This document shows, one piece after another, positions 1-64,000 of a stretch of DNA of 64,000 nucleotides. The position numbers and the translations under genes are program-made. Every line of letters begins with the position of its first letter. Positions within the stretch are counted from its first letter, which is position 1. Location of the stretch: NCBI GenBank assembly GCA_021432635.1, contig MU270030.1:942464-1006463 (forward strand), in the 5' to 3' direction. The DNA comes from Thozetella sp. PMI_491. Taxonomy: Eukaryota; Ascomycota; Sordariomycetes; Chaetosphaeriales; Chaetosphaeriaceae. The notes beneath the pieces are model-generated. The model saw only the letters and a program-made list of their open reading frames with translations. It was not told the DNA's origin and made no database searches.

Positions 1-1277
1 CAACCGATGTGCGTGGTAAAATCCTTTTTTTCGGGGCGTCCTCCGCCCAATGCTAACAATCCACATTTAGGGCATTGCTTCGATCGGAGGTGGGGCGAAC
101 TGGGGCAGTGTGATGCTGGAGATCGAGAAGTACGGGCAGACGGCGACAGCCGGCCGCGAGGGCGATGTTGGCGTGGGCGGTCTCACGCTTGGTGGCGGTC
201 TCTCGTTCCATTCTGGCTCGCGCGGTACTGCGGCCGATGACATGGTGAATTTCGAAGTCGTGCTTGGGAACGGGACCGTGGTGAACGCCAACGCTAACGA
301 GAATGCGGATCTCTTCCGAGCCCTGAAGGGTGGAGGCAATAACTTCGGCGTCGTCACGAGGTTCGACATGCGGACGTTCGCCGCCGCGCCGGGCGGCATC
401 TATGGGGGCTTGATCTTCACGGACTACTCGCAATGGAATCTGATCCTCAACCAGCTCGTGCGCCTGGTGGACATCAACAAGGAGAATCCGGCGGACACCG
501 AGGTGGTCACCTTCATATATAACAGCCCGGGCCCACCTTCGGCGGCCATTGTGGTCGTCAACGTGGACGGCCAGGAAAATACGACGTCGTTTGCGCCGCT
601 ACAGAACATGCCGACGCTGTTGAAAGACGTGACGCATCGGACCTATGGTGAGTTGATCACCAAGTACACGGAACAAGGCGGGTCTCGGTACGCGATTACC
701 CTCTATTTCTTGCAGTCATTCCGGTGGTCCTCAATCTCCCACAGAATGGTTCCGTTGGCTCTGGAGGCTAACGATCTGAAGCGCCGTCTGGTACTCGATA
801 TGCATACAAAACAACTTCGATATTCTAGACAAGGCGACGCAGCTCTTCGAGCAGATGGTCAACGTAGCAGAGCAAGACCATCCCAACGGGGGCTGGTCCG
901 TCAATGCCGTAATGCAGCCGCTCTCGGCACACCTGGCGCAGACACCGTTTGCTAACAACGTGCTGGGGTGGGGTGAGACGCTGACGCAAAATTCGCTCGT
1001 GTGGCTCATCATGTCCAGCGGGCAAGATCTCGAGATGGAGACGTACCTCAACGCCAAGGTCGCCACGCTCGCTACCGAGGTCGAGGCGTACGCTGCGGAG
1101 AATGGGTATGCGACGAAGTGGCGGTACATGAACTACGTGAATCCCGAGCAGGATCCTCTCGGATCTTACGGCAGCGCCAACGTCCAGTTCTTGAAGCAAG
1201 TTGCAGCGAGGTATGACCCTCAGGGGTTCTTCCAGAGCCGCGTCTCGGGTGGCTTCAAGATATCCAGGGTGCAGTAA
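1..1277 (+). CDS. FAD-binding oxidoreductase, berberine-bridge-enzyme-like (5' partial)
   Basis: FAD-linked oxidase of the BBE-like type, which oxidises small molecules using an often covalently bound flavin; many fungal members are secreted. The gene runs off the left edge. Exons are an upstream exon ending near position 8-15, then 71-687, then 782-1277. Exon 71-687 encodes the FAD-binding core, with GGGANWG, the run GVGGLTLGGG, and the end of the domain at ALKGGGNNFGVVTRF. The last exon ends with the BBE C-terminal signature (YDPQGFF, then SGGFKI). The first intron ends at TTAG (position 70) after a GCTAAC branch point. The second intron (688-781, GTACGC, GGCTAACG, AAG) restores the frame as SRAVWYSICIQNNFDIL, so the frame change near 700-850 is splicing and not damage. 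The exact donor of the first intron cannot be fixed because the upstream exon is cut. The substrate is unknown. The family call is strong. Confidence 0.85.
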
Positions 1278-1860
1278 CTGGCATATAGCAGCTAGGTGTC
1301 TGATAATGTGATGTCCTTTCCGACTGGTCCTTTCCTTGCGTAGAAGGTTTCAATTCACACCTGAATTCCCATTTCAACCACTTGGTGAATAGTTAAAAGT
1401 CGATCATGCGAAAAGAGCAACAATATGCGTATCCAGATGTTAGCGGTTTTCATTGAGTGCGTTGGCAATTACGAAACCTAACACTTTCTGGGCTCTATCC
1501 ACCCCTTGGTGTACAGAGGCACTAATACCTGGATGGCTTAACTACACTCCCAAAACTTCTCAGACTCTTGAGCGATCCATCGGCCCCGTCCCTCTCGTCA
1601 AGGTCAATAGTCAAGATACCTATGTTAGCTAACGTTCACAACCCCCCTGTCCTGGCAATTCTGATTTGCTGCATTGCCCACGGTAGTCACGTGCGTCAGC
1701 CCGCCCAGCTGAAAACGTGATGAGGGGCGAAGTCTGAGCCTGATGCCTTATGGAACGCAGTTCTATTTCTTGAGTTGCTTGCTCTTTTCACGCGAAACGT
1801 CGCTTCTTGTTCTTGTTCTAGTCTTTGTCCTAGCTCTCGGAGCGGGTATAATACTGCACT
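1278..1860. other. Intergenic spacer with promoter of the NACHT gene
   Basis: No gene seen. It holds the 3' flank of the FAD oxidase and the upstream region of the NACHT gene. A short open frame from 1743 runs into the start of that gene in another frame and looks like chance. Confidence 0.6.
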
Positions 1861-4800
1861 ATGGACCCACTTACGGCGATAGGCCTCGTAAGCAACATCC
1901 TAAGCTTCATCAGCTTCGGTGCGGATCTCCTCAAAGGGGCTGCAGAAGTGTATAACTCCTCCTCGGGAACGTTGGAAAATAATCGGAGCCGCGAGGTTGT
2001 CATGCGTCAGATGAGAGAATTTTCCTCGAAGCTGCTTGCCCCTGACGATTCCAACTTCGTCGGAGGAGATAAGCAGCTCTGCATTCTGGCGGAGGAATGC
2101 CGAACCTTGTCGAATGACCTCATCGATCTGCTCAACAAGATTAAGGTCAAGGATCCCAAATCGAAGCGCCAGAGTGTTTGGTCATCAGTGAAGAACAAGT
2201 ACTATGAAAAGGAAAAGGAGAACCTAGAGCAGAGGCTCAACGACTGTCGGAGGCAGCTCGAGCTACAGCTAACATTTATGACAAGGTATGCGAATGCTGC
2301 ATAAATCTCAGACGAAGCATTTCCATTGACATATCTCAGCCAAGAGACCAAAGCGAGCCTCCGTGATCTCATAAGCTCCTCAGAGACCGAGAGAGTAAAG
2401 CTGGATAGGCTGCAGAGTTCGATGGATCAAATTCGTCAAGACGTGGAGACAGCATCCCTCAGCACCTTAGCTCGGAGCCAAATTCAGCAGCTTGCCATCG
2501 TACATGAGGAGGTTATGGTCACAGTTGCCCAGCAGCGAATCTTGTCGAGCCTGAAATTCGAAGGACTTCACGGGAGATTCGATATGGTCGATGAAAGTCA
2601 CGCGGATACCTTCGACTGGATATTCGGCAAGCAAAAGCCTTCCAATACATCTGGGGTCCAAAGCGAGTCTGGAGACTCAGAAGAAGACTCCAAATCCTAT
2701 GCAAGTTCCGTCGGTGTTGATGAAGATGCATCGCAGAATAGTGACATCCAAACCACTGGGGATAGCCACTTTGTCGAGGACAACAGTGACACATCGACGG
2801 ACGAAGTGGTAATGGAAGATCAAACTGGATCCATCCGCCAGCCCAAGGACGACGAAATCAATAAAGAGCTGACGGAGGAAGACTCGAACACATCCGAGAG
2901 CGAAGAGGGTATACTTCAAGCTGAACGGCGACGCGGCCCTGAAATAGAAGACGAGGCAAAAAAGGAAGCTTGCGATAAGTTGACCAGCTGGCTGGCATCA
3001 GGAGAAGGTTTATTCCACATTTCGGGCAAACTGGGATCCGGCAAGTCAACTCTCATGAAATACCTATGCACGCATGATACGACACAAGAAAAACTTCGCA
3101 AATGGGCAGGTATGTATGTTCTTTAAACAATCATCATGAATTAGCTCACAATTTCCTCCGGCAGGTCAAAGAAGTCTTGTGTTTGCAGATTTCTTTTTCT
3201 GGAAGCCAGGGAACACCCTTCAAAAGTCACTCCTCGGTCTCTACCGCGGCCTTCTCCACGATGTGTTGCAGTCCTGTCCAGAGCTGATTGCAGAGGTGTT
3301 CCCTACAATATGGCCCAGAGTTATCGCGACTCCATGGCAAGTCAACAATGGGATTGACTTATCCGATCGTGAGATTTACATGGCATTTACGCGACTTGTC
3401 AAGTATCGATCCTTGCGCGAAAGCCACTGCTTCTGTTTCTTCATTGATGGTCTTGACGAGTTTGAAGAGACCGCCCAATGTGACCATAGAGCGATGGTAG
3501 AACTCCTGCAGAGCTGGACCGAAGCCGTACCGGGAGCCATCAAACTATGTGTGTCAAGTCGCGAGTATAACGTCTTCATGAATACACTACCTTCATCTAC
3601 CAGGATACGACTTCACGAGTTGACAAGATTAGATATGGCAACCTTTGCCGGAGATAAGCTATGCCACATACCTGGTCCTGGGAACAGGAGAAAGCTTGTC
3701 AAAACCATTGTGGAAAAAGCTCAGGGCATATTTTTATGGGTCGCACTGGTCACCAAGTCGATGCGCAAGGAGCTTGAGAATGGCGCTACGGCTACGGAAC
3801 TGATGCACGAGATTGACTCACTCCCAGACGAGCTGGACGGCTTATATGAGCACATCTTTTCAAAGATGAGCAGGACGACCCGTAAAAGGGCCTATCAAAC
3901 TCTGCGAATGCTGGCTATAACGAAAAGCTATGCCATCCCTTTCAGTTCTTATGCCTATTGCTTTTTGGGAGAATATGAGCGGGATCCTGAATTCGCAATT
4001 GCCGAAAGTTTCGTTCAGTCCAGTATCTACAACATGACAGCAGAGGAGAGGCAAGATGTGGCCCGGAAACGGCTGAACGGGTGTTGCCAAGACTTAGTCG
4101 AGCTGGATAGCTCTTCCTGCTTGGAATATATTCACCGATCTCTGGTCGAATACCTGGAAGCACCCGATGCCAAAGAGAGAATGGACTTTTTACTTGGAGG
4201 GTTTAACGGGGTCGATGCAATTTCTCAACTAATCGTCGCAGATTTCCGACTCGGCAAGATCTGGACAGATAGCGGCACAACAATGGGCTGGGGCTCTGAT
4301 GCTCGTTCGAGATTCTTGCGTATGAGAAGAGAGAATGGGATCGATCACCCACCCTACTTATTTTTGTCATACCTAGAGCAGATGGCCGATACCAACTTAT
4401 GGAGATCCCTTAACAACACCGATTTTTATCTCCAGATATACCATACTCTCCTAATATGCACCAACGGGCCTGGCGAGGCTTTAAATTTGAATAAGGAAAG
4501 CAGCCTAGGCCTCACAAGTCCTCTCCACATCCTAACAATGGAGAGGGAATATGCGTACCCGCTATGGAAGATAGCGCACGACCAAACGGTTACGGATTCC
4601 ACCACCAAGGTCATTCTTCTGGTATATTGCGATCTAAATTCAAGAGAAAAGCCAGGTGACGATACCTACGCGGTTACCAGAGTGCTACTTGAGCGCGGCC
4701 TCCTCGACCTCAACTCTGAAACACACTTGTTGCCAGTCTGGTGGAGATGTCTGCCTGGCCAAAAAAAACCCAAGATCAGCGTTTGGCATACTTGCCTCAT

Positions 4801-5493
4801 CGTCATGTTTTTGCAAAGTAGCTCCTTGTCTAGAGCTTCATTGCCTCGTATGAATATGGATTACAGCCGGTTCTTGGAGCTATGCCTACGCTACAAGCCG
4901 GATTTGAACTTTTCCTTCAGCTTTCCCGGGGGAGATAACCACGTTGCATTGATCCGTTCCGGTCGAGACCACAAAAGTATCGAGCTTGATCTTTACTCCT
5001 GGGAGGGCGGCTTCGAATTCCCGTCTCTGAGGTTGTGGATAGAAGCATCTCAGCTAGAGAATAAGGATCTACTTCTTCAGCTGTATGATTCGCAAGTCGA
5101 GAAGACACGAGATGTGGAGACCCAAAGCACCGATATGTCTCCTCCGAATATGGTCACCTCGGAGTCGGAATCGCAGCATACCGACGAGCTTTCCGGGCTC
5201 ATCATACCCGACTTGGCTGACACCCAACAAGTCGGAATTACCAAACAAGACGAGATACCGATAGAAACTCAACCAAGCCTAACATTACCAAAGAGTTTAG
5301 AGGCGTGCAATCTAGCTCTTGCCCAATCATCCGATCGCCGATCCAGCCTTGTCCAGTCCGGTGTCAATATTTTATACTTGACGCTAGGTATTTGTCTTCC
5401 CTGAACGCACTTATATATTTCTTCTGACACTGGATAGGAATTATTGTCACGGCATTGACGGCTGTGGCTTGGTCATGGCTTTCGAATCAATAG
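1861..5493 (+). CDS. NACHT/STAND NTPase with helical N-terminal domain and C-terminal membrane helix
   Basis: STAND-class P-loop NTPase of the fungal NLR-like group. Exons 1861-2285, 2340-3109, 3165-5387 and 5438-5493 give about 1157 residues. Residues 1-130 form an all-helical N-terminal domain that resembles the SesA/HeLo-like region placed before fungal NACHT domains (starts MDPLTAIGLVSNILSF). Residues 220-345 are acidic and Ser-rich, probably disordered. Walker A is GKLGSGKST at 371-379 and Walker B is FFIDGLDEFE with Asp493. Residues 600-1060 look like the helical DUF7791-type region; no WD40, ankyrin or TPR repeats are visible. The exon 3 frame would stop at 5404, but a GTATTT donor at 5388 and a TAG acceptor at 5437 add a 50-nt intron and a final exon encoding a hydrophobic helix (IIVTALTAVAWSWL). 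All three other introns keep the frame. Family roles include heterokaryon incompatibility and innate-immunity-like responses; the role here is inferred only. Confidence 0.88.
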
Positions 5494-5944
5494 AGGTGAA
5501 GGAACATCTTCCTTTGCATTGCCATCAACTTCTCATCTGAATCAGGGTTGAGATCGAGGCCGGTAAATTTGGCGGAGATGTTGACATCTACTCGAATATA
5601 TGGGTGGGAGCGTGCTGGGAGACAATATAGTGACAAATGGAACTATTTACTCCCAACTATAGGTTATATCATATTCTTATTTGAGTAACGACTTTCTTGT
5701 TCTGATCGCCCTAGCATCCTTCGGATATGCATGGTTGTCTGGTGAATGATTGGTCTGTGCGCAATGTGAAACCATCTCCCTATATCGTTTACCACCAACT
5801 ATTCCGTAGCTCCTTAGGAACGGGTAATGACTCTCTCTCAAGACTATGTAGCCAATCCCTCTTAATCGCTCCATTGCCCCCCGAAACATAACGCATACAT
5901 CATCAAGCAACTTCGGGAGTCAAATAGGCACCCAGAGCTCTGCA
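5494..5944. other. Intergenic spacer
   Basis: AT-richer spacer after the NACHT gene. I see no coding, RNA or repeat feature in it. Confidence 0.5.
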
Positions 5945-6776
5945 ATGCCTAAGGCATCGTCTAACAAACCGGCGGGTGCTCTGGGGAGGACGCGCGCCGA
6001 ACTAGAGAACCCAGGCGGAAGAAGATCAAAACAGGATGAGGATGATGGATTTGACAAGGCCGAATATCCAAGTTCGAATATTCAAGTAAAAATCATCCCA
6101 CGAATACGGACAGTGTCGACATTAGTAAGCCTGCCTTCCTAGGCCCGGATCGAAGGGAGATGGAAGCAGTCAGGCTTGCCCGGCTCAATAAGGAAAATGT
6201 GGGATCCGCTTCTAGCAGTACTGACGTGGCATGGTGCTAACCACTAGTTGCACGCGCGAGGAGGAGTCTAAAGCCTCGACACCCGCGACAGGGCCAGGAC
6301 AGGAAACGCACTCGGCCTAGGTGAAAGAATGGATGGCAATCTTTAACGCCCCGTTTATCGAGGAAGTCAGAAGGGTGCGAAAGATGTCAGGTCCTGCAAT
6401 ATTAGAACCAGACAATGCCAGTTCGCCTGTCTACGTGGTATCTCGCCACGTCCATGGCCAGTGGGTTGACTTTGAGGCTGAGGTGCTCGGGGTTTACGAC
6501 CATCTGCCTTCAGCAAACGAACATGCAATGGGTTTCTTCGCAGAGGAGTATGACCATCAGCTGCCCCGGCATCATGACAGTGATTCGGACGGAGAAATGG
6601 GCACAACCGAGTTTCAGCGCATTGCGAGTTGGAAAGTCGATGACACTGGTTGCTTGTCATTCCATCTTGATGAAGGCAAATCTAGTGACGTTGATATTAC
6701 TGTCGTGAAGCAGACGATCCGACGCTGCCCGCCTGACTGTATACAACCCACTACAGCCACCTTAAAGAGACCATAG
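5945..6776 (+). CDS. Hypothetical protein, unresolved splice structure or decayed gene
   Basis: I do not recognise this protein. The best coding segment is 6321-6776 (about 151 residues, acidic, with HHDSDSDGE). It opens directly after a TAG that also works as an acceptor (GGCCTAG). Upstream, three short segments with protein-like composition lie in three different frames: 5945-6124 (Met start, MPKASSNKPAG), 6054-6237 (contains GPDRREMEAVRLARL) and 6249-6317 (contains EEESKASTPATG). Two splice models reach the last segment in frame: donor GTAAGC at 6125 with acceptor at 6320, or donor GTGGGA at 6199 with the same acceptor; a GCTAACC branch point lies at about 6236-6242. No single model uses all segments, so the locus may be a pseudogene with frameshifts. 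Confidence in expression is low. Confidence 0.35.
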
Positions 6777-7688
6777 TTCGTTCATGGACCGCAGTCGGTC
6801 CATGGACCGTAATTGGTTCTAGTACCGTGCTCGGTATAAGTCGTCTCCAGCTGCAGCGACCGTTACAGGCATGTGCTGTTATTAGTCAGTATCTTAAGAG
6901 ATCAACTTCTCAGGTAACAGGTACTTTGGTATATCTAGCCGGAGTTCGATTTCAGAGACCTTGTAAAATAGCATCTTCCTTTGTCTCCAGGCGAGATGCC
7001 CGCCGGATGCGTCGCGAATGCGAATATCATTTGACTCGCACGTTGCCATCCCGATGGCTATGTGCGCCTGAGTGAGGCCTGCTATCAAACCGGCACCTAG
7101 GGCCTCTCATGAACTCAGCCAAGAGAGGTTGTCTGCCGATAGGCTCACGAAGCAAGGCCAAGGTAGAATGACATTCTTCAGAAAATCTTGCCAGGCTTGC
7201 AGTGCTTAGGTATAGTCGAGGCTGTGGTGACCTTTGGTAGGCACTCTCCACGGCTCAGAGAAGACTTTGAGCCTCTTCTACATCCGGCAAAGCCACACCG
7301 AGCACAAGGCAGTAGGCACCCATGGTGGGAAGATAATGGGTTACACCAGAGACATGAGCAGAAGGGAGAAACAAAATCGTGAGAAGTGAAAGAAAAAATT
7401 TCAAAAATTCTTGTGGCCCCGGATATTTCGTGAGCGGCCCGAGGATGGGGCATGGCAACAGGCTAAGCAAACTGCCCTGCAAAACTAGCAATGCACACCG
7501 GCGCGGAACCGGGGCTATTCTGCTTCGACCGACGTTTCCGCCAGGCCCCTCCCTGGCACACATGGTTTCCACTTGGCCCTGGCAGGGCCCGGCTGGGGTG
7601 GTCAGGCTGGGCACCAGCGCCTGAGAGCATCGTGAATACGATTCATTAGGTCGTTCTCGGCCCTTCCGTCGCAACAACAACCAGAGAA
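6777..7688. other. Intergenic spacer upstream of tRNA-Lys
   Basis: No supported gene. Open frames on both strands here (for example 7255-7680 on the minus strand) have no recognisable domain and look like chance. Confidence 0.5.
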
Positions 7689-7704
7689 GCCCGGTTAGCT
7701 CAAT

Positions 7705-7754
7705 GTAAGGCGCCTTGCAGCCCCCTACAGTATCTGTTACTAACCCATAAACAG
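7705..7754 (+). other. Spliceosomal-intron-like insertion in the tRNA D loop
   Basis: 50 nt starting GTAAGG and ending AAACAG, with a perfect TACTAAC branch-point box at 7738-7744 whose branch A lies 11 nt before the 3' end. Length, donor, branch point and acceptor match the U2-type introns of protein genes in this window. Exact removal restores an uninterrupted D loop (CAATCGGTA) identical to that of yeast tRNA-Lys(CUU). It does not resemble a tRNA-endonuclease intron, which sits at 37/38. Confidence 0.75.
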
Positions 7755-7775
7755 CGGTAGAGCGTGAGACTCTTA

Positions 7776-7782
7776 AAAAGGC
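7776..7782 (+). other. Canonical tRNA anticodon-loop intron
   Basis: Seven nucleotides (AAAAGGC) after position 37 of the tRNA, the standard place for an intron cut by the tRNA splicing endonuclease. Removal leaves a 7-nt loop. Confidence 0.75.
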
Positions 7783-7818
7783 ATCTCAAGGCTGCGGGTT
7801 CGACCCCCGCATCGGGCT

Positions 7819-8294
7819 CAATTCCTGATGCGCCTTCTCTGAAGGTACGCGACCAATTTTTTTGTTGACTTTGTGGGACCCACTCTCGTGAGGCTCTTCG
7901 CGGTTCTCAAGAGGACCCATTGTTTTTCCCCCCCCCCCTTTTTTTTTTTTTTTTTTTTTCTTTTAGCGCCCAACTGACCAAATCCAGGGCCACAATGGTA
8001 TCACACTAATCGAAGGCCATGCGATCTTCTCACCATGTGCTCTGTCTTAGGCGAAAACTCGAAATATAATTGCCCATTGTCTTCCGAGTGTTTTCGAGCA
8101 CCAGCTAGCAAGCAACGAGCCAGAATGCTGGCACCCGGCAAGCCAAAAAAAAAAACCCCCCCAAATTACAATAGGCGGATTAAGGAATCCACTTTTAGGA
8201 CAAATTACAAAGAAGTTAGGTCTCTTCGCGAGCCTAGACGACGGCGAAAAAGCATTACGTATTATTATTATTATTTTTCTGTCTCACACGGCCC
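7819..8294. other. Spacer with long C/T homopolymer tract
   Basis: Holds the downstream T-run of the tRNA gene and a long pyrimidine tract at about 7926-7965 (a C run then a T run). The plus-strand open frame 8035-8565 overlaps the GH5 gene on the other strand and has no recognisable domain. 8300 onwards is the GH5 3' end. Confidence 0.5.
7857..7863 (+). terminator. Candidate RNA polymerase III terminator
   Basis: Run of seven T on the coding strand, 39 nt after the tRNA 3' end. No closer run of four or more T is present, so this is the likely Pol III stop if the gene is transcribed by Pol III. Confidence 0.5.
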
Positions 8295-9862
8295 TCACAA
8301 GCTCGCCACGAGAAGCGCAAGAGGGGCAAGCACCCATATCACCGAGCCGACACCGTCCCCATACCTTGGCACCGCGGCCGACGTCGAGGTGCCATTTCCC
8401 GACCCACCATTACTACCAGTCGAGTTAGTGCCGTTTCCGGAACCACTGCTGTCGCCGACCGCCTTGAAGGTCGCCTCGATCATGGGCTTGAGGCCGCCGT
8501 TGACGAAGTCGGGCGATCGCCATTCGCTGCCGTCCTTGGTCAGCAGGCCCCACGTCTCGTTGTAGTCCTGCTCGCCGGAGCGGATGTAGTAGCTCCCGCC
8601 CAGCGCCCAGATCATCCAGCCGCTCTTCTGCGCGGGCAGGAAGGACGCCAGGCACGTGGCGTAGACGTCCTTCCACGTCGTGGCGTCCTGCGTGAAACCG
8701 AACTCGGTCATGACCACCGGGAAGGCGTGCCGCGGCACGTCGGCGGCCGTGACGTTGACGGCTGAGTACCCGTAGCTGGTCAGGTCCGCCGTAAACTTGG
8801 TGCAGTTGTCCACCGTGGTCGTGATCTCGTAGGCGTGCAGCTCGAGCACGAGCTTGTTGCTGTATCCCGAGAAGTCGTCCAGCGAGAAGGTGCCGTTGCC
8901 CGGGGTGAGCGCGGTGGCCTGCACGACTGGGTCGAGCCGCGTGTCCGAGTCCATCCCCGACAGGAAGATGAGCAGGTCGGTGTTCTTTTCGTGGATGGCG
9001 GCCGCGCCAAGCTTGGTGTACTTGTACCAATCCTGCCAGTTGTACGAATTCTGGAACAGAGTAAGGTTTCCGTCCGTCAGCGGCTGGCGCAGCTCATTGC
9101 GCAGCGACATGGACGTGAGGGCGGGCCAGGACTTTCCCTACGGATGAGGGGGGAAAGGGTCAGCTTCTTCCTCGGTACGCTTCTATCGTCTCGTTCTTAC
9201 CCGGTCCGCCATGTAACCGAGGCCGCGCGTCCAGTTCCCGACGTCGAAGTATTTGTCTCCCCACCAGCTATTCCCATCCAGGGGGGTGCAGCACCACGAC
9301 GCCTTGGAGACGTGGTTGTCCAGGTGCACGTAGATTTCCTGCTTGGCGCATTCGGCAGCCACAGCATCGAACACCTGCCAGCCCCGGTCAGCGGTCCACT
9401 CGTCACGCTCTTGCACCATACAGCATGACTTACCTCCAGCCGCGTCGTGTTGGCGCTGAACGACGGGTTCTTCGTGAGGATCTCGTTGAAGACGCGCGTG
9501 CCGTTCTCCTGGCCCAGCGCGGTGGTGAAGGCCGTGAGGACGGGTATGTCCTGGCCGTTGTTCTCATAGATCTGGTCGATCATCTCGATGGCGTACGTCA
9601 GGCGGATCGAGTTCATGCCGAGGCTCTTGATCTTGGACACCATGGACGCGACCGACTGGTACTGCAGACCTTCGGGGATCATGGTCTCGGACGCGCCGGG
9701 CCAGTTGACGCCGACGTACGTGACATTGGCGCCGCTCGCGTCCGTGATCCACCGACCGGACGTGGAGAGCGGGCCATTCGGCCAGGACGCCGCGGCGGCG
9801 GAGAGGCCCAGCGACAACGCCAGCAGTAGCGACAGCGCCCAGTTCCCACGCAGAGTCGACAT
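8295..9862 (-). CDS. Glycoside hydrolase family 5, secreted and probably GPI-anchored
   Basis: Retaining beta-glycanase of the GH5 TIM-barrel family, likely acting at the cell wall or outside the cell. Exons in gene order are 9862-9434, 9374-9201 and 9137-8295, giving 481 residues; introns are 9375-9433 (GTAAGT...CAG) and 9138-9200 (GTAAGA...TAG). Residues 1-24 are a signal peptide (hydrophobic core LSLLLALSLGLSAAAAS). The acid/base motif RNE places Glu216, LHAY gives the conserved His302, and MTEFGF gives the nucleophile Glu346. Residues about 430-460 are a Gly/Ser/Asn linker and the protein ends in a hydrophobic segment (VIWVLAPLALLVASL), the pattern of a GPI-attachment signal. Many N-glycosylation sites are present. 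The substrate (cellulose, mannan or beta-1,3/1,6-glucan) cannot be set from the sequence; the GPI anchor favours fungal wall remodelling. Confidence 0.88.
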
Positions 9863-11120
9863 TTTGCGGGATAGAACGAGAGGATTTCGCCGATGGGACG
9901 CGTCGGGTCGTTGGTGGGCGCAAAAGTTCCCTTGCGCTGGCGGTCCGAACAGTCGGCCCCCTTCGCCGAACGGGTGCGTGCGGTGTCTTTATATGGAAGT
10001 CAGGGTCCTTGGCCTGACAAGTGGATGCCCCAACCCGTGGGACGAGGGGACCGGGGGCCTTAGCGCCCCCGCACTGGTCTACGATCCGCACATGCATTAA
10101 CAATGGGCGATCTCGTCGCCTCTGCTCAGCCTATTGCCTGGTCGAGGTGCCGCAGATGGGGCTGAAACGCCCAATTGTTGCCCCTTCTAGAGGTTTCAGT
10201 CCAATACGTAGCGCAGGCCGCCCGCCCGCGCTGCGTCATGAGTTTCTTGTCCAGAACCGCCATTGGCAGATAGATGGTATGCCCCCATTGCTTTATATCA
10301 ATAGCATGACGATGCAACGGCTCCTCAATCAGTCGGTCATCCGCAAGCGACCGCTTGTGGAGGCAATAGAAAATAAGCCGGCGGACCAAGCTGGAAATAG
10401 CGATTAGCAGGGTTCGCGGTCGAAACCATTTGCGCTCTACAGAAGTCTCTCCCCGATTCCTAGGCGGTTCTGGGAAGCGTTGATGGAGCTACAGAACCTA
10501 GCGCCGCTCTCCTCTAGCTGCGGTGGGGTAAATCCGGTGTGCTGGTCCTCCGGAGATGCCCTAGCATATTTCTTCCTGTCCCGTCTAGCTTGCTCTTATC
10601 GTCATAGCAGGCATCGAGACCAAGGTATGGGTGTCTTCCATTGCTTGTCCTTTTACGTTACATTGCCCATCTAATGTCTCACCGACGCTGACATCTGCAA
10701 GGCGCCTAGTTAAGGTATGGAATAGCTGCATATCTTACCGGCAGAAAATAGGGATGAGTAAATGTTACTATCGCCCCAATCGGAAGCTAGCTCTAGGTTA
10801 TCTACCAATAAATCCCAACAACATCCGTACCTCCAGTGATCCGTTCCCCTTGCCCTCTGCTTTTGTCAGAAGACACCCTTTCGATCCACGGTGCCTCTGT
10901 CACTGCCCATGCATTGTGCAGTCGCGATTTAGTTAGCCTAGCAACTGAGCGGTTCATTCGCTGCCTGCATTTCAGCTGCCCCGCATGTCTCCATGCTGAG
11001 AGTCTGAGGAGAGGCGAAGCACCTCCAGGCCTCCGGAGTCAAGATGCCGACCGCGCAAGCCAAGCACTACGTTTCTGGGTGAAACTGGCAACGTTTCCCA
11101 AGATCTTGGGTTAAGTCAGA
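9863..11120. other. Intergenic region between divergent GH5 and HET genes
   Basis: Divergent promoter region. Apart from the TATA box of the GH5 gene I see no gene or repeat. Open frames here lack domains. Confidence 0.5.
9988..9994 (-). promoter_or_regulatory. TATA box of the GH5 gene
   Basis: ATATAAA on the minus strand about 125 bp upstream of the start codon at 9862, in a GC-rich surrounding. Confidence 0.45.
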
Positions 11121-13484
11121 ATGAGCGACGCCAATGAGCCACCGTCGGGCGACCCGCAGCCCGGCAGTGACTGGGAGCTTCCCAGCGAACGATGTATCCG
11201 GCTTCTGAAGATCACGTTCGTCATCGACGCCACCGAAGAAACCAAGGAGGACTCCATCTTCTTCTCCATCAAAGTGTTCGACCTAGACAACTGTCCCTCC
11301 TTTCTCGCCCTCTCATACTCCTGGTCGTCGCCCGTGCGGAGCGACATCTACTCCACCGAACCCGGTGCCCCGGCGGGCGACCAGTCCGTCAAGACCTTCT
11401 TCGCCAGCTACGCGACCGACGCCGAGACCGGGGAGTCGATCCGGGACGATCAGGGCAGGGTCGACGTCCGGGACCACAGGGACACGCGCCACGGCACCAA
11501 GAACCTTCGTGATGCGCTCGTCCAGCTCTACCGACTCGGCCTCGGCGAGTTTTACTTCTGGGCCGACGCCATCTGTATCGACCAGGACAACCTGCGCGAA
11601 AAGGAATCGCAGGTCGCCATGATGGACGAAATCTACTCGACCGCCCAGGCCGTCGTAGTCTGGCTCGGCCCGGCCGATGCCGACGACATCGATGCCCAGA
11701 GTTGGCTATGGGTGCACCAGGACCTGATGGGAGCGCTGGAGACGTGGACCGACAACCACAGCATCGAAGAGCTGCGATTCCAGAAGCCCTTAGACCCGAA
11801 CTTCACCTCCCAGCTCGGAGTCACGCCGCCGGGCGGCAGCTGGATGCAGTGCTGGGCACGCTACTTCAACTTCTACCGCCAGAGAACGTGGTTCTCGCGC
11901 GCCTGGGTCGTGCAGGAGGTCGCGCTGGCGGGACGCATCATGGTGCAGTGCGGCGCTGCCAGCCTGAGCTGGAGCCAGCTGGTCGCTGTCGGAGACTTGC
12001 TCACCTTGCTCGGGTGGCAGCTGGTGCTTGCGCCGGACGTGTCGCGCGGGTTCGGCAGGGCCATGGCTGATGAGATTACACGCCTATCGGCGATCAAAGA
12101 TAATGTTGAGAGGAAACAGGTGCGGAACACTACGCAGAGTCCGCCGACCATTACTACCGGGGCAGAAGAAACGGGCGAGAAGACGGGCGCAACCGATGTT
12201 GATATGGACCTGGCGAGGAAGACCTGGTACTATGAATTCGAGGCGCTCCTGCATAACACGCGCGTGTACTCGGCCACCGATCCGCGCGATAAGATCTACG
12301 CCATCCTCGGGATCGCAAAGAGGAGCCTGCCTCCGGGCATGCCCATGCCGATCATGCCCGACTACTCGGCCGCGTCGACAGCCCGCTCCCTGTTCACTAG
12401 CGTGGCCACCATGCTCCTGCGGGAGCGGCCGCGACTCGTGCTTCTCTCGTTCGTTCAAGATAAGGAGAGCACACGCGCGCAGGACCTCCCGTCGTGGGTC
12501 CCCGACTGGACGTGTCCCCTCACCGGCGTTCCACTAACGCTCATGCGAAAGACCGCATGCGATTTCAACTGCGATCCAAGCCGAGATGAGGTGGGCGCGT
12601 TGTTCGAGGTCCAGGAAGGTTGCCTGGCTCTCCAAGGCGCGCAGTTCGACCGCATCGCCGAGGTGGCCGCGCCGATGTGGGACATTGTGAAGACGCAGGT
12701 CATCGACAGCCTGCTTGTGCTCTGCGAGAACTTGAGTACGGAGTATCTAGCGTCGCACTCAGGCCCGGGAGAGGTCCTCTGGCGGACCATGGTGGCTAAT
12801 ACGTCGGACGAGCAACCTGCGCCGGCTAGCTTGGCCACGTCCTTCAAGGCCTGGGCGTCTATCCGCCTAGCTCGGACGGTGACGCCCGAAATACTCGAAC
12901 GGGACCCCACCCAGGAGCTTGGGTTCAGAAATAATACCGCGCTAGATGAAGAAGCGATTCAAAGCAAGCTAGGCCTCCTCAAGCGCCTAATCACACAGGA
13001 AGAGAACCAGTCTCAACTTAGGGCCGCGGGCAGTGGAGAAAGCGCAACGCCGACCAGCAGCTTCCCCACTATCGACAACGTCCTCGAAACCTGCCGCCTA
13101 ATCCACCGCACGAAACTACACGCCTTCATCGCCCAGAACAGCCACTTCGTCACTCTCGACCCACACGACCCGCTGCCTTCGATCGAGGAGTGGGTGATGC
13201 GCATCGAGGGCACGGCCCTGGCCTTTCAAAACGCCATGGCCCCAGCGCTCCCTTTTCGGCGGCTGTATCGAACAGTCGGCGGGTATCTTGGCCTCGGCCC
13301 GGCATCCGCTCAAGTGGGCGACCAGGTATGGATGATCCGGGGCGCAAGAGTGCCGTTTGTGCTACGGGATCGGTCCGATCCAGCCGGCACTTTCGAGCTG
13401 CTCGGGGCTACCTATGTGCATGGTTTTATGGACGGCGAAATGGCGGCTAAAGTGGAAGGTTTTCGCGCTGTTGTAATAGAATAA
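11121..13484 (+). CDS. HET-domain (heterokaryon incompatibility) protein
   Basis: Intronless gene for 787 residues. The HET domain (PF06985 type) spans about residues 60-265. It shows the conserved blocks LALSYSWSS near 62-70, GTKNLRDAL, the FWADAICIDQ block, and the later block MMDEIYSTAQAVVVWLG. The rest contains family-typical W-S-R-AWVVQEVALA and DPRDKIYAILG motifs and has no second recognisable domain. HET domains relate to TIR domains and trigger cell death on non-self recognition when paired with a partner; many genomic copies have no known partner. The start at 11121 is the first ATG in frame and is preceded by an in-frame stop. No partner gene is next to it; the nearest NLR-like gene is at 1861-5493. 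The domain call is very strong, and any role in incompatibility is inferred. Confidence 0.92.
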   Translation: MSDANEPPSGDPQPGSDWELPSERCIRLLKITFVIDATEETKEDSIFFSIKVFDLDNCPSFLALSYSWSSPVRSDIYSTEPGAPAGDQSVKTFFASYATDAETGESIRDDQGRVDVRDHRDTRHGTKNLRDALVQLYRLGLGEFYFWADAICIDQDNLREKESQVAMMDEIYSTAQAVVVWLGPADADDIDAQSWLWVHQDLMGALETWTDNHSIEELRFQKPLDPNFTSQLGVTPPGGSWMQCWARYFNFYRQRTWFSRAWVVQEVALAGRIMVQCGAASLSWSQLVAVGDLLTLLGWQLVLAPDVSRGFGRAMADEITRLSAIKDNVERKQVRNTTQSPPTITTGAEETGEKTGATDVDMDLARKTWYYEFEALLHNTRVYSATDPRDKIYAILGIAKRSLPPGMPMPIMPDYSAASTARSLFTSVATMLLRERPRLVLLSFVQDKESTRAQDLPSWVPDWTCPLTGVPLTLMRKTACDFNCDPSRDEVGALFEVQEGCLALQGAQFDRIAEVAAPMWDIVKTQVIDSLLVLCENLSTEYLASHSGPGEVLWRTMVANTSDEQPAPASLATSFKAWASIRLARTVTPEILERDPTQELGFRNNTALDEEAIQSKLGLLKRLITQEENQSQLRAAGSGESATPTSSFPTIDNVLETCRLIHRTKLHAFIAQNSHFVTLDPHDPLPSIEEWVMRIEGTALAFQNAMAPALPFRRLYRTVGGYLGLGPASAQVGDQVWMIRGARVPFVLRDRSDPAGTFELLGATYVHGFMDGEMAAKVEGFRAVVIE

Positions 13485-15077
13485 GACGTCCGCTGTCTTC
13501 AACGCAGACAGACAAAGTACTAATACACTTCACTCATGTTGACACCACTCTGCCTTGAAACCCGTGTTTCCTACACCATGATCCATCGTCGTGTACATAT
13601 TTGCAAAAGGCACGGCTTGATGTGAAAAACTAACAAGACACGTGTTCATAAAGCTACGACCTTGCCGTATCGGTCATTCAACAACTTCCGCCTGATCAAG
13701 ACCCTGCATGGGAATCACGCCAAGAACACGCCAAGCACGAGGCTTCCAGTACCCGGTAACCAACCACCGGCAAAGACCTCAGCACTCGATGCCAAGGTGA
13801 TAGTACCCGGCAAATCCAGTTAGCGTTGAGAAGAGCCGCGCCTTGTTTTTATTCAGTCGGTTCCCTCGTTCCAGGAAAAAAAATAATAAAGAAACGAAAG
13901 TGGAATGGGGATACTTGGAGGCGGAAACAAGAGCATGCGCTCGGCCGTCGGTACCTGAGCCGTAAGCCACTTCATTCCCCGTGCACAATGATTGAGCAAC
14001 CGCTATTCGCGTCCCTTATCCAACCGGCCCTGGCGGATGTGGCTTCAATCCCCTCCCAAGTCAGAGTCTCAGCTTCCTGCATTCAGTCCACAAGACCCGG
14101 CCTCTCACAGCCCTCGGAGCTCCTGTTTGTCTCACCGCCGCAGCGAAGCTATCTCTTTGGCCTAACGCGGCTGCAACCTCGGTCGGTTCGACCTGCATAA
14201 CATTTACCACCAGGCGTCTCAGGTCGCCGGAGAGGTCGCCGGAGAGATGCACGGTCAGCTACGCGAGCCCCGCAACCTGCTTTCTTCCCCGCAGAGGGCA
14301 TAAGCCCACGAACCCCTAAGCAACGTGGTTGGTATACTTACCTCACCAAGCCTGCAGAGAAGTAGCCACGACTTGAATGCGGCCGAACTGCAGTCCAAGT
14401 GCCAATACTCTTCCCAACGACCTATCAAAGCTGCCGCGTACGATCTGGGAGGCTTGGCAATATCCTACCTTGCACAAGGCGCCTGGACTTCCCCGCCGCG
14501 ACACGAGCCCATGATGTTGCAGCGAGAATTCGAGGAGAGCGCTGAGCGACTATCGTTGGTCCGATTCCTTATTGTCAGCCTCAAAAGCCGCCCTGATGCT
14601 AGTTCCTGGATGTTCCCACTAGTCGTCATAGCTGCATTCACCTGGGCCGTCATTCCTCCGCCACGGCTCAGGGGATTCGCCCGGGGCGGCTCCGTGGCCT
14701 CGCGAGCTCCTTCGAAATACCCAAGCTCTTGGGTGGCTTGCCAAGACACTGCACGAAGTCCCAGCCGCGTAATAGTTCTCATCTGTCCCAATGCGTGCAT
14801 ACGGCCTCGGGTGGTGGGCGCGGCACCGCAAGCATCATTGGCCTGCGATTACGCCTCGACCAAGTCGGCCTCGCAAAATGGAGCAAGCTAAGCCGGCTTG
14901 AGGCCATATCGAGCTGCAGGAAGGCCAGCCCAGCCAGTCAGGGCCGCTGGTCGAGATATATATAAGGTTCGGGCGAAGAGAGGGGGAAGGCGACAGAGAA
15001 GGCGACAAGCTCGTCCACAGGCGCAGCGAGAGACCGGATCGTTCTGAGAAGTGCAGCATCCTCCATCTTTTCTCAAG
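13485..15077. other. Intergenic spacer
   Basis: No gene supported. It holds a 12-bp direct duplication at 14222-14245 (GGTCGCCGGAGA twice) and, at its right end, the TATA box of the WSC gene. Confidence 0.5.
14956..14965 (+). promoter_or_regulatory. TATA box of the WSC gene
   Basis: ATATATATAA about 115 bp upstream of the ATG at 15078. Confidence 0.5.
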
Positions 15078-16359
15078 ATGCAGCGCAGATCCATCTCGAC
15101 TGTGCTCCTCTGGGCGGCGCTCGCTTCGGCATGCACGATCCCAGGCGGCACGCTGTCTAACACCATCACCCAGGGCTTTCAGGTCCAGGTCCAGAACGCG
15201 TCGCAGCCCGATGTCCACAACCAGTACATGAATTTGCTAGTGGCCGGCGGCGGAGACCAGCACCTCTTCATCGGCCCGGTGGGAACTCCAACCTTCGACT
15301 TGACACTCGTCAATGGGGTCCTCACCCACGGCGGAATCCATGCAGTCATCAACGGCGAGGTAAGCGTGCCAAGTCTTGATCACCTCATCGAAAAAAAAAT
15401 GAGAGCGGGAATCCGTCTGAGCTCAGAGAACGCCTTCTAATCAACGCTAGTTCTCTGATATCGATGATACGACTAAGATGTTCATGACGGAGCGCGGGGA
15501 TCCTAGAGCCATCTTTGCCCCCACTTACGCTTGCAATCCGGACACGGATAACTTGCAGGTCGAGCTGCAGTTTGTCGGTCGGGAGACCTCCCCCGCCGGC
15601 GGCTGGATCTGTGTGCGACCGACTTTCAACAATGCTCATGAGTTCCGCTACTACCCTCCGGGCAACGACAGTAGGCTCCTTCCACTCCTTGGCGGTCGTC
15701 CATGCCCCATCGCATTTCTAAACTGATAAATATTTCCTCTAGAGTTCGACCCTAACAGGTTCTGCACCAAGGTGACGCTGGTCGTTGTGGGTGGTGCTGG
15801 CGTGAGCGGTGTCTCCAGTCTGCCTGCCAGCAGTACAACGGCCGCTTCCTCTGCCGCCAGCAGCCCAGCATCCTCTTCCTCTACCTCTAGCTCGCCTGAC
15901 TCTTCTGCGGTCAGCACGCCATCAACAGCCACCAGCACCACTTTCACCACCAGCGCGACCTCTGCGGCAAGCAGCGGTCCTCTCCCGTACACGGACCTGA
16001 CCTCCATAGGCTTCCGTTTTATCGGCTGTGCCCCCGAGCAGAAGACTGTCAACCCGCCGGACGGCACCTTCCGCACCCTCCCCCAGCTGTACGCGTCTGA
16101 CCTTATGACGAACCAGATATGCGCGAACTACTGCCAGGCGAACGGCTATGCCTACGCCGGTACCGAGTTCCGCCGGGAGTGCTGGTGTGGCAACTCGTAC
16201 GCGGCCACAAGGCAGCCGGGCACGACCCTCGCGAGCCTTTCAGGCTGCTCGTCCACATGCATGGGTGACACGACCCAGAAATGCGGTGGTACGGACTGGC
16301 TCTCGCTTTATGCCGCGTGCCCTGCGGGTGGCCCTTGCGTAAATGCGCAATTCACGTAA
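15078..16359 (+). CDS. Secreted WSC-domain protein
   Basis: Exons 15078-15359, 15451-15670 and 15743-16359 give 372 residues; introns start GTAAGC and GTAGGC and end CTAG. Residues 1-18 form a signal peptide (MQRRSISTVLLWAALASA). Residues 19-185 form an N-terminal domain I do not recognise. Residues 190-250 are an extended Ser/Thr/Ala linker, probably O-mannosylated. Residues about 255-370 are a WSC domain rich in Cys, with ICANYCQANGYAYAG, ECWCGNSY and CGGTDWLSLY. WSC domains bind carbohydrates and occur in wall-stress sensors and in secreted enzymes. No transmembrane helix or GPI signal follows the domain, so this is likely a soluble wall-binding protein and not a stress sensor. The ATG at 15078 is preferred over the non-ATG frame upstream because it directly precedes the signal peptide. 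Confidence 0.85.
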
Positions 16360-17789
16360 AGATTCGAGTAGTCTACCGGGGGGGCTTGCTTGTACCCGGT
16401 CTAATATTCTAATTCTAAATTCACCATGGAGTAATTGTCCGCGGCCACTGTAGCGACAGCAGACGTGTGTTTCAGGATACGCTACACGCATGGCCCTTCC
16501 ATGGACCACCGCTCTGGAGCATATATAATTGACCTAAAGCTTTCCATATCTCTCAGGCCATGTCTTTCCTCCTGATGTCCTTCCTCACGCAGTAGTTCCC
16601 TCGCCAAGAGGTGTATAACAAAAGGCGTCCAAATACCCAACCTGTAGCAGAAGCGTATGCATCAGCAATTCATAAGAATACCAGTTATGTTAACTCGAGA
16701 GTGATGGGTTGACAAGATCTCTAGCACACGGGATAACGAGGTATGATAACCTGTAATTTCAGGGTTGTCGACACTCAGTACCGAGGCTCCTGGCTACGCT
16801 CACCAAGAAATAATATAGTTCCTTGGGTCGTATTTAGGCCAGGTACTGCATGATCATTGGTTGCCACATGGCAGATCGCCATGGCTTTTCGGCTAGATCG
16901 GAGATGCTGCCGATCTTGTGCAACAAAAAGTCCTGGACGGATGACCCCGACCACACCCGGCCAGCCAGAGAGTAAGCCAACGACGGCCTAACTTCTGGGT
17001 CCATTTCGACCAAGGTTCCCCGGAGCCAAGCCAGGCCTAAGTGATAGCGTTGTACATTGGTTTCGCATGGATCCTTTGCGTGTCAAAGACGCGACAGTGC
17101 AGTGGCCAAGGGTTCTCCGTTGCGAGGAATAGTCCGCCGGATTATCACATTACAGTGCTCTAGATCACAGTACTTGCCCTAACCGGCGTAGTAATTGAAA
17201 CATCCGATACAATTGAAGACTCAAGTATGTGTGCGAAATAGTATGGGGCCGCCGATGCTATCTTGACTCTTTCACACGTTGAAGTGACGGTACCCAGATT
17301 CAAGATCAACAGGCTACTAAGTTACGCCGGTTATAAACTCTAAGACAACGTGTTCCAAAGACAGCATCTAGAATTCTTTAATTCACCTTCGTTCTACTGT
17401 TAGTTAAGAGGAATTAGTACATGTAGTTCCCTTCCTACAAAACACACATGAGCTAGGCCGGAGTCCATTTTGGGTCACAGGAATAGCTGCGAGTGAGAGA
17501 AAATACTGAGGAAATATCTCTAGTTGCCAGGAAGCAGTCCAATTCGAGAAGAAGAAGATGTGAGAACCTGATCTCGGAATTATGCTGTGAAATATATATG
17601 CTATTTTAGCATGGTCCTCTTTGTCCTCTCACAGAGACATGGTTCAAACCAGAAATGGCAAGGCAGTGAAGCAAACTTCGCTTCCGAGGTTTGCCTCGCC
17701 ACGGGGAGTCCCCGAGGAGGAGAGGGCATGTGAGAAATAGATAAGGCATCCCAGGCTTCCAAATTTTCAACACAAAGGGAAAGGCATCA

Positions 17790-17880
17790 GGGTGGTTAGC
17801 GCAGTGGTATAAACAACCACTGCATCCTCCCAATGTACCCCGGAACATGTACCTAAGTCGAGAGTTCGAAACACCCACGA
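17790..17880 (+). pseudogene. Degenerate tRNA-like sequence
   Basis: Contains a near-perfect A box (TTAGCGCAGTGGTA, 17796-17809) and, about 50 nt on, a B-box-like GAGTTCGAAAC (17862-17872). The D stem lacks its partner strand, the T stem does not pair, and no acceptor stem of 7 bp can be made, so it is not a working tRNA as it stands. It may be a decayed tRNA or a tRNA-derived SINE head. The amino-acid identity is unclear. Confidence 0.35.
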
Positions 17881-20700
17881 AGCTCAAAAATAGATATGGT
17901 ACAATAGCGGGTGAAATAAACAAAAACCCTAAGCTCTGTCTTTAATCCGAAAGGAGGGCATATGGTGGAACCGGTCCTGATAAATGGTGGCCGGCACTCT
18001 GCTGAGCAACAGGGGGCGCAACAAGCTAACCGGTTGGGCCCGGGAGATGAGCCTCGAAGCTCAGTCTTTCGCAACAATTTTTTTTTTTTTGCCCTCTTCT
18101 TTTGACTTACTATTCAAGGATCCGGCCCAAAGGCGCGAGGAAGACTCAGTAAGTATAGCTGTTCCGGTTGCCAGTGCCAATGTCCTCTGCCATATATTCC
18201 AATTGCTCTCGTGAAGACGTTTTTATGTTTAGCAAAAACTAGCAAGTGTCCAGTATATACCGATTCATAGTGAGAGTTAGGTCAACCTGTCCAAGACAAC
18301 TAGAAATGGGAGGTCCAACTGAGACCAAGACTCTCGATAGTCAAGACGAACAGTCCTGAGGGGTTCTATCTAGCAGGATATGTCGTCCACGATCAGACTC
18401 AGTACAAGGGGCTCTTCTTTTCACGAGGTTCGGGTGGAAGAAACGCGGACCTAATATTGTCTGTAGAGAGTATATCAAGTCAGGGGCAGTTCCTGGACAA
18501 CAATATGGACATGCCTTGGCGTGACCCGGCAAGCCAGACTATCCTTCCTTGTATCCTATGCGCGATGGTACCCTAGGGCACGGCAGTGGAACTTGCCAAT
18601 ACTAGTGTTTCTCCGAACCATAACCCTGCTGGCGGTAGTTGTTGAGACTCGCTACACCTCTGTTACATATGCATCTGCCGCACCCTCACGCGACCATCAA
18701 CATTGATTCACATCTTTGAGCACCGTCTCGGGCCGCTTACACCTTCGATACAATGCTTCCATGTCGTTCCTCCAACTTTGCGGGGCACGTGTTATTGATC
18801 ACATGTTCCTCGGCTGATGTTGAGCATGGCTGTTGCGCTCCCCTCGTTTTATCCCATGCAAGCGGGGTATTCCTTGCAAGTGCTTGGGCGAATCCGACTG
18901 GATTCCGACCGGCCCTAGGAGCGCATCCTCACCACCACATCTGTCACTAACAGAGCATAACAGCCGCCGGCTTGCGCACAGTCTCGCGTCGACTCTGTCC
19001 AGCCCATGCGGAGCCTCGGCTGCTCCTGCGAGGCGCAGGTGGCAGAGGTCAATTCTTCCAGCACACACACCATCAGCTTGTGCAGCCCTCTTCCACCGGA
19101 CTGCTGAGACAAGGGTCCTTGGAATGGCACCCACGGAACCGCGATGTGGGAGCCGGTGGAGGCGGTTGGCCCATGCGGAGGCTGTTGTTCAACCCGAAAC
19201 AATTCGATCCAGGCAACCCTAGTTTACTGGGTTAAGATGTCACCTCAGGTTTGGTTTGAAACGGTTGTCAGGAACTGGAAAAGAATGACTAGATTGCTGA
19301 GAGACTGCAAACCAAACGAAGTTTGAACGACAACCCCGTCATTTCAGTTCTCTCCTCCAAACTTCCCAGCCTGGCAGGTGGTCCGAGGTTCCCTTACCCT
19401 GCCAAGCCCAGCCGCATATTTCTGCAGTTAATATACCGGGGATATTGATACACCTGCATCCGGGAAGCTACGTCATACTTGCAGAGAGCAAACCAGACTT
19501 TCATTTCTAGTCACCCGCGCTCGCCCGCGCCGGCCCGAGGAATAATAAAAAGACATTGCCATCGGGTGCAATACATGCTGGTAACCTCTGTACATCTATC
19601 GGGATGTTTACCCCAGACCGGCCTCCATCAAGGCCCCGTAATTGTGTCTCGGCAGTCCAGGCCGAGCCTAGGCTAGGGTGGTGACACGAAGGACAGGATC
19701 AGGTCGCGAAACACCCGTTTCCCGTGGAACAGTAGCTCGAGATGTAGCGCGCTGCATGACAGCAAACAATCTTTCCTTGACAAGCGTCACATAGCGAGCT
19801 TTTTGCTGCAGGAAGCCGGTGACATGATGAGCCCTTGGCATATCGCTCGGCTCGCGTGATTAAGGACACGAGCGGCACGCAGCCAAGCGATAGCCATCTT
19901 CAGTGCACTCAGCAGCATGTCCTTAGCTTAGCAACTAGTCGCGTGCGCGCGTGAAAGAGCCCTGACTAGCATCTCTGGAGACAAAGAGCCCATGCCGCGC
20001 TATCGGAAGTGGGGACAATAAAGATCAAGGATGGCCCCAAGTAGCCACCAATCTCTCGCCTAAAGCACCTGTCGAAGATCTGTCTAGGAACGCGACTGAC
20101 ACTCCCCAGCCATTGCAGCCGGACAGGAAGACCGGCGCCGGCTAGTGGCGCCACGGCCCGAGTCTAATCATCTGCAGCGCGAACGGTGCTAGGCTACCGC
20201 GACCTGCAAACCTTAAGATCCCAAACCATAGCCGAGTCAGGCGCCGCCGGCCCCGCTGGGCGGTCGCATCATGAGGGATATATGAGCCCAGGACAAGCCG
20301 GCCTCGCTAGCGAGTGGCCCCGGCCCGCAGCGTAAGGAACCGGTAAAGAAAGCCCGCAGATATGTACGGGGGTCAGCGCCACCCCCGTGCCGGATCGCGC
20401 CCGCCGCCCGCTCCGACTCATGGCCATAGGGTTGGAGCCGGGGCGGCCGAGGAAACAAAGGAGAAACATCCGAACGGCGCGATGAGGCTTGAGGGGTTCG
20501 GGGAGGAAACCAAACCGAAACGCGAGTCATCGGGTCGGCGTTGAGACGAAGCCAGCGAGCGTGCGGCGGTCTCACGATGTGATAAAATTAGATCCGGGCA
20601 GTTTGGCTCAAGTCTTGAGACGGGGCGGCTCCACGCGCGAGAGACAGGTGAATTGGGTAACCGGCTCGCTTGGCCTACTGTCCCGGGCACAGGACGGAAA

Positions 20701-20717
20701 CACACACACACACACAG
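20701..20717. repeat. CA microsatellite
   Basis: Short run of CA dinucleotides upstream of the 3' end of the acyltransferase gene. Confidence 0.7.
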
Positions 20718-20954
20718 AAGCAACATGGTGCAAACGAAGAAAAAAAGCTTTAACTGCCGTTAGATTCATGATTGTATACACTCTAATCCGTTTGGTTTGC
20801 CTCTGATATGAACGAAACCCCCAAAAAGCACTGCCCCAGCTAGATAATGACATTCACGAAAATGAGAAACACCGCGCCTGAGATGATTGATAGTATGTAC
20901 ACGGCAGATCCATGGTCCGCCAGCAGAGGTCGAGATGGCGTTGCGCACTGGTGA

Positions 20955-22451
20955 TTATGCCAATCTCATGAGGTTTACCGCCTCCTCTGGCTTTGGCGCA
21001 GGGGCCATCTCGCCCTGCACCAGCTTATAGACCCAGCCCGAGAATTTCAGGGCCGGGGTGTCGATGTATTTGGTGACGAGGTCGGCCATCCAGAGCGTGA
21101 AGGGCAGCAGGATGATGTTGGGTAGGAGGAAGTTCAGTTCCAGCCCCATAGGGCCCACATTGGGGATGGGGAAGGCGTTGATCCACCCGCCCAGCATCTC
21201 GCCGTCCTTCGCGGTAAAGCGGATCCAGCCGACCGCGTTGTAGATGCGATCGCCTAGCGTGACCAGGATCGGCCCGTGCACCAGGTACAGGGCAAACGAG
21301 ATTCGGCCGAGGTACTGGCAGAAGCGGCCCTCGAAGAAGGTCTTCATCCAGGTGATGCGCGGGGAGGCGGCCACGAAGAAGTTGGCGGACCAGAAGAGGA
21401 AGAACCACTTGGCGTCGAAGACGGCCTGCGGCTTGAGGTACGAGAGCCAGTACCAGCCCGGGTTCTCGCGCAGCATCTTGATGTCGTTGCTGTGCGAGGG
21501 CACGCCGGCGAAGAAGATGCCGAGCAGGACCAGGTGGTAGTAAATGAAAACCTTGTAGGGCTCCAGGGCGCGTAGGAACTTCGGGAAGCCGGGGTCCTGC
21601 TTGCGGGCGAGCATGTCCAGGTCGCACTGCAGCATACCGGCCATGAAGAGGGCGCAGTAGTAGCCGTCGACGATGTAGAGGTAGTAGACGATCAGGCCGA
21701 CCTCGCACAGGAGGCGGGCCCGGGTGGTGGCGCGCGAGAAGGCGAGCGCGGCGGTCCACACGGCGATGGACCCGCGCATCTCCAGCGGGATGGACCACAG
21801 GTGCGAGTTGGCCGAGATCCACGGGTGGCCATCCTTGAAGATGAAGCTAAAGTTCTTGAACTCGGTGTACCATTTCCATACCTCGTCGGCATACGTCTTC
21901 TCGGGCTCGCAGGCCGAGTTCCAGTAGCCAAAGAGGTGCCAAGAGGTGATGTATAGGAAGGTGGTGACGATCAGGGGGATGAAGAGTCGAAGCCATCGGC
22001 GGAAGAAGGACGAGGCCAGGGAGTCGCTGAGCTTGACGATCTCGCCGCTGTGGATGAGGCTGAGGGGCTTGAGGGTGAGCACGTAGCCGGAGATGACGTA
22101 GAAGAGGGCGACGGCGAGGTGGCCGCCGGTGAAGAACATGCGGATGCCGTAGAAGGTAGCAAAGTGGAATTGGCCGCCGAAGCCCCACGCATTCTCCAGG
22201 GCGACGTTGCCGAGCGGCTGCGACGCGTGCGACCACAGCTCGTGATGGTGCCAGTATACCAAAAATGCAGCGAAGCCTCTCAATCCGTCCAGGTACGCCG
22301 TCGGCCGCAGCTGCCCCCGGTCGGCAGATGGGCTATTCTTGGCCCAAATCAGGCTCTTGATCCATCGTACAACGTTGAACTTCCTCACGGGGACTCCGTA
22401 GCCGCCGCCGTTCTCCATGCTGTCCAAGAGGCCGTCCTGCTGCGCCGTCAT
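20955..22451 (-). CDS. Acyltransferase 3 family membrane protein
   Basis: Intronless, 498 residues. Integral membrane O-acyltransferase of the acyltransferase 3 type (PF01757), which moves acyl groups onto sugars, lipids or small molecules. The family signature AYLDGLRGFAAFLVYWHHH lies near residues 51-69, with the catalytic His-type cluster right after the first helix. Several hydrophobic helices follow (for example LAVALFYVISGYVLTL, LRLFIPLIVTTFLYI, FALYLVHGPILVTLG and FLLPNIILLPFTLWMADLV). The block RISFALYLVHGP is typical of the C-terminal half. Length fits fungal members. No biosynthetic genes flank it, so the acceptor is unknown. The ATG at 22451 is the first in the frame, followed by a polar cytosolic N-terminus of about 48 residues. 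Confidence 0.88.
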   Translation of the reverse strand: MTAQQDGLLDSMENGGGYGVPVRKFNVVRWIKSLIWAKNSPSADRGQLRPTAYLDGLRGFAAFLVYWHHHELWSHASQPLGNVALENAWGFGGQFHFATFYGIRMFFTGGHLAVALFYVISGYVLTLKPLSLIHSGEIVKLSDSLASSFFRRWLRLFIPLIVTTFLYITSWHLFGYWNSACEPEKTYADEVWKWYTEFKNFSFIFKDGHPWISANSHLWSIPLEMRGSIAVWTAALAFSRATTRARLLCEVGLIVYYLYIVDGYYCALFMAGMLQCDLDMLARKQDPGFPKFLRALEPYKVFIYYHLVLLGIFFAGVPSHSNDIKMLRENPGWYWLSYLKPQAVFDAKWFFLFWSANFFVAASPRITWMKTFFEGRFCQYLGRISFALYLVHGPILVTLGDRIYNAVGWIRFTAKDGEMLGGWINAFPIPNVGPMGLELNFLLPNIILLPFTLWMADLVTKYIDTPALKFSGWVYKLVQGEMAPAPKPEEAVNLMRLA

Positions 22452-25400
22452 CGTGACCGGGAAGCCGTCGTGATCGAGAGGGAGGGATTGGTCGTGGGGG
22501 AAGAAAAAAAAAAGAGGTGATCGCCAGAGCTACCACAGACGTCCCCGGGATGCCGGATGGGCGAAAGCGATCATGAAACCGTAGTGCCTGGTGGGAAAGT
22601 CCGGGATGCCCCAGGCCCGGGTCGAGCTTCGCACGATCGTGAGATTCGTTTCAGGCGGGTACAGGCAAAGACGCCGAATCGCAAGCCCCAGGGAGAGAGC
22701 CGGCAGCGACCGGAAAACGCGGGGAAGCAGGTAAACGCAAAGGCGCGAGCGCGGTCGATTGGGAGCGAAGGGACCACGAAAAGAATGACCGAGAAGGGGA
22801 AAGGAAGGGAAGAAAAAAAAGAAGGAGCGATAAGATAATACAAATGGATTAGCTAACCGGCTCGCAATCCTGCGCCCAAACGTGTCCAGAGCGAACTTTT
22901 TTTTTTCTTCCTCCTTCTTTCTTCTCCTGCTTTCGATTGCAGTGCACAGGATTGAAGAAAGTCCCGAGCAGTAGAGCAAAAATGGGATAGTCCGGCTTTG
23001 GGTCCAGGATCTTCCGCGTGGTAGAGCGCGGGTGGGTACGCTGGGGGGGTTTTCCTACGGGTTGGGGATGCAACCAAACCAAATGGTTCGCCAGTGGCCC
23101 GAGAGTAGTGGTACAATATGGCAGGCTTGGACGCCGGCAAGCGAGACAGGCGCACCAAGGAAAAGGGGCGCCAGGGGGAGGAGGGAGGACGCGAATCGCC
23201 TACAAAGCAGGTGGCAGCAGTAGTAAGGGGGAAGGAATAGGAGTCACGGGACAGGCGAAAGGGAACGCCGGCCGCACAGTACAAAGACTGGATAAGGTGC
23301 TACGTAGTAATTCGCAGCATGAACGAGCCACGCAGAATCCCAGAATATCTCTGACTAAACTGGTTTCCCCTTGCCCGTTGGGAAAGTGAGCTGGCATGGC
23401 TGGAGAGACCGCTCCGCTCAGAATGGTGGGATGCTCCGTCGCGCGCCCCCTTTTGACAGCATCCGCACCGGGACAGCGCCCAGGCTTGGCCCGGCCAGCC
23501 AGTGAACAGCGCCGGGTGAGCACTGCTTGAACCGGACCAGGGGCTGAGCGTCCCAGCGCTCATCAGCGACGGTCCAATCTCCGGCCGGCAAGCAATAAGG
23601 GGCGCCCGCAGAAAACCGGGGCAGATCGGCCGCCCCACCAATATTATTTTTTTCTCTCTTTCTCTTCCATTCTTTCCTTTCCCTGTCTTGCCAGTATATA
23701 CGAAGTATAGTGTGGTTCCCCGCTAGCCTTCTTGCTTGCGGTGCGTGCCCCCCCATCCCTCCTTCGCGGATTGGAGCCGCCTGCAAGATGCTGCCTGCAG
23801 GATTCGGGACGCACGACGGCGGGTGCAATGACGAGGAAAACTGGGCAGCCGGGCGCTTTCTTCCTGAGGGCGGCCCACAGCTCACACAGTTCACAGCCTC
23901 TCAGCCGGCACGCAGCGCAGCGCGCGGGATTTGTCTCTACCCCGGCGGGGCCGGCAGGCGACTTTACCAGGTATAGTATATTGCGCATCGTTTGTGGTTT
24001 GGTGCTTCGAGGAATCATGACGCAGAGGTGTCCCCGCCAAGAACGCCGTGGCGGTTCTGCCCCCTGTACAGAGTACACCCCCCCTTGAGCCCCAGTGGGT
24101 GCCGAGAAGTCTGGCAGTGCGAGTCTCGCCTCCAGCCCGCGGCGTTTGGAAGCTACCTGGCTTGCCTAGGTCCTCTGCCCCGGCCTTCATTTCGCTCCCT
24201 CAATGTGCATGAAGCGACGGATCGTGGGGCCAGCACGACAGTTGGGGGATCGATCGAAACTGGTAAGATTTTCGAAGGGGGGGGGCCCATAGTAACAAAA
24301 GCGGCTGGCCTACGCCGGCTCGCCACCGAACCACCCTCCGGGCCGTCATTAGCAGGGAAATACGGCCATACGGCACAGTCAGCATACGCACAAGGCAAAA
24401 TACAAACACGAGCACACGAATGAGGGGCGGGGCACCCGCTTCCCTAAGGAGAGCCGCCGAGCAGGGCCCGCCAGTGGCATGTGAGACCCAGCGAGGCCCT
24501 GAAGCCCGGTAAGGCCAGCAAGGCCAGCATATATTGATGTGCGCACCCAACTAATAGCTCGGTTCCCGCACCTCGTACTTGCTGCACTGCATGCAGCCAG
24601 CAGCAGCAGCATCTCGTGCCGAGGCCGACGACACGAGGCCCTAGTTTGCGGTTACTGAGCCAAAAATGGCACGCGGCGCCTGCAGAGCAGCAACCACGCG
24701 CGATAACGGTCCAGCTTCGTCCTAAGTAGATACGGGCACGACGCGCCGGTCCAAGACCACGCGGTGTCTCGTGCCCAAATTGAGACGGTTTGAAGCTGTT
24801 TGAAAAGGGCGTTCCCTATTTCCCCCCCCGGACGTGGCGGCTTCGGTACGCTGGGGCATGGACCTCGCCGACCGCTGGAAAGGGGGGGCGGAGAGACAGG
24901 GGGCACGCTGGGACACACCGCACACAGGCAGCCAGGGCAGATAATAAACTTAAAAGGTTGGGTAAGGGTGTAGGGGTGCGGCCGGTGACCCGGGGGTGGC
25001 TATTCCCACACGCCTCCCGGCGGGGACTCCACCTCGATTTCATGCGCGCGGCGAGTGCACCGCCATTCGGTAACAATCCGTCTAGCCTCTCGCCGTGCTG
25101 GCCACGCTTCCCACTCCTGCCCAGCTGCCAATGTGCAGCCAAGGACCCGGTCCCAGGTGTGGGTGTGTGTTTTGTACCTAGGTAGTGTTTGTGTGTGTGC
25201 TCTCTCGACTATTCGGCGAGGGGGCGCTTGCCGGGACCTTGCCGGTACCCTTTCGCACACTCTCGCTTCTCCCACTGGCTGCACCGTTCATGGGCTCTTG
25301 GCGACCTTGGCTCTGACACCCGGGGGGAGAAGCTGCTGTGATTGGCGTGTCCAGAGGCAAAGCCCAGGCGCCAGCTTTGTTGTGGCCCGCCGCGCGAACG

Positions 25401-26151
25401 AGATGGGGCCCATACTCCTGCTTGCTCGCCTCTTTGTCGCTCTTGGCTCGCTTTCTCCCTTTTGGCGCTTTTGGCCCTTTTGGCACCACACCCCCCGGTC
25501 GCCCGCCCCTTTTTGTGGCTACCCACCGCCCCCTGTCCAGGTCAAATCAAGAGATCTGCGGGTGCTGCGCTAACGGCTAACACTTGCTAACAAGCTGTCA
25601 TTCTGAAATTGCCGTTGATTGCACTGCTGCAGACTCGGGCCCACGCGACAGGAGCGAGTAATCCAGATAAGGGCCCTTTACTTATTTGACTCGAGAGATT
25701 TGGGAAAGGGGCCTCCCCCTCGTCTCCCCCTAGTCCCCATTACACCCCATTACACCCCCCCCCCCTTTCCCTTGTCCGCCCCCCCCAGCCAGCTGAAGCC
25801 CTTTTTTTTTCTGGTCAGGAAAATTCCGATGGTCGGCTCCTTTTGCACTACTGGCCCTGTGGTTTCTTCTCTTTTCTACTCGTGTTCCCTCAGCCCTCTC
25901 CTAGGCTTTACACCGTCTCCATCCTATTGATCCATCTTATCCGATCATCCACTCGTTCGTTTCTTTTCTTCTCTTCTTTCCTCTTTCTCTCTCTTCGTGC
26001 TTGCCCTTGAGTGCGTGCGGGAGCGTTTTGCGCCTTGCGATACGGGAAACCCTCATACAATCAGCAAGACCAACAGAAGAGACACGAATTCGACGAGCCC
26101 ACGAGTCCCAACTGTCTTTCTCACCTCTCCCCGGCGTCCGCGCCTTGATGA
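22452..26151. other. Long divergent intergenic region
   Basis: 3.7 kb between the divergent acyltransferase and GT32 genes. GC-rich with scattered purine/pyrimidine tracts, T-runs, a doubled CCCCATTACA motif near 25735-25760 and a GTGTGTGT stretch near 25170-25200. No supported gene; open frames on both strands look like chance. The last 200 bp are the likely promoter and leader of the GT32 gene. Confidence 0.5.
25955..25998 (+). promoter_or_regulatory. Pyrimidine-rich tract before the GT32 gene
   Basis: About 44 nt made almost only of C and T, 155-200 bp upstream of the coding start. Tracts like this commonly mark transcription start regions of highly expressed filamentous-fungal genes. Confidence 0.4.
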
Positions 26152-26171
26152 ATGGCATTCGCCTCTGCTGA
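26148..26171 (+). other. Overlapping upstream ORF of the GT32 gene
   Basis: ATG at 26148 opens a 7-codon frame ending TGA at 26171. It begins 4 nt before the first in-frame ATG of the GT32 gene and overlaps it in another frame, so a scanning ribosome that starts here would miss 26152. Confidence 0.5.
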
Positions 26172-27744
26172 CTGGAGGAGACCCAAGAAGCTTGAGGACT
26201 ACCTCGACATTCGCCTTCCTCTCATCATGATTGCCAAGTTGGCGGCGCCGCTGAGCTCGCCAACCCTGGCGGCCGCCCAGCTCAGGAACCGGCTCCCCAC
26301 GCAATTGCGACGGCTCCTGCCCCTCTACATTGCCTGCGTGATCTTCGTCCTGATCGTGCTCAACCTCAACATCTTCCACACCGGCAAGCAGCAGATCGTC
26401 TTTGTGCGGCCGGGCTTCTCGAGCGGAAGCGACGCGGCGGGCGGCTCTGTTGCCCCCCCTCCCCGGCGGAAAGACTTCCCCCACAAGATCTGGCAGACAT
26501 GGAAGGTCGGCCCGCTCGTCTTCGAGGAGCGTGACCTGAACAATGCCCGCTCGTGGACGGAGCAGAACCCGGAGTGGCGGTACGAGGTCATCACCGACGG
26601 CAGCGAGATGCAGTACGTCGAGTTCCACTACGGCGAGGAGGGCTTCAACCGCCCCGACATCGTCGAGTTCTACCGCGGCGTCGAGGCCAAGATCATCAAG
26701 GCCGATCTCCTGCGGTACCTGATCATGTACGCTGAGGGCGGCATCTACGCCGACATTGACGTCGAGGCCCTCAAGCCCATGAGCAAGTTCATCCCCGACC
26801 GCTACGACACCAAGGACATCGACATGATCGTGGGCGTCGAGATTGACGAGCCCGACTGGAAGGACCACCCCATTCTCGGCCCGAAGTCCATGTCCTTCTG
26901 CCAGTGGACCTTCATGTGCAAGCCCCAGCTCCCGGTCATGATGCACCTGATTGAGCACATCATGACCTGGCTCAACGATGTGGCAAGCAACCAGAACAAG
27001 ACCATCTCGGACGTCGAGCTCGACTTCGACGAGGTCATCAGCGGCACCGGTCCCTCGGCTTTCACCAACGCCATCATGGCCGACATGAACAAGAACAAGA
27101 AGGACAGCACGCCCACCATTGACTGGGACATGTTCCACGACATCCAGGAGTCCAAGCTCGTCGCCAACGTCCTCGTCCTGACCGTCGAGGCCTTCGCCGC
27201 CGGCCAGGGCCACTCCAACTCGGGCAACCACGAAGCCCGCGCCGCACTCGTCCGCCACCACTACCACGCGTCCAACTGGCCCAGCCGCCACCCCCGCTAC
27301 AAGCACCCCGCGTACGGTGAGGTCGAGCAGTGCAACTGGAACGACGAGTGCGTGCACCGGTGGGACGACGACGTGGCCGCCTTCGAGAAGATGAACGAGG
27401 AGGATCAGAAGCGCATCATCGGCGAGAAGGAGCGCGAGCGGGAGGAGGAGGAGCGTAAGCGCAAGGAGGAGGAAGAGGAGCAGCGCCGCAAGGAGGACGA
27501 AGACCGCCAGCGCGAGGAGGACAAGAAGAGGAAAGAGGAGGAGGCCCAGAGGCAACGAGAGGAGGAGGAGAAGCGAGCCAAGTCCAAGGGCGAGCAGAAG
27601 CCCGTCGAGAACAAGGACGGCAAGCAAGAATCCCCCGACAAGTCCCCCCCGGGCCCCGACAACAAGGACAAGCCCGCCGAGAAGGGCGCCGAGAAGCCAC
27701 CAGCAGACAAGGTGGAAGAGGAGAAGGCGAAGCCATCAGCGTAA
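26152..27744 (+). CDS. GT32 (Och1/Hoc1-like) glycosyltransferase with charged coiled-coil tail
   Basis: Type II membrane glycosyltransferase of family GT32, probably a Golgi mannosyltransferase that extends N-glycans. 530 residues from 26152, or 505 from the in-frame ATG at 26227, which has a better context (A at -3). One transmembrane helix lies at residues 56-76 (LLPLYIACVIFVLIVLNLNIF). The catalytic domain begins KDFPHKIWQTWK, has the nucleotide-sugar block DLLRYLIMYAEGGIYADID with DXD at 201-203, and continues to about residue 400. From about 405 to the end the protein is almost purely Glu/Lys/Arg/Gln and then Pro/Lys/Glu, predicting a long charged helix. This tail is not part of the usual Och1 domain. 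Intronless. A 524-codon antisense frame is a GC-bias shadow. Family call strong; exact linkage formed unknown. Confidence 0.9.
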   Translation: MAFASADWRRPKKLEDYLDIRLPLIMIAKLAAPLSSPTLAAAQLRNRLPTQLRRLLPLYIACVIFVLIVLNLNIFHTGKQQIVFVRPGFSSGSDAAGGSVAPPPRRKDFPHKIWQTWKVGPLVFEERDLNNARSWTEQNPEWRYEVITDGSEMQYVEFHYGEEGFNRPDIVEFYRGVEAKIIKADLLRYLIMYAEGGIYADIDVEALKPMSKFIPDRYDTKDIDMIVGVEIDEPDWKDHPILGPKSMSFCQWTFMCKPQLPVMMHLIEHIMTWLNDVASNQNKTISDVELDFDEVISGTGPSAFTNAIMADMNKNKKDSTPTIDWDMFHDIQESKLVANVLVLTVEAFAAGQGHSNSGNHEARAALVRHHYHASNWPSRHPRYKHPAYGEVEQCNWNDECVHRWDDDVAAFEKMNEEDQKRIIGEKEREREEEERKRKEEEEEQRRKEDEDRQREEDKKRKEEEAQRQREEEEKRAKSKGEQKPVENKDGKQESPDKSPPGPDNKDKPAEKGAEKPPADKVEEEKAKPSA

Positions 27745-30317
27745 AAAGCACCGGCGGCTTTACAAACCCAATTTCGATTCGCATTCTTCTTCTCTTCCCC
27801 CCCATCTACGGCTTTCTCCTTGTCACATCTAGATTCCCTTGTTCATACTTTTTTTTTACTCTTTATTTTGTCCCGGTCACACACAGCAGCACAGAGCTGG
27901 GCGGGGTTGCGGAGTCATTGATGCCATTTTTTGTTGCTTTATGCATATACTGTATGGATATAATGAAAAAAGACTTAAGAAACTTCACTCTGGTCGGCTC
28001 GCGGTGATTGCTTCTTCGCTGGGCAGAGCACGAGGGGGGCGAGGAGAGAGAAAATGGTCCAAGGAGTTTACCTGGGAGGAGGCAAATCGGGAGACACAAA
28101 GGCGAGGTCCGAGTCTCCGGGTCTAGAGACCATCGGACCTTTTGCCAGGCACCACCCGGGGATCGGAAATGGACTGGACGGGACTGGACTGGTGTTTCCC
28201 CCCTTGTGCGTCGAGAAGCATCCAATGGTCTGACGAGGATGAAGATAATGCTTAATTCAATGATTTGTCCAAGAATACGACGGCCCCCCATCCGACTGCA
28301 TAGTTGGCTTCGCGCATAGTGCTCGCCTGCGCCCATGTGTTTCCGCGCCCCAACCAAACTCCAGACGAGGCCGGGCCCGCCAGCTCGGAATGGGCCCTTC
28401 CCGTGGCGCCCTTTTTGCTTCTGGGGTTCCGACGAACTTTCTGCCGTTCGTCTTTCCCGGTGCGGCGAACCCTGCCCGTGCCGTCTTCTACATTCCCGCG
28501 AAGAGGGGGGGGGCGATCAACCGCGCGTAGGTGCGGCCCCCCTTGCCTCGGCCTTCCTCTCGTTTGGCCAGGAAATCAGCTCCCGTTTTGGGATCAGCCG
28601 CAGGCGGCTCGCGTCAGCGCTGCGCCAAACGGTGAGATGATTAGTGCCGCCCAGTCGCCTCATCCCTGAAGGCACTGTACTTTTGCTTTTTATCTGGTCT
28701 TTCTGCACTCTACTTTAACCGTTGAACCCGTCCTGCTTCCCCGCCACGAGGGCAAGGGCTTATGCCGTCGTTGACCCCAGCGGCGGCGACGTCACCAGTT
28801 GTGCAACCAACCTGGCTATGCATTCCTGCTGTGAGGGTGCGGCTGTGGATTCGCACAGCGTGTCTTGAACTGCAGCGGAGCGCTTTCCGCATCCCTGAGG
28901 ATTCCCCTAGGCTGGGCGATCGACCCAGCTGGTTTCGACTGCCGCATCCTTTCTGGCGGTGAGATGCCTGAGACGTGCCGATCGCTCAGGCCTGGACCCC
29001 CCACCCCCCTTCACCATGCACCAGAGGATAGGCGCGCCACTGGTCGGCCAAGTGGTGACATCGATTGCATCAATTTTATTATAATAAGCCTGGCGTTTGG
29101 AACGGCCCTGATAGTAGCGTGGTAATGTAAATATTGGCCCACGCCACGAAATTGCCCAACGGGTAAATGTGGAGCGCAGCGTCTGGCCTGTCGCGCGCTA
29201 GAGCAGACACGTTCAAAGCGCTCGCGCCGTCACAAGGGGAGGCGGAGCGGACTATCAAACTGCAGCCAGCGACTGCCTGGCCGGGAAGTACAGCCGAGGG
29301 CAAACGGGCTCTGGCTCCTCCTATCGCTCGTGATCCGTGATCTCTCGGGTGCCATGTCGCACCAGCGGCGCAGGAAGCGTTTGCAGCATTCCCCGCCGTG
29401 TCTCTCTCTCTCGGAGGGAGTCCCGATTCCTCCCTCCCCCGGATGGGTCAGCAATATAAAAAGCCAACGCAGGTATAATAAGCATGGGCCCTTGGCCTGC
29501 AGCACCACGTAGCCGGGGTCCTGGCGCTCAAGACGGGTAGCACAACGCATCACACGGCACACCATCGAGGTTGCACAGTTGCTGTCGTGCTTGCTGCTTC
29601 CCTATTGGAGCTGATATCTCTCCCATCGCCAGTCGGGGCCACGATCTGCCTATCGCCAGTCGGGGTCACGATCTACCAATTGCTAGTCGGGGCTGATCTA
29701 CCAGTTCGGCCAGTAGCTGCGATCTTCGGTTCTAGAAATCGGTACCTCGTCCCGTGTCCGTGGCGCACAGTACCGCCTGCGATCTGTTAGCAGTGCCGCC
29801 CTCGCCAAGATATATCTCCACCACGGAGAGCCCCTTTGAGGTGCAGCGGCGTCAGCCGCATGCATGGTACACAATTCGTGCCATATCCTTGAATATCAGC
29901 ACAAGACGCTTAGTTTCACCAATTATCACGCCTATGCTGGAACTAGACTATTCACTTATATTCGGTGTCACTTGGATTACTTGAGTGGACGAAATCCTCC
30001 AGAGATAGAATAGCAGGGTGGGCTGGACGATGCCTCGTAAAAGGCTAGAAGCACGCAGTCCCTCATCTCTTGCATTGCTCCAACTTCTGTCTATCTGTCT
30101 TCAAGGCGTACTAAACGCCCTCCAAAGACTACCAAAACAATCTGTCCGGGAGTGCAGGCAGCACAAATGGATGCAGATGTTCGCCCAAGCCAACCCAGGC
30201 CCTGTAGCTGAGACCATGCCTCCTTCCTTCTAGAACCGCTCCTCATAGGGAGCATCAATAAAGTCCCCATAGCAAAGCTGAGCGGAGCAATGAGAAATTA
30301 GGAGCCTAGCCTACGAG
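27745..30317. other. Intergenic region
   Basis: 3' flank of the GT32 gene followed by spacer. No supported gene. It contains a 27-bp tandem repeat near 29.63-29.70 kb. Confidence 0.5.
29625..29703. repeat. Tandem repeat, three copies of a 27-bp unit
   Basis: Copies at 29625-29651, 29652-29678 and 29679-29703 share the core ATCGCCAGTCGGGG..ACGATCT; the third copy is shorter and diverged. Confidence 0.8.
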
Positions 30318-30720
30318 TTAGACAGTTTCCTTGGGTTCTTCGGCCTGAGTTGGCAGTGCATTCTCACCCTTCGCTCCCTCGTCGCCTAACTCAAGGACGA
30401 ACACCCCGTTCTCAGTCTGCCCAGAGACCACGCCCGGCGGCTTCGAGTCCACCTCCTTCTTCCCGTCTTCGCCCTTCTGCTTTCCAGACTCCTTGTCAGT
30501 TGTCTTGCTGTAGTCGATAGTGTCCGGAGACCCTGTGAAGTCTACCTTCTCTGCGAAGTCAACCTTCTTGGTCACCGGCGTCTCGACGGCATCTGTGGCA
30601 TTGCTTGCGCTGGAGTGGGCATTTCCTACAGAAGCCGATATTAGCTATATGTGAGATCCGCTGCGTAGAGCTAGTTAGGATATAGCGGTCCCTACCCTCG
30701 GGCTTCTTGGCCGAAGACAT
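30318..30720 (-). CDS. Small hydrophilic protein of unknown function
   Basis: I do not recognise this protein. Two exons, 30720-30696 and 30625-30318, give 110 residues; the intron (30626-30695, GTAGGG...TGTAG) keeps the frame. It starts MSSAKKPEGNAHSS and is rich in Lys, Glu, Asp, Ser and Thr with the local repeat KKVDFAEKVDF. It has no signal peptide, membrane helix or Cys, and it looks disordered. A strong TATA box (TATAAAAGG) about 150 bp upstream supports a real transcription unit. The first exon codes only 8 residues, so a longest-frame search would miss the true start and begin at the second exon. Confidence 0.6.
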
Positions 30721-32538
30721 GGTGCCAGTTTTGGGAGCAAAGCTCTGACTTTGTGTGCGAAGATCGAAATGTTGCTAATGGAGGTTGTGCGAGAGTTGAG
30801 AGCTGCTTGGGGTTTGTTTGAAGATGGCGATGGGATAATCAAGAGGGCAGCATTGTTGGGGAGAAGAGACGCCTTTTATACCTATCTGGGGGGGACAGAT
30901 GAGCACTCAGGGAATGAGGTTAGGACGAGCACGTTGATTCATATCGCATCTGGGCGCTGGTTGCTGCATCATCAACGGCCATGACCTTATCATTAGAAGC
31001 GGCCTAGCACAATTACTGGACTGAGGGCACCTATCACAGCAGTGCTTTGTCGACTCACTATTAGATACTTCGTTTGGTGATGGTGACGAGGTAGAAATTT
31101 ATGGAAATATCTTTGTTCAAAGGAATAGAGACTCAACCGTGACTTGTATCAAATCGAAACACTATGATCAATAGAAGGCCCATGTCTAAGCAATGATAGC
31201 TCTGTAACTATTGCTTGTTATATCTTGAGCTCTTCAGACCTTCCGAGGTTAAGCCACTTAGATCAATGGGACGGGGGTTTAACTGAACACCCCACTCCAG
31301 CTTTTACAGAACCCTGACAAACCTCAATATAGATAGCCCCTTGATGTATCATGGCGTGGTATACTGGGAGAGATATTCGTCTTTACAGGTTGCATCAAGC
31401 GACAACTTAGCGGAACCGGCTTAGCAGAGAGTTATTAGTCAAAGTCTTTCCTGAAACTCCGCGGCAAGCAGCTCTGTCGTCTGAGCGACCGTACCTGAGA
31501 AGCTACTTGAACACCAGATAAATTATTCCAAACCTACAGTGCATAGCATGTGGCTATAGGCTGCCTGTTGCAAGTACGTCCGCATCTCAAGCACGTATCA
31601 AGCCCCAATCGCCTAGAGATGGCTCCACCGGCCTTCTGCTCTAGCTGCCTCTTTGCTAAGCAATTAGGTCCTGGGTAGTTGATAACTATAATCACCCCTC
31701 CCCTGGGGCTACACGGGCAATAGCCAAACCTCCAAACCTAATTGCCCAGACATTTATTTAGAAACGAGATTACCTCGACCGGTGGCGTTAACAATAAGGC
31801 ACAGCGGCGTATTGGTCGCTGGATGAAGAAGGAGCATACCTCAACGTGGTTGGCTCTTGGCAACGACTACGGGATAGACTATTGGTCTAAGAGGGTCGGG
31901 AATCCGAGCCCCTGACCGGCATATGGGGAGAGTAGTTCAGGGGGCCCGGTTGTGCTTACTACTACTTTCCAAAATGCCCTGGAAGAGGCGCTAAGGATGT
32001 CGTAGCTAGGGCCAATGGGGAAAATAAAATCTGGTTGCGGTTGCCAAGAGACTTTAGGAAGCAGCCCCTGGCGGCGCGATGGACCGATCGAGCCAAAGCT
32101 ATTCTGCTTTAGTTTTTTTTTTTTCTTTGATTAGCGTTGCCGAGATTCTTTGTCGTTCGGGTCTGTGTCGTATGCCTTGCCTATGGAGTGGGCTCGCTGC
32201 CGCTGGCCTTGGCGCTGCCCACCGCCGAGGCGCCTAAGGGGACGGGCAGCACCCCTATGCCCGAAGATCTCCCGCTCCAAAGTGACCAGACCGCGCTGGC
32301 TCGTAGGAGACAGGTTGACAGCAGGCACAAAGAGAGGGGCTCACGTGTGGGTTAGCCCGACTGGATGCCAAGCCCCTGCAGAACCAGGCTTAGTCAGTCG
32401 GAGGGGTCGAGAAGTGCCCCGCGATTTTGCGCATTCGATCCCCACGTCCACCGCTGCCCGACATCACAAGGCACCAGCAGGTTGACCGAACAAAGACAGC
32501 GAGCCACTCTCTCGGTTCTGAATCGCCGCCAAATCACC
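30721..32538. other. Intergenic region
   Basis: No firm gene. A 57-codon open stretch at 31742-31915 (+) has protein-like composition (contains RRIGRWMKKEHTSTWLAL) but no start codon or known domain and could be a decayed element. A frame at 32137-32355 begins with a signal-peptide-like sequence but has no homology I recognise. Confidence 0.45.
30872..30880 (-). promoter_or_regulatory. TATA box of the small hydrophilic protein gene
   Basis: TATAAAAGG on the minus strand, about 150 bp upstream of the ATG at 30720. Confidence 0.5.
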
Positions 32539-33662
32539 ATGGTTAGCCGCCTCGCCCTCGCCCGGCCCGGAGCGCCCGCGCGCCCGCCCGGGAGATGCAT
32601 CGGCAGCAGTTGGCTAACCCGAGACACAGGCCGCCCAGTTGAGCAAAGAAGAGATTGCCCAGTACAAGGAGGTGTTTGACATCTTCGTGCGTCTTGCCCC
32701 TCCACCGCACATGCCCGCCCAAAAAAAAAGCTGCCCGTAGTCTCACGACACAACTCTCACCGCTCCTCCCCCCCTTTCCACATCTCAGCCCTACCGCTGG
32801 CCACCATACCTGCCTGCTGCGCGCCCGCAGCCCAATCATTCCGACAGCGCGGTGATCGTCTGCTGACTTAGCACCCCCCTACAGGACAAGGATGGAACGG
32901 GTAAGTCGCCTCGGACTAGCTTGGCGAGCGTGGCTGTGCTGGCCCAACCTACATGAACGGGAACATAGCTATGCCCCTATGCCCTGCGCGAACCTGCGCG
33001 AGAGGGTCGCCGGCATGCGGCCCCCCTTACCGGGGGAGCAGGAGGGGCCGCTGCCGGCACCGTCCTAGTTCCCGCCCCCGATCGGCCGCCGCTCGCCCCC
33101 CCCTTTGCGTGCTAATGCCGATTGATCTCTAACGGTTATACCCTCCCCCACAGGCGACATCACCGCCGACGAGCTCGGCGAGGTCATGAAGTCTCTCGGC
33201 CTCAACCCCAGCGAAGCCGAGCTCCAGGACCTCGTCAGCGAGGCCGACCTGAACAAGGATGGCGTCATCAACTTCCACGGTAGGCATCGCCGCCGGCGTC
33301 CCCTCGCCTGCACCCGGGGTCGCTCCTCCTGGTTCCGTCTTGCTGACCTGCCCGTGCTGCCCAGAGTTCCTGACCCTCATGTCTCAGAACGTCAAGGAGA
33401 CCGACACGGAACAGGAGCTGATGAACGCCTTCAAGGTCTTCGACAAGGACGGCAGCGGCACCATCTCGTCGGACGAGCTGCGTAACGTGCTCAAGTCCCT
33501 GGGTGAGAACCTGACCGATGCCGAGCTTGACGAGATGATCAAGCTCGCCGATAAGAACGGCGACGGAGACATTGACTGTAGGCCCCCGACCCCTCCCCGC
33601 GGCGCATCCATGGGTGCTGACCAACCCCTACAGACCAGGAGTTCGCCCAGATCATGAAATAG
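32539..33662 (+). CDS. Divergent calmodulin-like protein with four EF hands
   Basis: Calcium-binding regulator of the calmodulin superfamily, 147 residues. Six exons: 32539-32541 (only the ATG), 32630-32686, 32885-32900 (16 nt), 33154-33279, 33365-33577 and 33634-33662. All junctions keep frame and have GT...CAG. The four EF loops are [36 protein letters not shown] and [12 protein letters not shown]; each has acidic or Asn ligands at 1, 3 and 5, Gly at 6 and Glu at 12, so all four should bind calcium. It is clearly not the canonical fungal calmodulin: the N-terminus is [17 protein letters not shown] and the linker after EF2 is [17 protein letters not shown]. It may be a calmodulin paralogue or a myosin-light-chain-like protein. 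Single-exon gene finders would miss the start. Confidence 0.9.
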
Positions 33663-35541
33663 AGAGCCTAGTTGCGTAGAAACCTGTCGGAATCGTTGAC
33701 GAGTCGAGCGCGGGGGCGGCAGTTCCGCTGAATCGCGATCCGTGGCATCGGGACGTACGTTGAACTTCGGTATACCTCGATAGCCTAGAGATGGAATTAG
33801 CTTGGTCATCTCGCCGATGCAATATCACATATGTTACTTTGGCTCCGTGTGGGCTCGGTGTTACACCGAACCCTCGCCTCTGGCCTGTCTCTGCCACGCT
33901 TCCTTTATTCAGAGGCCCCCTTCGACCCCGCCGTTCGGGCATCGAAGGGGGCATAGAGTCTCTTGTGACCCCCGACATCGGTGCGATTGGCCTGGGATAA
34001 GAAAAGATCTCGCTACCATTCGATGGGCAACCCCCCCGCCCACAAGTTTTATTGCCGACCTGGCAATATCCCGAGTTCCTGTCGTCTACGTTGTGTCGGT
34101 TGTCGCTCACGGAAGCACCACGCTATGCCAACACCCTACTCGTGCACCCATACGGCTGTCCTTGTGCATCATGTGTTGTACTAGGGCGCTCTGCAGGTGC
34201 TGATTGCCCTCGCCTTTCCGTATGCCCGACCTGTCTCGTCGTCGTTGTCTCCCGGGACTTGCGGGAAGCATGGAACTTGACATTCGTCACTCTTCGTGTA
34301 ACTGTGACGAGCCCTGGATACCTCCCCAAGCCAACCCCCAAACCTCGCCAGGCATACAGTCTGCCGCCTGCACCCTGCAGTCTGCAGCATGCGCCGTCGG
34401 CGAGGTCCTTGGCGGAACGCTGCAGGATGGAGGCCGCGTCGAAGAATCCAATATGGCATCTTCCTTCCCGAGAAGGCCTTCGCTTCGTGCCGGGTACCAA
34501 GTTCCTGGTAGGCCTGGTCGTGGGATTCGGACTGGGGCGCACGCAAGGGCCTAGGCCTCATTGACGTCAAGGCACGTCGAGGCTACAGATTCCTCGGCCG
34601 CGGGCCCCCGGGGCGCACGCGTGGCCAAGAGGCTCGAGCGGTGGCACCGAGGCTGACTGGAATCCACGAGAAGCTCCTATATAGTAGGAGGCAGCCTTCT
34701 CGCAGGCTGGTGCTATATTAAGGCTGCGAACGTCAAGGATCACCGTGACCAATGGCGTCAGGTGACATGCCCCTCGGGCCCAAGACTGCGCCGTCGTGGT
34801 GTATAGGCTGATGTCGAGCAATATGCGGCCCGCGCTGGGATTCGCGGATTCGCGGGGGAAGCTCCTCTTGCTCAACACCACGCTCTCTTATCGTCAGACG
34901 TGCGGCGGCCACCCTGCTTGGGCAAGCCGGCAGCGTTGTATTCTCCTATTCCTCATGCATGCCTGCTTCTCCCCGAGAATAAGTCATGCGCGATAGCCTC
35001 CGCGGGAGTGGTGTGTTGCATATCGGACATCACCCCCGGGCCAAGCAGGGCCGTGCAAAGCTGTTCTTCGTGGCCGTCGAGACGATGCGAAGTGGCCGCA
35101 CGCCGCCGACGAGCGAATAGCGGACCATCGCGGCCAATATGGTTAACCCTTGGCAGGCCAGGAATGACCTTGAACAGAGTATGACAAAAGTGCCGCTGAA
35201 TGCGTCGATAAAGTACCTAGTCTATGCAGAAACAACCAACGGCTCGCGACACCCGACGTCGAAGTCATTCTGAGAAGGTCCCGGAGCCTCGGACAATGCT
35301 GCTATGCCATGCAACCAACAAGAAACGGTCAAAGGACAAACGAGAAACCCGGCCGCCACCGGCACCACCACCCACCATCTCCCCCACCTTAGTCTACCGC
35401 AACACCACTGGAACCACGTCGGCAGCCCCCATCCTCCGCCCCTAGCAAGATCACACACACACACACTCACACGCAAGCACGCATCTGCCGAGAGAAATAC
35501 CGTATCAAGCGCGCAGGGGAAGGACCTTCGGCGTCCGCCAC
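33663..35541. other. Intergenic region between convergent genes
   Basis: 3' flanks of the calmodulin-like gene and of the subtilisin gene. No gene supported. A CA microsatellite lies at 35451-35472. Confidence 0.5.
35451..35472. repeat. CA microsatellite
   Basis: Short CA repeat with one interruption, just beyond the 3' end of the subtilisin gene. Confidence 0.7.
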
Positions 35542-36933
<1,392 letters not shown>

Positions 36934-38696
36934 GGCGAGTCTGAGACAGGAAAGGGCTTCTAGGAGGGGACGAGGGGATCTGGATGGCGAGGAGTGGCCT
37001 TCGATTCCTGAGACACGAGGTCATCGTCGTCCTTTATAGTCGTGATGGCGCCCTCGAGCGAGGGAGCCTGCGACTCGGGGATATTGAGCTTCCTATCCCA
37101 GTGTCGCCGCTACCACCCTGTCCTCACGCACACGAGTCGGCGCACAGCTCTGACGCCCTGATCCCCGATATTGCGAGCATCAGCATCGTCTCGCACAGGT
37201 GCATCACGACGTCGGCGTAGTGCCCTCCCTCAGCTGCGAGGGATGCAGTCACACTCGATGCCTAGTCCAAGCCTCACCGCTTCGCAGCAAGGAGCTGCCG
37301 TATCCGGCGCGCGCCCACCCCCCCTTCGGTGCCCTCCCATCCCGCGCCTGAGAGCGCCGTCGATAAGACGGCGTCGACGCAGTGGAAGCAGCGATGCGGC
37401 CGGCCAGGGGCTAGGGGGCTAGGGGAGGGAGGGAAGGGTCCAGAAGGCCACCGGTGACCCGTGTCAGGATGCCTAGCCATGCCTGCTCCCGTGGGCCACC
37501 ACGGCCATGACGCAAGGCATACGCCGGGCGCGGGACGCGCCAGAGGTCTGGGTCGCAATATCGCCCAGGACGCAAAAGAGCCAGTATCTATGCGGCGAGC
37601 GCCCAGTGGCCGGCAGATGATGGGTTGCAGAGTGGGATAGGAGGGAGTCATCGTATACGGGAGCGAGCACGCCCGACGCCGACGGCGACGCACGACGCGC
37701 TGGTGCGAATGACGGCCTCCTAGTCTGGCCTGTTGGTCCCTCACGTGGTGCGGAGCAGCCCAAGCGCGAGCATGGATTCCGTCAGTTGGGGGGATCCTGG
37801 GACAAGAGAGGGAAGATACGGGTGGTAGATTAATATGTGAGATATCATATAGAGAATATATTGACTGACAGGTCGGTTGTCCAATGTGCCCGCGGGTGCA
37901 GGCGAGTGACCTCGCGAATCTCACTGGACGTGGGCCGCCATAAGTGCCTTGGCCAACTGAGCTTAGGCATGGCTTGGAGCGCACCTGGTCCATGGAGCGT
38001 TCGCCGGTCAGAGCACCTTCCCGATTTCTACATGGGCCAGCAAAACAAGGACAGGAGGGAATCGCGAGGTGGCAGTGGTGGTATTCTAGGATTCGTGCGA
38101 CGAGGCGTGATTCGCGCGTGCGAAGGCGACGTCCCTTCGCCAAGACCACGCGCCAGCTCACGGGATGCGCAGCAGCGAAGGCCCGCCGCCCAGCCCCAAC
38201 TCGCCTAACTTCCTCCCATCTCTGGCCTAGAGCGGAATACCTATAGAGGGGCCACCGAGCACGAAAGAGGGATCTTCAAGAGCCGTGGCCGAAAGCCGTC
38301 ACGCATGGGCTCTTTCGGGCGACAGGCTTGGCTAGGTGGCACGAGCCGGGGCGCCTTACGGGTTGTCAACCGAGCGAGCATCCTGACCCACGCCGTGCCG
38401 TGAGAGAGCAGACTCTCGAAGGGTCTTTATCGGCGCAATTAATTCTACATTAGACGATACAACACTTACCATCCCGCAGAGGGGCCTCTGCGCACGGCGG
38501 TGATGCGGCTCGGGGGATTTTTTTTATTTTTTTTTTAGGTAAATAAGCTCAGCGGGAGGACGCGATCTCGGAAAGGGAGGGGGGTCTAAGAGACGGCATA
38601 CCTTTGTTTCTGATTGAGAGAAGGTATAACGGCCACTCGATAAGAAGCATGGGTTCCAATTTGACGCTGTCTATTCTAAGGCTTGTCGATGCAGGT
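36934..38696. other. Intergenic region
   Basis: Promoter of the subtilisin gene, then spacer up to the TFIP11-like 3' end. The 295-codon minus-strand frame at 37274-38161 has no domain and a low-complexity Arg-rich composition, so I do not call it. A T-run lies at 38518-38537. Confidence 0.5.
37033..37038 (-). promoter_or_regulatory. TATA box of the subtilisin gene
   Basis: TATAAA on the minus strand (37033-37038) about 100 bp upstream of the ATG at 36933. Confidence 0.5.
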
Positions 38697-41193
38697 TTAC
38701 CTAGAGGCCAGGTCGTAGAGGTTCGCCCACTCGGTCTCGTTGTCCGCGTGGACGACGAGGGGTATATCGTTCTTCTTTTCCACCACGAGCGTGTCGCCCT
38801 TGAAGTAGGCGAGCACGCCGCCCTTTCCGTCTCCGCGGGCTGTGATCCTGTAGAGCGGGCCCTCGACGTGCGCTTTCTTGCGCTCGGGCATGAACTGGAG
38901 CTCGTTCTCCTCGCACCAATCCTCTGTGACAGACCGGAATGTCTTCTCCTCGGGCTGTTTAGTAGGAGTTTGTGGGGCCTCGCGAGAACGCTGGTGCTGC
39001 TTGTGGGCGGCGTGCTTCTCATGCACCTTAGAGTCCCTAGTCTGGAGGGCGGGTGCTGCCTCCGGGGGCTTGAGCTCAGCCTTCGCCCGGTCCCCGAGAT
39101 CCAGGGCCTTCTCGATGAGCGTCGTGCCCTTGGCAAATTCGGCCGCGACCGAGGGGAGGTCCTTGACGTCGGCTAGAGCGACGTCATGCCACCACTCGAA
39201 CCATTGACCAATCTCGTCGTAGCTCGCGTCGTCCAGGATGAGCCACTGGTAGAGGGTCTTGTGCCACTGGGGAAAGACTCCAGCCGCAATGACTTCGCCA
39301 ATCATGGAGGGAGGGATGACATCGACCCACTTTAGGATCCCCTCTAGCATCTCCATGTACGGTTCTTGGTCCTCTGGGGCAACGCGGAAATTGGTCTTTA
39401 GGTAGCGTGCCATGCTCGGGAGGAGATGGTTCATGACCAACGGTTCCCACTGGTCGCTGCCCTTCTTCGGCCGCAGGACCTCCTTCCATTGCTTCAAGCC
39501 AGGGATTACGCCCCGGTGGAAATCCCAGGCGTCGATGAGCTGGCGGAACTTGCGACGCACGTCTGAGACGAGACCCGAGGAGCTCTTGGGGTCCAGGTGA
39601 AGGCCAGGCAGGAACTGCAGCCAGGGAAAGATCCATACGTGAGGTAGGCTGTGATGGTTCTTTCTCTTCGGCTCCCACTTCCTGACAGCGTCGTCTAGTT
39701 TGCGAACAATGTCCTGCTCCAGCAGCTGCTTGCGGATGAACCCCGGCAAAAGTGGCTGCCAGGCCTCGAAAAGTGCGACCATCTGGTCCGAGTGCCGGGG
39801 GTTCCATTCTCGGATGGCGCTGGCCACCCGGGGAAGCCACAGCTTGTACATCATGGCTTCGTAAGGAGTTCCAGTGCGATGCACCTTCTTCGGTGGCTGC
39901 TGCAAGCCTAGGAGGCTGCCGATCGAGGTGAGTCCGTCGACGAAGCTGGGCTTTGGCTCTTCGAGTGGATTCCAGGCCTGGAGGAACTCCTTGAAGGTGG
40001 GGTGGATTGCCGCGACGGCCAACGACGAGAGCTCGTCTCGTATTTGCGGCAGCATGGTGCCAGTGATGGAGTCATTGGCAGCCTTCAGCCCTGCGATGAT
40101 CTTGGATAGCTTGATGGAGAGCTCCGTGCGTTTGTCCGGCTCTCCGTTCTCTGGTGGCTGCGCGATATCTCGGCAAGCAGCCATGATCGAATTATTGCCT
40201 TGGAGGCTCGCTGCCAGCTCATCCAGCTCCTGCTTTTCCTGCTGCAGCTGCAATTCCAAGTAAGCCTTGCGCTCCTGCAAGCTTTGCCACTCCTCTAGGA
40301 TAGCCATGAAGTCGTTCTGGGCCCGGCGGGCAAGCTTGCGGGACTCTGCTGCCTCGGCCGTCTCCGGTGGAGCGGATGATCCGGTGGGTGTCATGAGCCC
40401 GGACGACGACGTCAGCATCTTCTGGCTGCGTCCCGTCAAGTCAAGAATGGGGGTGAAAGCGTCGGGGATGTTCAAGCCAGGGGCGGCTTTCTTGACCTCA
40501 TCCATGGTAAGATACTTCGGCTTTTGGCGGATCGGAGTGCTCGCAGCACTGCCAGCTGCGCTTCCGCCGGCTAGTGCCTTCTTCCGGCGGGCTGCCTTCT
40601 TCTTCTTCTCTTCCTCATCTGAGTCTATCACCACCTCTCCGCGAAGGCGAGCCTGCCGCTTTTCTTCCTGTTTCTCCTGCTCCGACTTTTCCCTGACAGC
40701 GCCGAGACCGATTTTCTGCGGGCGCAAGTTCGCCTCGATGATGAGGTTCCGACCCTGTCCCTCCGAACCAAGACCTTGGCCCTCGACGTAGCCCATCTTG
40801 GCCATCATGCGAGCGCCGAAGGACATAGGATTGATCTTCGCTTTGCCCCCTTTGCCCTGGCCAAACGCACTAGGCATCGCGGTTTTCGGTGTCGAGGGGC
40901 CATCGTCTTTGACTTTTAGGACGGGTTCGGCGGCAGAGGATGGTACGAAACTGGTGCCTGTACGGGAGGCCGAGCCGGATTTCGACTTGACAAATGACTT
41001 GGGGGGTGCGCCAGTGAGCTTGCTGAAGATCTCCTCCTGCGCCGGCGGTCTCCAGCCCATCCCCAAGCCAGCTGCGGCAGGGCGCGAGAAGCCTAGACCA
41101 CCATCCCTTGAGTCTTCTTCATCCTCGTCGTCCTCGTTATCGACGGTGGCACCGAGACCAAGGCCCATGGTTCGGGGCTCGTCATCATCATAT

Positions 41194-41226
<33 letters not shown>

Positions 41227-41552
41227 TTGTCGTCGTCGTCGTCGTCGTCTGAATCGTTGGCCTTCTTGCCCGAAGACACGAAACTGACGCCTTTGGTTCG
41301 CAGGTTCTTGCGCTTGAAGCTCCGACCGCCATCATCATCCTCGCTGTCCGAGCCAAATACCCCAAGAGCCGCGCTCTCCTTCGTGTTACGGTCGGTGCGT
41401 CGTCGCTTGCGGGGGTTGTAGTCGGCAAATTCGCTGTCATGCGGGTTGCGCGACGGCATGAGGTACTCATTGTCCTCGTCGCCTTCAGACTCGGACGACG
41501 AGTAGTCGGCCGCGCTGGCCTTCTTGAGCATCGCGGGATCAAAGCGATCCAT
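38697..41552 (-). CDS. TFIP11: TFIP11/Ntr1-like G-patch splicing factor
   Basis: Nuclear protein of the tuftelin-interacting-protein-11 (yeast Ntr1/Spp382) family, which recruits and activates the Prp43 helicase for spliceosome disassembly. Intronless, 951 residues. Residues 1-130 form the acidic TIP N-terminal region with long Asp and Glu runs and a basic patch RKRRR. The G-patch lies at about 240-285 (ARMMAKMGYVEGQGLG, then EGQGRN). Residues 290-330 are basic and charged. The GCFC domain covers about 400-800, with WEPLVMNHLLPSMARYL and WKEVLRPKKG. The end (after about residue 860) carries the typical EDWCEENELQFMPE block. Length, order of domains and motif content match the family. The start at 41552 gives MDRFDPAMLKK, a usual beginning for fungal members. 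Confidence 0.93.
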
Positions 41553-41921
41553 GGCGGGCGCGAGCGATTGCTGGGACGGGGTGCGAGCGTGGCGGATAAA
41601 CAGTCAGAGATGCCTGCTCCGCGGATGGCTGATTTGACGGAAGTCGCGCCCCAAATTTTGGGTCCCTTATCGCTTATCGGATCTACACGTACCACACTGC
41701 TAGTGTTATGCATTTACCAGGATCTATCTACGTCACAGTTCACAGAATAGAGGGGCAGGAGTGAATAGGTATAGAATGGATATATGTATATATATGCATA
41801 CAAATCGTATATTCTTAATTCGGGTATCTTGTGTTGTATCTTCTTAGCCATCCCCGTCCTTCCTGGACTGGCCCCATAACGCCAAGCACAATAGTGGTCC
41901 ATACTACAAAAAAGTACATCG
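41553..41921. other. Short intergenic region
   Basis: Promoter of the TFIP11-like gene and 3' flank of the SDR gene. An AT-rich TATATATA stretch lies at about 41780-41800. No other feature seen. Confidence 0.5.
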
Positions 41922-43034
41922 TCAAGCAGTGGCTCTAACATTCAGCGGCACTTCTCTCCTCTTTCCCAGTGACGTGGGGCTTTGTCCCCGCGGCAAGCCT
42001 TTTTTTGCCAACCTCAGCTCGAGGAAGTGGCCGACTGTGCTCTTCACCTGGTCCCGGAAGGACGCAAACTGGAATGCAAATGTCGCCTCCGTCTCGCTAG
42101 CGTCGATCGGAATCACGGTTGTGTCAACGTTGCCGTTGGCAACCAGCAATCTTGCCTCCCACGCATTCGGGAACTCTTGCCTGGCGATGTCCTTGGCATC
42201 GTTCCACGTGGCCGTTTGGCTAAGGATGTAGCTTTGGTTGCCGAGAACGTTTGGGTCGAGCGACTTGAGATGGGCCCGCGCGACATCGTCGACGTGAACG
42301 GTGGCGCCTGCATAGGGGCCGAACCGCTTGCCGAGGAGCATGGCGAGGATGACAGCGTTGGTTCCCTTCATGGCTTGGCTAGGGGTAGTGGCGGCGTCGT
42401 TGCGGCCAATGACGAAGGATGGGTGGAGGTACACGACGTCAAATGCTGGACGCTCACGCTCCACCCAGGCCTCGGAGTACTGAAGGGCGGCGACCTTGGA
42501 GGCTGCGTAGGCGGCGAACTCGGAATGGTACGGTCCCTCGACGAATGGGATACGATCCGTGGGGAGGACGGGTCGAGAAGGGCTGCGGCGTTCAGTCCCC
42601 TCCATCTCGGCAACGGGTATGAGGGCCACGATCGAGCTGGTCATGACCACGCGCCTGACGGTCCCGCAGCTGTCGGATGCCTCGAGTATGTTGAGGGTGC
42701 CGCGGATGGCAGGCTGGATGAAGAATGCGTCGTGCTGGCTGAGCGGGACGCTGTCTCCTGTCACGAGCGGCGACGCGATGTGAATAACATGGGTAACGCC
42801 CTCGACGGCTCTGTCGTAGGCACCCGGTGCTGTGATGTCGGGGACGAGGGCGAAAGTCAAGCGGGATCCCGGCTTGAGCTGCTGGATCTCAGGCCGGGCC
42901 AAAATTCCCGCGATTTTGGATTCTGAGCGGACCGCTGCCCGCACCTGGTAGCCGGCACGGAGGACGTGCACCAGAGTGGCAGATCCGACATGGCCAGTGG
43001 CCCCGGTGATGAGAACAATACTGTTTGCTTTCAT
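41922..43034 (-). CDS. Extended SDR: NAD(P)-dependent epimerase/dihydroflavonol-reductase-like
   Basis: Soluble NAD(P)H-dependent oxidoreductase of the extended short-chain dehydrogenase group (aldehyde/ketone reductase, similar to dihydroflavonol reductases and Gre2). 370 residues from the ATG at 43034. The Rossmann dinucleotide motif GATGHVGSA lies at about residues 9-17. The catalytic Ser is in VVMTSSIVAL and the YxxxK motif is YAASK. The C-terminal half includes VHVDDVARAHLKSL, typical of the family. The frame extends 133 codons upstream to 43433, but that part has no domain and the start chosen directly precedes the Rossmann strand. A TATA-like ATATATAAT sits about 90 bp upstream. Intronless. 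The substrate is unknown. Confidence 0.88.
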   Translation of the reverse strand: MKANSIVLITGATGHVGSATLVHVLRAGYQVRAAVRSESKIAGILARPEIQQLKPGSRLTFALVPDITAPGAYDRAVEGVTHVIHIASPLVTGDSVPLSQHDAFFIQPAIRGTLNILEASDSCGTVRRVVMTSSIVALIPVAEMEGTERRSPSRPVLPTDRIPFVEGPYHSEFAAYAASKVAALQYSEAWVERERPAFDVVYLHPSFVIGRNDAATTPSQAMKGTNAVILAMLLGKRFGPYAGATVHVDDVARAHLKSLDPNVLGNQSYILSQTATWNDAKDIARQEFPNAWEARLLVANGNVDTTVIPIDASETEATFAFQFASFRDQVKSTVGHFLELRLAKKGLPRGQSPTSLGKRREVPLNVRATA

Positions 43035-43118
43035 TTTGCCTTTGGTCTGAGAACGGCGGCGGGTGGTCGTGTCGGAAGTGCCGGCAACGCTGGGAGGAGC
43101 GAGGCTGCTGGGGGGCTC

Positions 43119-43127
43119 ATTATATAT
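43119..43127 (-). promoter_or_regulatory. TATA box of the SDR gene
   Basis: ATATATAAT on the minus strand about 90 bp upstream of the ATG at 43034. Confidence 0.5.
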
Positions 43128-45704
43128 CGCATTCTGGCGAGATGCATGATATGGGGGCCATTCCAGGAGACTGGCTCGGCCACCTCCGCCCATCAGCCCT
43201 AAGTTCTGACCAGAGATCCAGTCTCGGCTGTGGTTGGTGCACTGAAACAGGCGGCTCTCTGCGCTTGAGTGCACGCCTCCAATCCCTCCCTTAGCGTCAC
43301 TAGAGCGTGCGCCAGCTAGCGAGCTGAACAGAGAGCGGGAACCAAGCCAAAGCGCTAGACCCGCCCAGCCGCGCCCACGAGCGCTCGACCAGACCACTGG
43401 GATGTCCCAGCTTCTCGCCCCTTCCGAAGCCACGAACCCCTCGACGCCACGACGGCTGCTGACCTATGGATAGCCCTGGAGGTAGCCGAATGTCTTATAC
43501 GCCTGCATATTTGTGGCTGCAGACTTTTTACCAACCAGCGTTCTAGACCCGTACCCACCACGCGTTACACAGCTTGGTTTGCACCCTCCTACTCGTTTCT
43601 GCCGCTACCCGCAAGAAGTTTTGGGCTGCTCTCTCTTTCTCCCCTGCAGCATTTTTTTTTTTTTCCATTTTTTTTCACCTTATCTCCCTAGTCGGAGGGG
43701 TAATTGTGCTCTGCGGACGCGTGTCAGACTGGCAAATTGTCCTCGTCACACCATCTAGCTAACTCGCGATTCCCCGCGTGACCCTTAGTGCCAATCAAAA
43801 CAATTTGAGAACAACAATGCTCGAGACAGGGTGTTCCTGGCCGCCTAGCACAGGCGTTCGTGGGGGAGCGTGCCAACTCCAGGCAACCCCCTTCATTCTG
43901 AGAAGCGCTTCTGCTCGGCCGGGCTGGGCACAGACGACCTAGGCGATGCGCTAGCCCTCCTCCACTTTAGGGGACGAAAGGCGACCAACCACATGATCGG
44001 ACCCTGCGTCTGGGTGGTGTCGGGAGCGGAGGTTTGGATCCACTGGAGATGACGGTCAATGCATGTTCCAGCGCCTCGGTTCACGAGAGCGACCTTCCCG
44101 CTTACCTCCCTCCCTCTGCATGTTCGGGTTGCTGACAGCCGGGCTCTGGTCAAGTCTCAAGAGGCTTTTGCATCCATGTTTTAGGACCAACAAGCCTAAA
44201 TTCTCCCAGGTGGTGTTCTGATACTCGGCCGTCTAGGGGCCATGACAAGAGGAAGCCAGCATATATCCCGCAGTCTAGTTGACGCGGCTCTGTGGCCTGG
44301 CGCTACCCATTTCATCTAGACTTGGTTGCGAGTCAAACCCCTGGTGAACGCTAAACGGCCTCAGGGGCACAGCCTACTCGTTCGGTGATTTGCAAGGTGA
44401 CAGATGTCACAGCACCAGATGAGGCGCTGTGTGGCTTGGCTACTATTTGCGAATTCTCAGCCAAGGTCTCTTGTTGCTGCCTCGAGATGACCAGAGATGC
44501 CGAGAGTTGAGCTTCTCCGCAGTCCGAAATCGAGGCGGAGAATCATGCGTCATCACATGGCCTCACGCTACTGTTCCTCTATGGCATGCTAGCCCATAAT
44601 GTCAGTATATACGGCGGACGGGCGTCGGGAAAGAGAACCCGTCCCTCGGCTGCCCACTTGCGACGCTATAATGGCCTCGCTGACTCGCCCTGAATAGGTT
44701 TGGACGAGTTGACTCATTTAGTCATCTGCTTCGACAACTCAAACGGTCTCCTCCTCGGGGGCTTCCTTGCGCGAGGAAGAACGCGTACAACAGTCGGAAC
44801 CTCTCTCGAGTTTCACCTATGCACAACCTGGGCTAGTAGCCCTGTGCGCACGGATCCCTCAACCCCTCAACCCAGACTTGGTACCTTAAGCTTAGATGGT
44901 CTGGCCTCTACTTCTGGGAACTTTGAGGGGTTCGCCGTTGCCATAAGCAAATCGTCCAAGCGCTCGAGATGGGGCACTTGGTACGTATGTCCTCAGGACA
45001 TTGAGGCGGTGCTTCCCCTCTCTCCCCTCATCTCGGGACCGAGAGAGACGCTATAGTTCTTGAAGTGGATTCAAAACGCTTGAATAGAGGTAGTAGCAGC
45101 TAAATCTGTTTTCATGCTCGCTCTGTTGCGCGAGGGCGATCGTCCTGGCCCATGGTGGATGTTGGACGACTGCCCCCGTAGAACAAAATCGACCGAAGTT
45201 CCCCAGACAACTCCAGTGGTACCTCCTTTCACTAGCCATATCAGCAAGCTGACGTCGCACCATAGTCAGCAAAGCAAAAAAGCCTTTCTCTTGCCCTCTA
45301 TGTCGTAAGAAAGAATCAAAACTTGACAGCGGCTAGGTCTGTGAGGAGCGAGCCAGTGGCGTCAGGGATCTAAGTCACGGACACGGTATTGAAACATAAC
45401 AAAGATAGAGGCACTTGGGCGCAACAATGCTACCGCCATGCCATAACAGACAGATGACTTGTTTTATTACCAGTAGCTCATCTTCTGTGCACTGTTTGAG
45501 CTCTGCTGCAGCCGAGTCGCCACGGGTGGCGGAAGGCCAGCGCCATGCTTTAAGCCCCTTGGGGGGTGATGATGATCTTCAAGTTGGGTAGGACAGCAAA
45601 GGGTGTAGCACCTGATTGTGATATTCGTCAATGATACGGAAGCCCCGGCTGGATTATATTTGACTTTATTGAACGGGCGTGGAGAAGAGGGTCGGCTAAA
45701 TCTG

Positions 45705-46140
45705 CCAACAGGCTGACCTTATTCTGCAACCATCCCGCGACAAAGACGATAACGGTCGCAAAATTCTATACCAAGTTCGGTTTTCCTACTGTGTAACTAG
45801 CAGTCGATCAGGAGGCCAATCTCTAAATTGCGTGGCCGCTGTGCTGGGATTTTTTCTCTCTAATTTTCAACCAACAGTCTGACATGCAGCCGCCGTCTCT
45901 CGTATATCCTTTCTGTGTAACCCGCAGGCTGACAGGAGGCGCGAGCTTGAGATCTATCCCGGGTTCGCTCCCTTCTCCAACTTCGCGCCCCAACACTCTG
46001 ACGTAAACCGCCCTCAAATTTCTTTCCTCGTCGGGTCACTATCTCCTAGTTTGCGACCGATAGTCTGACAGAGGCCCCCTCAAAGCTACGTTGCTGGGCC
46101 ACTTCGGTAGGACGAGCGCTCCCAACAGCCTGTGGATGCG
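45705..46140. repeat. Degenerate repeat family with core CAGTCTGACA
   Basis: Seven related cores at about 45709, 45801, 45875, 45925, 45994, 46061 and 46126, each like CCAACAGTCTGACA followed by a purine/GCC stretch. Spacing is about 92, 74, 50, 69, 67 and 65 bp, so it is an irregular, old tandem array. Confidence 0.55.
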
Positions 46141-47029
46141 GCTTGACCCGGCGAGGCGTCACGCTAGCGTTCTGCCAACCCGACTATGAGACAATGGAGG
46201 GATGAGAAACGCGGACAAAGCAATTGTATACTGCAGGCGGAGGGCTTCCCCTAGGTTGTGGCGCACCGGCGTCGACTCTTTGGCCTTCTTTCTCCTGTCC
46301 GAGAGACCATTAGCGGGAGCAAAACGGCGGGGAGGCGGAACGCGAGACGGATGCATGCAGAAGTCTCGGTGCATAAGCTTCTTCGCTGCCGAAGATTAGC
46401 GCCTTGGGGGCCAGCAAAAGAACTTCAAGTTTTACTATGAGGGGGGGCTGCCGGCAGTGGACATTAGCTTGCCATTTCTGCGTGCTTCGGTGAACCCCTT
46501 GTTCCACGTATCGACGGTTGTCTGAAGATGTTGCTTTTGGCCGCTATCGCCCGCGCCCGTGCCACATGCTACTGGCAAATTCACGTCACTGGCGATTTTG
46601 AGGTATTTCCCGGACGCCTCTGTGCTATCGATCGCAGTGTGTGTGGGTATATTGATGCAAAAGTAGCGAGGGTTTGGGGGTCATGACACCACAATCCACA
46701 CTCTTGTCTCAGCTGAGGCACGCAACATGCGATAAGACAGCGTGGTTCGCAATAGGCAGCATGGTTCGCATTCGATAGCATGACATGCTCTTGACAGCAT
46801 TCATATTCAAGTTCTGACGCAAAAAGCCCAATGAATTTCCATAACTAAGTCACCATTTATAATTACTTCATGACCAAAACGCACCCGGTCCCAGATCCCG
46901 ATCGTCTATCCGCTCAGGTATAGCTTTCTCGTACATGCCGAAGGGAAGAGCCATCTTCGTCCCCATCGATTCCCAACGCCTTATGCAATGCCTCCGGAGC
47001 ATCTCTGACCCGCAAAATGACCTCCGCTT

Positions 47030-48383
47030 TTACATGCAAGCACCGCCGTCGACGCCAATGACCTTGCCGTTGATCCACTCGCCGTCCTGGGACGCGAGGA
47101 AGCAGACCAGGCGGGCGACATCGATCGGGAGACCGACACGGTGGATGGGGCTCCAGCCGGCGGCGTACTCATCGACACCCTCATCGTCGAGCTTGTCACC
47201 GTTGGGGATGTACTCGCGGCAGACGGCGTGGTACATGTCGCTGTGGCCGATAGGTTAGCGGGAAGTGCACATTAGGTAAATAGGAAAAGGACGGCTCGGG
47301 CTAGGCGAGTTAGGGTGGACTCACGTCTTGATGCCGCCGGGGGCAACGGCGTTGACGGTGATCTTCTTGTCACCGAAGTCGATGGCCATGCAGCGGACGA
47401 AGGTCTCGATGGCGCCCTTGCTGGCTGAGTAGACGGCGTGCCTGGGGACCATCTTGGCCTGGCCGGTGATGGAGCCCATGAGGATCAGGCGACCGCCGAC
47501 CTCGAGGTGCTTGTAGGCCTCGCGGGCGACGAAGAACTGGCCGCGGGTGTTGACGGTGAAGACGCGGTCGAACTCCTCGGGGGTGACGTCCTTGACGTGG
47601 CCGAACGAGACGACGCCCGAGTTGGAGCAGACGATGTCGAGCTTGCCCCAGACCTTGACGGCCTCCTCGAAGAGCTGGACGATCTGGTCGACGTCCGACA
47701 CGTTGGCCTTGACGGCGGCGGCATCAGAGCCGCTCTTCTTGATAGCGTTGACGACCTCCAGCGCGGTCTCCTCGCTGTTGGCGTAGTTCACGATGACCTT
47801 GGCGCCGCGGCGGCCGAGCTCAAGGGCCATCTCTTTGCCGATACCGCGTCCTGTGGGAAGCAGCCATTGGTCAGCGTTTGATGTCTTGAAGCCGTTTTGG
47901 TCACATGCGAAACCATCGCCGTAAAAGCTTCGGACGAGGGACGGCAAACATGCGGCACGCCCATGCCAGAAACCGGTCTTGCAGCCAATATGCGGCCCGA
48001 GATTGCGGCCATATTAGTCCAGCCCAGGGCGGAAGGCGGACCATGTCCCAAGATAGGTGGGGCGGCGGTGCCGTGCCGCAGGGGCTTGGCACTCGCTTGG
48101 CTGAGCCAAACCGGACTTCGAGTTGGGGTAACGACACGGCCCGTCCGAGCTAGGGAGGAAAGGAGTCTCGCCGGGAGGCAAGGGCGAGTGATGTAAGAAA
48201 GAAAAAATAAAACTTACCGGCACCGGTGACGAGGGCGACCTTGCCGGCCAAAGAGGCGGCAGCGAGACCGAGAGGCCCGGGGATGGCATCGTACTTGCTC
48301 TTGAGCTTGGTGCCGTTGGTGCCGTTGGTCTCGTGGACGTCGGCGACGACGGGGTTCTCGATCTCGGTAACGCCGGGGGCCAT
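47030..48383 (-). CDS. 4HNR: Tetrahydroxynaphthalene reductase (DHN-melanin pathway)
   Basis: NADPH-dependent reductase of the classical SDR family that reduces 1,3,6,8-tetrahydroxynaphthalene to scytalone in DHN-melanin synthesis. Exons in gene order are 48383-48218, 47850-47325 and 47240-47030, giving 300 residues. Introns are 47851-48217 (367 nt, unusually long here) and 47241-47324. Key motifs are TGAGRGIG (cofactor), [29 protein letters not shown] with the catalytic Ser, YSASKGAIE with the Tyr-x-x-x-Lys pair, and the C-terminal [12 protein letters not shown] end. The whole sequence is strongly like the fungal 4HNR group, and the [10 protein letters not shown] stretch before the first strand is characteristic. 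The N-terminal 28 residues are variable. The neighbours are not melanin genes: no polyketide synthase or scytalone dehydratase is in the window. Confidence 0.94.
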
Positions 48384-48564
48384 TGTTGCTGTAAGTGGGG
48401 GGTGGTGGGTTGGGGGACTGGCGTTGGGGGGAGTTGGCGTTGGAAAGTAGAAGATCGAAGTCGCACGAGAGCCTGTCTGGTGGCGGCGGATGTAGTATGC
48501 TTTTGCAGGTGGTTGGAAGATGTTGATGCCAATCTCGACGGGAAACGGGAAAGACACGCCCGAC

Positions 48565-48571
48565 TTATATA
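48565..48571 (-). promoter_or_regulatory. TATA box of the 4HNR gene
   Basis: TATATAAG-type box on the minus strand about 180 bp upstream of the ATG at 48383. Confidence 0.45.
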
Positions 48572-50360
48572 CGGACGAAGCGACCGGCTATTTTGCGAAC
48601 AGGTCTGGTCTATGGTGGTTGCCCAATTCTTTAGCGACCCCGGCTGTCGGACCAGGTTGGAGATGCCGGACGGACATTGTGCCTCAGGGGCGCCAGCACT
48701 GGGACGGAACATGCAGCCACTTTCAGCTCACCCGCCCACGCGCTGGCCTTGGCCCTCCGTTCTCCAATCCCAACATTCCCGTCTGCGTCTGTGCAACTAT
48801 AGGATGCAGTCCCCTGTGCTGCCCTCAGCGCGGCCCCGTTGAGCCTCCCCAGTTTCACCACACGAATCGATGTTTGGCCATTGTGGCCCTCTCGAACCCA
48901 GGACGACCCTCACGGACTCGTCCGCTCGCCTACCCCCCCTTAGGTCCGAGTCCGTGCGTTCGTATCCCGTGCATTGGGACGTACGGCGGTAGTATCCCCG
49001 GGATTTCAACCGCCCAAGCCAATGGCCCTGCACCCCGGGCGCGGTGTTGGGTCTGGCCTTATCTCGCGCCGCTCCGATTTCCTACTCTGCCTAATTGGAA
49101 CGAAACTGGAGCCGCCATGCGCGAGGCTGCAATGGGATGCATCAGCGACCCCGACAAAGTTGGGGTCGGGAGCCCCCCCTTGGCTATCGCTCCAATGGCC
49201 CGGTGTCTCCCGCGGAGCTCGGCCTCGCGCTCTGCTTCGGCGCGACGACCTCTGATCGTCACACGGGCCTAGGAGCGGAGCTCCGCCTTTGCTCTTGGTT
49301 TCGGCGCTACGGAGCTGATCGGCATCAGCGCACCGTTGATCTCCCCCCACCAAGCGGTGGTCCAACCAGCGGCGGTTGCCCCGGTGCCTCGGTGGCTACA
49401 GCTCAACCCCTGGCTAGGGAGAGCATTCGGGTTGCCGCCCGCGCAACCTCGGTGCGCTGGGCCAGCAGGCGGTCCACACCCACACTAGATTTGCGAGATG
49501 CCGCACGCCTACCATTGATGCGTTGGTTGGCGAGAATGTGTCCATGATATTGATGCCCTTAAAGCCGTCGAGACGAGAACCAACAGCGCAGCTGCAGCCG
49601 GCCGGTCCATGTCAGGAGATTCGCTTCTTTGCAATCATCTCGAGCCAACATGTTCTGCAGAACGGCACAACGATGGATCTCGCGAATCTTGCGTCCCGTT
49701 TACCCCGGCCTCTGCTACGTTGCTCTGGCTGGAAGAGGCATGCCGCCGCCAGCTGTGCCGCACCATGAGCATTTGGACGATAGGCTAGATTCACCCATCA
49801 GACGTCTGATACGTCTCGACGATTCGACAAGTAGATTGCGCTGTGCGGCACCTACCTCGGCTGTCGCTGGACCCTAAGTCAGGCTTAGGTCCACGTGGGA
49901 ATTTATACAAGCGAGACGTTGGGACGACCGGCCAGGCGGTCTCGGGATGCGAGCAAAAGTTCCCGTGCTAGGAAACCCAGTAACCGATATACCAACATGC
50001 ATCATGCCGCGACGGGGGAGGCGGCTAACCCTCCTATTGATCCCTAGCGATATATAACCTACGCTTTCCCGGCGGCCATCAAACGGGCCGACACTTCTAG
50101 CTACCGAACTGGGCAATGCAATACAAATCCCAGTGCTCGTAGATTTGGGCCGCGGCCGCAATTCCATATTGGCGGCTATGATGCCCCAGGACGACTGGCT
50201 CAGAGCGGCAGCGTGCCGGTCTGGCCGCAAAGGTGAGGGCCCGCGCTTACCAACAAGTCCCCCAACAAAATAGCCGCCCCTCCCCAAGAGCCAGGAACAA
50301 GGTGACCCCCCAGCCGACTGGACACACAGGTTTTTCCTGGACCCAGGCTTGCCAGGGCTC

Positions 50361-50407
50361 TGGGTAGGGAAGGGTAGGGTAGCAAGGTAGGATGGGTAGG
50401 GGTGAGC
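50361..50407 (+). repeat. G-rich tract with GGGTA repeats
   Basis: TGGGTAGGGAAGGGTAGGG and further GGTAGG units downstream. Four G-triplets with short loops fit a G-quadruplex, and the unit is close to the telomeric TTAGGG. Confidence 0.6.
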
Positions 50408-52008
50408 ACGGAGCTCCGGAAATGTGGGTCCTCGGACAACCCCCACCAAAGGCCGGAGCGCCGTGACCGGCGCCGGCGGGAGAGGCATGCTGCGAGACAA
50501 CACCAGAAGCGTTAGAGACCAGAGCCAAAGCAAGGTTCATTGAAGCGTAAAATATCGAGCGGCAGTATCGTGCCCATTTTCTGGACTTGTTGTCAATCCA
50601 GTGGTCATCGATTCGCCTCGGCGCGACCGACCGACGGTATGCCCGCACTCGGGGCTTGGGAAGGAGGGGCAGGCGGTTCGCGGCGCCGCCCAACCAGCTG
50701 GCGGCGCACTGGGCTTGCGTGACGCCACGAAATGAGCTCGGCCATGTGCTCGCCCCCCCAGCGCCGACCGATGCCCCGCACTGATGTCTCGGAGCGCTCG
50801 GGCTGGGCCCCGGAGCCCGTCCGTCGTTGCGCCTATGTCGTACAAATACGGGCCCCCTTGCAGCCCAGGGCGAGCGATCCACTGCGTGAGCGGAGGTGCG
50901 CATGCGAGGAGCGAGCGAGTTCCAGACCACTGGGGAGAGAAATGACGCGGCTGGGTGGGTCTTTGTATGTGCTCCGAACACTCTAGGTGAAACTCGTCGT
51001 TCGAGGTACGACGTGAGGCAATGAAGAGCTGCAGCGCAGGCGCCCCTGCATCCGCTGTCTATTGCATATCATTTTCACTACACGTGCATGTTGATTTCTA
51101 GGAAGAGACCATATGGTCCATGTTGAGAGTTGTGACCTCGCGCCAACATCCTCAGCGAGGTAGTTGCGGACTGGATACCTTTCAGGTTGAAGCGCTGGTG
51201 GAATCGGATGTCGACAAACGATACCGGACTTGGAAGCATCCCGGAAAAGAGGATGTGGCGCAAATTTATACTTTCACGCATAAGGCTTTGATCGAAGATG
51301 ATCTTGGCCTCAAGGTTGGTAAGAGAGATAAGCTCACCACAGCCACTGGACTCCGCGGCCCGAGCCGGCGACACCACCTAGGTTGATGCAGCCCGATGGC
51401 AGTCCAGGTAGGTACTTAACAGGCATTCCTACATACCAGATCGGTGGTACAGAACTATAGCAAGAGAGGTATAAACAGGGTCATATGGGATGGACACACC
51501 ATAACAAGGTTCACCTCCATCCGATAACGTTGACAGGTTTCGCGGGAGAGCCCTATGCAAAGTTTCAAACACAAACGCATATTGCATGATTTTCACGGTG
51601 GCGGGGAGACCCTGCCCGTCGAACACGAGCACGTTAGCCTCGTGGTGTTGCTCTTCTCAGGGAGAAGGAATTCTTAGAACTTAAGAAACGAACTAGTGGG
51701 TATGCTTCTGGTATGGTGGCTTAATCCCTTCCATCGCAGGGCACTTTGCCGAGCCGTTGGCCAGAATCGTGCCACCCACAAGCCACCTGACGTTGACACA
51801 ATGCTGGCCAAGTGCAAACTAGATAAACGAGGATAGATGCATGGCCGGACATCTAAAAATAGGAGGGGGGAACCCACGAGGGAAGAAGGTACCTATGGCC
51901 CGCGGGACAGGGGACCTGCATACTACATACACTAGCTTAATTCTCACTCAGCATGTAAGCGCGCAGTGCCGAGACGGGAGGCTCTCTTTGCAGCGATCAC
52001 CGTGTTAG

Positions 52009-53959
52009 TTAGTGTGGCTCGGCTCCTCCCTCGGGGCGTTTGGCGCTCTTGGAATCCCCGTCGTCTCCTCTCAGGGGGACGCTGGGGACGAAGTAGCATC
52101 CGATCAGACACAGACCCACGAGAGGGGACAGCAGAATAAACACTGCGCGGACTCCTTGCATCTTGGCGTCCAATATAGAAGAGTCCCAGGCTTCTGTCTC
52201 CGCCACGCCAGTCTTCCAGCTCCCGTCGAGCACCTGCGCTCGGACGTGGGCAGGGAGGTTCTCCGGAAGAGCGCCAGTCATGACTGCGAACTGGAGGGCT
52301 GTTGAAGAAGCAAGCCCCGTCACGGCTCCTACCATTCTTAGCAGGTTCCTTGTCGAGGTGGCTACCGCGCGGTCTTCAGGACTGCAGAGGGCTTGTAGCG
52401 CGACTAGAGCTACGGACGTGGCAACGAATTAGTTACTACCGGTTTGATCATCGTGGACTAGTGTGGATCGCAGAGTCTCACCGGGTTGATGAACAAAGCC
52501 GATACCCGTGCCTTCAATCATGAGCACAATGACGTGGACTGCCGACGGCGTGGTTCTGGAAAACAAGATGCGGAGGCCAGCACCTAATGCCCACAGTCCC
52601 ATCCCAATATTGAGCACAGGCCCATATCTGCACCATTGAATTTCGACATCAGCTGAGATCATGTAGACAAAAAAGACCTGTGCGTTCTGCGTGCGCTTAG
52701 AAACTCACCTCTCCGTTCGGGACATGATAGGTCCTGAGATGACGCCTGCTGTGCTATGAACGAGAAGCAGCGGCAAGATGAAGGCTGCACTCTGCAAAGG
52801 GGTATATCTGCGCACGTCTTGAAAGTATATGGGTAGGAAGTAAAGATCGACCTGCCAGACGGCGTCGTAGAGTGCGCACTGCAGGTAAAGAACGGCGGTT
52901 GGGATCCGCGTGAAGAGATGCATGGGGATGATGGGGATCCTCGCAAACCGCTTCTCAATCAGAGCAAACAGGACCAGAAAGAATGCGCCGAGTACCAGCA
53001 TGGAGATCACGAGGGGGCTGTTCCATGCCCAGATGCTCCCGCCCGAATTGATCGGGATCTGTATAGTACCATCTTGGTAAGTGGGCACGCGACCACCACA
53101 TGCTTGGCAGGGGAGTATTTATGGAGCTCACCAAGAAAAAAACAACAGCGGCAACTACGGCGCAGAGTCCGAACCAGTCGATCTTCTGCAGCTTCTCTCC
53201 CCAGGAACCCTCCACGCGTCGCAGCGGCAGGTACACCCAGGTGGCAGCCAAGCATGTGGCTGCGAGAATGGGCGGTACCCAGAAGATCCAGCGCCAGCCC
53301 TCATCGCCTTGGCGGGATAGCAGCCCTGCAGCGATGAAAGGACCCGTCCCGGCACCCATGCCGATGGAGGCACTGAGCATGCCCTGGTACTTGCCGCGAT
53401 CCTTGAGGCTGACAAGGTCGCTCACTGTGATCTGAACTAGCGAGCTGATGCCGCCGCCGCCGACGCCGCTCAGGGCCCGGCACACGTACAACCAGGTGGG
53501 GGTGCGCGCGAAGCCACAGAGCACGTCACCGACGATGAGGAACCCGACTGAGAGGAGCAGTATAGGCTTGCGGCCGAAGATATCTGACAGACGCCCGTAC
53601 AGCGGCTGGAAGGCCGTCTGGCCCATTAGGTAGGCCGTGCCCGCCCAGGTGATGCTTGCGCCTGCGTCGAGAGACCGCCCCATGGCGGGGAGCGCTGTTG
53701 CCACCGAGTTGATGTCCAAGGTGGAGATGAAGTAGATGGCGGCTAGGCAGAGATAGGCTGATATTAGACGCCGGAACGGCAGTCGGGAGGTCTGATCATG
53801 AAGCAGTGAGGTGCTCTGGGCGGTTGCTTCTGCATCCTGTGCTTCTGCGTCTTGCGGAGTGCCCTGAAAGACGCCTCCAAGGTCGCTCCTGTGTATGAGC
53901 TCGATTGCGTTGGGGTTCGCGGGCTTGTTGGTTGCGGGGGTAATCGATAAAGAAGCCAT
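52009..53959 (-). CDS. MFS multidrug transporter, 14-TM type
   Basis: Plasma-membrane drug:H+ antiporter of the major facilitator superfamily. Exons in gene order are 53959-53132, 53058-52709, 52627-52482 and 52409-52009, giving 574 residues. Introns (53059-53131, 52628-52708, 52410-52481) all start GTGAG and end CAG or TAG, and each keeps frame. The N-terminus (about 70 residues) is cytosolic and polar. The family motif is present as LYGRLSDIFGRKP after TM2, and the region after TM4 has LSGVGGGGISSL. The middle joins as VVFFL then IPINSGGSIWAWNSP. Later helices include PLVISMLVLGAFFLVLFALI and the last FILLSPLVGLCLIGCYFV. The C-terminus is short and acidic. The neighbours do not suggest a substrate. 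The first in-frame Met may be 53980, but 53959 starts the conserved form. Confidence 0.9.
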
Positions 53960-55153
53960 GGCTATTACACATAGACACACCTAGATATGTTGGCTACCTG
54001 GCGCGACTACAAAGTTTGAGGGTATGATAGTGACTTTGTACGCAGTCCTTCCTGGTGTGAGATAGTGACTGTTCTGCACATCCGACATCGCCCTATCCCA
54101 GCTAGTACATGCTTCTGAGGAACTAGGGTATGGCCAAGGTTCCCCACATGACGTGCTTACCGCTTCGCCAACTTCTCTGGTCGGAACGCCGTTGACACCG
54201 GGGACACGGAAATAACCTCATTTTGTCAAATCACATAAGGCGACTGCACTGTACTGCCTGAGTGGAGAGATTTCTGGCTCATATCTGACATGGCTGAGGC
54301 CTTGCGCCATTCCGAAGTCGCTAGAAATCGAACCAGGCCATTAACTTAACTTCTTGTTCTGTGATTAGGCGAGAAATGCTGCCGTGACGAGGACGATTGT
54401 AAGAGGCAAAATTGATCTGTCTAGATATGTGGATACTATCTTCTGTGCACTCTTCGGCTTCACTTATGCACTCTCGATAGTTACATACATTTTTAGAGTC
54501 TTGCTGTAGGCCTTCTTGGACTCTAGGCAGTCTTTCTCTTGCAGATCTCGCCGGCCGGACCCTTGACCCTTCCGTGCAGTACGAAAACATATGACGCTAT
54601 TGGGTTACACGAGAAGTTGACAATGGGACAGGCTAGCGGCGAAAGAATGCAAAGTCTCACTTATAAGTCAGGGCAACTGGAACATTTGCCGTTTTCAGCT
54701 ATGATGGGGCTTAGGCTCGATCGTAATCAGGTTCTGGCGGGAAGGCAAGGACCGACAGCGCTCAGCTGTGGCTGGGCCTGGCTGTCTCTGTTATCGTTTC
54801 TTTTTCACTTCATCGAAGGCACTATCAGGCTTGGCGAGTAAGTAATACCTGCAGGCCATCCGTGAATCGAAAATGATGCGCGATGCCGCTTCGTGCCGTG
54901 CCGCGTCGTACCGAGCACATGGGCCTAGACCCGTGACGACACGTCGAGACGCATGCATCTCTGCTCTGGGACTGCAGTGCCATGGCAGGATGTTGACCTG
55001 CGTATAAGGATAGCTGGCCACCACCATAGTTTTCGGGTTCCAAGTAGCTCATGTTGATTCCTCGTTCGGCCGCGCTATTTCCCTCTAAAATTTGCACCTA
55101 CTGGGTATTTGTCTAGCTTGGCCCCATTTAAACACCTCCGTCTCGAACCAAAA
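53960..55153. other. Intergenic region between divergent MFS and patatin genes
   Basis: Shared divergent promoter region; no gene supported. Confidence 0.5.
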
Positions 55154-56357
55154 ATGAAGTCCGTTGCGAACTCAGATGTCAGCCCTTACTTACCGGCCAC
55201 GAAACACCCAAATGGTGTACGATTACTGTCTCTCGACGGCGGCGGAGTCAAGGGCCTTTCTTCTCTCATAATGCTCGATAAGATCATGAACATGATCCAG
55301 CTCAAGATTAAGGCCACCGAACCGTGCCTTCCTGCGGACTACTTTGAGCTCGCCGCCGGCACAAGCACGGGTGGCATCATCGCTCTCATGCTCTTTCGGC
55401 TCCGGATGACAACCGACCAAGCGATAAGGACGTATAAAGATATTGCTAAAGAGGTTTTCGCCAACACTTTGTTTGGCTATGACATCAGTGGCTTAGGTCT
55501 TGTTGGCTCGTGGATTAGCAAGAGCAAGCCATTTTTTCATTCTGCCCAGTTTGACGAGGTAGCTTTGGAGAGAGTGATCGATCGTGTTGTGGCGGCTCAT
55601 GGCCTCGACGAGGAAGACAAGAGGCTGAAAGGCGACGCGCTTGTTGCGCGCGATGGTGCTGCCAAGATGTAAGCCCAGCCCCTTGATGTGACAGGTTAGA
55701 CATCTAACGTGAAGCAGGATTCTGTGTACCACTGCCCAGAACAAGACCGAAACCGTGCTGTTCCGCTCATACCCACACCACGTGACGTATTTTTCGTCGC
55801 AGGTGAATAAAACAATGGGGCAGTATGGTTCCGAAATCACGATCAAGAAGGCCACACGCGCCACGTCTGCTGCTCCAACATATTTCAAGGAGTTAGAATG
55901 GAATGGCCTGGTATTCTGGGACGGTGGACTTCTTAACAACAATCCCATCGACCAGCTCTGGGCACAACGATACGATCTTGTGAAGCCCACCGAAGCGGAA
56001 CCAAAGGTGTCCTGTGTAGTCAGCCTTGGGTGCGGCTACGTGAAGCCTACGTCGCCCTCCCAGTCAAGGTTCCAGCTCAGCTCGCTCGTGATGTCTTTGA
56101 TTGGCTTTGCCACCAACACTGAGGCCAAGGGCAAGGACTTCTCACGTCACATAAAAAATCTCAACCGCCGAGATGACTACGCCCGTACAAAGTACTTTCG
56201 TTTCAATACTAACTTGTGCGACCACTCTATCGGGCTTGCTGACCATAATAAGATGGAACTACTGGAAAAGCTGACCCACCAGTATCTGGATGAAGAGGGG
56301 AACAAGAGATTCCTGAATGAATGTGTCGATGCTTTGCTTGCGGAGAGGAAGAATTAA
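55154..56357 (+). CDS. Patatin-like phospholipase
   Basis: Lipid acyl hydrolase of the patatin family with a Ser-Asp dyad. Exons 55154-55668 and 55718-56357; the 49-nt intron (GTAAGC...GCAG) splits an ATG codon and keeps frame, giving 384 residues. The oxyanion loop is DGGGVKG at 28-34, the nucleophile is Ser71 in GTSTGG, and the Asp is Asp240 in WDGGLLNNNP. The domain spans about 22-260. The C-terminus has no recognised domain. No signal peptide or membrane helix is seen, so it should be cytosolic. Patatin domains also serve as effector domains in fungal NLR proteins; this is a stand-alone enzyme and no NLR is adjacent. The start is the ATG at 55154, which gives MKSVANSDVSPYLP; the upstream frame has no ATG. 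Confidence 0.9.
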
Positions 56358-56554
56358 TTGGCGAAAATGCGTTAAGTGGCACTAATACAATACTTACTTA
56401 TCACGAGCCCGTCGCTCACGGGAGTATGGTCACTCGATTATCTGTATGCGTACCTAGATACGTACAGTAAACAGAAAACGGGGATGTCAAAATAGACAAA
56501 ACGAGATATCTGGAATTGACTGTATTTACGCCACCGTGGCGGACTGAAGCCAGC

Positions 56555-57481
56555 TCACAACTCGTCTATGATGCTGGTGTCGAGGAACTTGGCTAGCGAC
56601 GCCTTCGGCAGGGCGGACCGTCTGTCTTGCTTCGCGACCCATTGGTCCTCGGCCACCAAGAAGTCCAGCAAATCGGGGCCCCAGCGGCCACTCCACTTGT
56701 GATCTACCCAGACTGCCTTCACCACGGCTGGGTCCATCCCCACGGCCTGGGCGACTGTTGAGTAAACTGTGTCGGGCTTGTTTGTGAAGACGTCCAGGGT
56801 CTTGTTCAACGCCCGCACGAACTCGAGGATGTCCTTTCGTTTCGCCGCGTCGTTTAGCTTGTCGGTGGTCGTGTATAGGCTGTAGACCTCTCGGTATATC
56901 GAAGCGTTCTGGAACACGATGGCCTTGTCGCCAATTGCTTGCACGCCGAGCTCGACGGCTGGCTCCCAGATGCCGAACGCGTCGACCTGGCCGCCCTTGA
57001 GCATCTGCGGGAAAGTTCCTGAGCCGCACGGAGCCTTCATGCATACGCTACCCGAGACGACCCGGTAGTCGGACTCCTGCAGGCCTGCGGTGCCCAGGAA
57101 CTTATTGACGAAATAGCCCGCTGATGTTCCCGGCATGGAGCCAACTTTCTTGCCCTTCAGGTCCGCGAGGGTCTTGATGCCGGCTGACTTGTCCGCCACA
57201 ATGCGGTACGCGACCTCGCAGATGATGTAGATGAGTCGGATGTTGTCATGGTTTGCGAACTGCCGAAGACCCTGAGTCTCGGCGTTGGCCGCTAGGTCAA
57301 TAGTCTTGTCTGAAGCTAGATTTGGAACTCCGCCGCTGACTAGGGAAGCAGCGCTCGATCCCTTGTAGAAGTTCTTGATCGCATACGGCTGCGGCGTGTG
57401 CTCGATCCACTGCAGCGACGTTGCGATTCTCAGTGCCGCCGCGTATGGCACGAGGCCTGTGATGAGGAGTGAGAGCCTCAT
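56555..57481 (-). CDS. ABC-type solute-binding-like secreted protein (SsuA/NMT1/THI5 type)
   Basis: Intronless, 308 residues. Residues 1-16 form a signal peptide (MRLSLLITGLVPYAAA). The rest resembles periplasmic binding proteins of the nitrate/sulfonate/taurine group, related to the NMT1/THI5 fold. Characteristic blocks are YKGSSAASLVSGGV, the hinge segment LADLKGKKVGSMPGTSAGYF, GGQVDAFGIWEPAVE, and a C-terminal pattern typical of the fold (VVKAVWVDHKW). In bacteria such proteins hand a solute to an ABC transporter; fungi lack that set-up and no ABC gene is near. It may be a secreted scavenging or sensing protein, or a bacterial-type gene gained by transfer. Intronless structure fits transfer but does not prove it. 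The ATG at 57481 is the natural start before the signal peptide. Confidence 0.8.
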   Translation of the reverse strand: MRLSLLITGLVPYAAALRIATSLQWIEHTPQPYAIKNFYKGSSAASLVSGGVPNLASDKTIDLAANAETQGLRQFANHDNIRLIYIICEVAYRIVADKSAGIKTLADLKGKKVGSMPGTSAGYFVNKFLGTAGLQESDYRVVSGSVCMKAPCGSGTFPQMLKGGQVDAFGIWEPAVELGVQAIGDKAIVFQNASIYREVYSLYTTTDKLNDAAKRKDILEFVRALNKTLDVFTNKPDTVYSTVAQAVGMDPAVVKAVWVDHKWSGRWGPDLLDFLVAEDQWVAKQDRRSALPKASLAKFLDTSIIDEL

Positions 57482-58176
57482 GGTGCGCCTTGGGCGAGTG
57501 CTGGAAGACGGGAGAGGGGGTCGACCTCGCCATCTAGCACAGACCGATTGCCGCTGGTTGGGCGCCTCTCATATACCGTTGGAGTCATATGACGACACCT
57601 CCTCTAGACATGGTGCAGCCAGTGTTGTCCACGTTGGAGAATTAATATCGGTGGTTTTCGCGGAGTGTTCTACCGGTGGTCGCTTCCGGTAAATATTACG
57701 AAGTCTGGGGTTATAAAGAGCCTGACCTATCGCCCCCCCGCATTCGGAATTCGGCAACCTATGTCAGGGCGTGGGGAATAAGGTATACTTATTTCGGAGT
57801 ATTAAACCCCGGAACAACCTATTTTAGGAGTTAAAGTCGCCACGATGCCCGAGGTATCGTGACTGGCGGATAGTATTGACCACATGCCGGGGCAACCAGT
57901 ACACCACTACACACCTAGGTACGCGTCATGGTCGACTCTTTACAGGACAGCGTTTCTAGACAATCGACCTAATGTCTCCTTTCCGTGGTTATCTACGGAT
58001 GCGGAGGCTACACTCTCGAGTTTCGATAGCCCCCCAGGTTTGATGGCAATCTTGCCGCTCTAAAAGAGTTGATATCTATATCGCTTGGCAAAATGCGAGC
58101 CGCTTAATTCCGAGCGGTCGATGTCGTAGGCGGATACGGTATTCAGCAAAAGAATGACAGCGGCCTGAAGATCTCC
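57482..58176. other. Intergenic spacer
   Basis: Promoter side of the solute-binding-like gene (a weak TATA-like element near 57570) and 3' flank of the sedolisin gene. Nothing else seen. Confidence 0.5.
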
Positions 58177-60324
58177 CTACGGCAACGCCATAAACACTTC
58201 TAGCAAATCGGGATACGACGGTGAGCCCAAACCGGTGATGGGATCCCAGCCCTCGACGGCATCAAACCCCCTGACGCCTCCGCACATGGAGCTATTGCCG
58301 CTCGTGATGTCGTTGAACACTTGAGGGTTGGCGTAGAGCACAGGATTGACGAACCCGACGGTGCTCTTTCCAGCCGCGAGCCGCTCCTCATTGACACGGT
58401 TCAACAGCGAGGCGAAGAGTGGGGTCGAGGCCGAGGTGCCAGCATCTGTAGTGGCCTCGCCGGCTTCTACGACGGCGATGCGCTGGCCGAGAGCGGCCAC
58501 GTCGGGAACAGCCCTCCCGGTTCGGTTGATCTTGTCGTCCTGTTTTGGGTCGTGGTTCGCGAAGTAGCTCGCCACAACCTCTTGTTGGTAGGCCGGGGCA
58601 GGGAAGAATCTGGAGAAGCCTCCCGAGGAGGCCCAGTTGCTGTCCCATGCGGCTGCTTCGGTTCCGTCTGCCAGGAGCTGAGTGGCACCAACTGAGGTCA
58701 CATACGGGCAGCTGTATGAGGTGGTGTGTCAGCGGCTGAGGGATATGGGGGCGGGGGCGACCTACTTGACCGGACTGTAGACGACGAAGGAGCCGAGGTT
58801 GCTTGCGCCGCAGGATCCTGAAGCTAATGGACCACTATCACCTGAGGAGACGACAACCGAGATGCCCTGGAGACCTAGCTTCAGGAATCTGGAGCGTTGC
58901 GTCGATTAGCAGAGGTGATATGGGTAAGCCAAGGTGCTGGAACCACCTACTCGTCGCACTGCCGCTTTTGGTAGCTATCTGAAAAGGCAGTCTCTGCCCT
59001 CGCATAGGATACTGAGATGACGTTGGTGGAGCTATACACGCCACACATACGGGGCCCCTTGTAGTTCCCTACTTCGACTCCCTCAGGATGCCCGGGAAGT
59101 ATTGCTTTGTTGTTATCGGGGTAGCTCGGATCATACTTGGGGTTGTCCCCAGTCTCGCCATAGGCGGAGTAGTTGCAATAGGTCTTGGTCAACCACGATT
59201 AGTATCCGGCTAGAACACCGAGGGTGTGGGTGGAGATTGATGCTGCTTACCCCGTCAATGGCATCTAAGAACGTGTTCATTATGCCGAGATAGGAACTGT
59301 AGTGGGTGTAGTACATGTCGTCCACCTGAAATACGGTTATGTTCTGCGGGTAGACGATGGGATAGGCGACATCTAGATCGAGGTCCGCTTCATTCGGGAA
59401 CGTGTCTGTGCTCACGACGTCGAAAAACCACTGATCGAGGTCGATACTGAGGTTTGTCGGCCGGGTCCCCTGCGGGATGGAAGGCGCATATGTCTCGAAG
59501 AACTGATCGAGATCGGCAAACTGATACCACGAACCCTTCTCGAACACGCCTAGCGCATTGCCAGGGGCTGCTTTATCCGCTGCTGGGATGCTGTACTGCG
59601 AGGCGATGCACTCTGGGGTGACAAGGATTGAACAGTCGACGTCCACCCCGGAGGCGAGAGCAGCCACCCCTTGGCGCTTGACGCTGCTTTGCCGTCTTGA
59701 CTGGCGTGCTCGTTTCAGAGTCGCCTTGTCACTGACTTCTGCCATGACAATACCTGGATACACAAAGTCGATATATTTGGCTAGGTGCGATGGGACACTA
59801 TACCTGGAACCGGGATGTTAGAACGTAACCTCGTTGGTGGACCAAGCGACTTACTCCTCACAGCCGGCACTGAGCTGGCCGCCTAGGACATCTTCGTAAT
59901 GGTAGTACTCGGTGCGAAGAAGCTCTTCGGCCTCCTTGGCGGTCGCGTCGAACGCAAGCCACCCGCCACTAGATGTAAGTGACACCCGGTCACGCGCAAT
60001 ACCGGAAGATGAGAGCCATTCTTTCACGGCTTTGACGCTCTCCTCGGGTGGTGCAAATGCTTCCTTTACCTGCTCGGGCGTCCAGTGCTTCCCAAAGTTG
60101 GGTGATCCCGGATCCGACACGTCCATAAGGTAACTATAGCCATTATGAAGGTTCTTCTGCGCGAGTCCGATTCGCATAGGGAAAACATGGTCTTGCGGCA
60201 CACGATCACGCCGGATTGAGTGGAGCTCTACATCTGCGCGCTTCTCGTGAATCGTGAGCGGAGATTTGGTGGGGGAGGCCAGCCCAAAGCTGGCAATGGC
60301 GAGCGCGAAGCTAAGCGATAGCAT
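58177..60324 (-). CDS. Sedolisin/tripeptidyl-peptidase (S53) protease
   Basis: Acid-active serine-carboxyl peptidase of family S53, secreted. Exons in gene order are 60324-59855, 59803-59251, 59183-58951, 58888-58766 and 58711-58177, giving 637 residues. Introns are 59804-59854, 59184-59250, 58889-58950 and 58712-58765; all start GTAAG or GTAGG and keep frame. Residues 1-17 form a signal peptide (MLSLSFALAIASFGLAS). Residues 30-190 form the pro-kumamolisin domain (GSPNFGKHWTPEQVKEAF). The catalytic residues are Glu295 and Asp299 (NEADLDLD), Asp436 in the oxyanion loop (SSGDSG) and Ser553 (GTSAS). Cys pairs and the family blocks CPYVTSVGATQ and GFDAVEGWDP are present. The frame goes further upstream to 60486, but the chosen ATG precedes the signal peptide. 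The acceptor for exon 3 (59184) is a less usual AAG, so that junction is the least certain. Confidence 0.92.
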
Positions 60325-60845
60325 GGCGACGCTCGATATCGGCTTGTCCAGAGAGCCGAAGAGCAGGGACCAAGAAGAATACAGGCCCTTACTGTCCCTC
60401 TTATCACCACCAAGAAGCTTATAACCCGCGTGCACGCATGAAGTCATTCTGGTGGACCCCCAAAGCTCGTATCCAGAGGGGAGCACCTAGGATAGTGCAG
60501 CTTGGCGCCGACACCTGCCGGATTGGGGGCCACCTCCGGATCGGCCCAAGGATGGTTGACAGATGCCGTGCTAATCTTCCACGAAGGAGAGAACAGGCTT
60601 TACAGGGAATGCGAACGTTAGAGCAGCACCTCGATGGACCATCAAGCACGCCTGGTTTAGCAAGTATGGAAACAAGGGCTGAGTTAAAATTTAAGTAGTC
60701 AATAATATACACAATATCTGGGGAAAGGTTGGGGTGAAATAGAAAAAAGATAGGCACAATCTAGCAACATATCTCCATCCGCACGTCTTGGTTGTCTTCA
60801 TATCACCATGGAGGATCGATATCTAGAATGCCCGCCTTGTATGGT
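60325..60845. other. Intergenic spacer
   Basis: Promoter region of the sedolisin gene and 3' flank of the DUF3112-like gene. No other feature seen. Confidence 0.5.
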
Positions 60846-63075
60846 CTAGGCAAATTCTCGATCAGTCTCGCGACTCCTGTAGTCCTCATTGCTGTCACGT
60901 CTCCTGTAGCTTTCCCTGCTGTCACGCCTCCTGTCACGTCTATCGTAATAGCTGTCGCGGTCCCTATACGAATCCCGACTGCCAGGCCTCCTGGGGTCGC
61001 TGTCACGCCTCCTGTACGACTCCGAGCTCGGATATTTTTCGCCGTAGTACTCGCTTCCTGCCCGTCCGGTCGCGGCTGGGGCTGGAGCCGTCGGAGATAG
61101 CCGTGCGCCTTCCGAGGCGGTCTTCGTGGTTGTTGGGAGCGCTTTCATCGCCGGGGGCTCACTATCGAGGTTGAAGGTGCTCAGGGTGTCGCGGGTGTTC
61201 CACCGGCGAGGCGCGAGCTTCTTGTCCGATCCCGGATAGAACACGGCGAAGAGAGGCTTCGCGTCGGTCTTGTGGCCGGCGAGAAGGCTCGTCGCGGAGT
61301 CGAATATCTGGTGCGGTGCCCCCAGGTCTTCAATCATTTCCTCGATTTTATCCTTCGTTAACTTTTCTTTCCCCTCGTCATCGAGCCGGTATCCCTTGGA
61401 GTAATCTCCCGGCGCCAAGGATCCGTCTGGCACGTGGAACAACAAGTCTACACGAGCCGCTGCGTAGAGAATCACCACCAGAAGCTCCAGCATGAACCCG
61501 GTTGTGTAGAAGTTGGCTTTCCCAAACAGCGGACTGTCGTCCTCGGTGCCGGGCCGTATAGGGTTGAAGGTTGTAGCGAGCCGAACCGCTGCGCCAACGG
61601 CGAGCGCCATAGAAGCGAAGGAGAGTACCGCAATTTTTACTCGGTACGGCCCGCGACCGAATCCCTCGATTCTCGGGCCCGGGAGGGCAGCGGAGAGGAG
61701 CAAGGCTACCAAGGGATACACTGATAGAAACATGTTCCACGAAGCGCCGAACTTCAGTAGCTTCTCGAGGGTGTCGAGGCGGGATGCGTTGCCGACACTG
61801 TAGAAGCTGATGGATAGAGAGACCAAATTAAGAACGACGACGGTTGGTACAGAGAATGCCAACAGGAGGGTGAAGAAACGAAACGCCGGCGTCCAGCCAA
61901 AATGGGGATGCATAGAGCGGACAATGCGCTGTGTGAAGAAGATATTCACCACGAACAAGACCACTGCTCTGGGGAAAGTTAGAACAATACCGGCGCGGAA
62001 AGACAAGAAGCTGCACTTACCCTCCGTTCAGGAAAATGAGACTGAGGAGGACGACTGGCCTCACTTGTGAGAAAATCTCAACGACTCGAAAGATGCATGT
62101 CACGGAGCGGACCATGCAGAAGTCAAACACCAGGTCGGACAGCAGGAACTTGTGCTTCCTGGCCGAGTTCGCGCGGTAGATGGAAATATGAGTAAATGCC
62201 CCGAGGAGGAACAAACCAAGGAAGACCAGGGTGACAGGCAAGTCTATGTTGCTGTTGGGTTGCCCGCCCAGGAATGGCCCCTGTGCCGGGTCGATCACCA
62301 GCTCTGCCGTCACGGGCGGCTCCGCACCGGCCGCAAGCGGTGTCTCGCCGAGCGCCGCACCGCCGGATTCCTGACTCGCTGCGCCGCTCATCGTGCCCTG
62401 CGCCTGCAGCGGCTGCCCGTTCGCTGCGACGGTGACGGTGGTCGGCGGTGCCGTTCCGGCCTGGGTGATGGTCTCGGCTTGCGTGACCGTGACCGCCACC
62501 TGCGGCCCCGCGCCGACCTGCGTTACCGTCACCCGCTCCCCGGTCACAGTGACCGCGGCCGCCGAAACTGTCACGGTCGAGCCTGCTGCCGACATGGTCA
62601 TGGTCATCGTGACGGTCAACGGGGCAGCGGTGACGACGGAAAGTGACGGAGCCGCCGTCTGCCCCGGGCCGGTGGGTACTACGACAGGCGTGACGATCTG
62701 ACCATCCAGTCCTACGATCGGTAACAACGTCTCCGTCGCTGTGGCGAGCGCGACGGCGATGGTGGTGAATCTGGCCGAGCCGGTAGCAGCGGGCGAGGGG
62801 GCTGCGGCGGCAGCGCCATCTTGTCGAGCCCGTAGATCTCCGGTCCAGCCCTGGTCTGTGGCAATGTCGGTAGCGCTCCCCCGATAGTCGTCGATGTCGA
62901 TCACCCTGGTCGGGGTGTCCCGGTCCGGCCGTCCAGCATCGTTCTGGTAGAGCCCTGCGGCATGGCGAATGTCCTGATCCTGCTTCACTGCCGGCGTGAT
63001 GTTGCCTCGGCTGGCTGCCACGGTAACCAGACCACTGACCGCAGCCAGCCACCAGCAGCTTTCAGTCCATCTCAT
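60846..63075 (-). CDS. Seven-TM DUF3112-like membrane protein with Arg/Asp-rich tail
   Basis: Fungal polytopic membrane protein of unknown function, 725 residues. Exons in gene order are 63075-62021 and 61968-60846; the intron (61969-62020, GTAAGT...CCAG) keeps frame. Residues 1-22 look like a signal peptide. Residues 23-275 are an extracellular stretch rich in Thr, Val, Ala and Gly with repeated VTVT-like segments, probably O-glycosylated. Seven hydrophobic helices follow (for example VTLVFLGLFLLGAFTHISIY, the pair LLSLIFLNGG and AVVLFVVNIFFTQR, and FMLELLVVILYAAARV). The arrangement fits the DUF3112 group of fungal seven-TM proteins; I am fairly but not fully sure of that family name. The last 120 residues are basic and acidic, with RRRDSDPRRPGSRDSYRDR-like repeats, which look like SR/RD splice-factor tails and are odd in a membrane protein. 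The tail is probably cytosolic. Confidence 0.78.
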
Positions 63076-64000
63076 TGGGCCTGGCGATCCTCGACCTCAC
63101 CAAAGCGGTGATGACTATACCATGCGCACGTCGGAGAGCCTCGGAGGTTGGGTGTCGTCGTACAATGCCAGCATAGTCGACATGCAGAACTCCTCTCCGT
63201 CCAGTTGACGAGAAGAAGGGCAATAGGATCCGGGTCTTGGCTGGGCAACGGCGACTGAGGGAGATAAAAGCCAAGTGCGTCTAAGGCACCCTGCCATTGG
63301 ACCCATCGGGCACGGTGGTCCCGGCAGCGGCAGCAGGTTTGGTCGCAGGCGTCGTGGCGTAGGCTGTGGGCTCTGGATATTGCGTCAAGGCGCGCGAGCA
63401 TTTTTACCCGGGAAAAGGGGTCGATCCGAACTTAGAACTACTCAATACAAACATCTGATGTCGGGCGTGTGTCAAACCTTCCATATGTATCCGTATCAGG
63501 AAGGCCATCCAGAGAGTCAGATGAGCTACGGCCGATACACTGGGCTTAGATTTGTGGGTCGGTGCCCGGACGCGTGTGGTGGGCTTTTGGGGAAAGTCCG
63601 GTGCGCACGCGTCGATGCGTCGCCGTCCTGCCTCACCGCCGCATCTTCTGTGCTGCCGCCCCAGATTCCATGGCGAAGAGGCAAAACCAGTATGAAACAG
63701 GAGAGGCAAATTCTTGAGACTCGGAAAGCCTTGCTCCCAAGATAGGATGTTCCCTCCGCTACTGCTGCCGTCTCTTTAAAGGAACCAACAGCAATATTTC
63801 AAGTACGGTATAAAGTTGTCAAGCACACTGGGAGCCCGCGTCATAATGATGCTGAAGCGCCCGGGCCGGGCGTCAAAACCCGTTGCCTTGCAAGGGACAT
63901 CGTGATCGCGACCTGCCAGGTGCGAATGGCGCTGTCGGGCACGGCCTGGACCCGAGATGGTAGTACCAGCTCCTGTCTCGATGCGCGGAGAAGTTTGCCA
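63076..64000. other. Right flank, no gene seen
   Basis: Promoter region of the DUF3112-like gene and further spacer to the window edge. Short open frames (63275-63745 +, 63404-63709 -) overlap on opposite strands and show no domain. A gene may begin beyond 64000. Confidence 0.45.

Follow-up and report, generated by a model that had tools for sequence, protein, structure and literature searches.

A nuclear tRNA-Lys(CUU) gene of this fungus is interrupted by a 50-nt insertion. Judged from its sequence, this insertion is very probably a U2-type spliceosomal intron of the ordinary kind, and one of many such introns in tRNA genes of the genome. The gene is located at positions 7689-7818 of the window, by which we mean the whole stretch of 64,000 nucleotides that was analyzed, on a contig labelled C16 in a genome of 72.3 Mb and 157 contigs. 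It consists of three exons and two introns of different types (Table 1).

Anatomy of the interrupted tRNA-Lys(CUU) gene

The GTAAGG start of the insertion, its TACTAAC box, its CAG end and the distance of 11 nt from the branch A to the end were all found at the coordinates given in the initial annotation (Table 1). Removal of both introns in silico gave the 73-nt tRNA that had been proposed there, which ARAGORN called as tRNA-Lys(ctt) and for which the minimum-energy fold is a cloverleaf. The acceptor, anticodon and T stems, which are the stems covered by our scoring of spliced sequences (the D stem was left out), are fully paired. After joining of the exons, the stems, the CTT anticodon, the T loop and a downstream T-run of a nuclear tRNA-Lys(CUU) were all present, and the tRNA may be expressed and charged. 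With the insertion in place, ARAGORN identified zero tRNAs in the window, and the Rfam tRNA model scored only 17.7 bits on the unspliced gene (gathering score 29), with a match restricted to 7753-7810. Since ARAGORN found no tRNA and the Rfam model stayed below its gathering score, tRNA finders may miss such genes, and we caution that they may list them as missing.

At the sequence level, the window intron has every testable feature of a U2-type spliceosomal intron. Its donor GTAAGG fits the consensus GTRNG, its acceptor CAG fits YAG, and exact excision in silico restores the intact exon sequence of the 73-nt tRNA-Lys(ctt). The junction is unambiguous by sequence, because the base that precedes the intron is T while the last intron base is G, and the base that follows it is C while the first intron base is G. 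The insertion is located at tRNA position 16/17, off the canonical position 37/38, which is occupied by the separate 7-nt intron. The internal A box of tRNA genes covers positions 8-19; the intron splits this box, of which the first nine bases are kept, and leaves the B box intact. The branch box TACTAAC, with its A 11 nt before the intron end, fits the motif RCTRAY at 6-36 nt before the acceptor (motif and range from PMC5832005).

We removed each GT-CTRAY-AG stretch of 44-65 nt on both strands and searched for an ARAGORN tRNA across the resulting junction. In the window, a tRNA was created at one of 14 candidate stretches, which was the Lys(CUU) intron, as compared to none of 19 in the reversed window. 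Among the other loci (252 kb, overlapping), 99 candidates yielded five distinct introns, all of them in Lys(CUU) genes, as compared to none of 65 in the reversed loci.

The initial annotation had also stated that the splice signals match those of the protein-gene introns in the window, which could be checked in part. A crude coding-potential predictor suggested five candidate introns of 52-84 nt (uncurated; a first run gave one), with donors GTGAGT, GTAAGA, GTAAGT, GTGCGT and GTAGGC and with the branch A located 10-22 nt upstream of the intron end. These five predicted introns are compatible with the signals of the tRNA introns, but they are too few for a splice-site profile.

Table 1. Features of the window tRNA-Lys(CUU) gene (window positions) and further tRNA genes with GT-AG introns (contigs; introns by tRNA position).
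Feature	Location	Strand	Description
Exon 1 of tRNA-Lys(CUU)	7689..7704	+	tRNA positions 1-16
Spliceosomal-type intron, 50 nt, at 16/17	7705..7754	+	donor GTAAGG 7705-7710, acceptor CAG 7752-7754
Branch box TACTAAC	7738..7744	+	predicted branch A7743, 11 nt before intron end
Exon 2	7755..7775	+	tRNA positions 17-37, including anticodon CTT
Canonical 37/38 tRNA intron, 7 nt (AAAAGGC)	7776..7782	+	ARAGORN, insertion at 37-38
Exon 3	7783..7818	+	tRNA positions 38-73, B box inside
Long 3' trailer	7819..7856	+	CCTGATGCG at 7824-7832 can pair with acceptor/T-stem 3' strand CGCATCGGG
Trailer hairpin CCTTC/GAAGG	7833-7845	+	within the long 3' trailer
Seven-T run	7857..7863	+	likely Pol III terminator (putative role, from sequence)
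Lys(UUU)	C21		intron at 22/23, 58 nt
Glu(CUC), two genes in tandem	C36		introns at 29/30, 53 and 52 nt
Gln(CUG), two genes in tandem	C23		introns at 33/34, 49 and 48 nt; second gene also 51 nt at 18/19
Ile(AAU)	C6		intron at 24/25, 56 nt
Leu(AAG)	C91		intron at 25/26, 57 nt
Ser(UGA)	C9		intron at 15/16, 54 nt, donor GTGGGA
Arg(CCU)	C103		intron at 18/19, 58 nt, poor donor GTCCGT
Arg(UCG)	C119		intron at 14/15, 52 nt, donor GTATGT, acceptor AAG
Gly(UCC)	C74		intron at 31/32, 50 nt, donor GTGAGT, acceptor AAG; one anticodon-stem mismatch

The Lys(CUU) loci of the genome

A search by exon sequence identified seven Lys(CUU) loci in the same 72-Mb genome, all of which (7/7) contain a GT-AG insertion, five at position 16/17 and two at 46/47. 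The insertions at 16/17 are 50 nt long in the window gene on C16, 61 nt on C12, 52 and 50 nt in the two copies on C36 and 51 nt on C58. The two insertions at 46/47, of 52 and 53 nt, are found in a tandem pair on C67 with an intact D loop. In the assembly around this pair (C67:8000-17999), 7018 of the 10,000 bases are N. Whole tRNAs were obtained after splicing from the genes on C16 and C12 and from both genes on C67; the T arms are broken or missing in the two C36 copies and in C58, that is, in three of the seven loci. A CTAAY box is present in six of the seven insertions, with its A located 11 nt (four insertions) or 12 nt (two insertions) before the end, and the insertion that lacks it is that of the truncated C58 copy. 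In shuffled interiors, a CTRAY box with the A 9-15 nt before the end appeared in 3-4%.

The exons of the two C67 genes are identical and their intron interiors resemble each other no more than shuffled sequence (z 0.1), with GTAAG, CTAAY and AG kept in both. The interiors of the C16 and C12 introns are barely similar (z 1.8), and the C36 pair was the only one of six pairs compared that was clearly related (z 6.5). Retention of splice signals during drift of the interior is the trace expected of selection for splicing, and the Lys(CUU) set is our cleanest sequence evidence, since it was found from exons alone.

An uninterrupted Lys(CUU) copy was not found in the same genome with three patterns spanning different parts of the exons. 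The pattern for the 3' end (up to three mismatches) matched four places, all of them Lys(CUU). The pattern for the 5' end (up to two mismatches) matched 29 places, of which seven were Lys(CUU), and ARAGORN identified zero tRNAs in the loci of the remaining 22. The pattern from the D arm to the anticodon (up to two mismatches) matched eight places, the same seven Lys(CUU) loci and one place with two mismatches. These results argue against the suggestion, which we consider very unlikely, that the interrupted loci are dead copies and that uninterrupted genes, which would be absent from the assembly, located in N stretches or too divergent for the patterns, supply the functional tRNAs. The broken T arms in three of the seven loci and the 7018 Ns around the C67 pair would fit such a scenario, as would our partial tRNA census of the genome (63 of 1545 candidates scored, 45 matches) and the search for Lys(UUU) and Gln(CUG) with a single pattern each, with mismatched places left out. 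Yet dead copies would not be expected to retain splice signals amid diverging interiors, and the exons are whole in four Lys(CUU) loci, one of which has changed in a compensatory manner: the C12 and C16 genes differ at four bases, two of which represent a compensatory change at pair 28-42.

The possibility raised in the initial annotation that the window intron was gained recently is unsupported, as the interiors have diverged and a search for the intron with up to three mismatches in 35 nt revealed no further copy. The same lack of a second copy speaks against the insertions being copies of one mobile element, an introner-like element or a short transposon, that mimics splice sites. The large number of tRNA genes struck at different positions is what a spreading element would produce, but a mutual comparison of 17 introns revealed no match longer than 11 nt, and we regard a mobile element of this kind as extremely improbable. 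Introner-like elements form many near-identical copies within one genome, and neither result supports this class for the introns studied here. Old and diverged introner copies may be their origin, which is compatible with splicing.

Further tRNA genes with the same design

Other interrupted tRNA genes were searched for with donor-anchored patterns (GTAAG...AG...B box), which demanded no branch box, and branch-anchored patterns (CTAAY...AG...B box), which demanded no donor; the matching stretches were then retrieved and spliced in silico. The donor patterns gave 2, 19 and 24 matches, as compared to 0, 26 and 25 for reversed-pattern controls, and the branch patterns gave 16 and 14 matches, as compared to 10 and 27; we covered 15 of the 19 and 16 of the 24 donor places, and 8 of the 16 and 12 of the 14 branch places. 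Raw counts were thus mostly no higher than those of the controls, and the case outside Lys(CUU) therefore depends on the tRNAs that are restored by splicing. The splice tests were limited to stretches that contained GT, AG and a branch-like box, so that these features are not independent evidence outside the Lys(CUU) set. For the four genes recovered with branch patterns (Ser, both Arg and Gly), for which the donor was demanded to be GT only, a G was found at position 5 in all four.

Among the 24 stretches fetched for the donor and branch patterns, ten contained an interrupted tRNA gene (one of them two such genes), one contained part of the Arg(CCU) gene and thirteen contained none; the Arg(CCU) gene and the second Gln(CUG) gene, of which the start was cut off, were completed from additional stretches. 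Splicing restored whole tRNAs from 11 further genes with nine further anticodons (Table 1), where intron positions and anticodons outside the window were assigned by hand from the spliced sequences. In total, whole tRNAs were recovered from 15 loci (four Lys(CUU) and 11 others), with 16 introns, ten anticodons and 11 positions, or from 18 loci with 19 introns if the three broken Lys(CUU) loci are added to the count. Besides the GT-AG intron, 12 of the 15 whole genes have an intron of 6-30 nt at 37/38, which is lacking in Ser(UGA) and in both C67 genes. The second Gln(CUG) gene (C23, about 78117-78305) contains three introns, two of the GT-AG type and one of 16 nt at 37/38, and was recognized by ARAGORN as tRNA-Gln(ctg) only once both GT-AG introns had been removed. 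ARAGORN names differed from the hand assignment for Ile(AAU), named Thr(agt), the first Gln gene, named Pyl(cta), the Lys gene on C12, named Leu(caa), and Arg(UCG), named Arg(tct); in these four cases ARAGORN placed the 37/38 intron elsewhere. The best RNAfold structure was a cloverleaf for 7 of the 16 spliced sequences. Genes without a GT-AG intron also exist for Glu(CUC) and Ile(AAU).

All 16 introns of the whole genes start with GT, which the splice-test scripts imposed for those outside Lys(CUU); 12 have the donor GTAAG and the others GTGGGA, GTATGT, GTGAGT and GTCCGT, of which the last, in Arg(CCU), is off consensus. The branch box is CTAAY in 15 introns, several of which lack an R before it, and TTAAC in one, with the A located 9-14 nt upstream of the intron end. 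The acceptors are CAG (11 introns), TAG (three) and AAG (two). Group I and group II introns have a large catalytic RNA core of hundreds of nucleotides; with lengths of 48-61 nt, the tRNA insertions are too short for such a core, and both classes were rejected.

A possible tRNA-Leu(UAA) at C33:54420-54563, with GTAAGT...TTGCAG between positions 34 and 35, was left out of the counts, as it has no CTRAY near the acceptor and a doubtful second intron must also be removed for its anticodon stem to form. A repeated stretch with ...GGGGCTT(G/A)TA... was observed at C10:126311, C21:99843, C28:395896 and C9:836586; it ends with GGGTTCAACTCCCA in the two copies fetched and is perhaps a tRNA-derived repeat. 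A scan of viral contigs for the interrupted exon gave no match.

The 3' trailers of the Lys(CUU) genes are long, with a T5 run at 38-51 nt in all six copies, as compared to a T run at 0-39 nt (median 3, with one that reaches 39) for 29 other tRNAs of the Rfam list. The trailer motif CAATTCC(T/C)GATGC can pair over 8-9 bp with the acceptor strand in five of the six copies, and the arms of the hairpin that follows this pairing element covary at four of six pairs in an alignment of five distinct Lys(CUU) genes (C67b left out). A role of the long trailer in keeping the precursor open for splicing has become less likely, since in 12 other interrupted genes, including the possible Leu(UAA), a T4 run is located at most 13 nt from the tRNA end, as expected of Pol III genes.

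Proposed splicing of tRNA precursors, precedents and consequences

Removal of U2-type introns by the spliceosome from tRNA precursors made by Pol III is the best explanation for these sequence patterns; 12 of the 15 genes have a 37/38 intron as well. As mRNA-type introns are located within tRNA genes, maturation of the tRNA should need both the mRNA splicing machine and the tRNA-cutting enzyme. The suggestion made in the initial annotation, that the intron is of the spliceosomal type and that the precursor may need both machines, hence gains support from the GT-AG ends in all seven Lys(CUU) loci, the two insertion positions, the kept signals and the nine additional anticodons. We infer transcription, excision, the order of events and the dependence on the spliceosome as follows. 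RNA polymerase III would transcribe the interrupted gene, and the nuclear spliceosome would recognize the donor, the CTAAY box and the AG, so that the intron of about 50 nt would leave as a lariat. The joined RNA would then fold as a tRNA and its ends would be trimmed, and the tRNA endonuclease and ligase would act last in removing the 37/38 intron.

Canonical 37/38 introns, which likewise interrupt nuclear tRNA genes and are present in the same precursors here, are cut out by the tRNA endonuclease based on position and structure according to the accessible text of PMC4033280 and PMC13149111. Such introns lack GT, branch and AG signals, and the introns described here are located at 11 other positions by hand numbering. 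Ectopic tRNA introns are known from Cyanidioschyzon merolae and the nucleomorph of Guillardia theta (excerpts of PMC4033280 and PMC3978253). These are also located away from 37/38, including in the D loop, but those of C. merolae are of the bulge-helix-bulge (BHB) type and those of G. theta often have no defined BHB, and in the excerpts of PMC3978253 they are not described as spliceosomal. In the excerpts of PMC8450103, archaea are the only organisms for which noncanonical tRNA introns are mentioned, and PMC8216456 yielded nothing of relevance.

The insertions might be removed by a tRNA splicing endonuclease that is less strict about position, as proposed for C. merolae, with an incidental GT-AG look. 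Ectopic introns in the D, anticodon and T loops of a eukaryote do exist in that species. In our test of BHB pairing, one to two of the four central pairs could form at each of seven junctions, and a score of two of four was likewise obtained for two ordinary 37/38 introns; since the test fails on ordinary introns too, absence of a BHB is not demonstrated. An enzyme of this kind would leave unexplained why all seven Lys(CUU) insertions have GT...AG ends and six of them a CTAAY box with the A at 11-12 nt, and the yeast enzyme is said in the excerpts of PMC4033280 to cut strictly at 37/38. We therefore give very little credence to a relaxed endonuclease and favor removal by the spliceosome. 

Spliceosomal splicing also has precedents outside mRNA. 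Spliceosomal introns occur in the rRNA genes of euascomycetes, which are likewise ascomycete hosts with a non-Pol II transcript, although the host there is a Pol I rRNA, and U6 is a Pol III gene. According to the accessible text of PMC5832005, U3 snoRNA and U6 snRNA stand alone among small structured RNAs in that their genes are known to contain introns often; in fungi, these introns are of the GT-AG type, with an RCTRAY branch box and YAG, at several positions, and those in U3 are common in Pezizomycotina. The tRNA introns resemble them in all these signals, in the short, structured non-coding host and in the multiple positions, but differ in that the hosts are tRNAs, that they span ten anticodons and that 12 of the 15 whole genes have a 37/38 intron as well. 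The fungal U6 genes (PMC5832005) are a precedent for a spliceosomal intron in a Pol III-type transcript. Among open full-text papers in PMC, to which our search was confined, we found no description of a nuclear tRNA gene with a spliceosomal intron. What is new here is the type and number of genes that host the introns, together with the fact that a Lys(CUU) gene free of such an insertion is apparently absent.

Codon usage suggests that these tRNAs are required by the cell: the main codons for lysine and glutamine in seven window ORFs (3808 codons, introns left in) are AAG (175, as compared to 32 AAA) and CAG (107, as compared to 26 CAA). With a single anticodon-arm pattern for Lys(UUU), the sole exact match was interrupted, and four further places with two mismatches were found, as compared to five matches in the control. 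An exact uninterrupted anticodon arm of Gln(CUG) was not found with a single pattern, which gave six places with one mismatch, as compared to four in the control. It seems probable from the gene sequences that spliceosomal introns have become widespread among the tRNA genes, with at least ten anticodons, eleven positions and up to two introns per gene on top of the 37/38 intron, that lysine decoding and perhaps that of the Gln codon CAG would be wholly dependent on the spliceosome, that tRNA supply and mRNA splicing would be coupled, and that this class of disrupted tRNA genes is new.

If the introns are excised as the sequences imply, the spliceosome can act on tRNA precursors that are short and fold tightly, even where the first exon is a mere 14 nt long, and a single RNA is processed by two splicing machines that are unrelated to each other. 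Spliceosomal intron gain in non-coding genes, the interplay of tRNA folding and splicing, and a limitation of lysine tRNA under splicing stress thereby become testable.

The window also contains protein genes, and the HET, NPHP3_N, TRI12 and DUF3112 domains identified in their products suggest a filamentous ascomycete. A protein of 951 amino acids encoded at 38697-41552 on the minus strand contains TIP_N, G-patch and GCFC domains, the same combination as in TFIP11/Ntr1, a factor for spliceosome disassembly; no link between this protein and the tRNA is implied.
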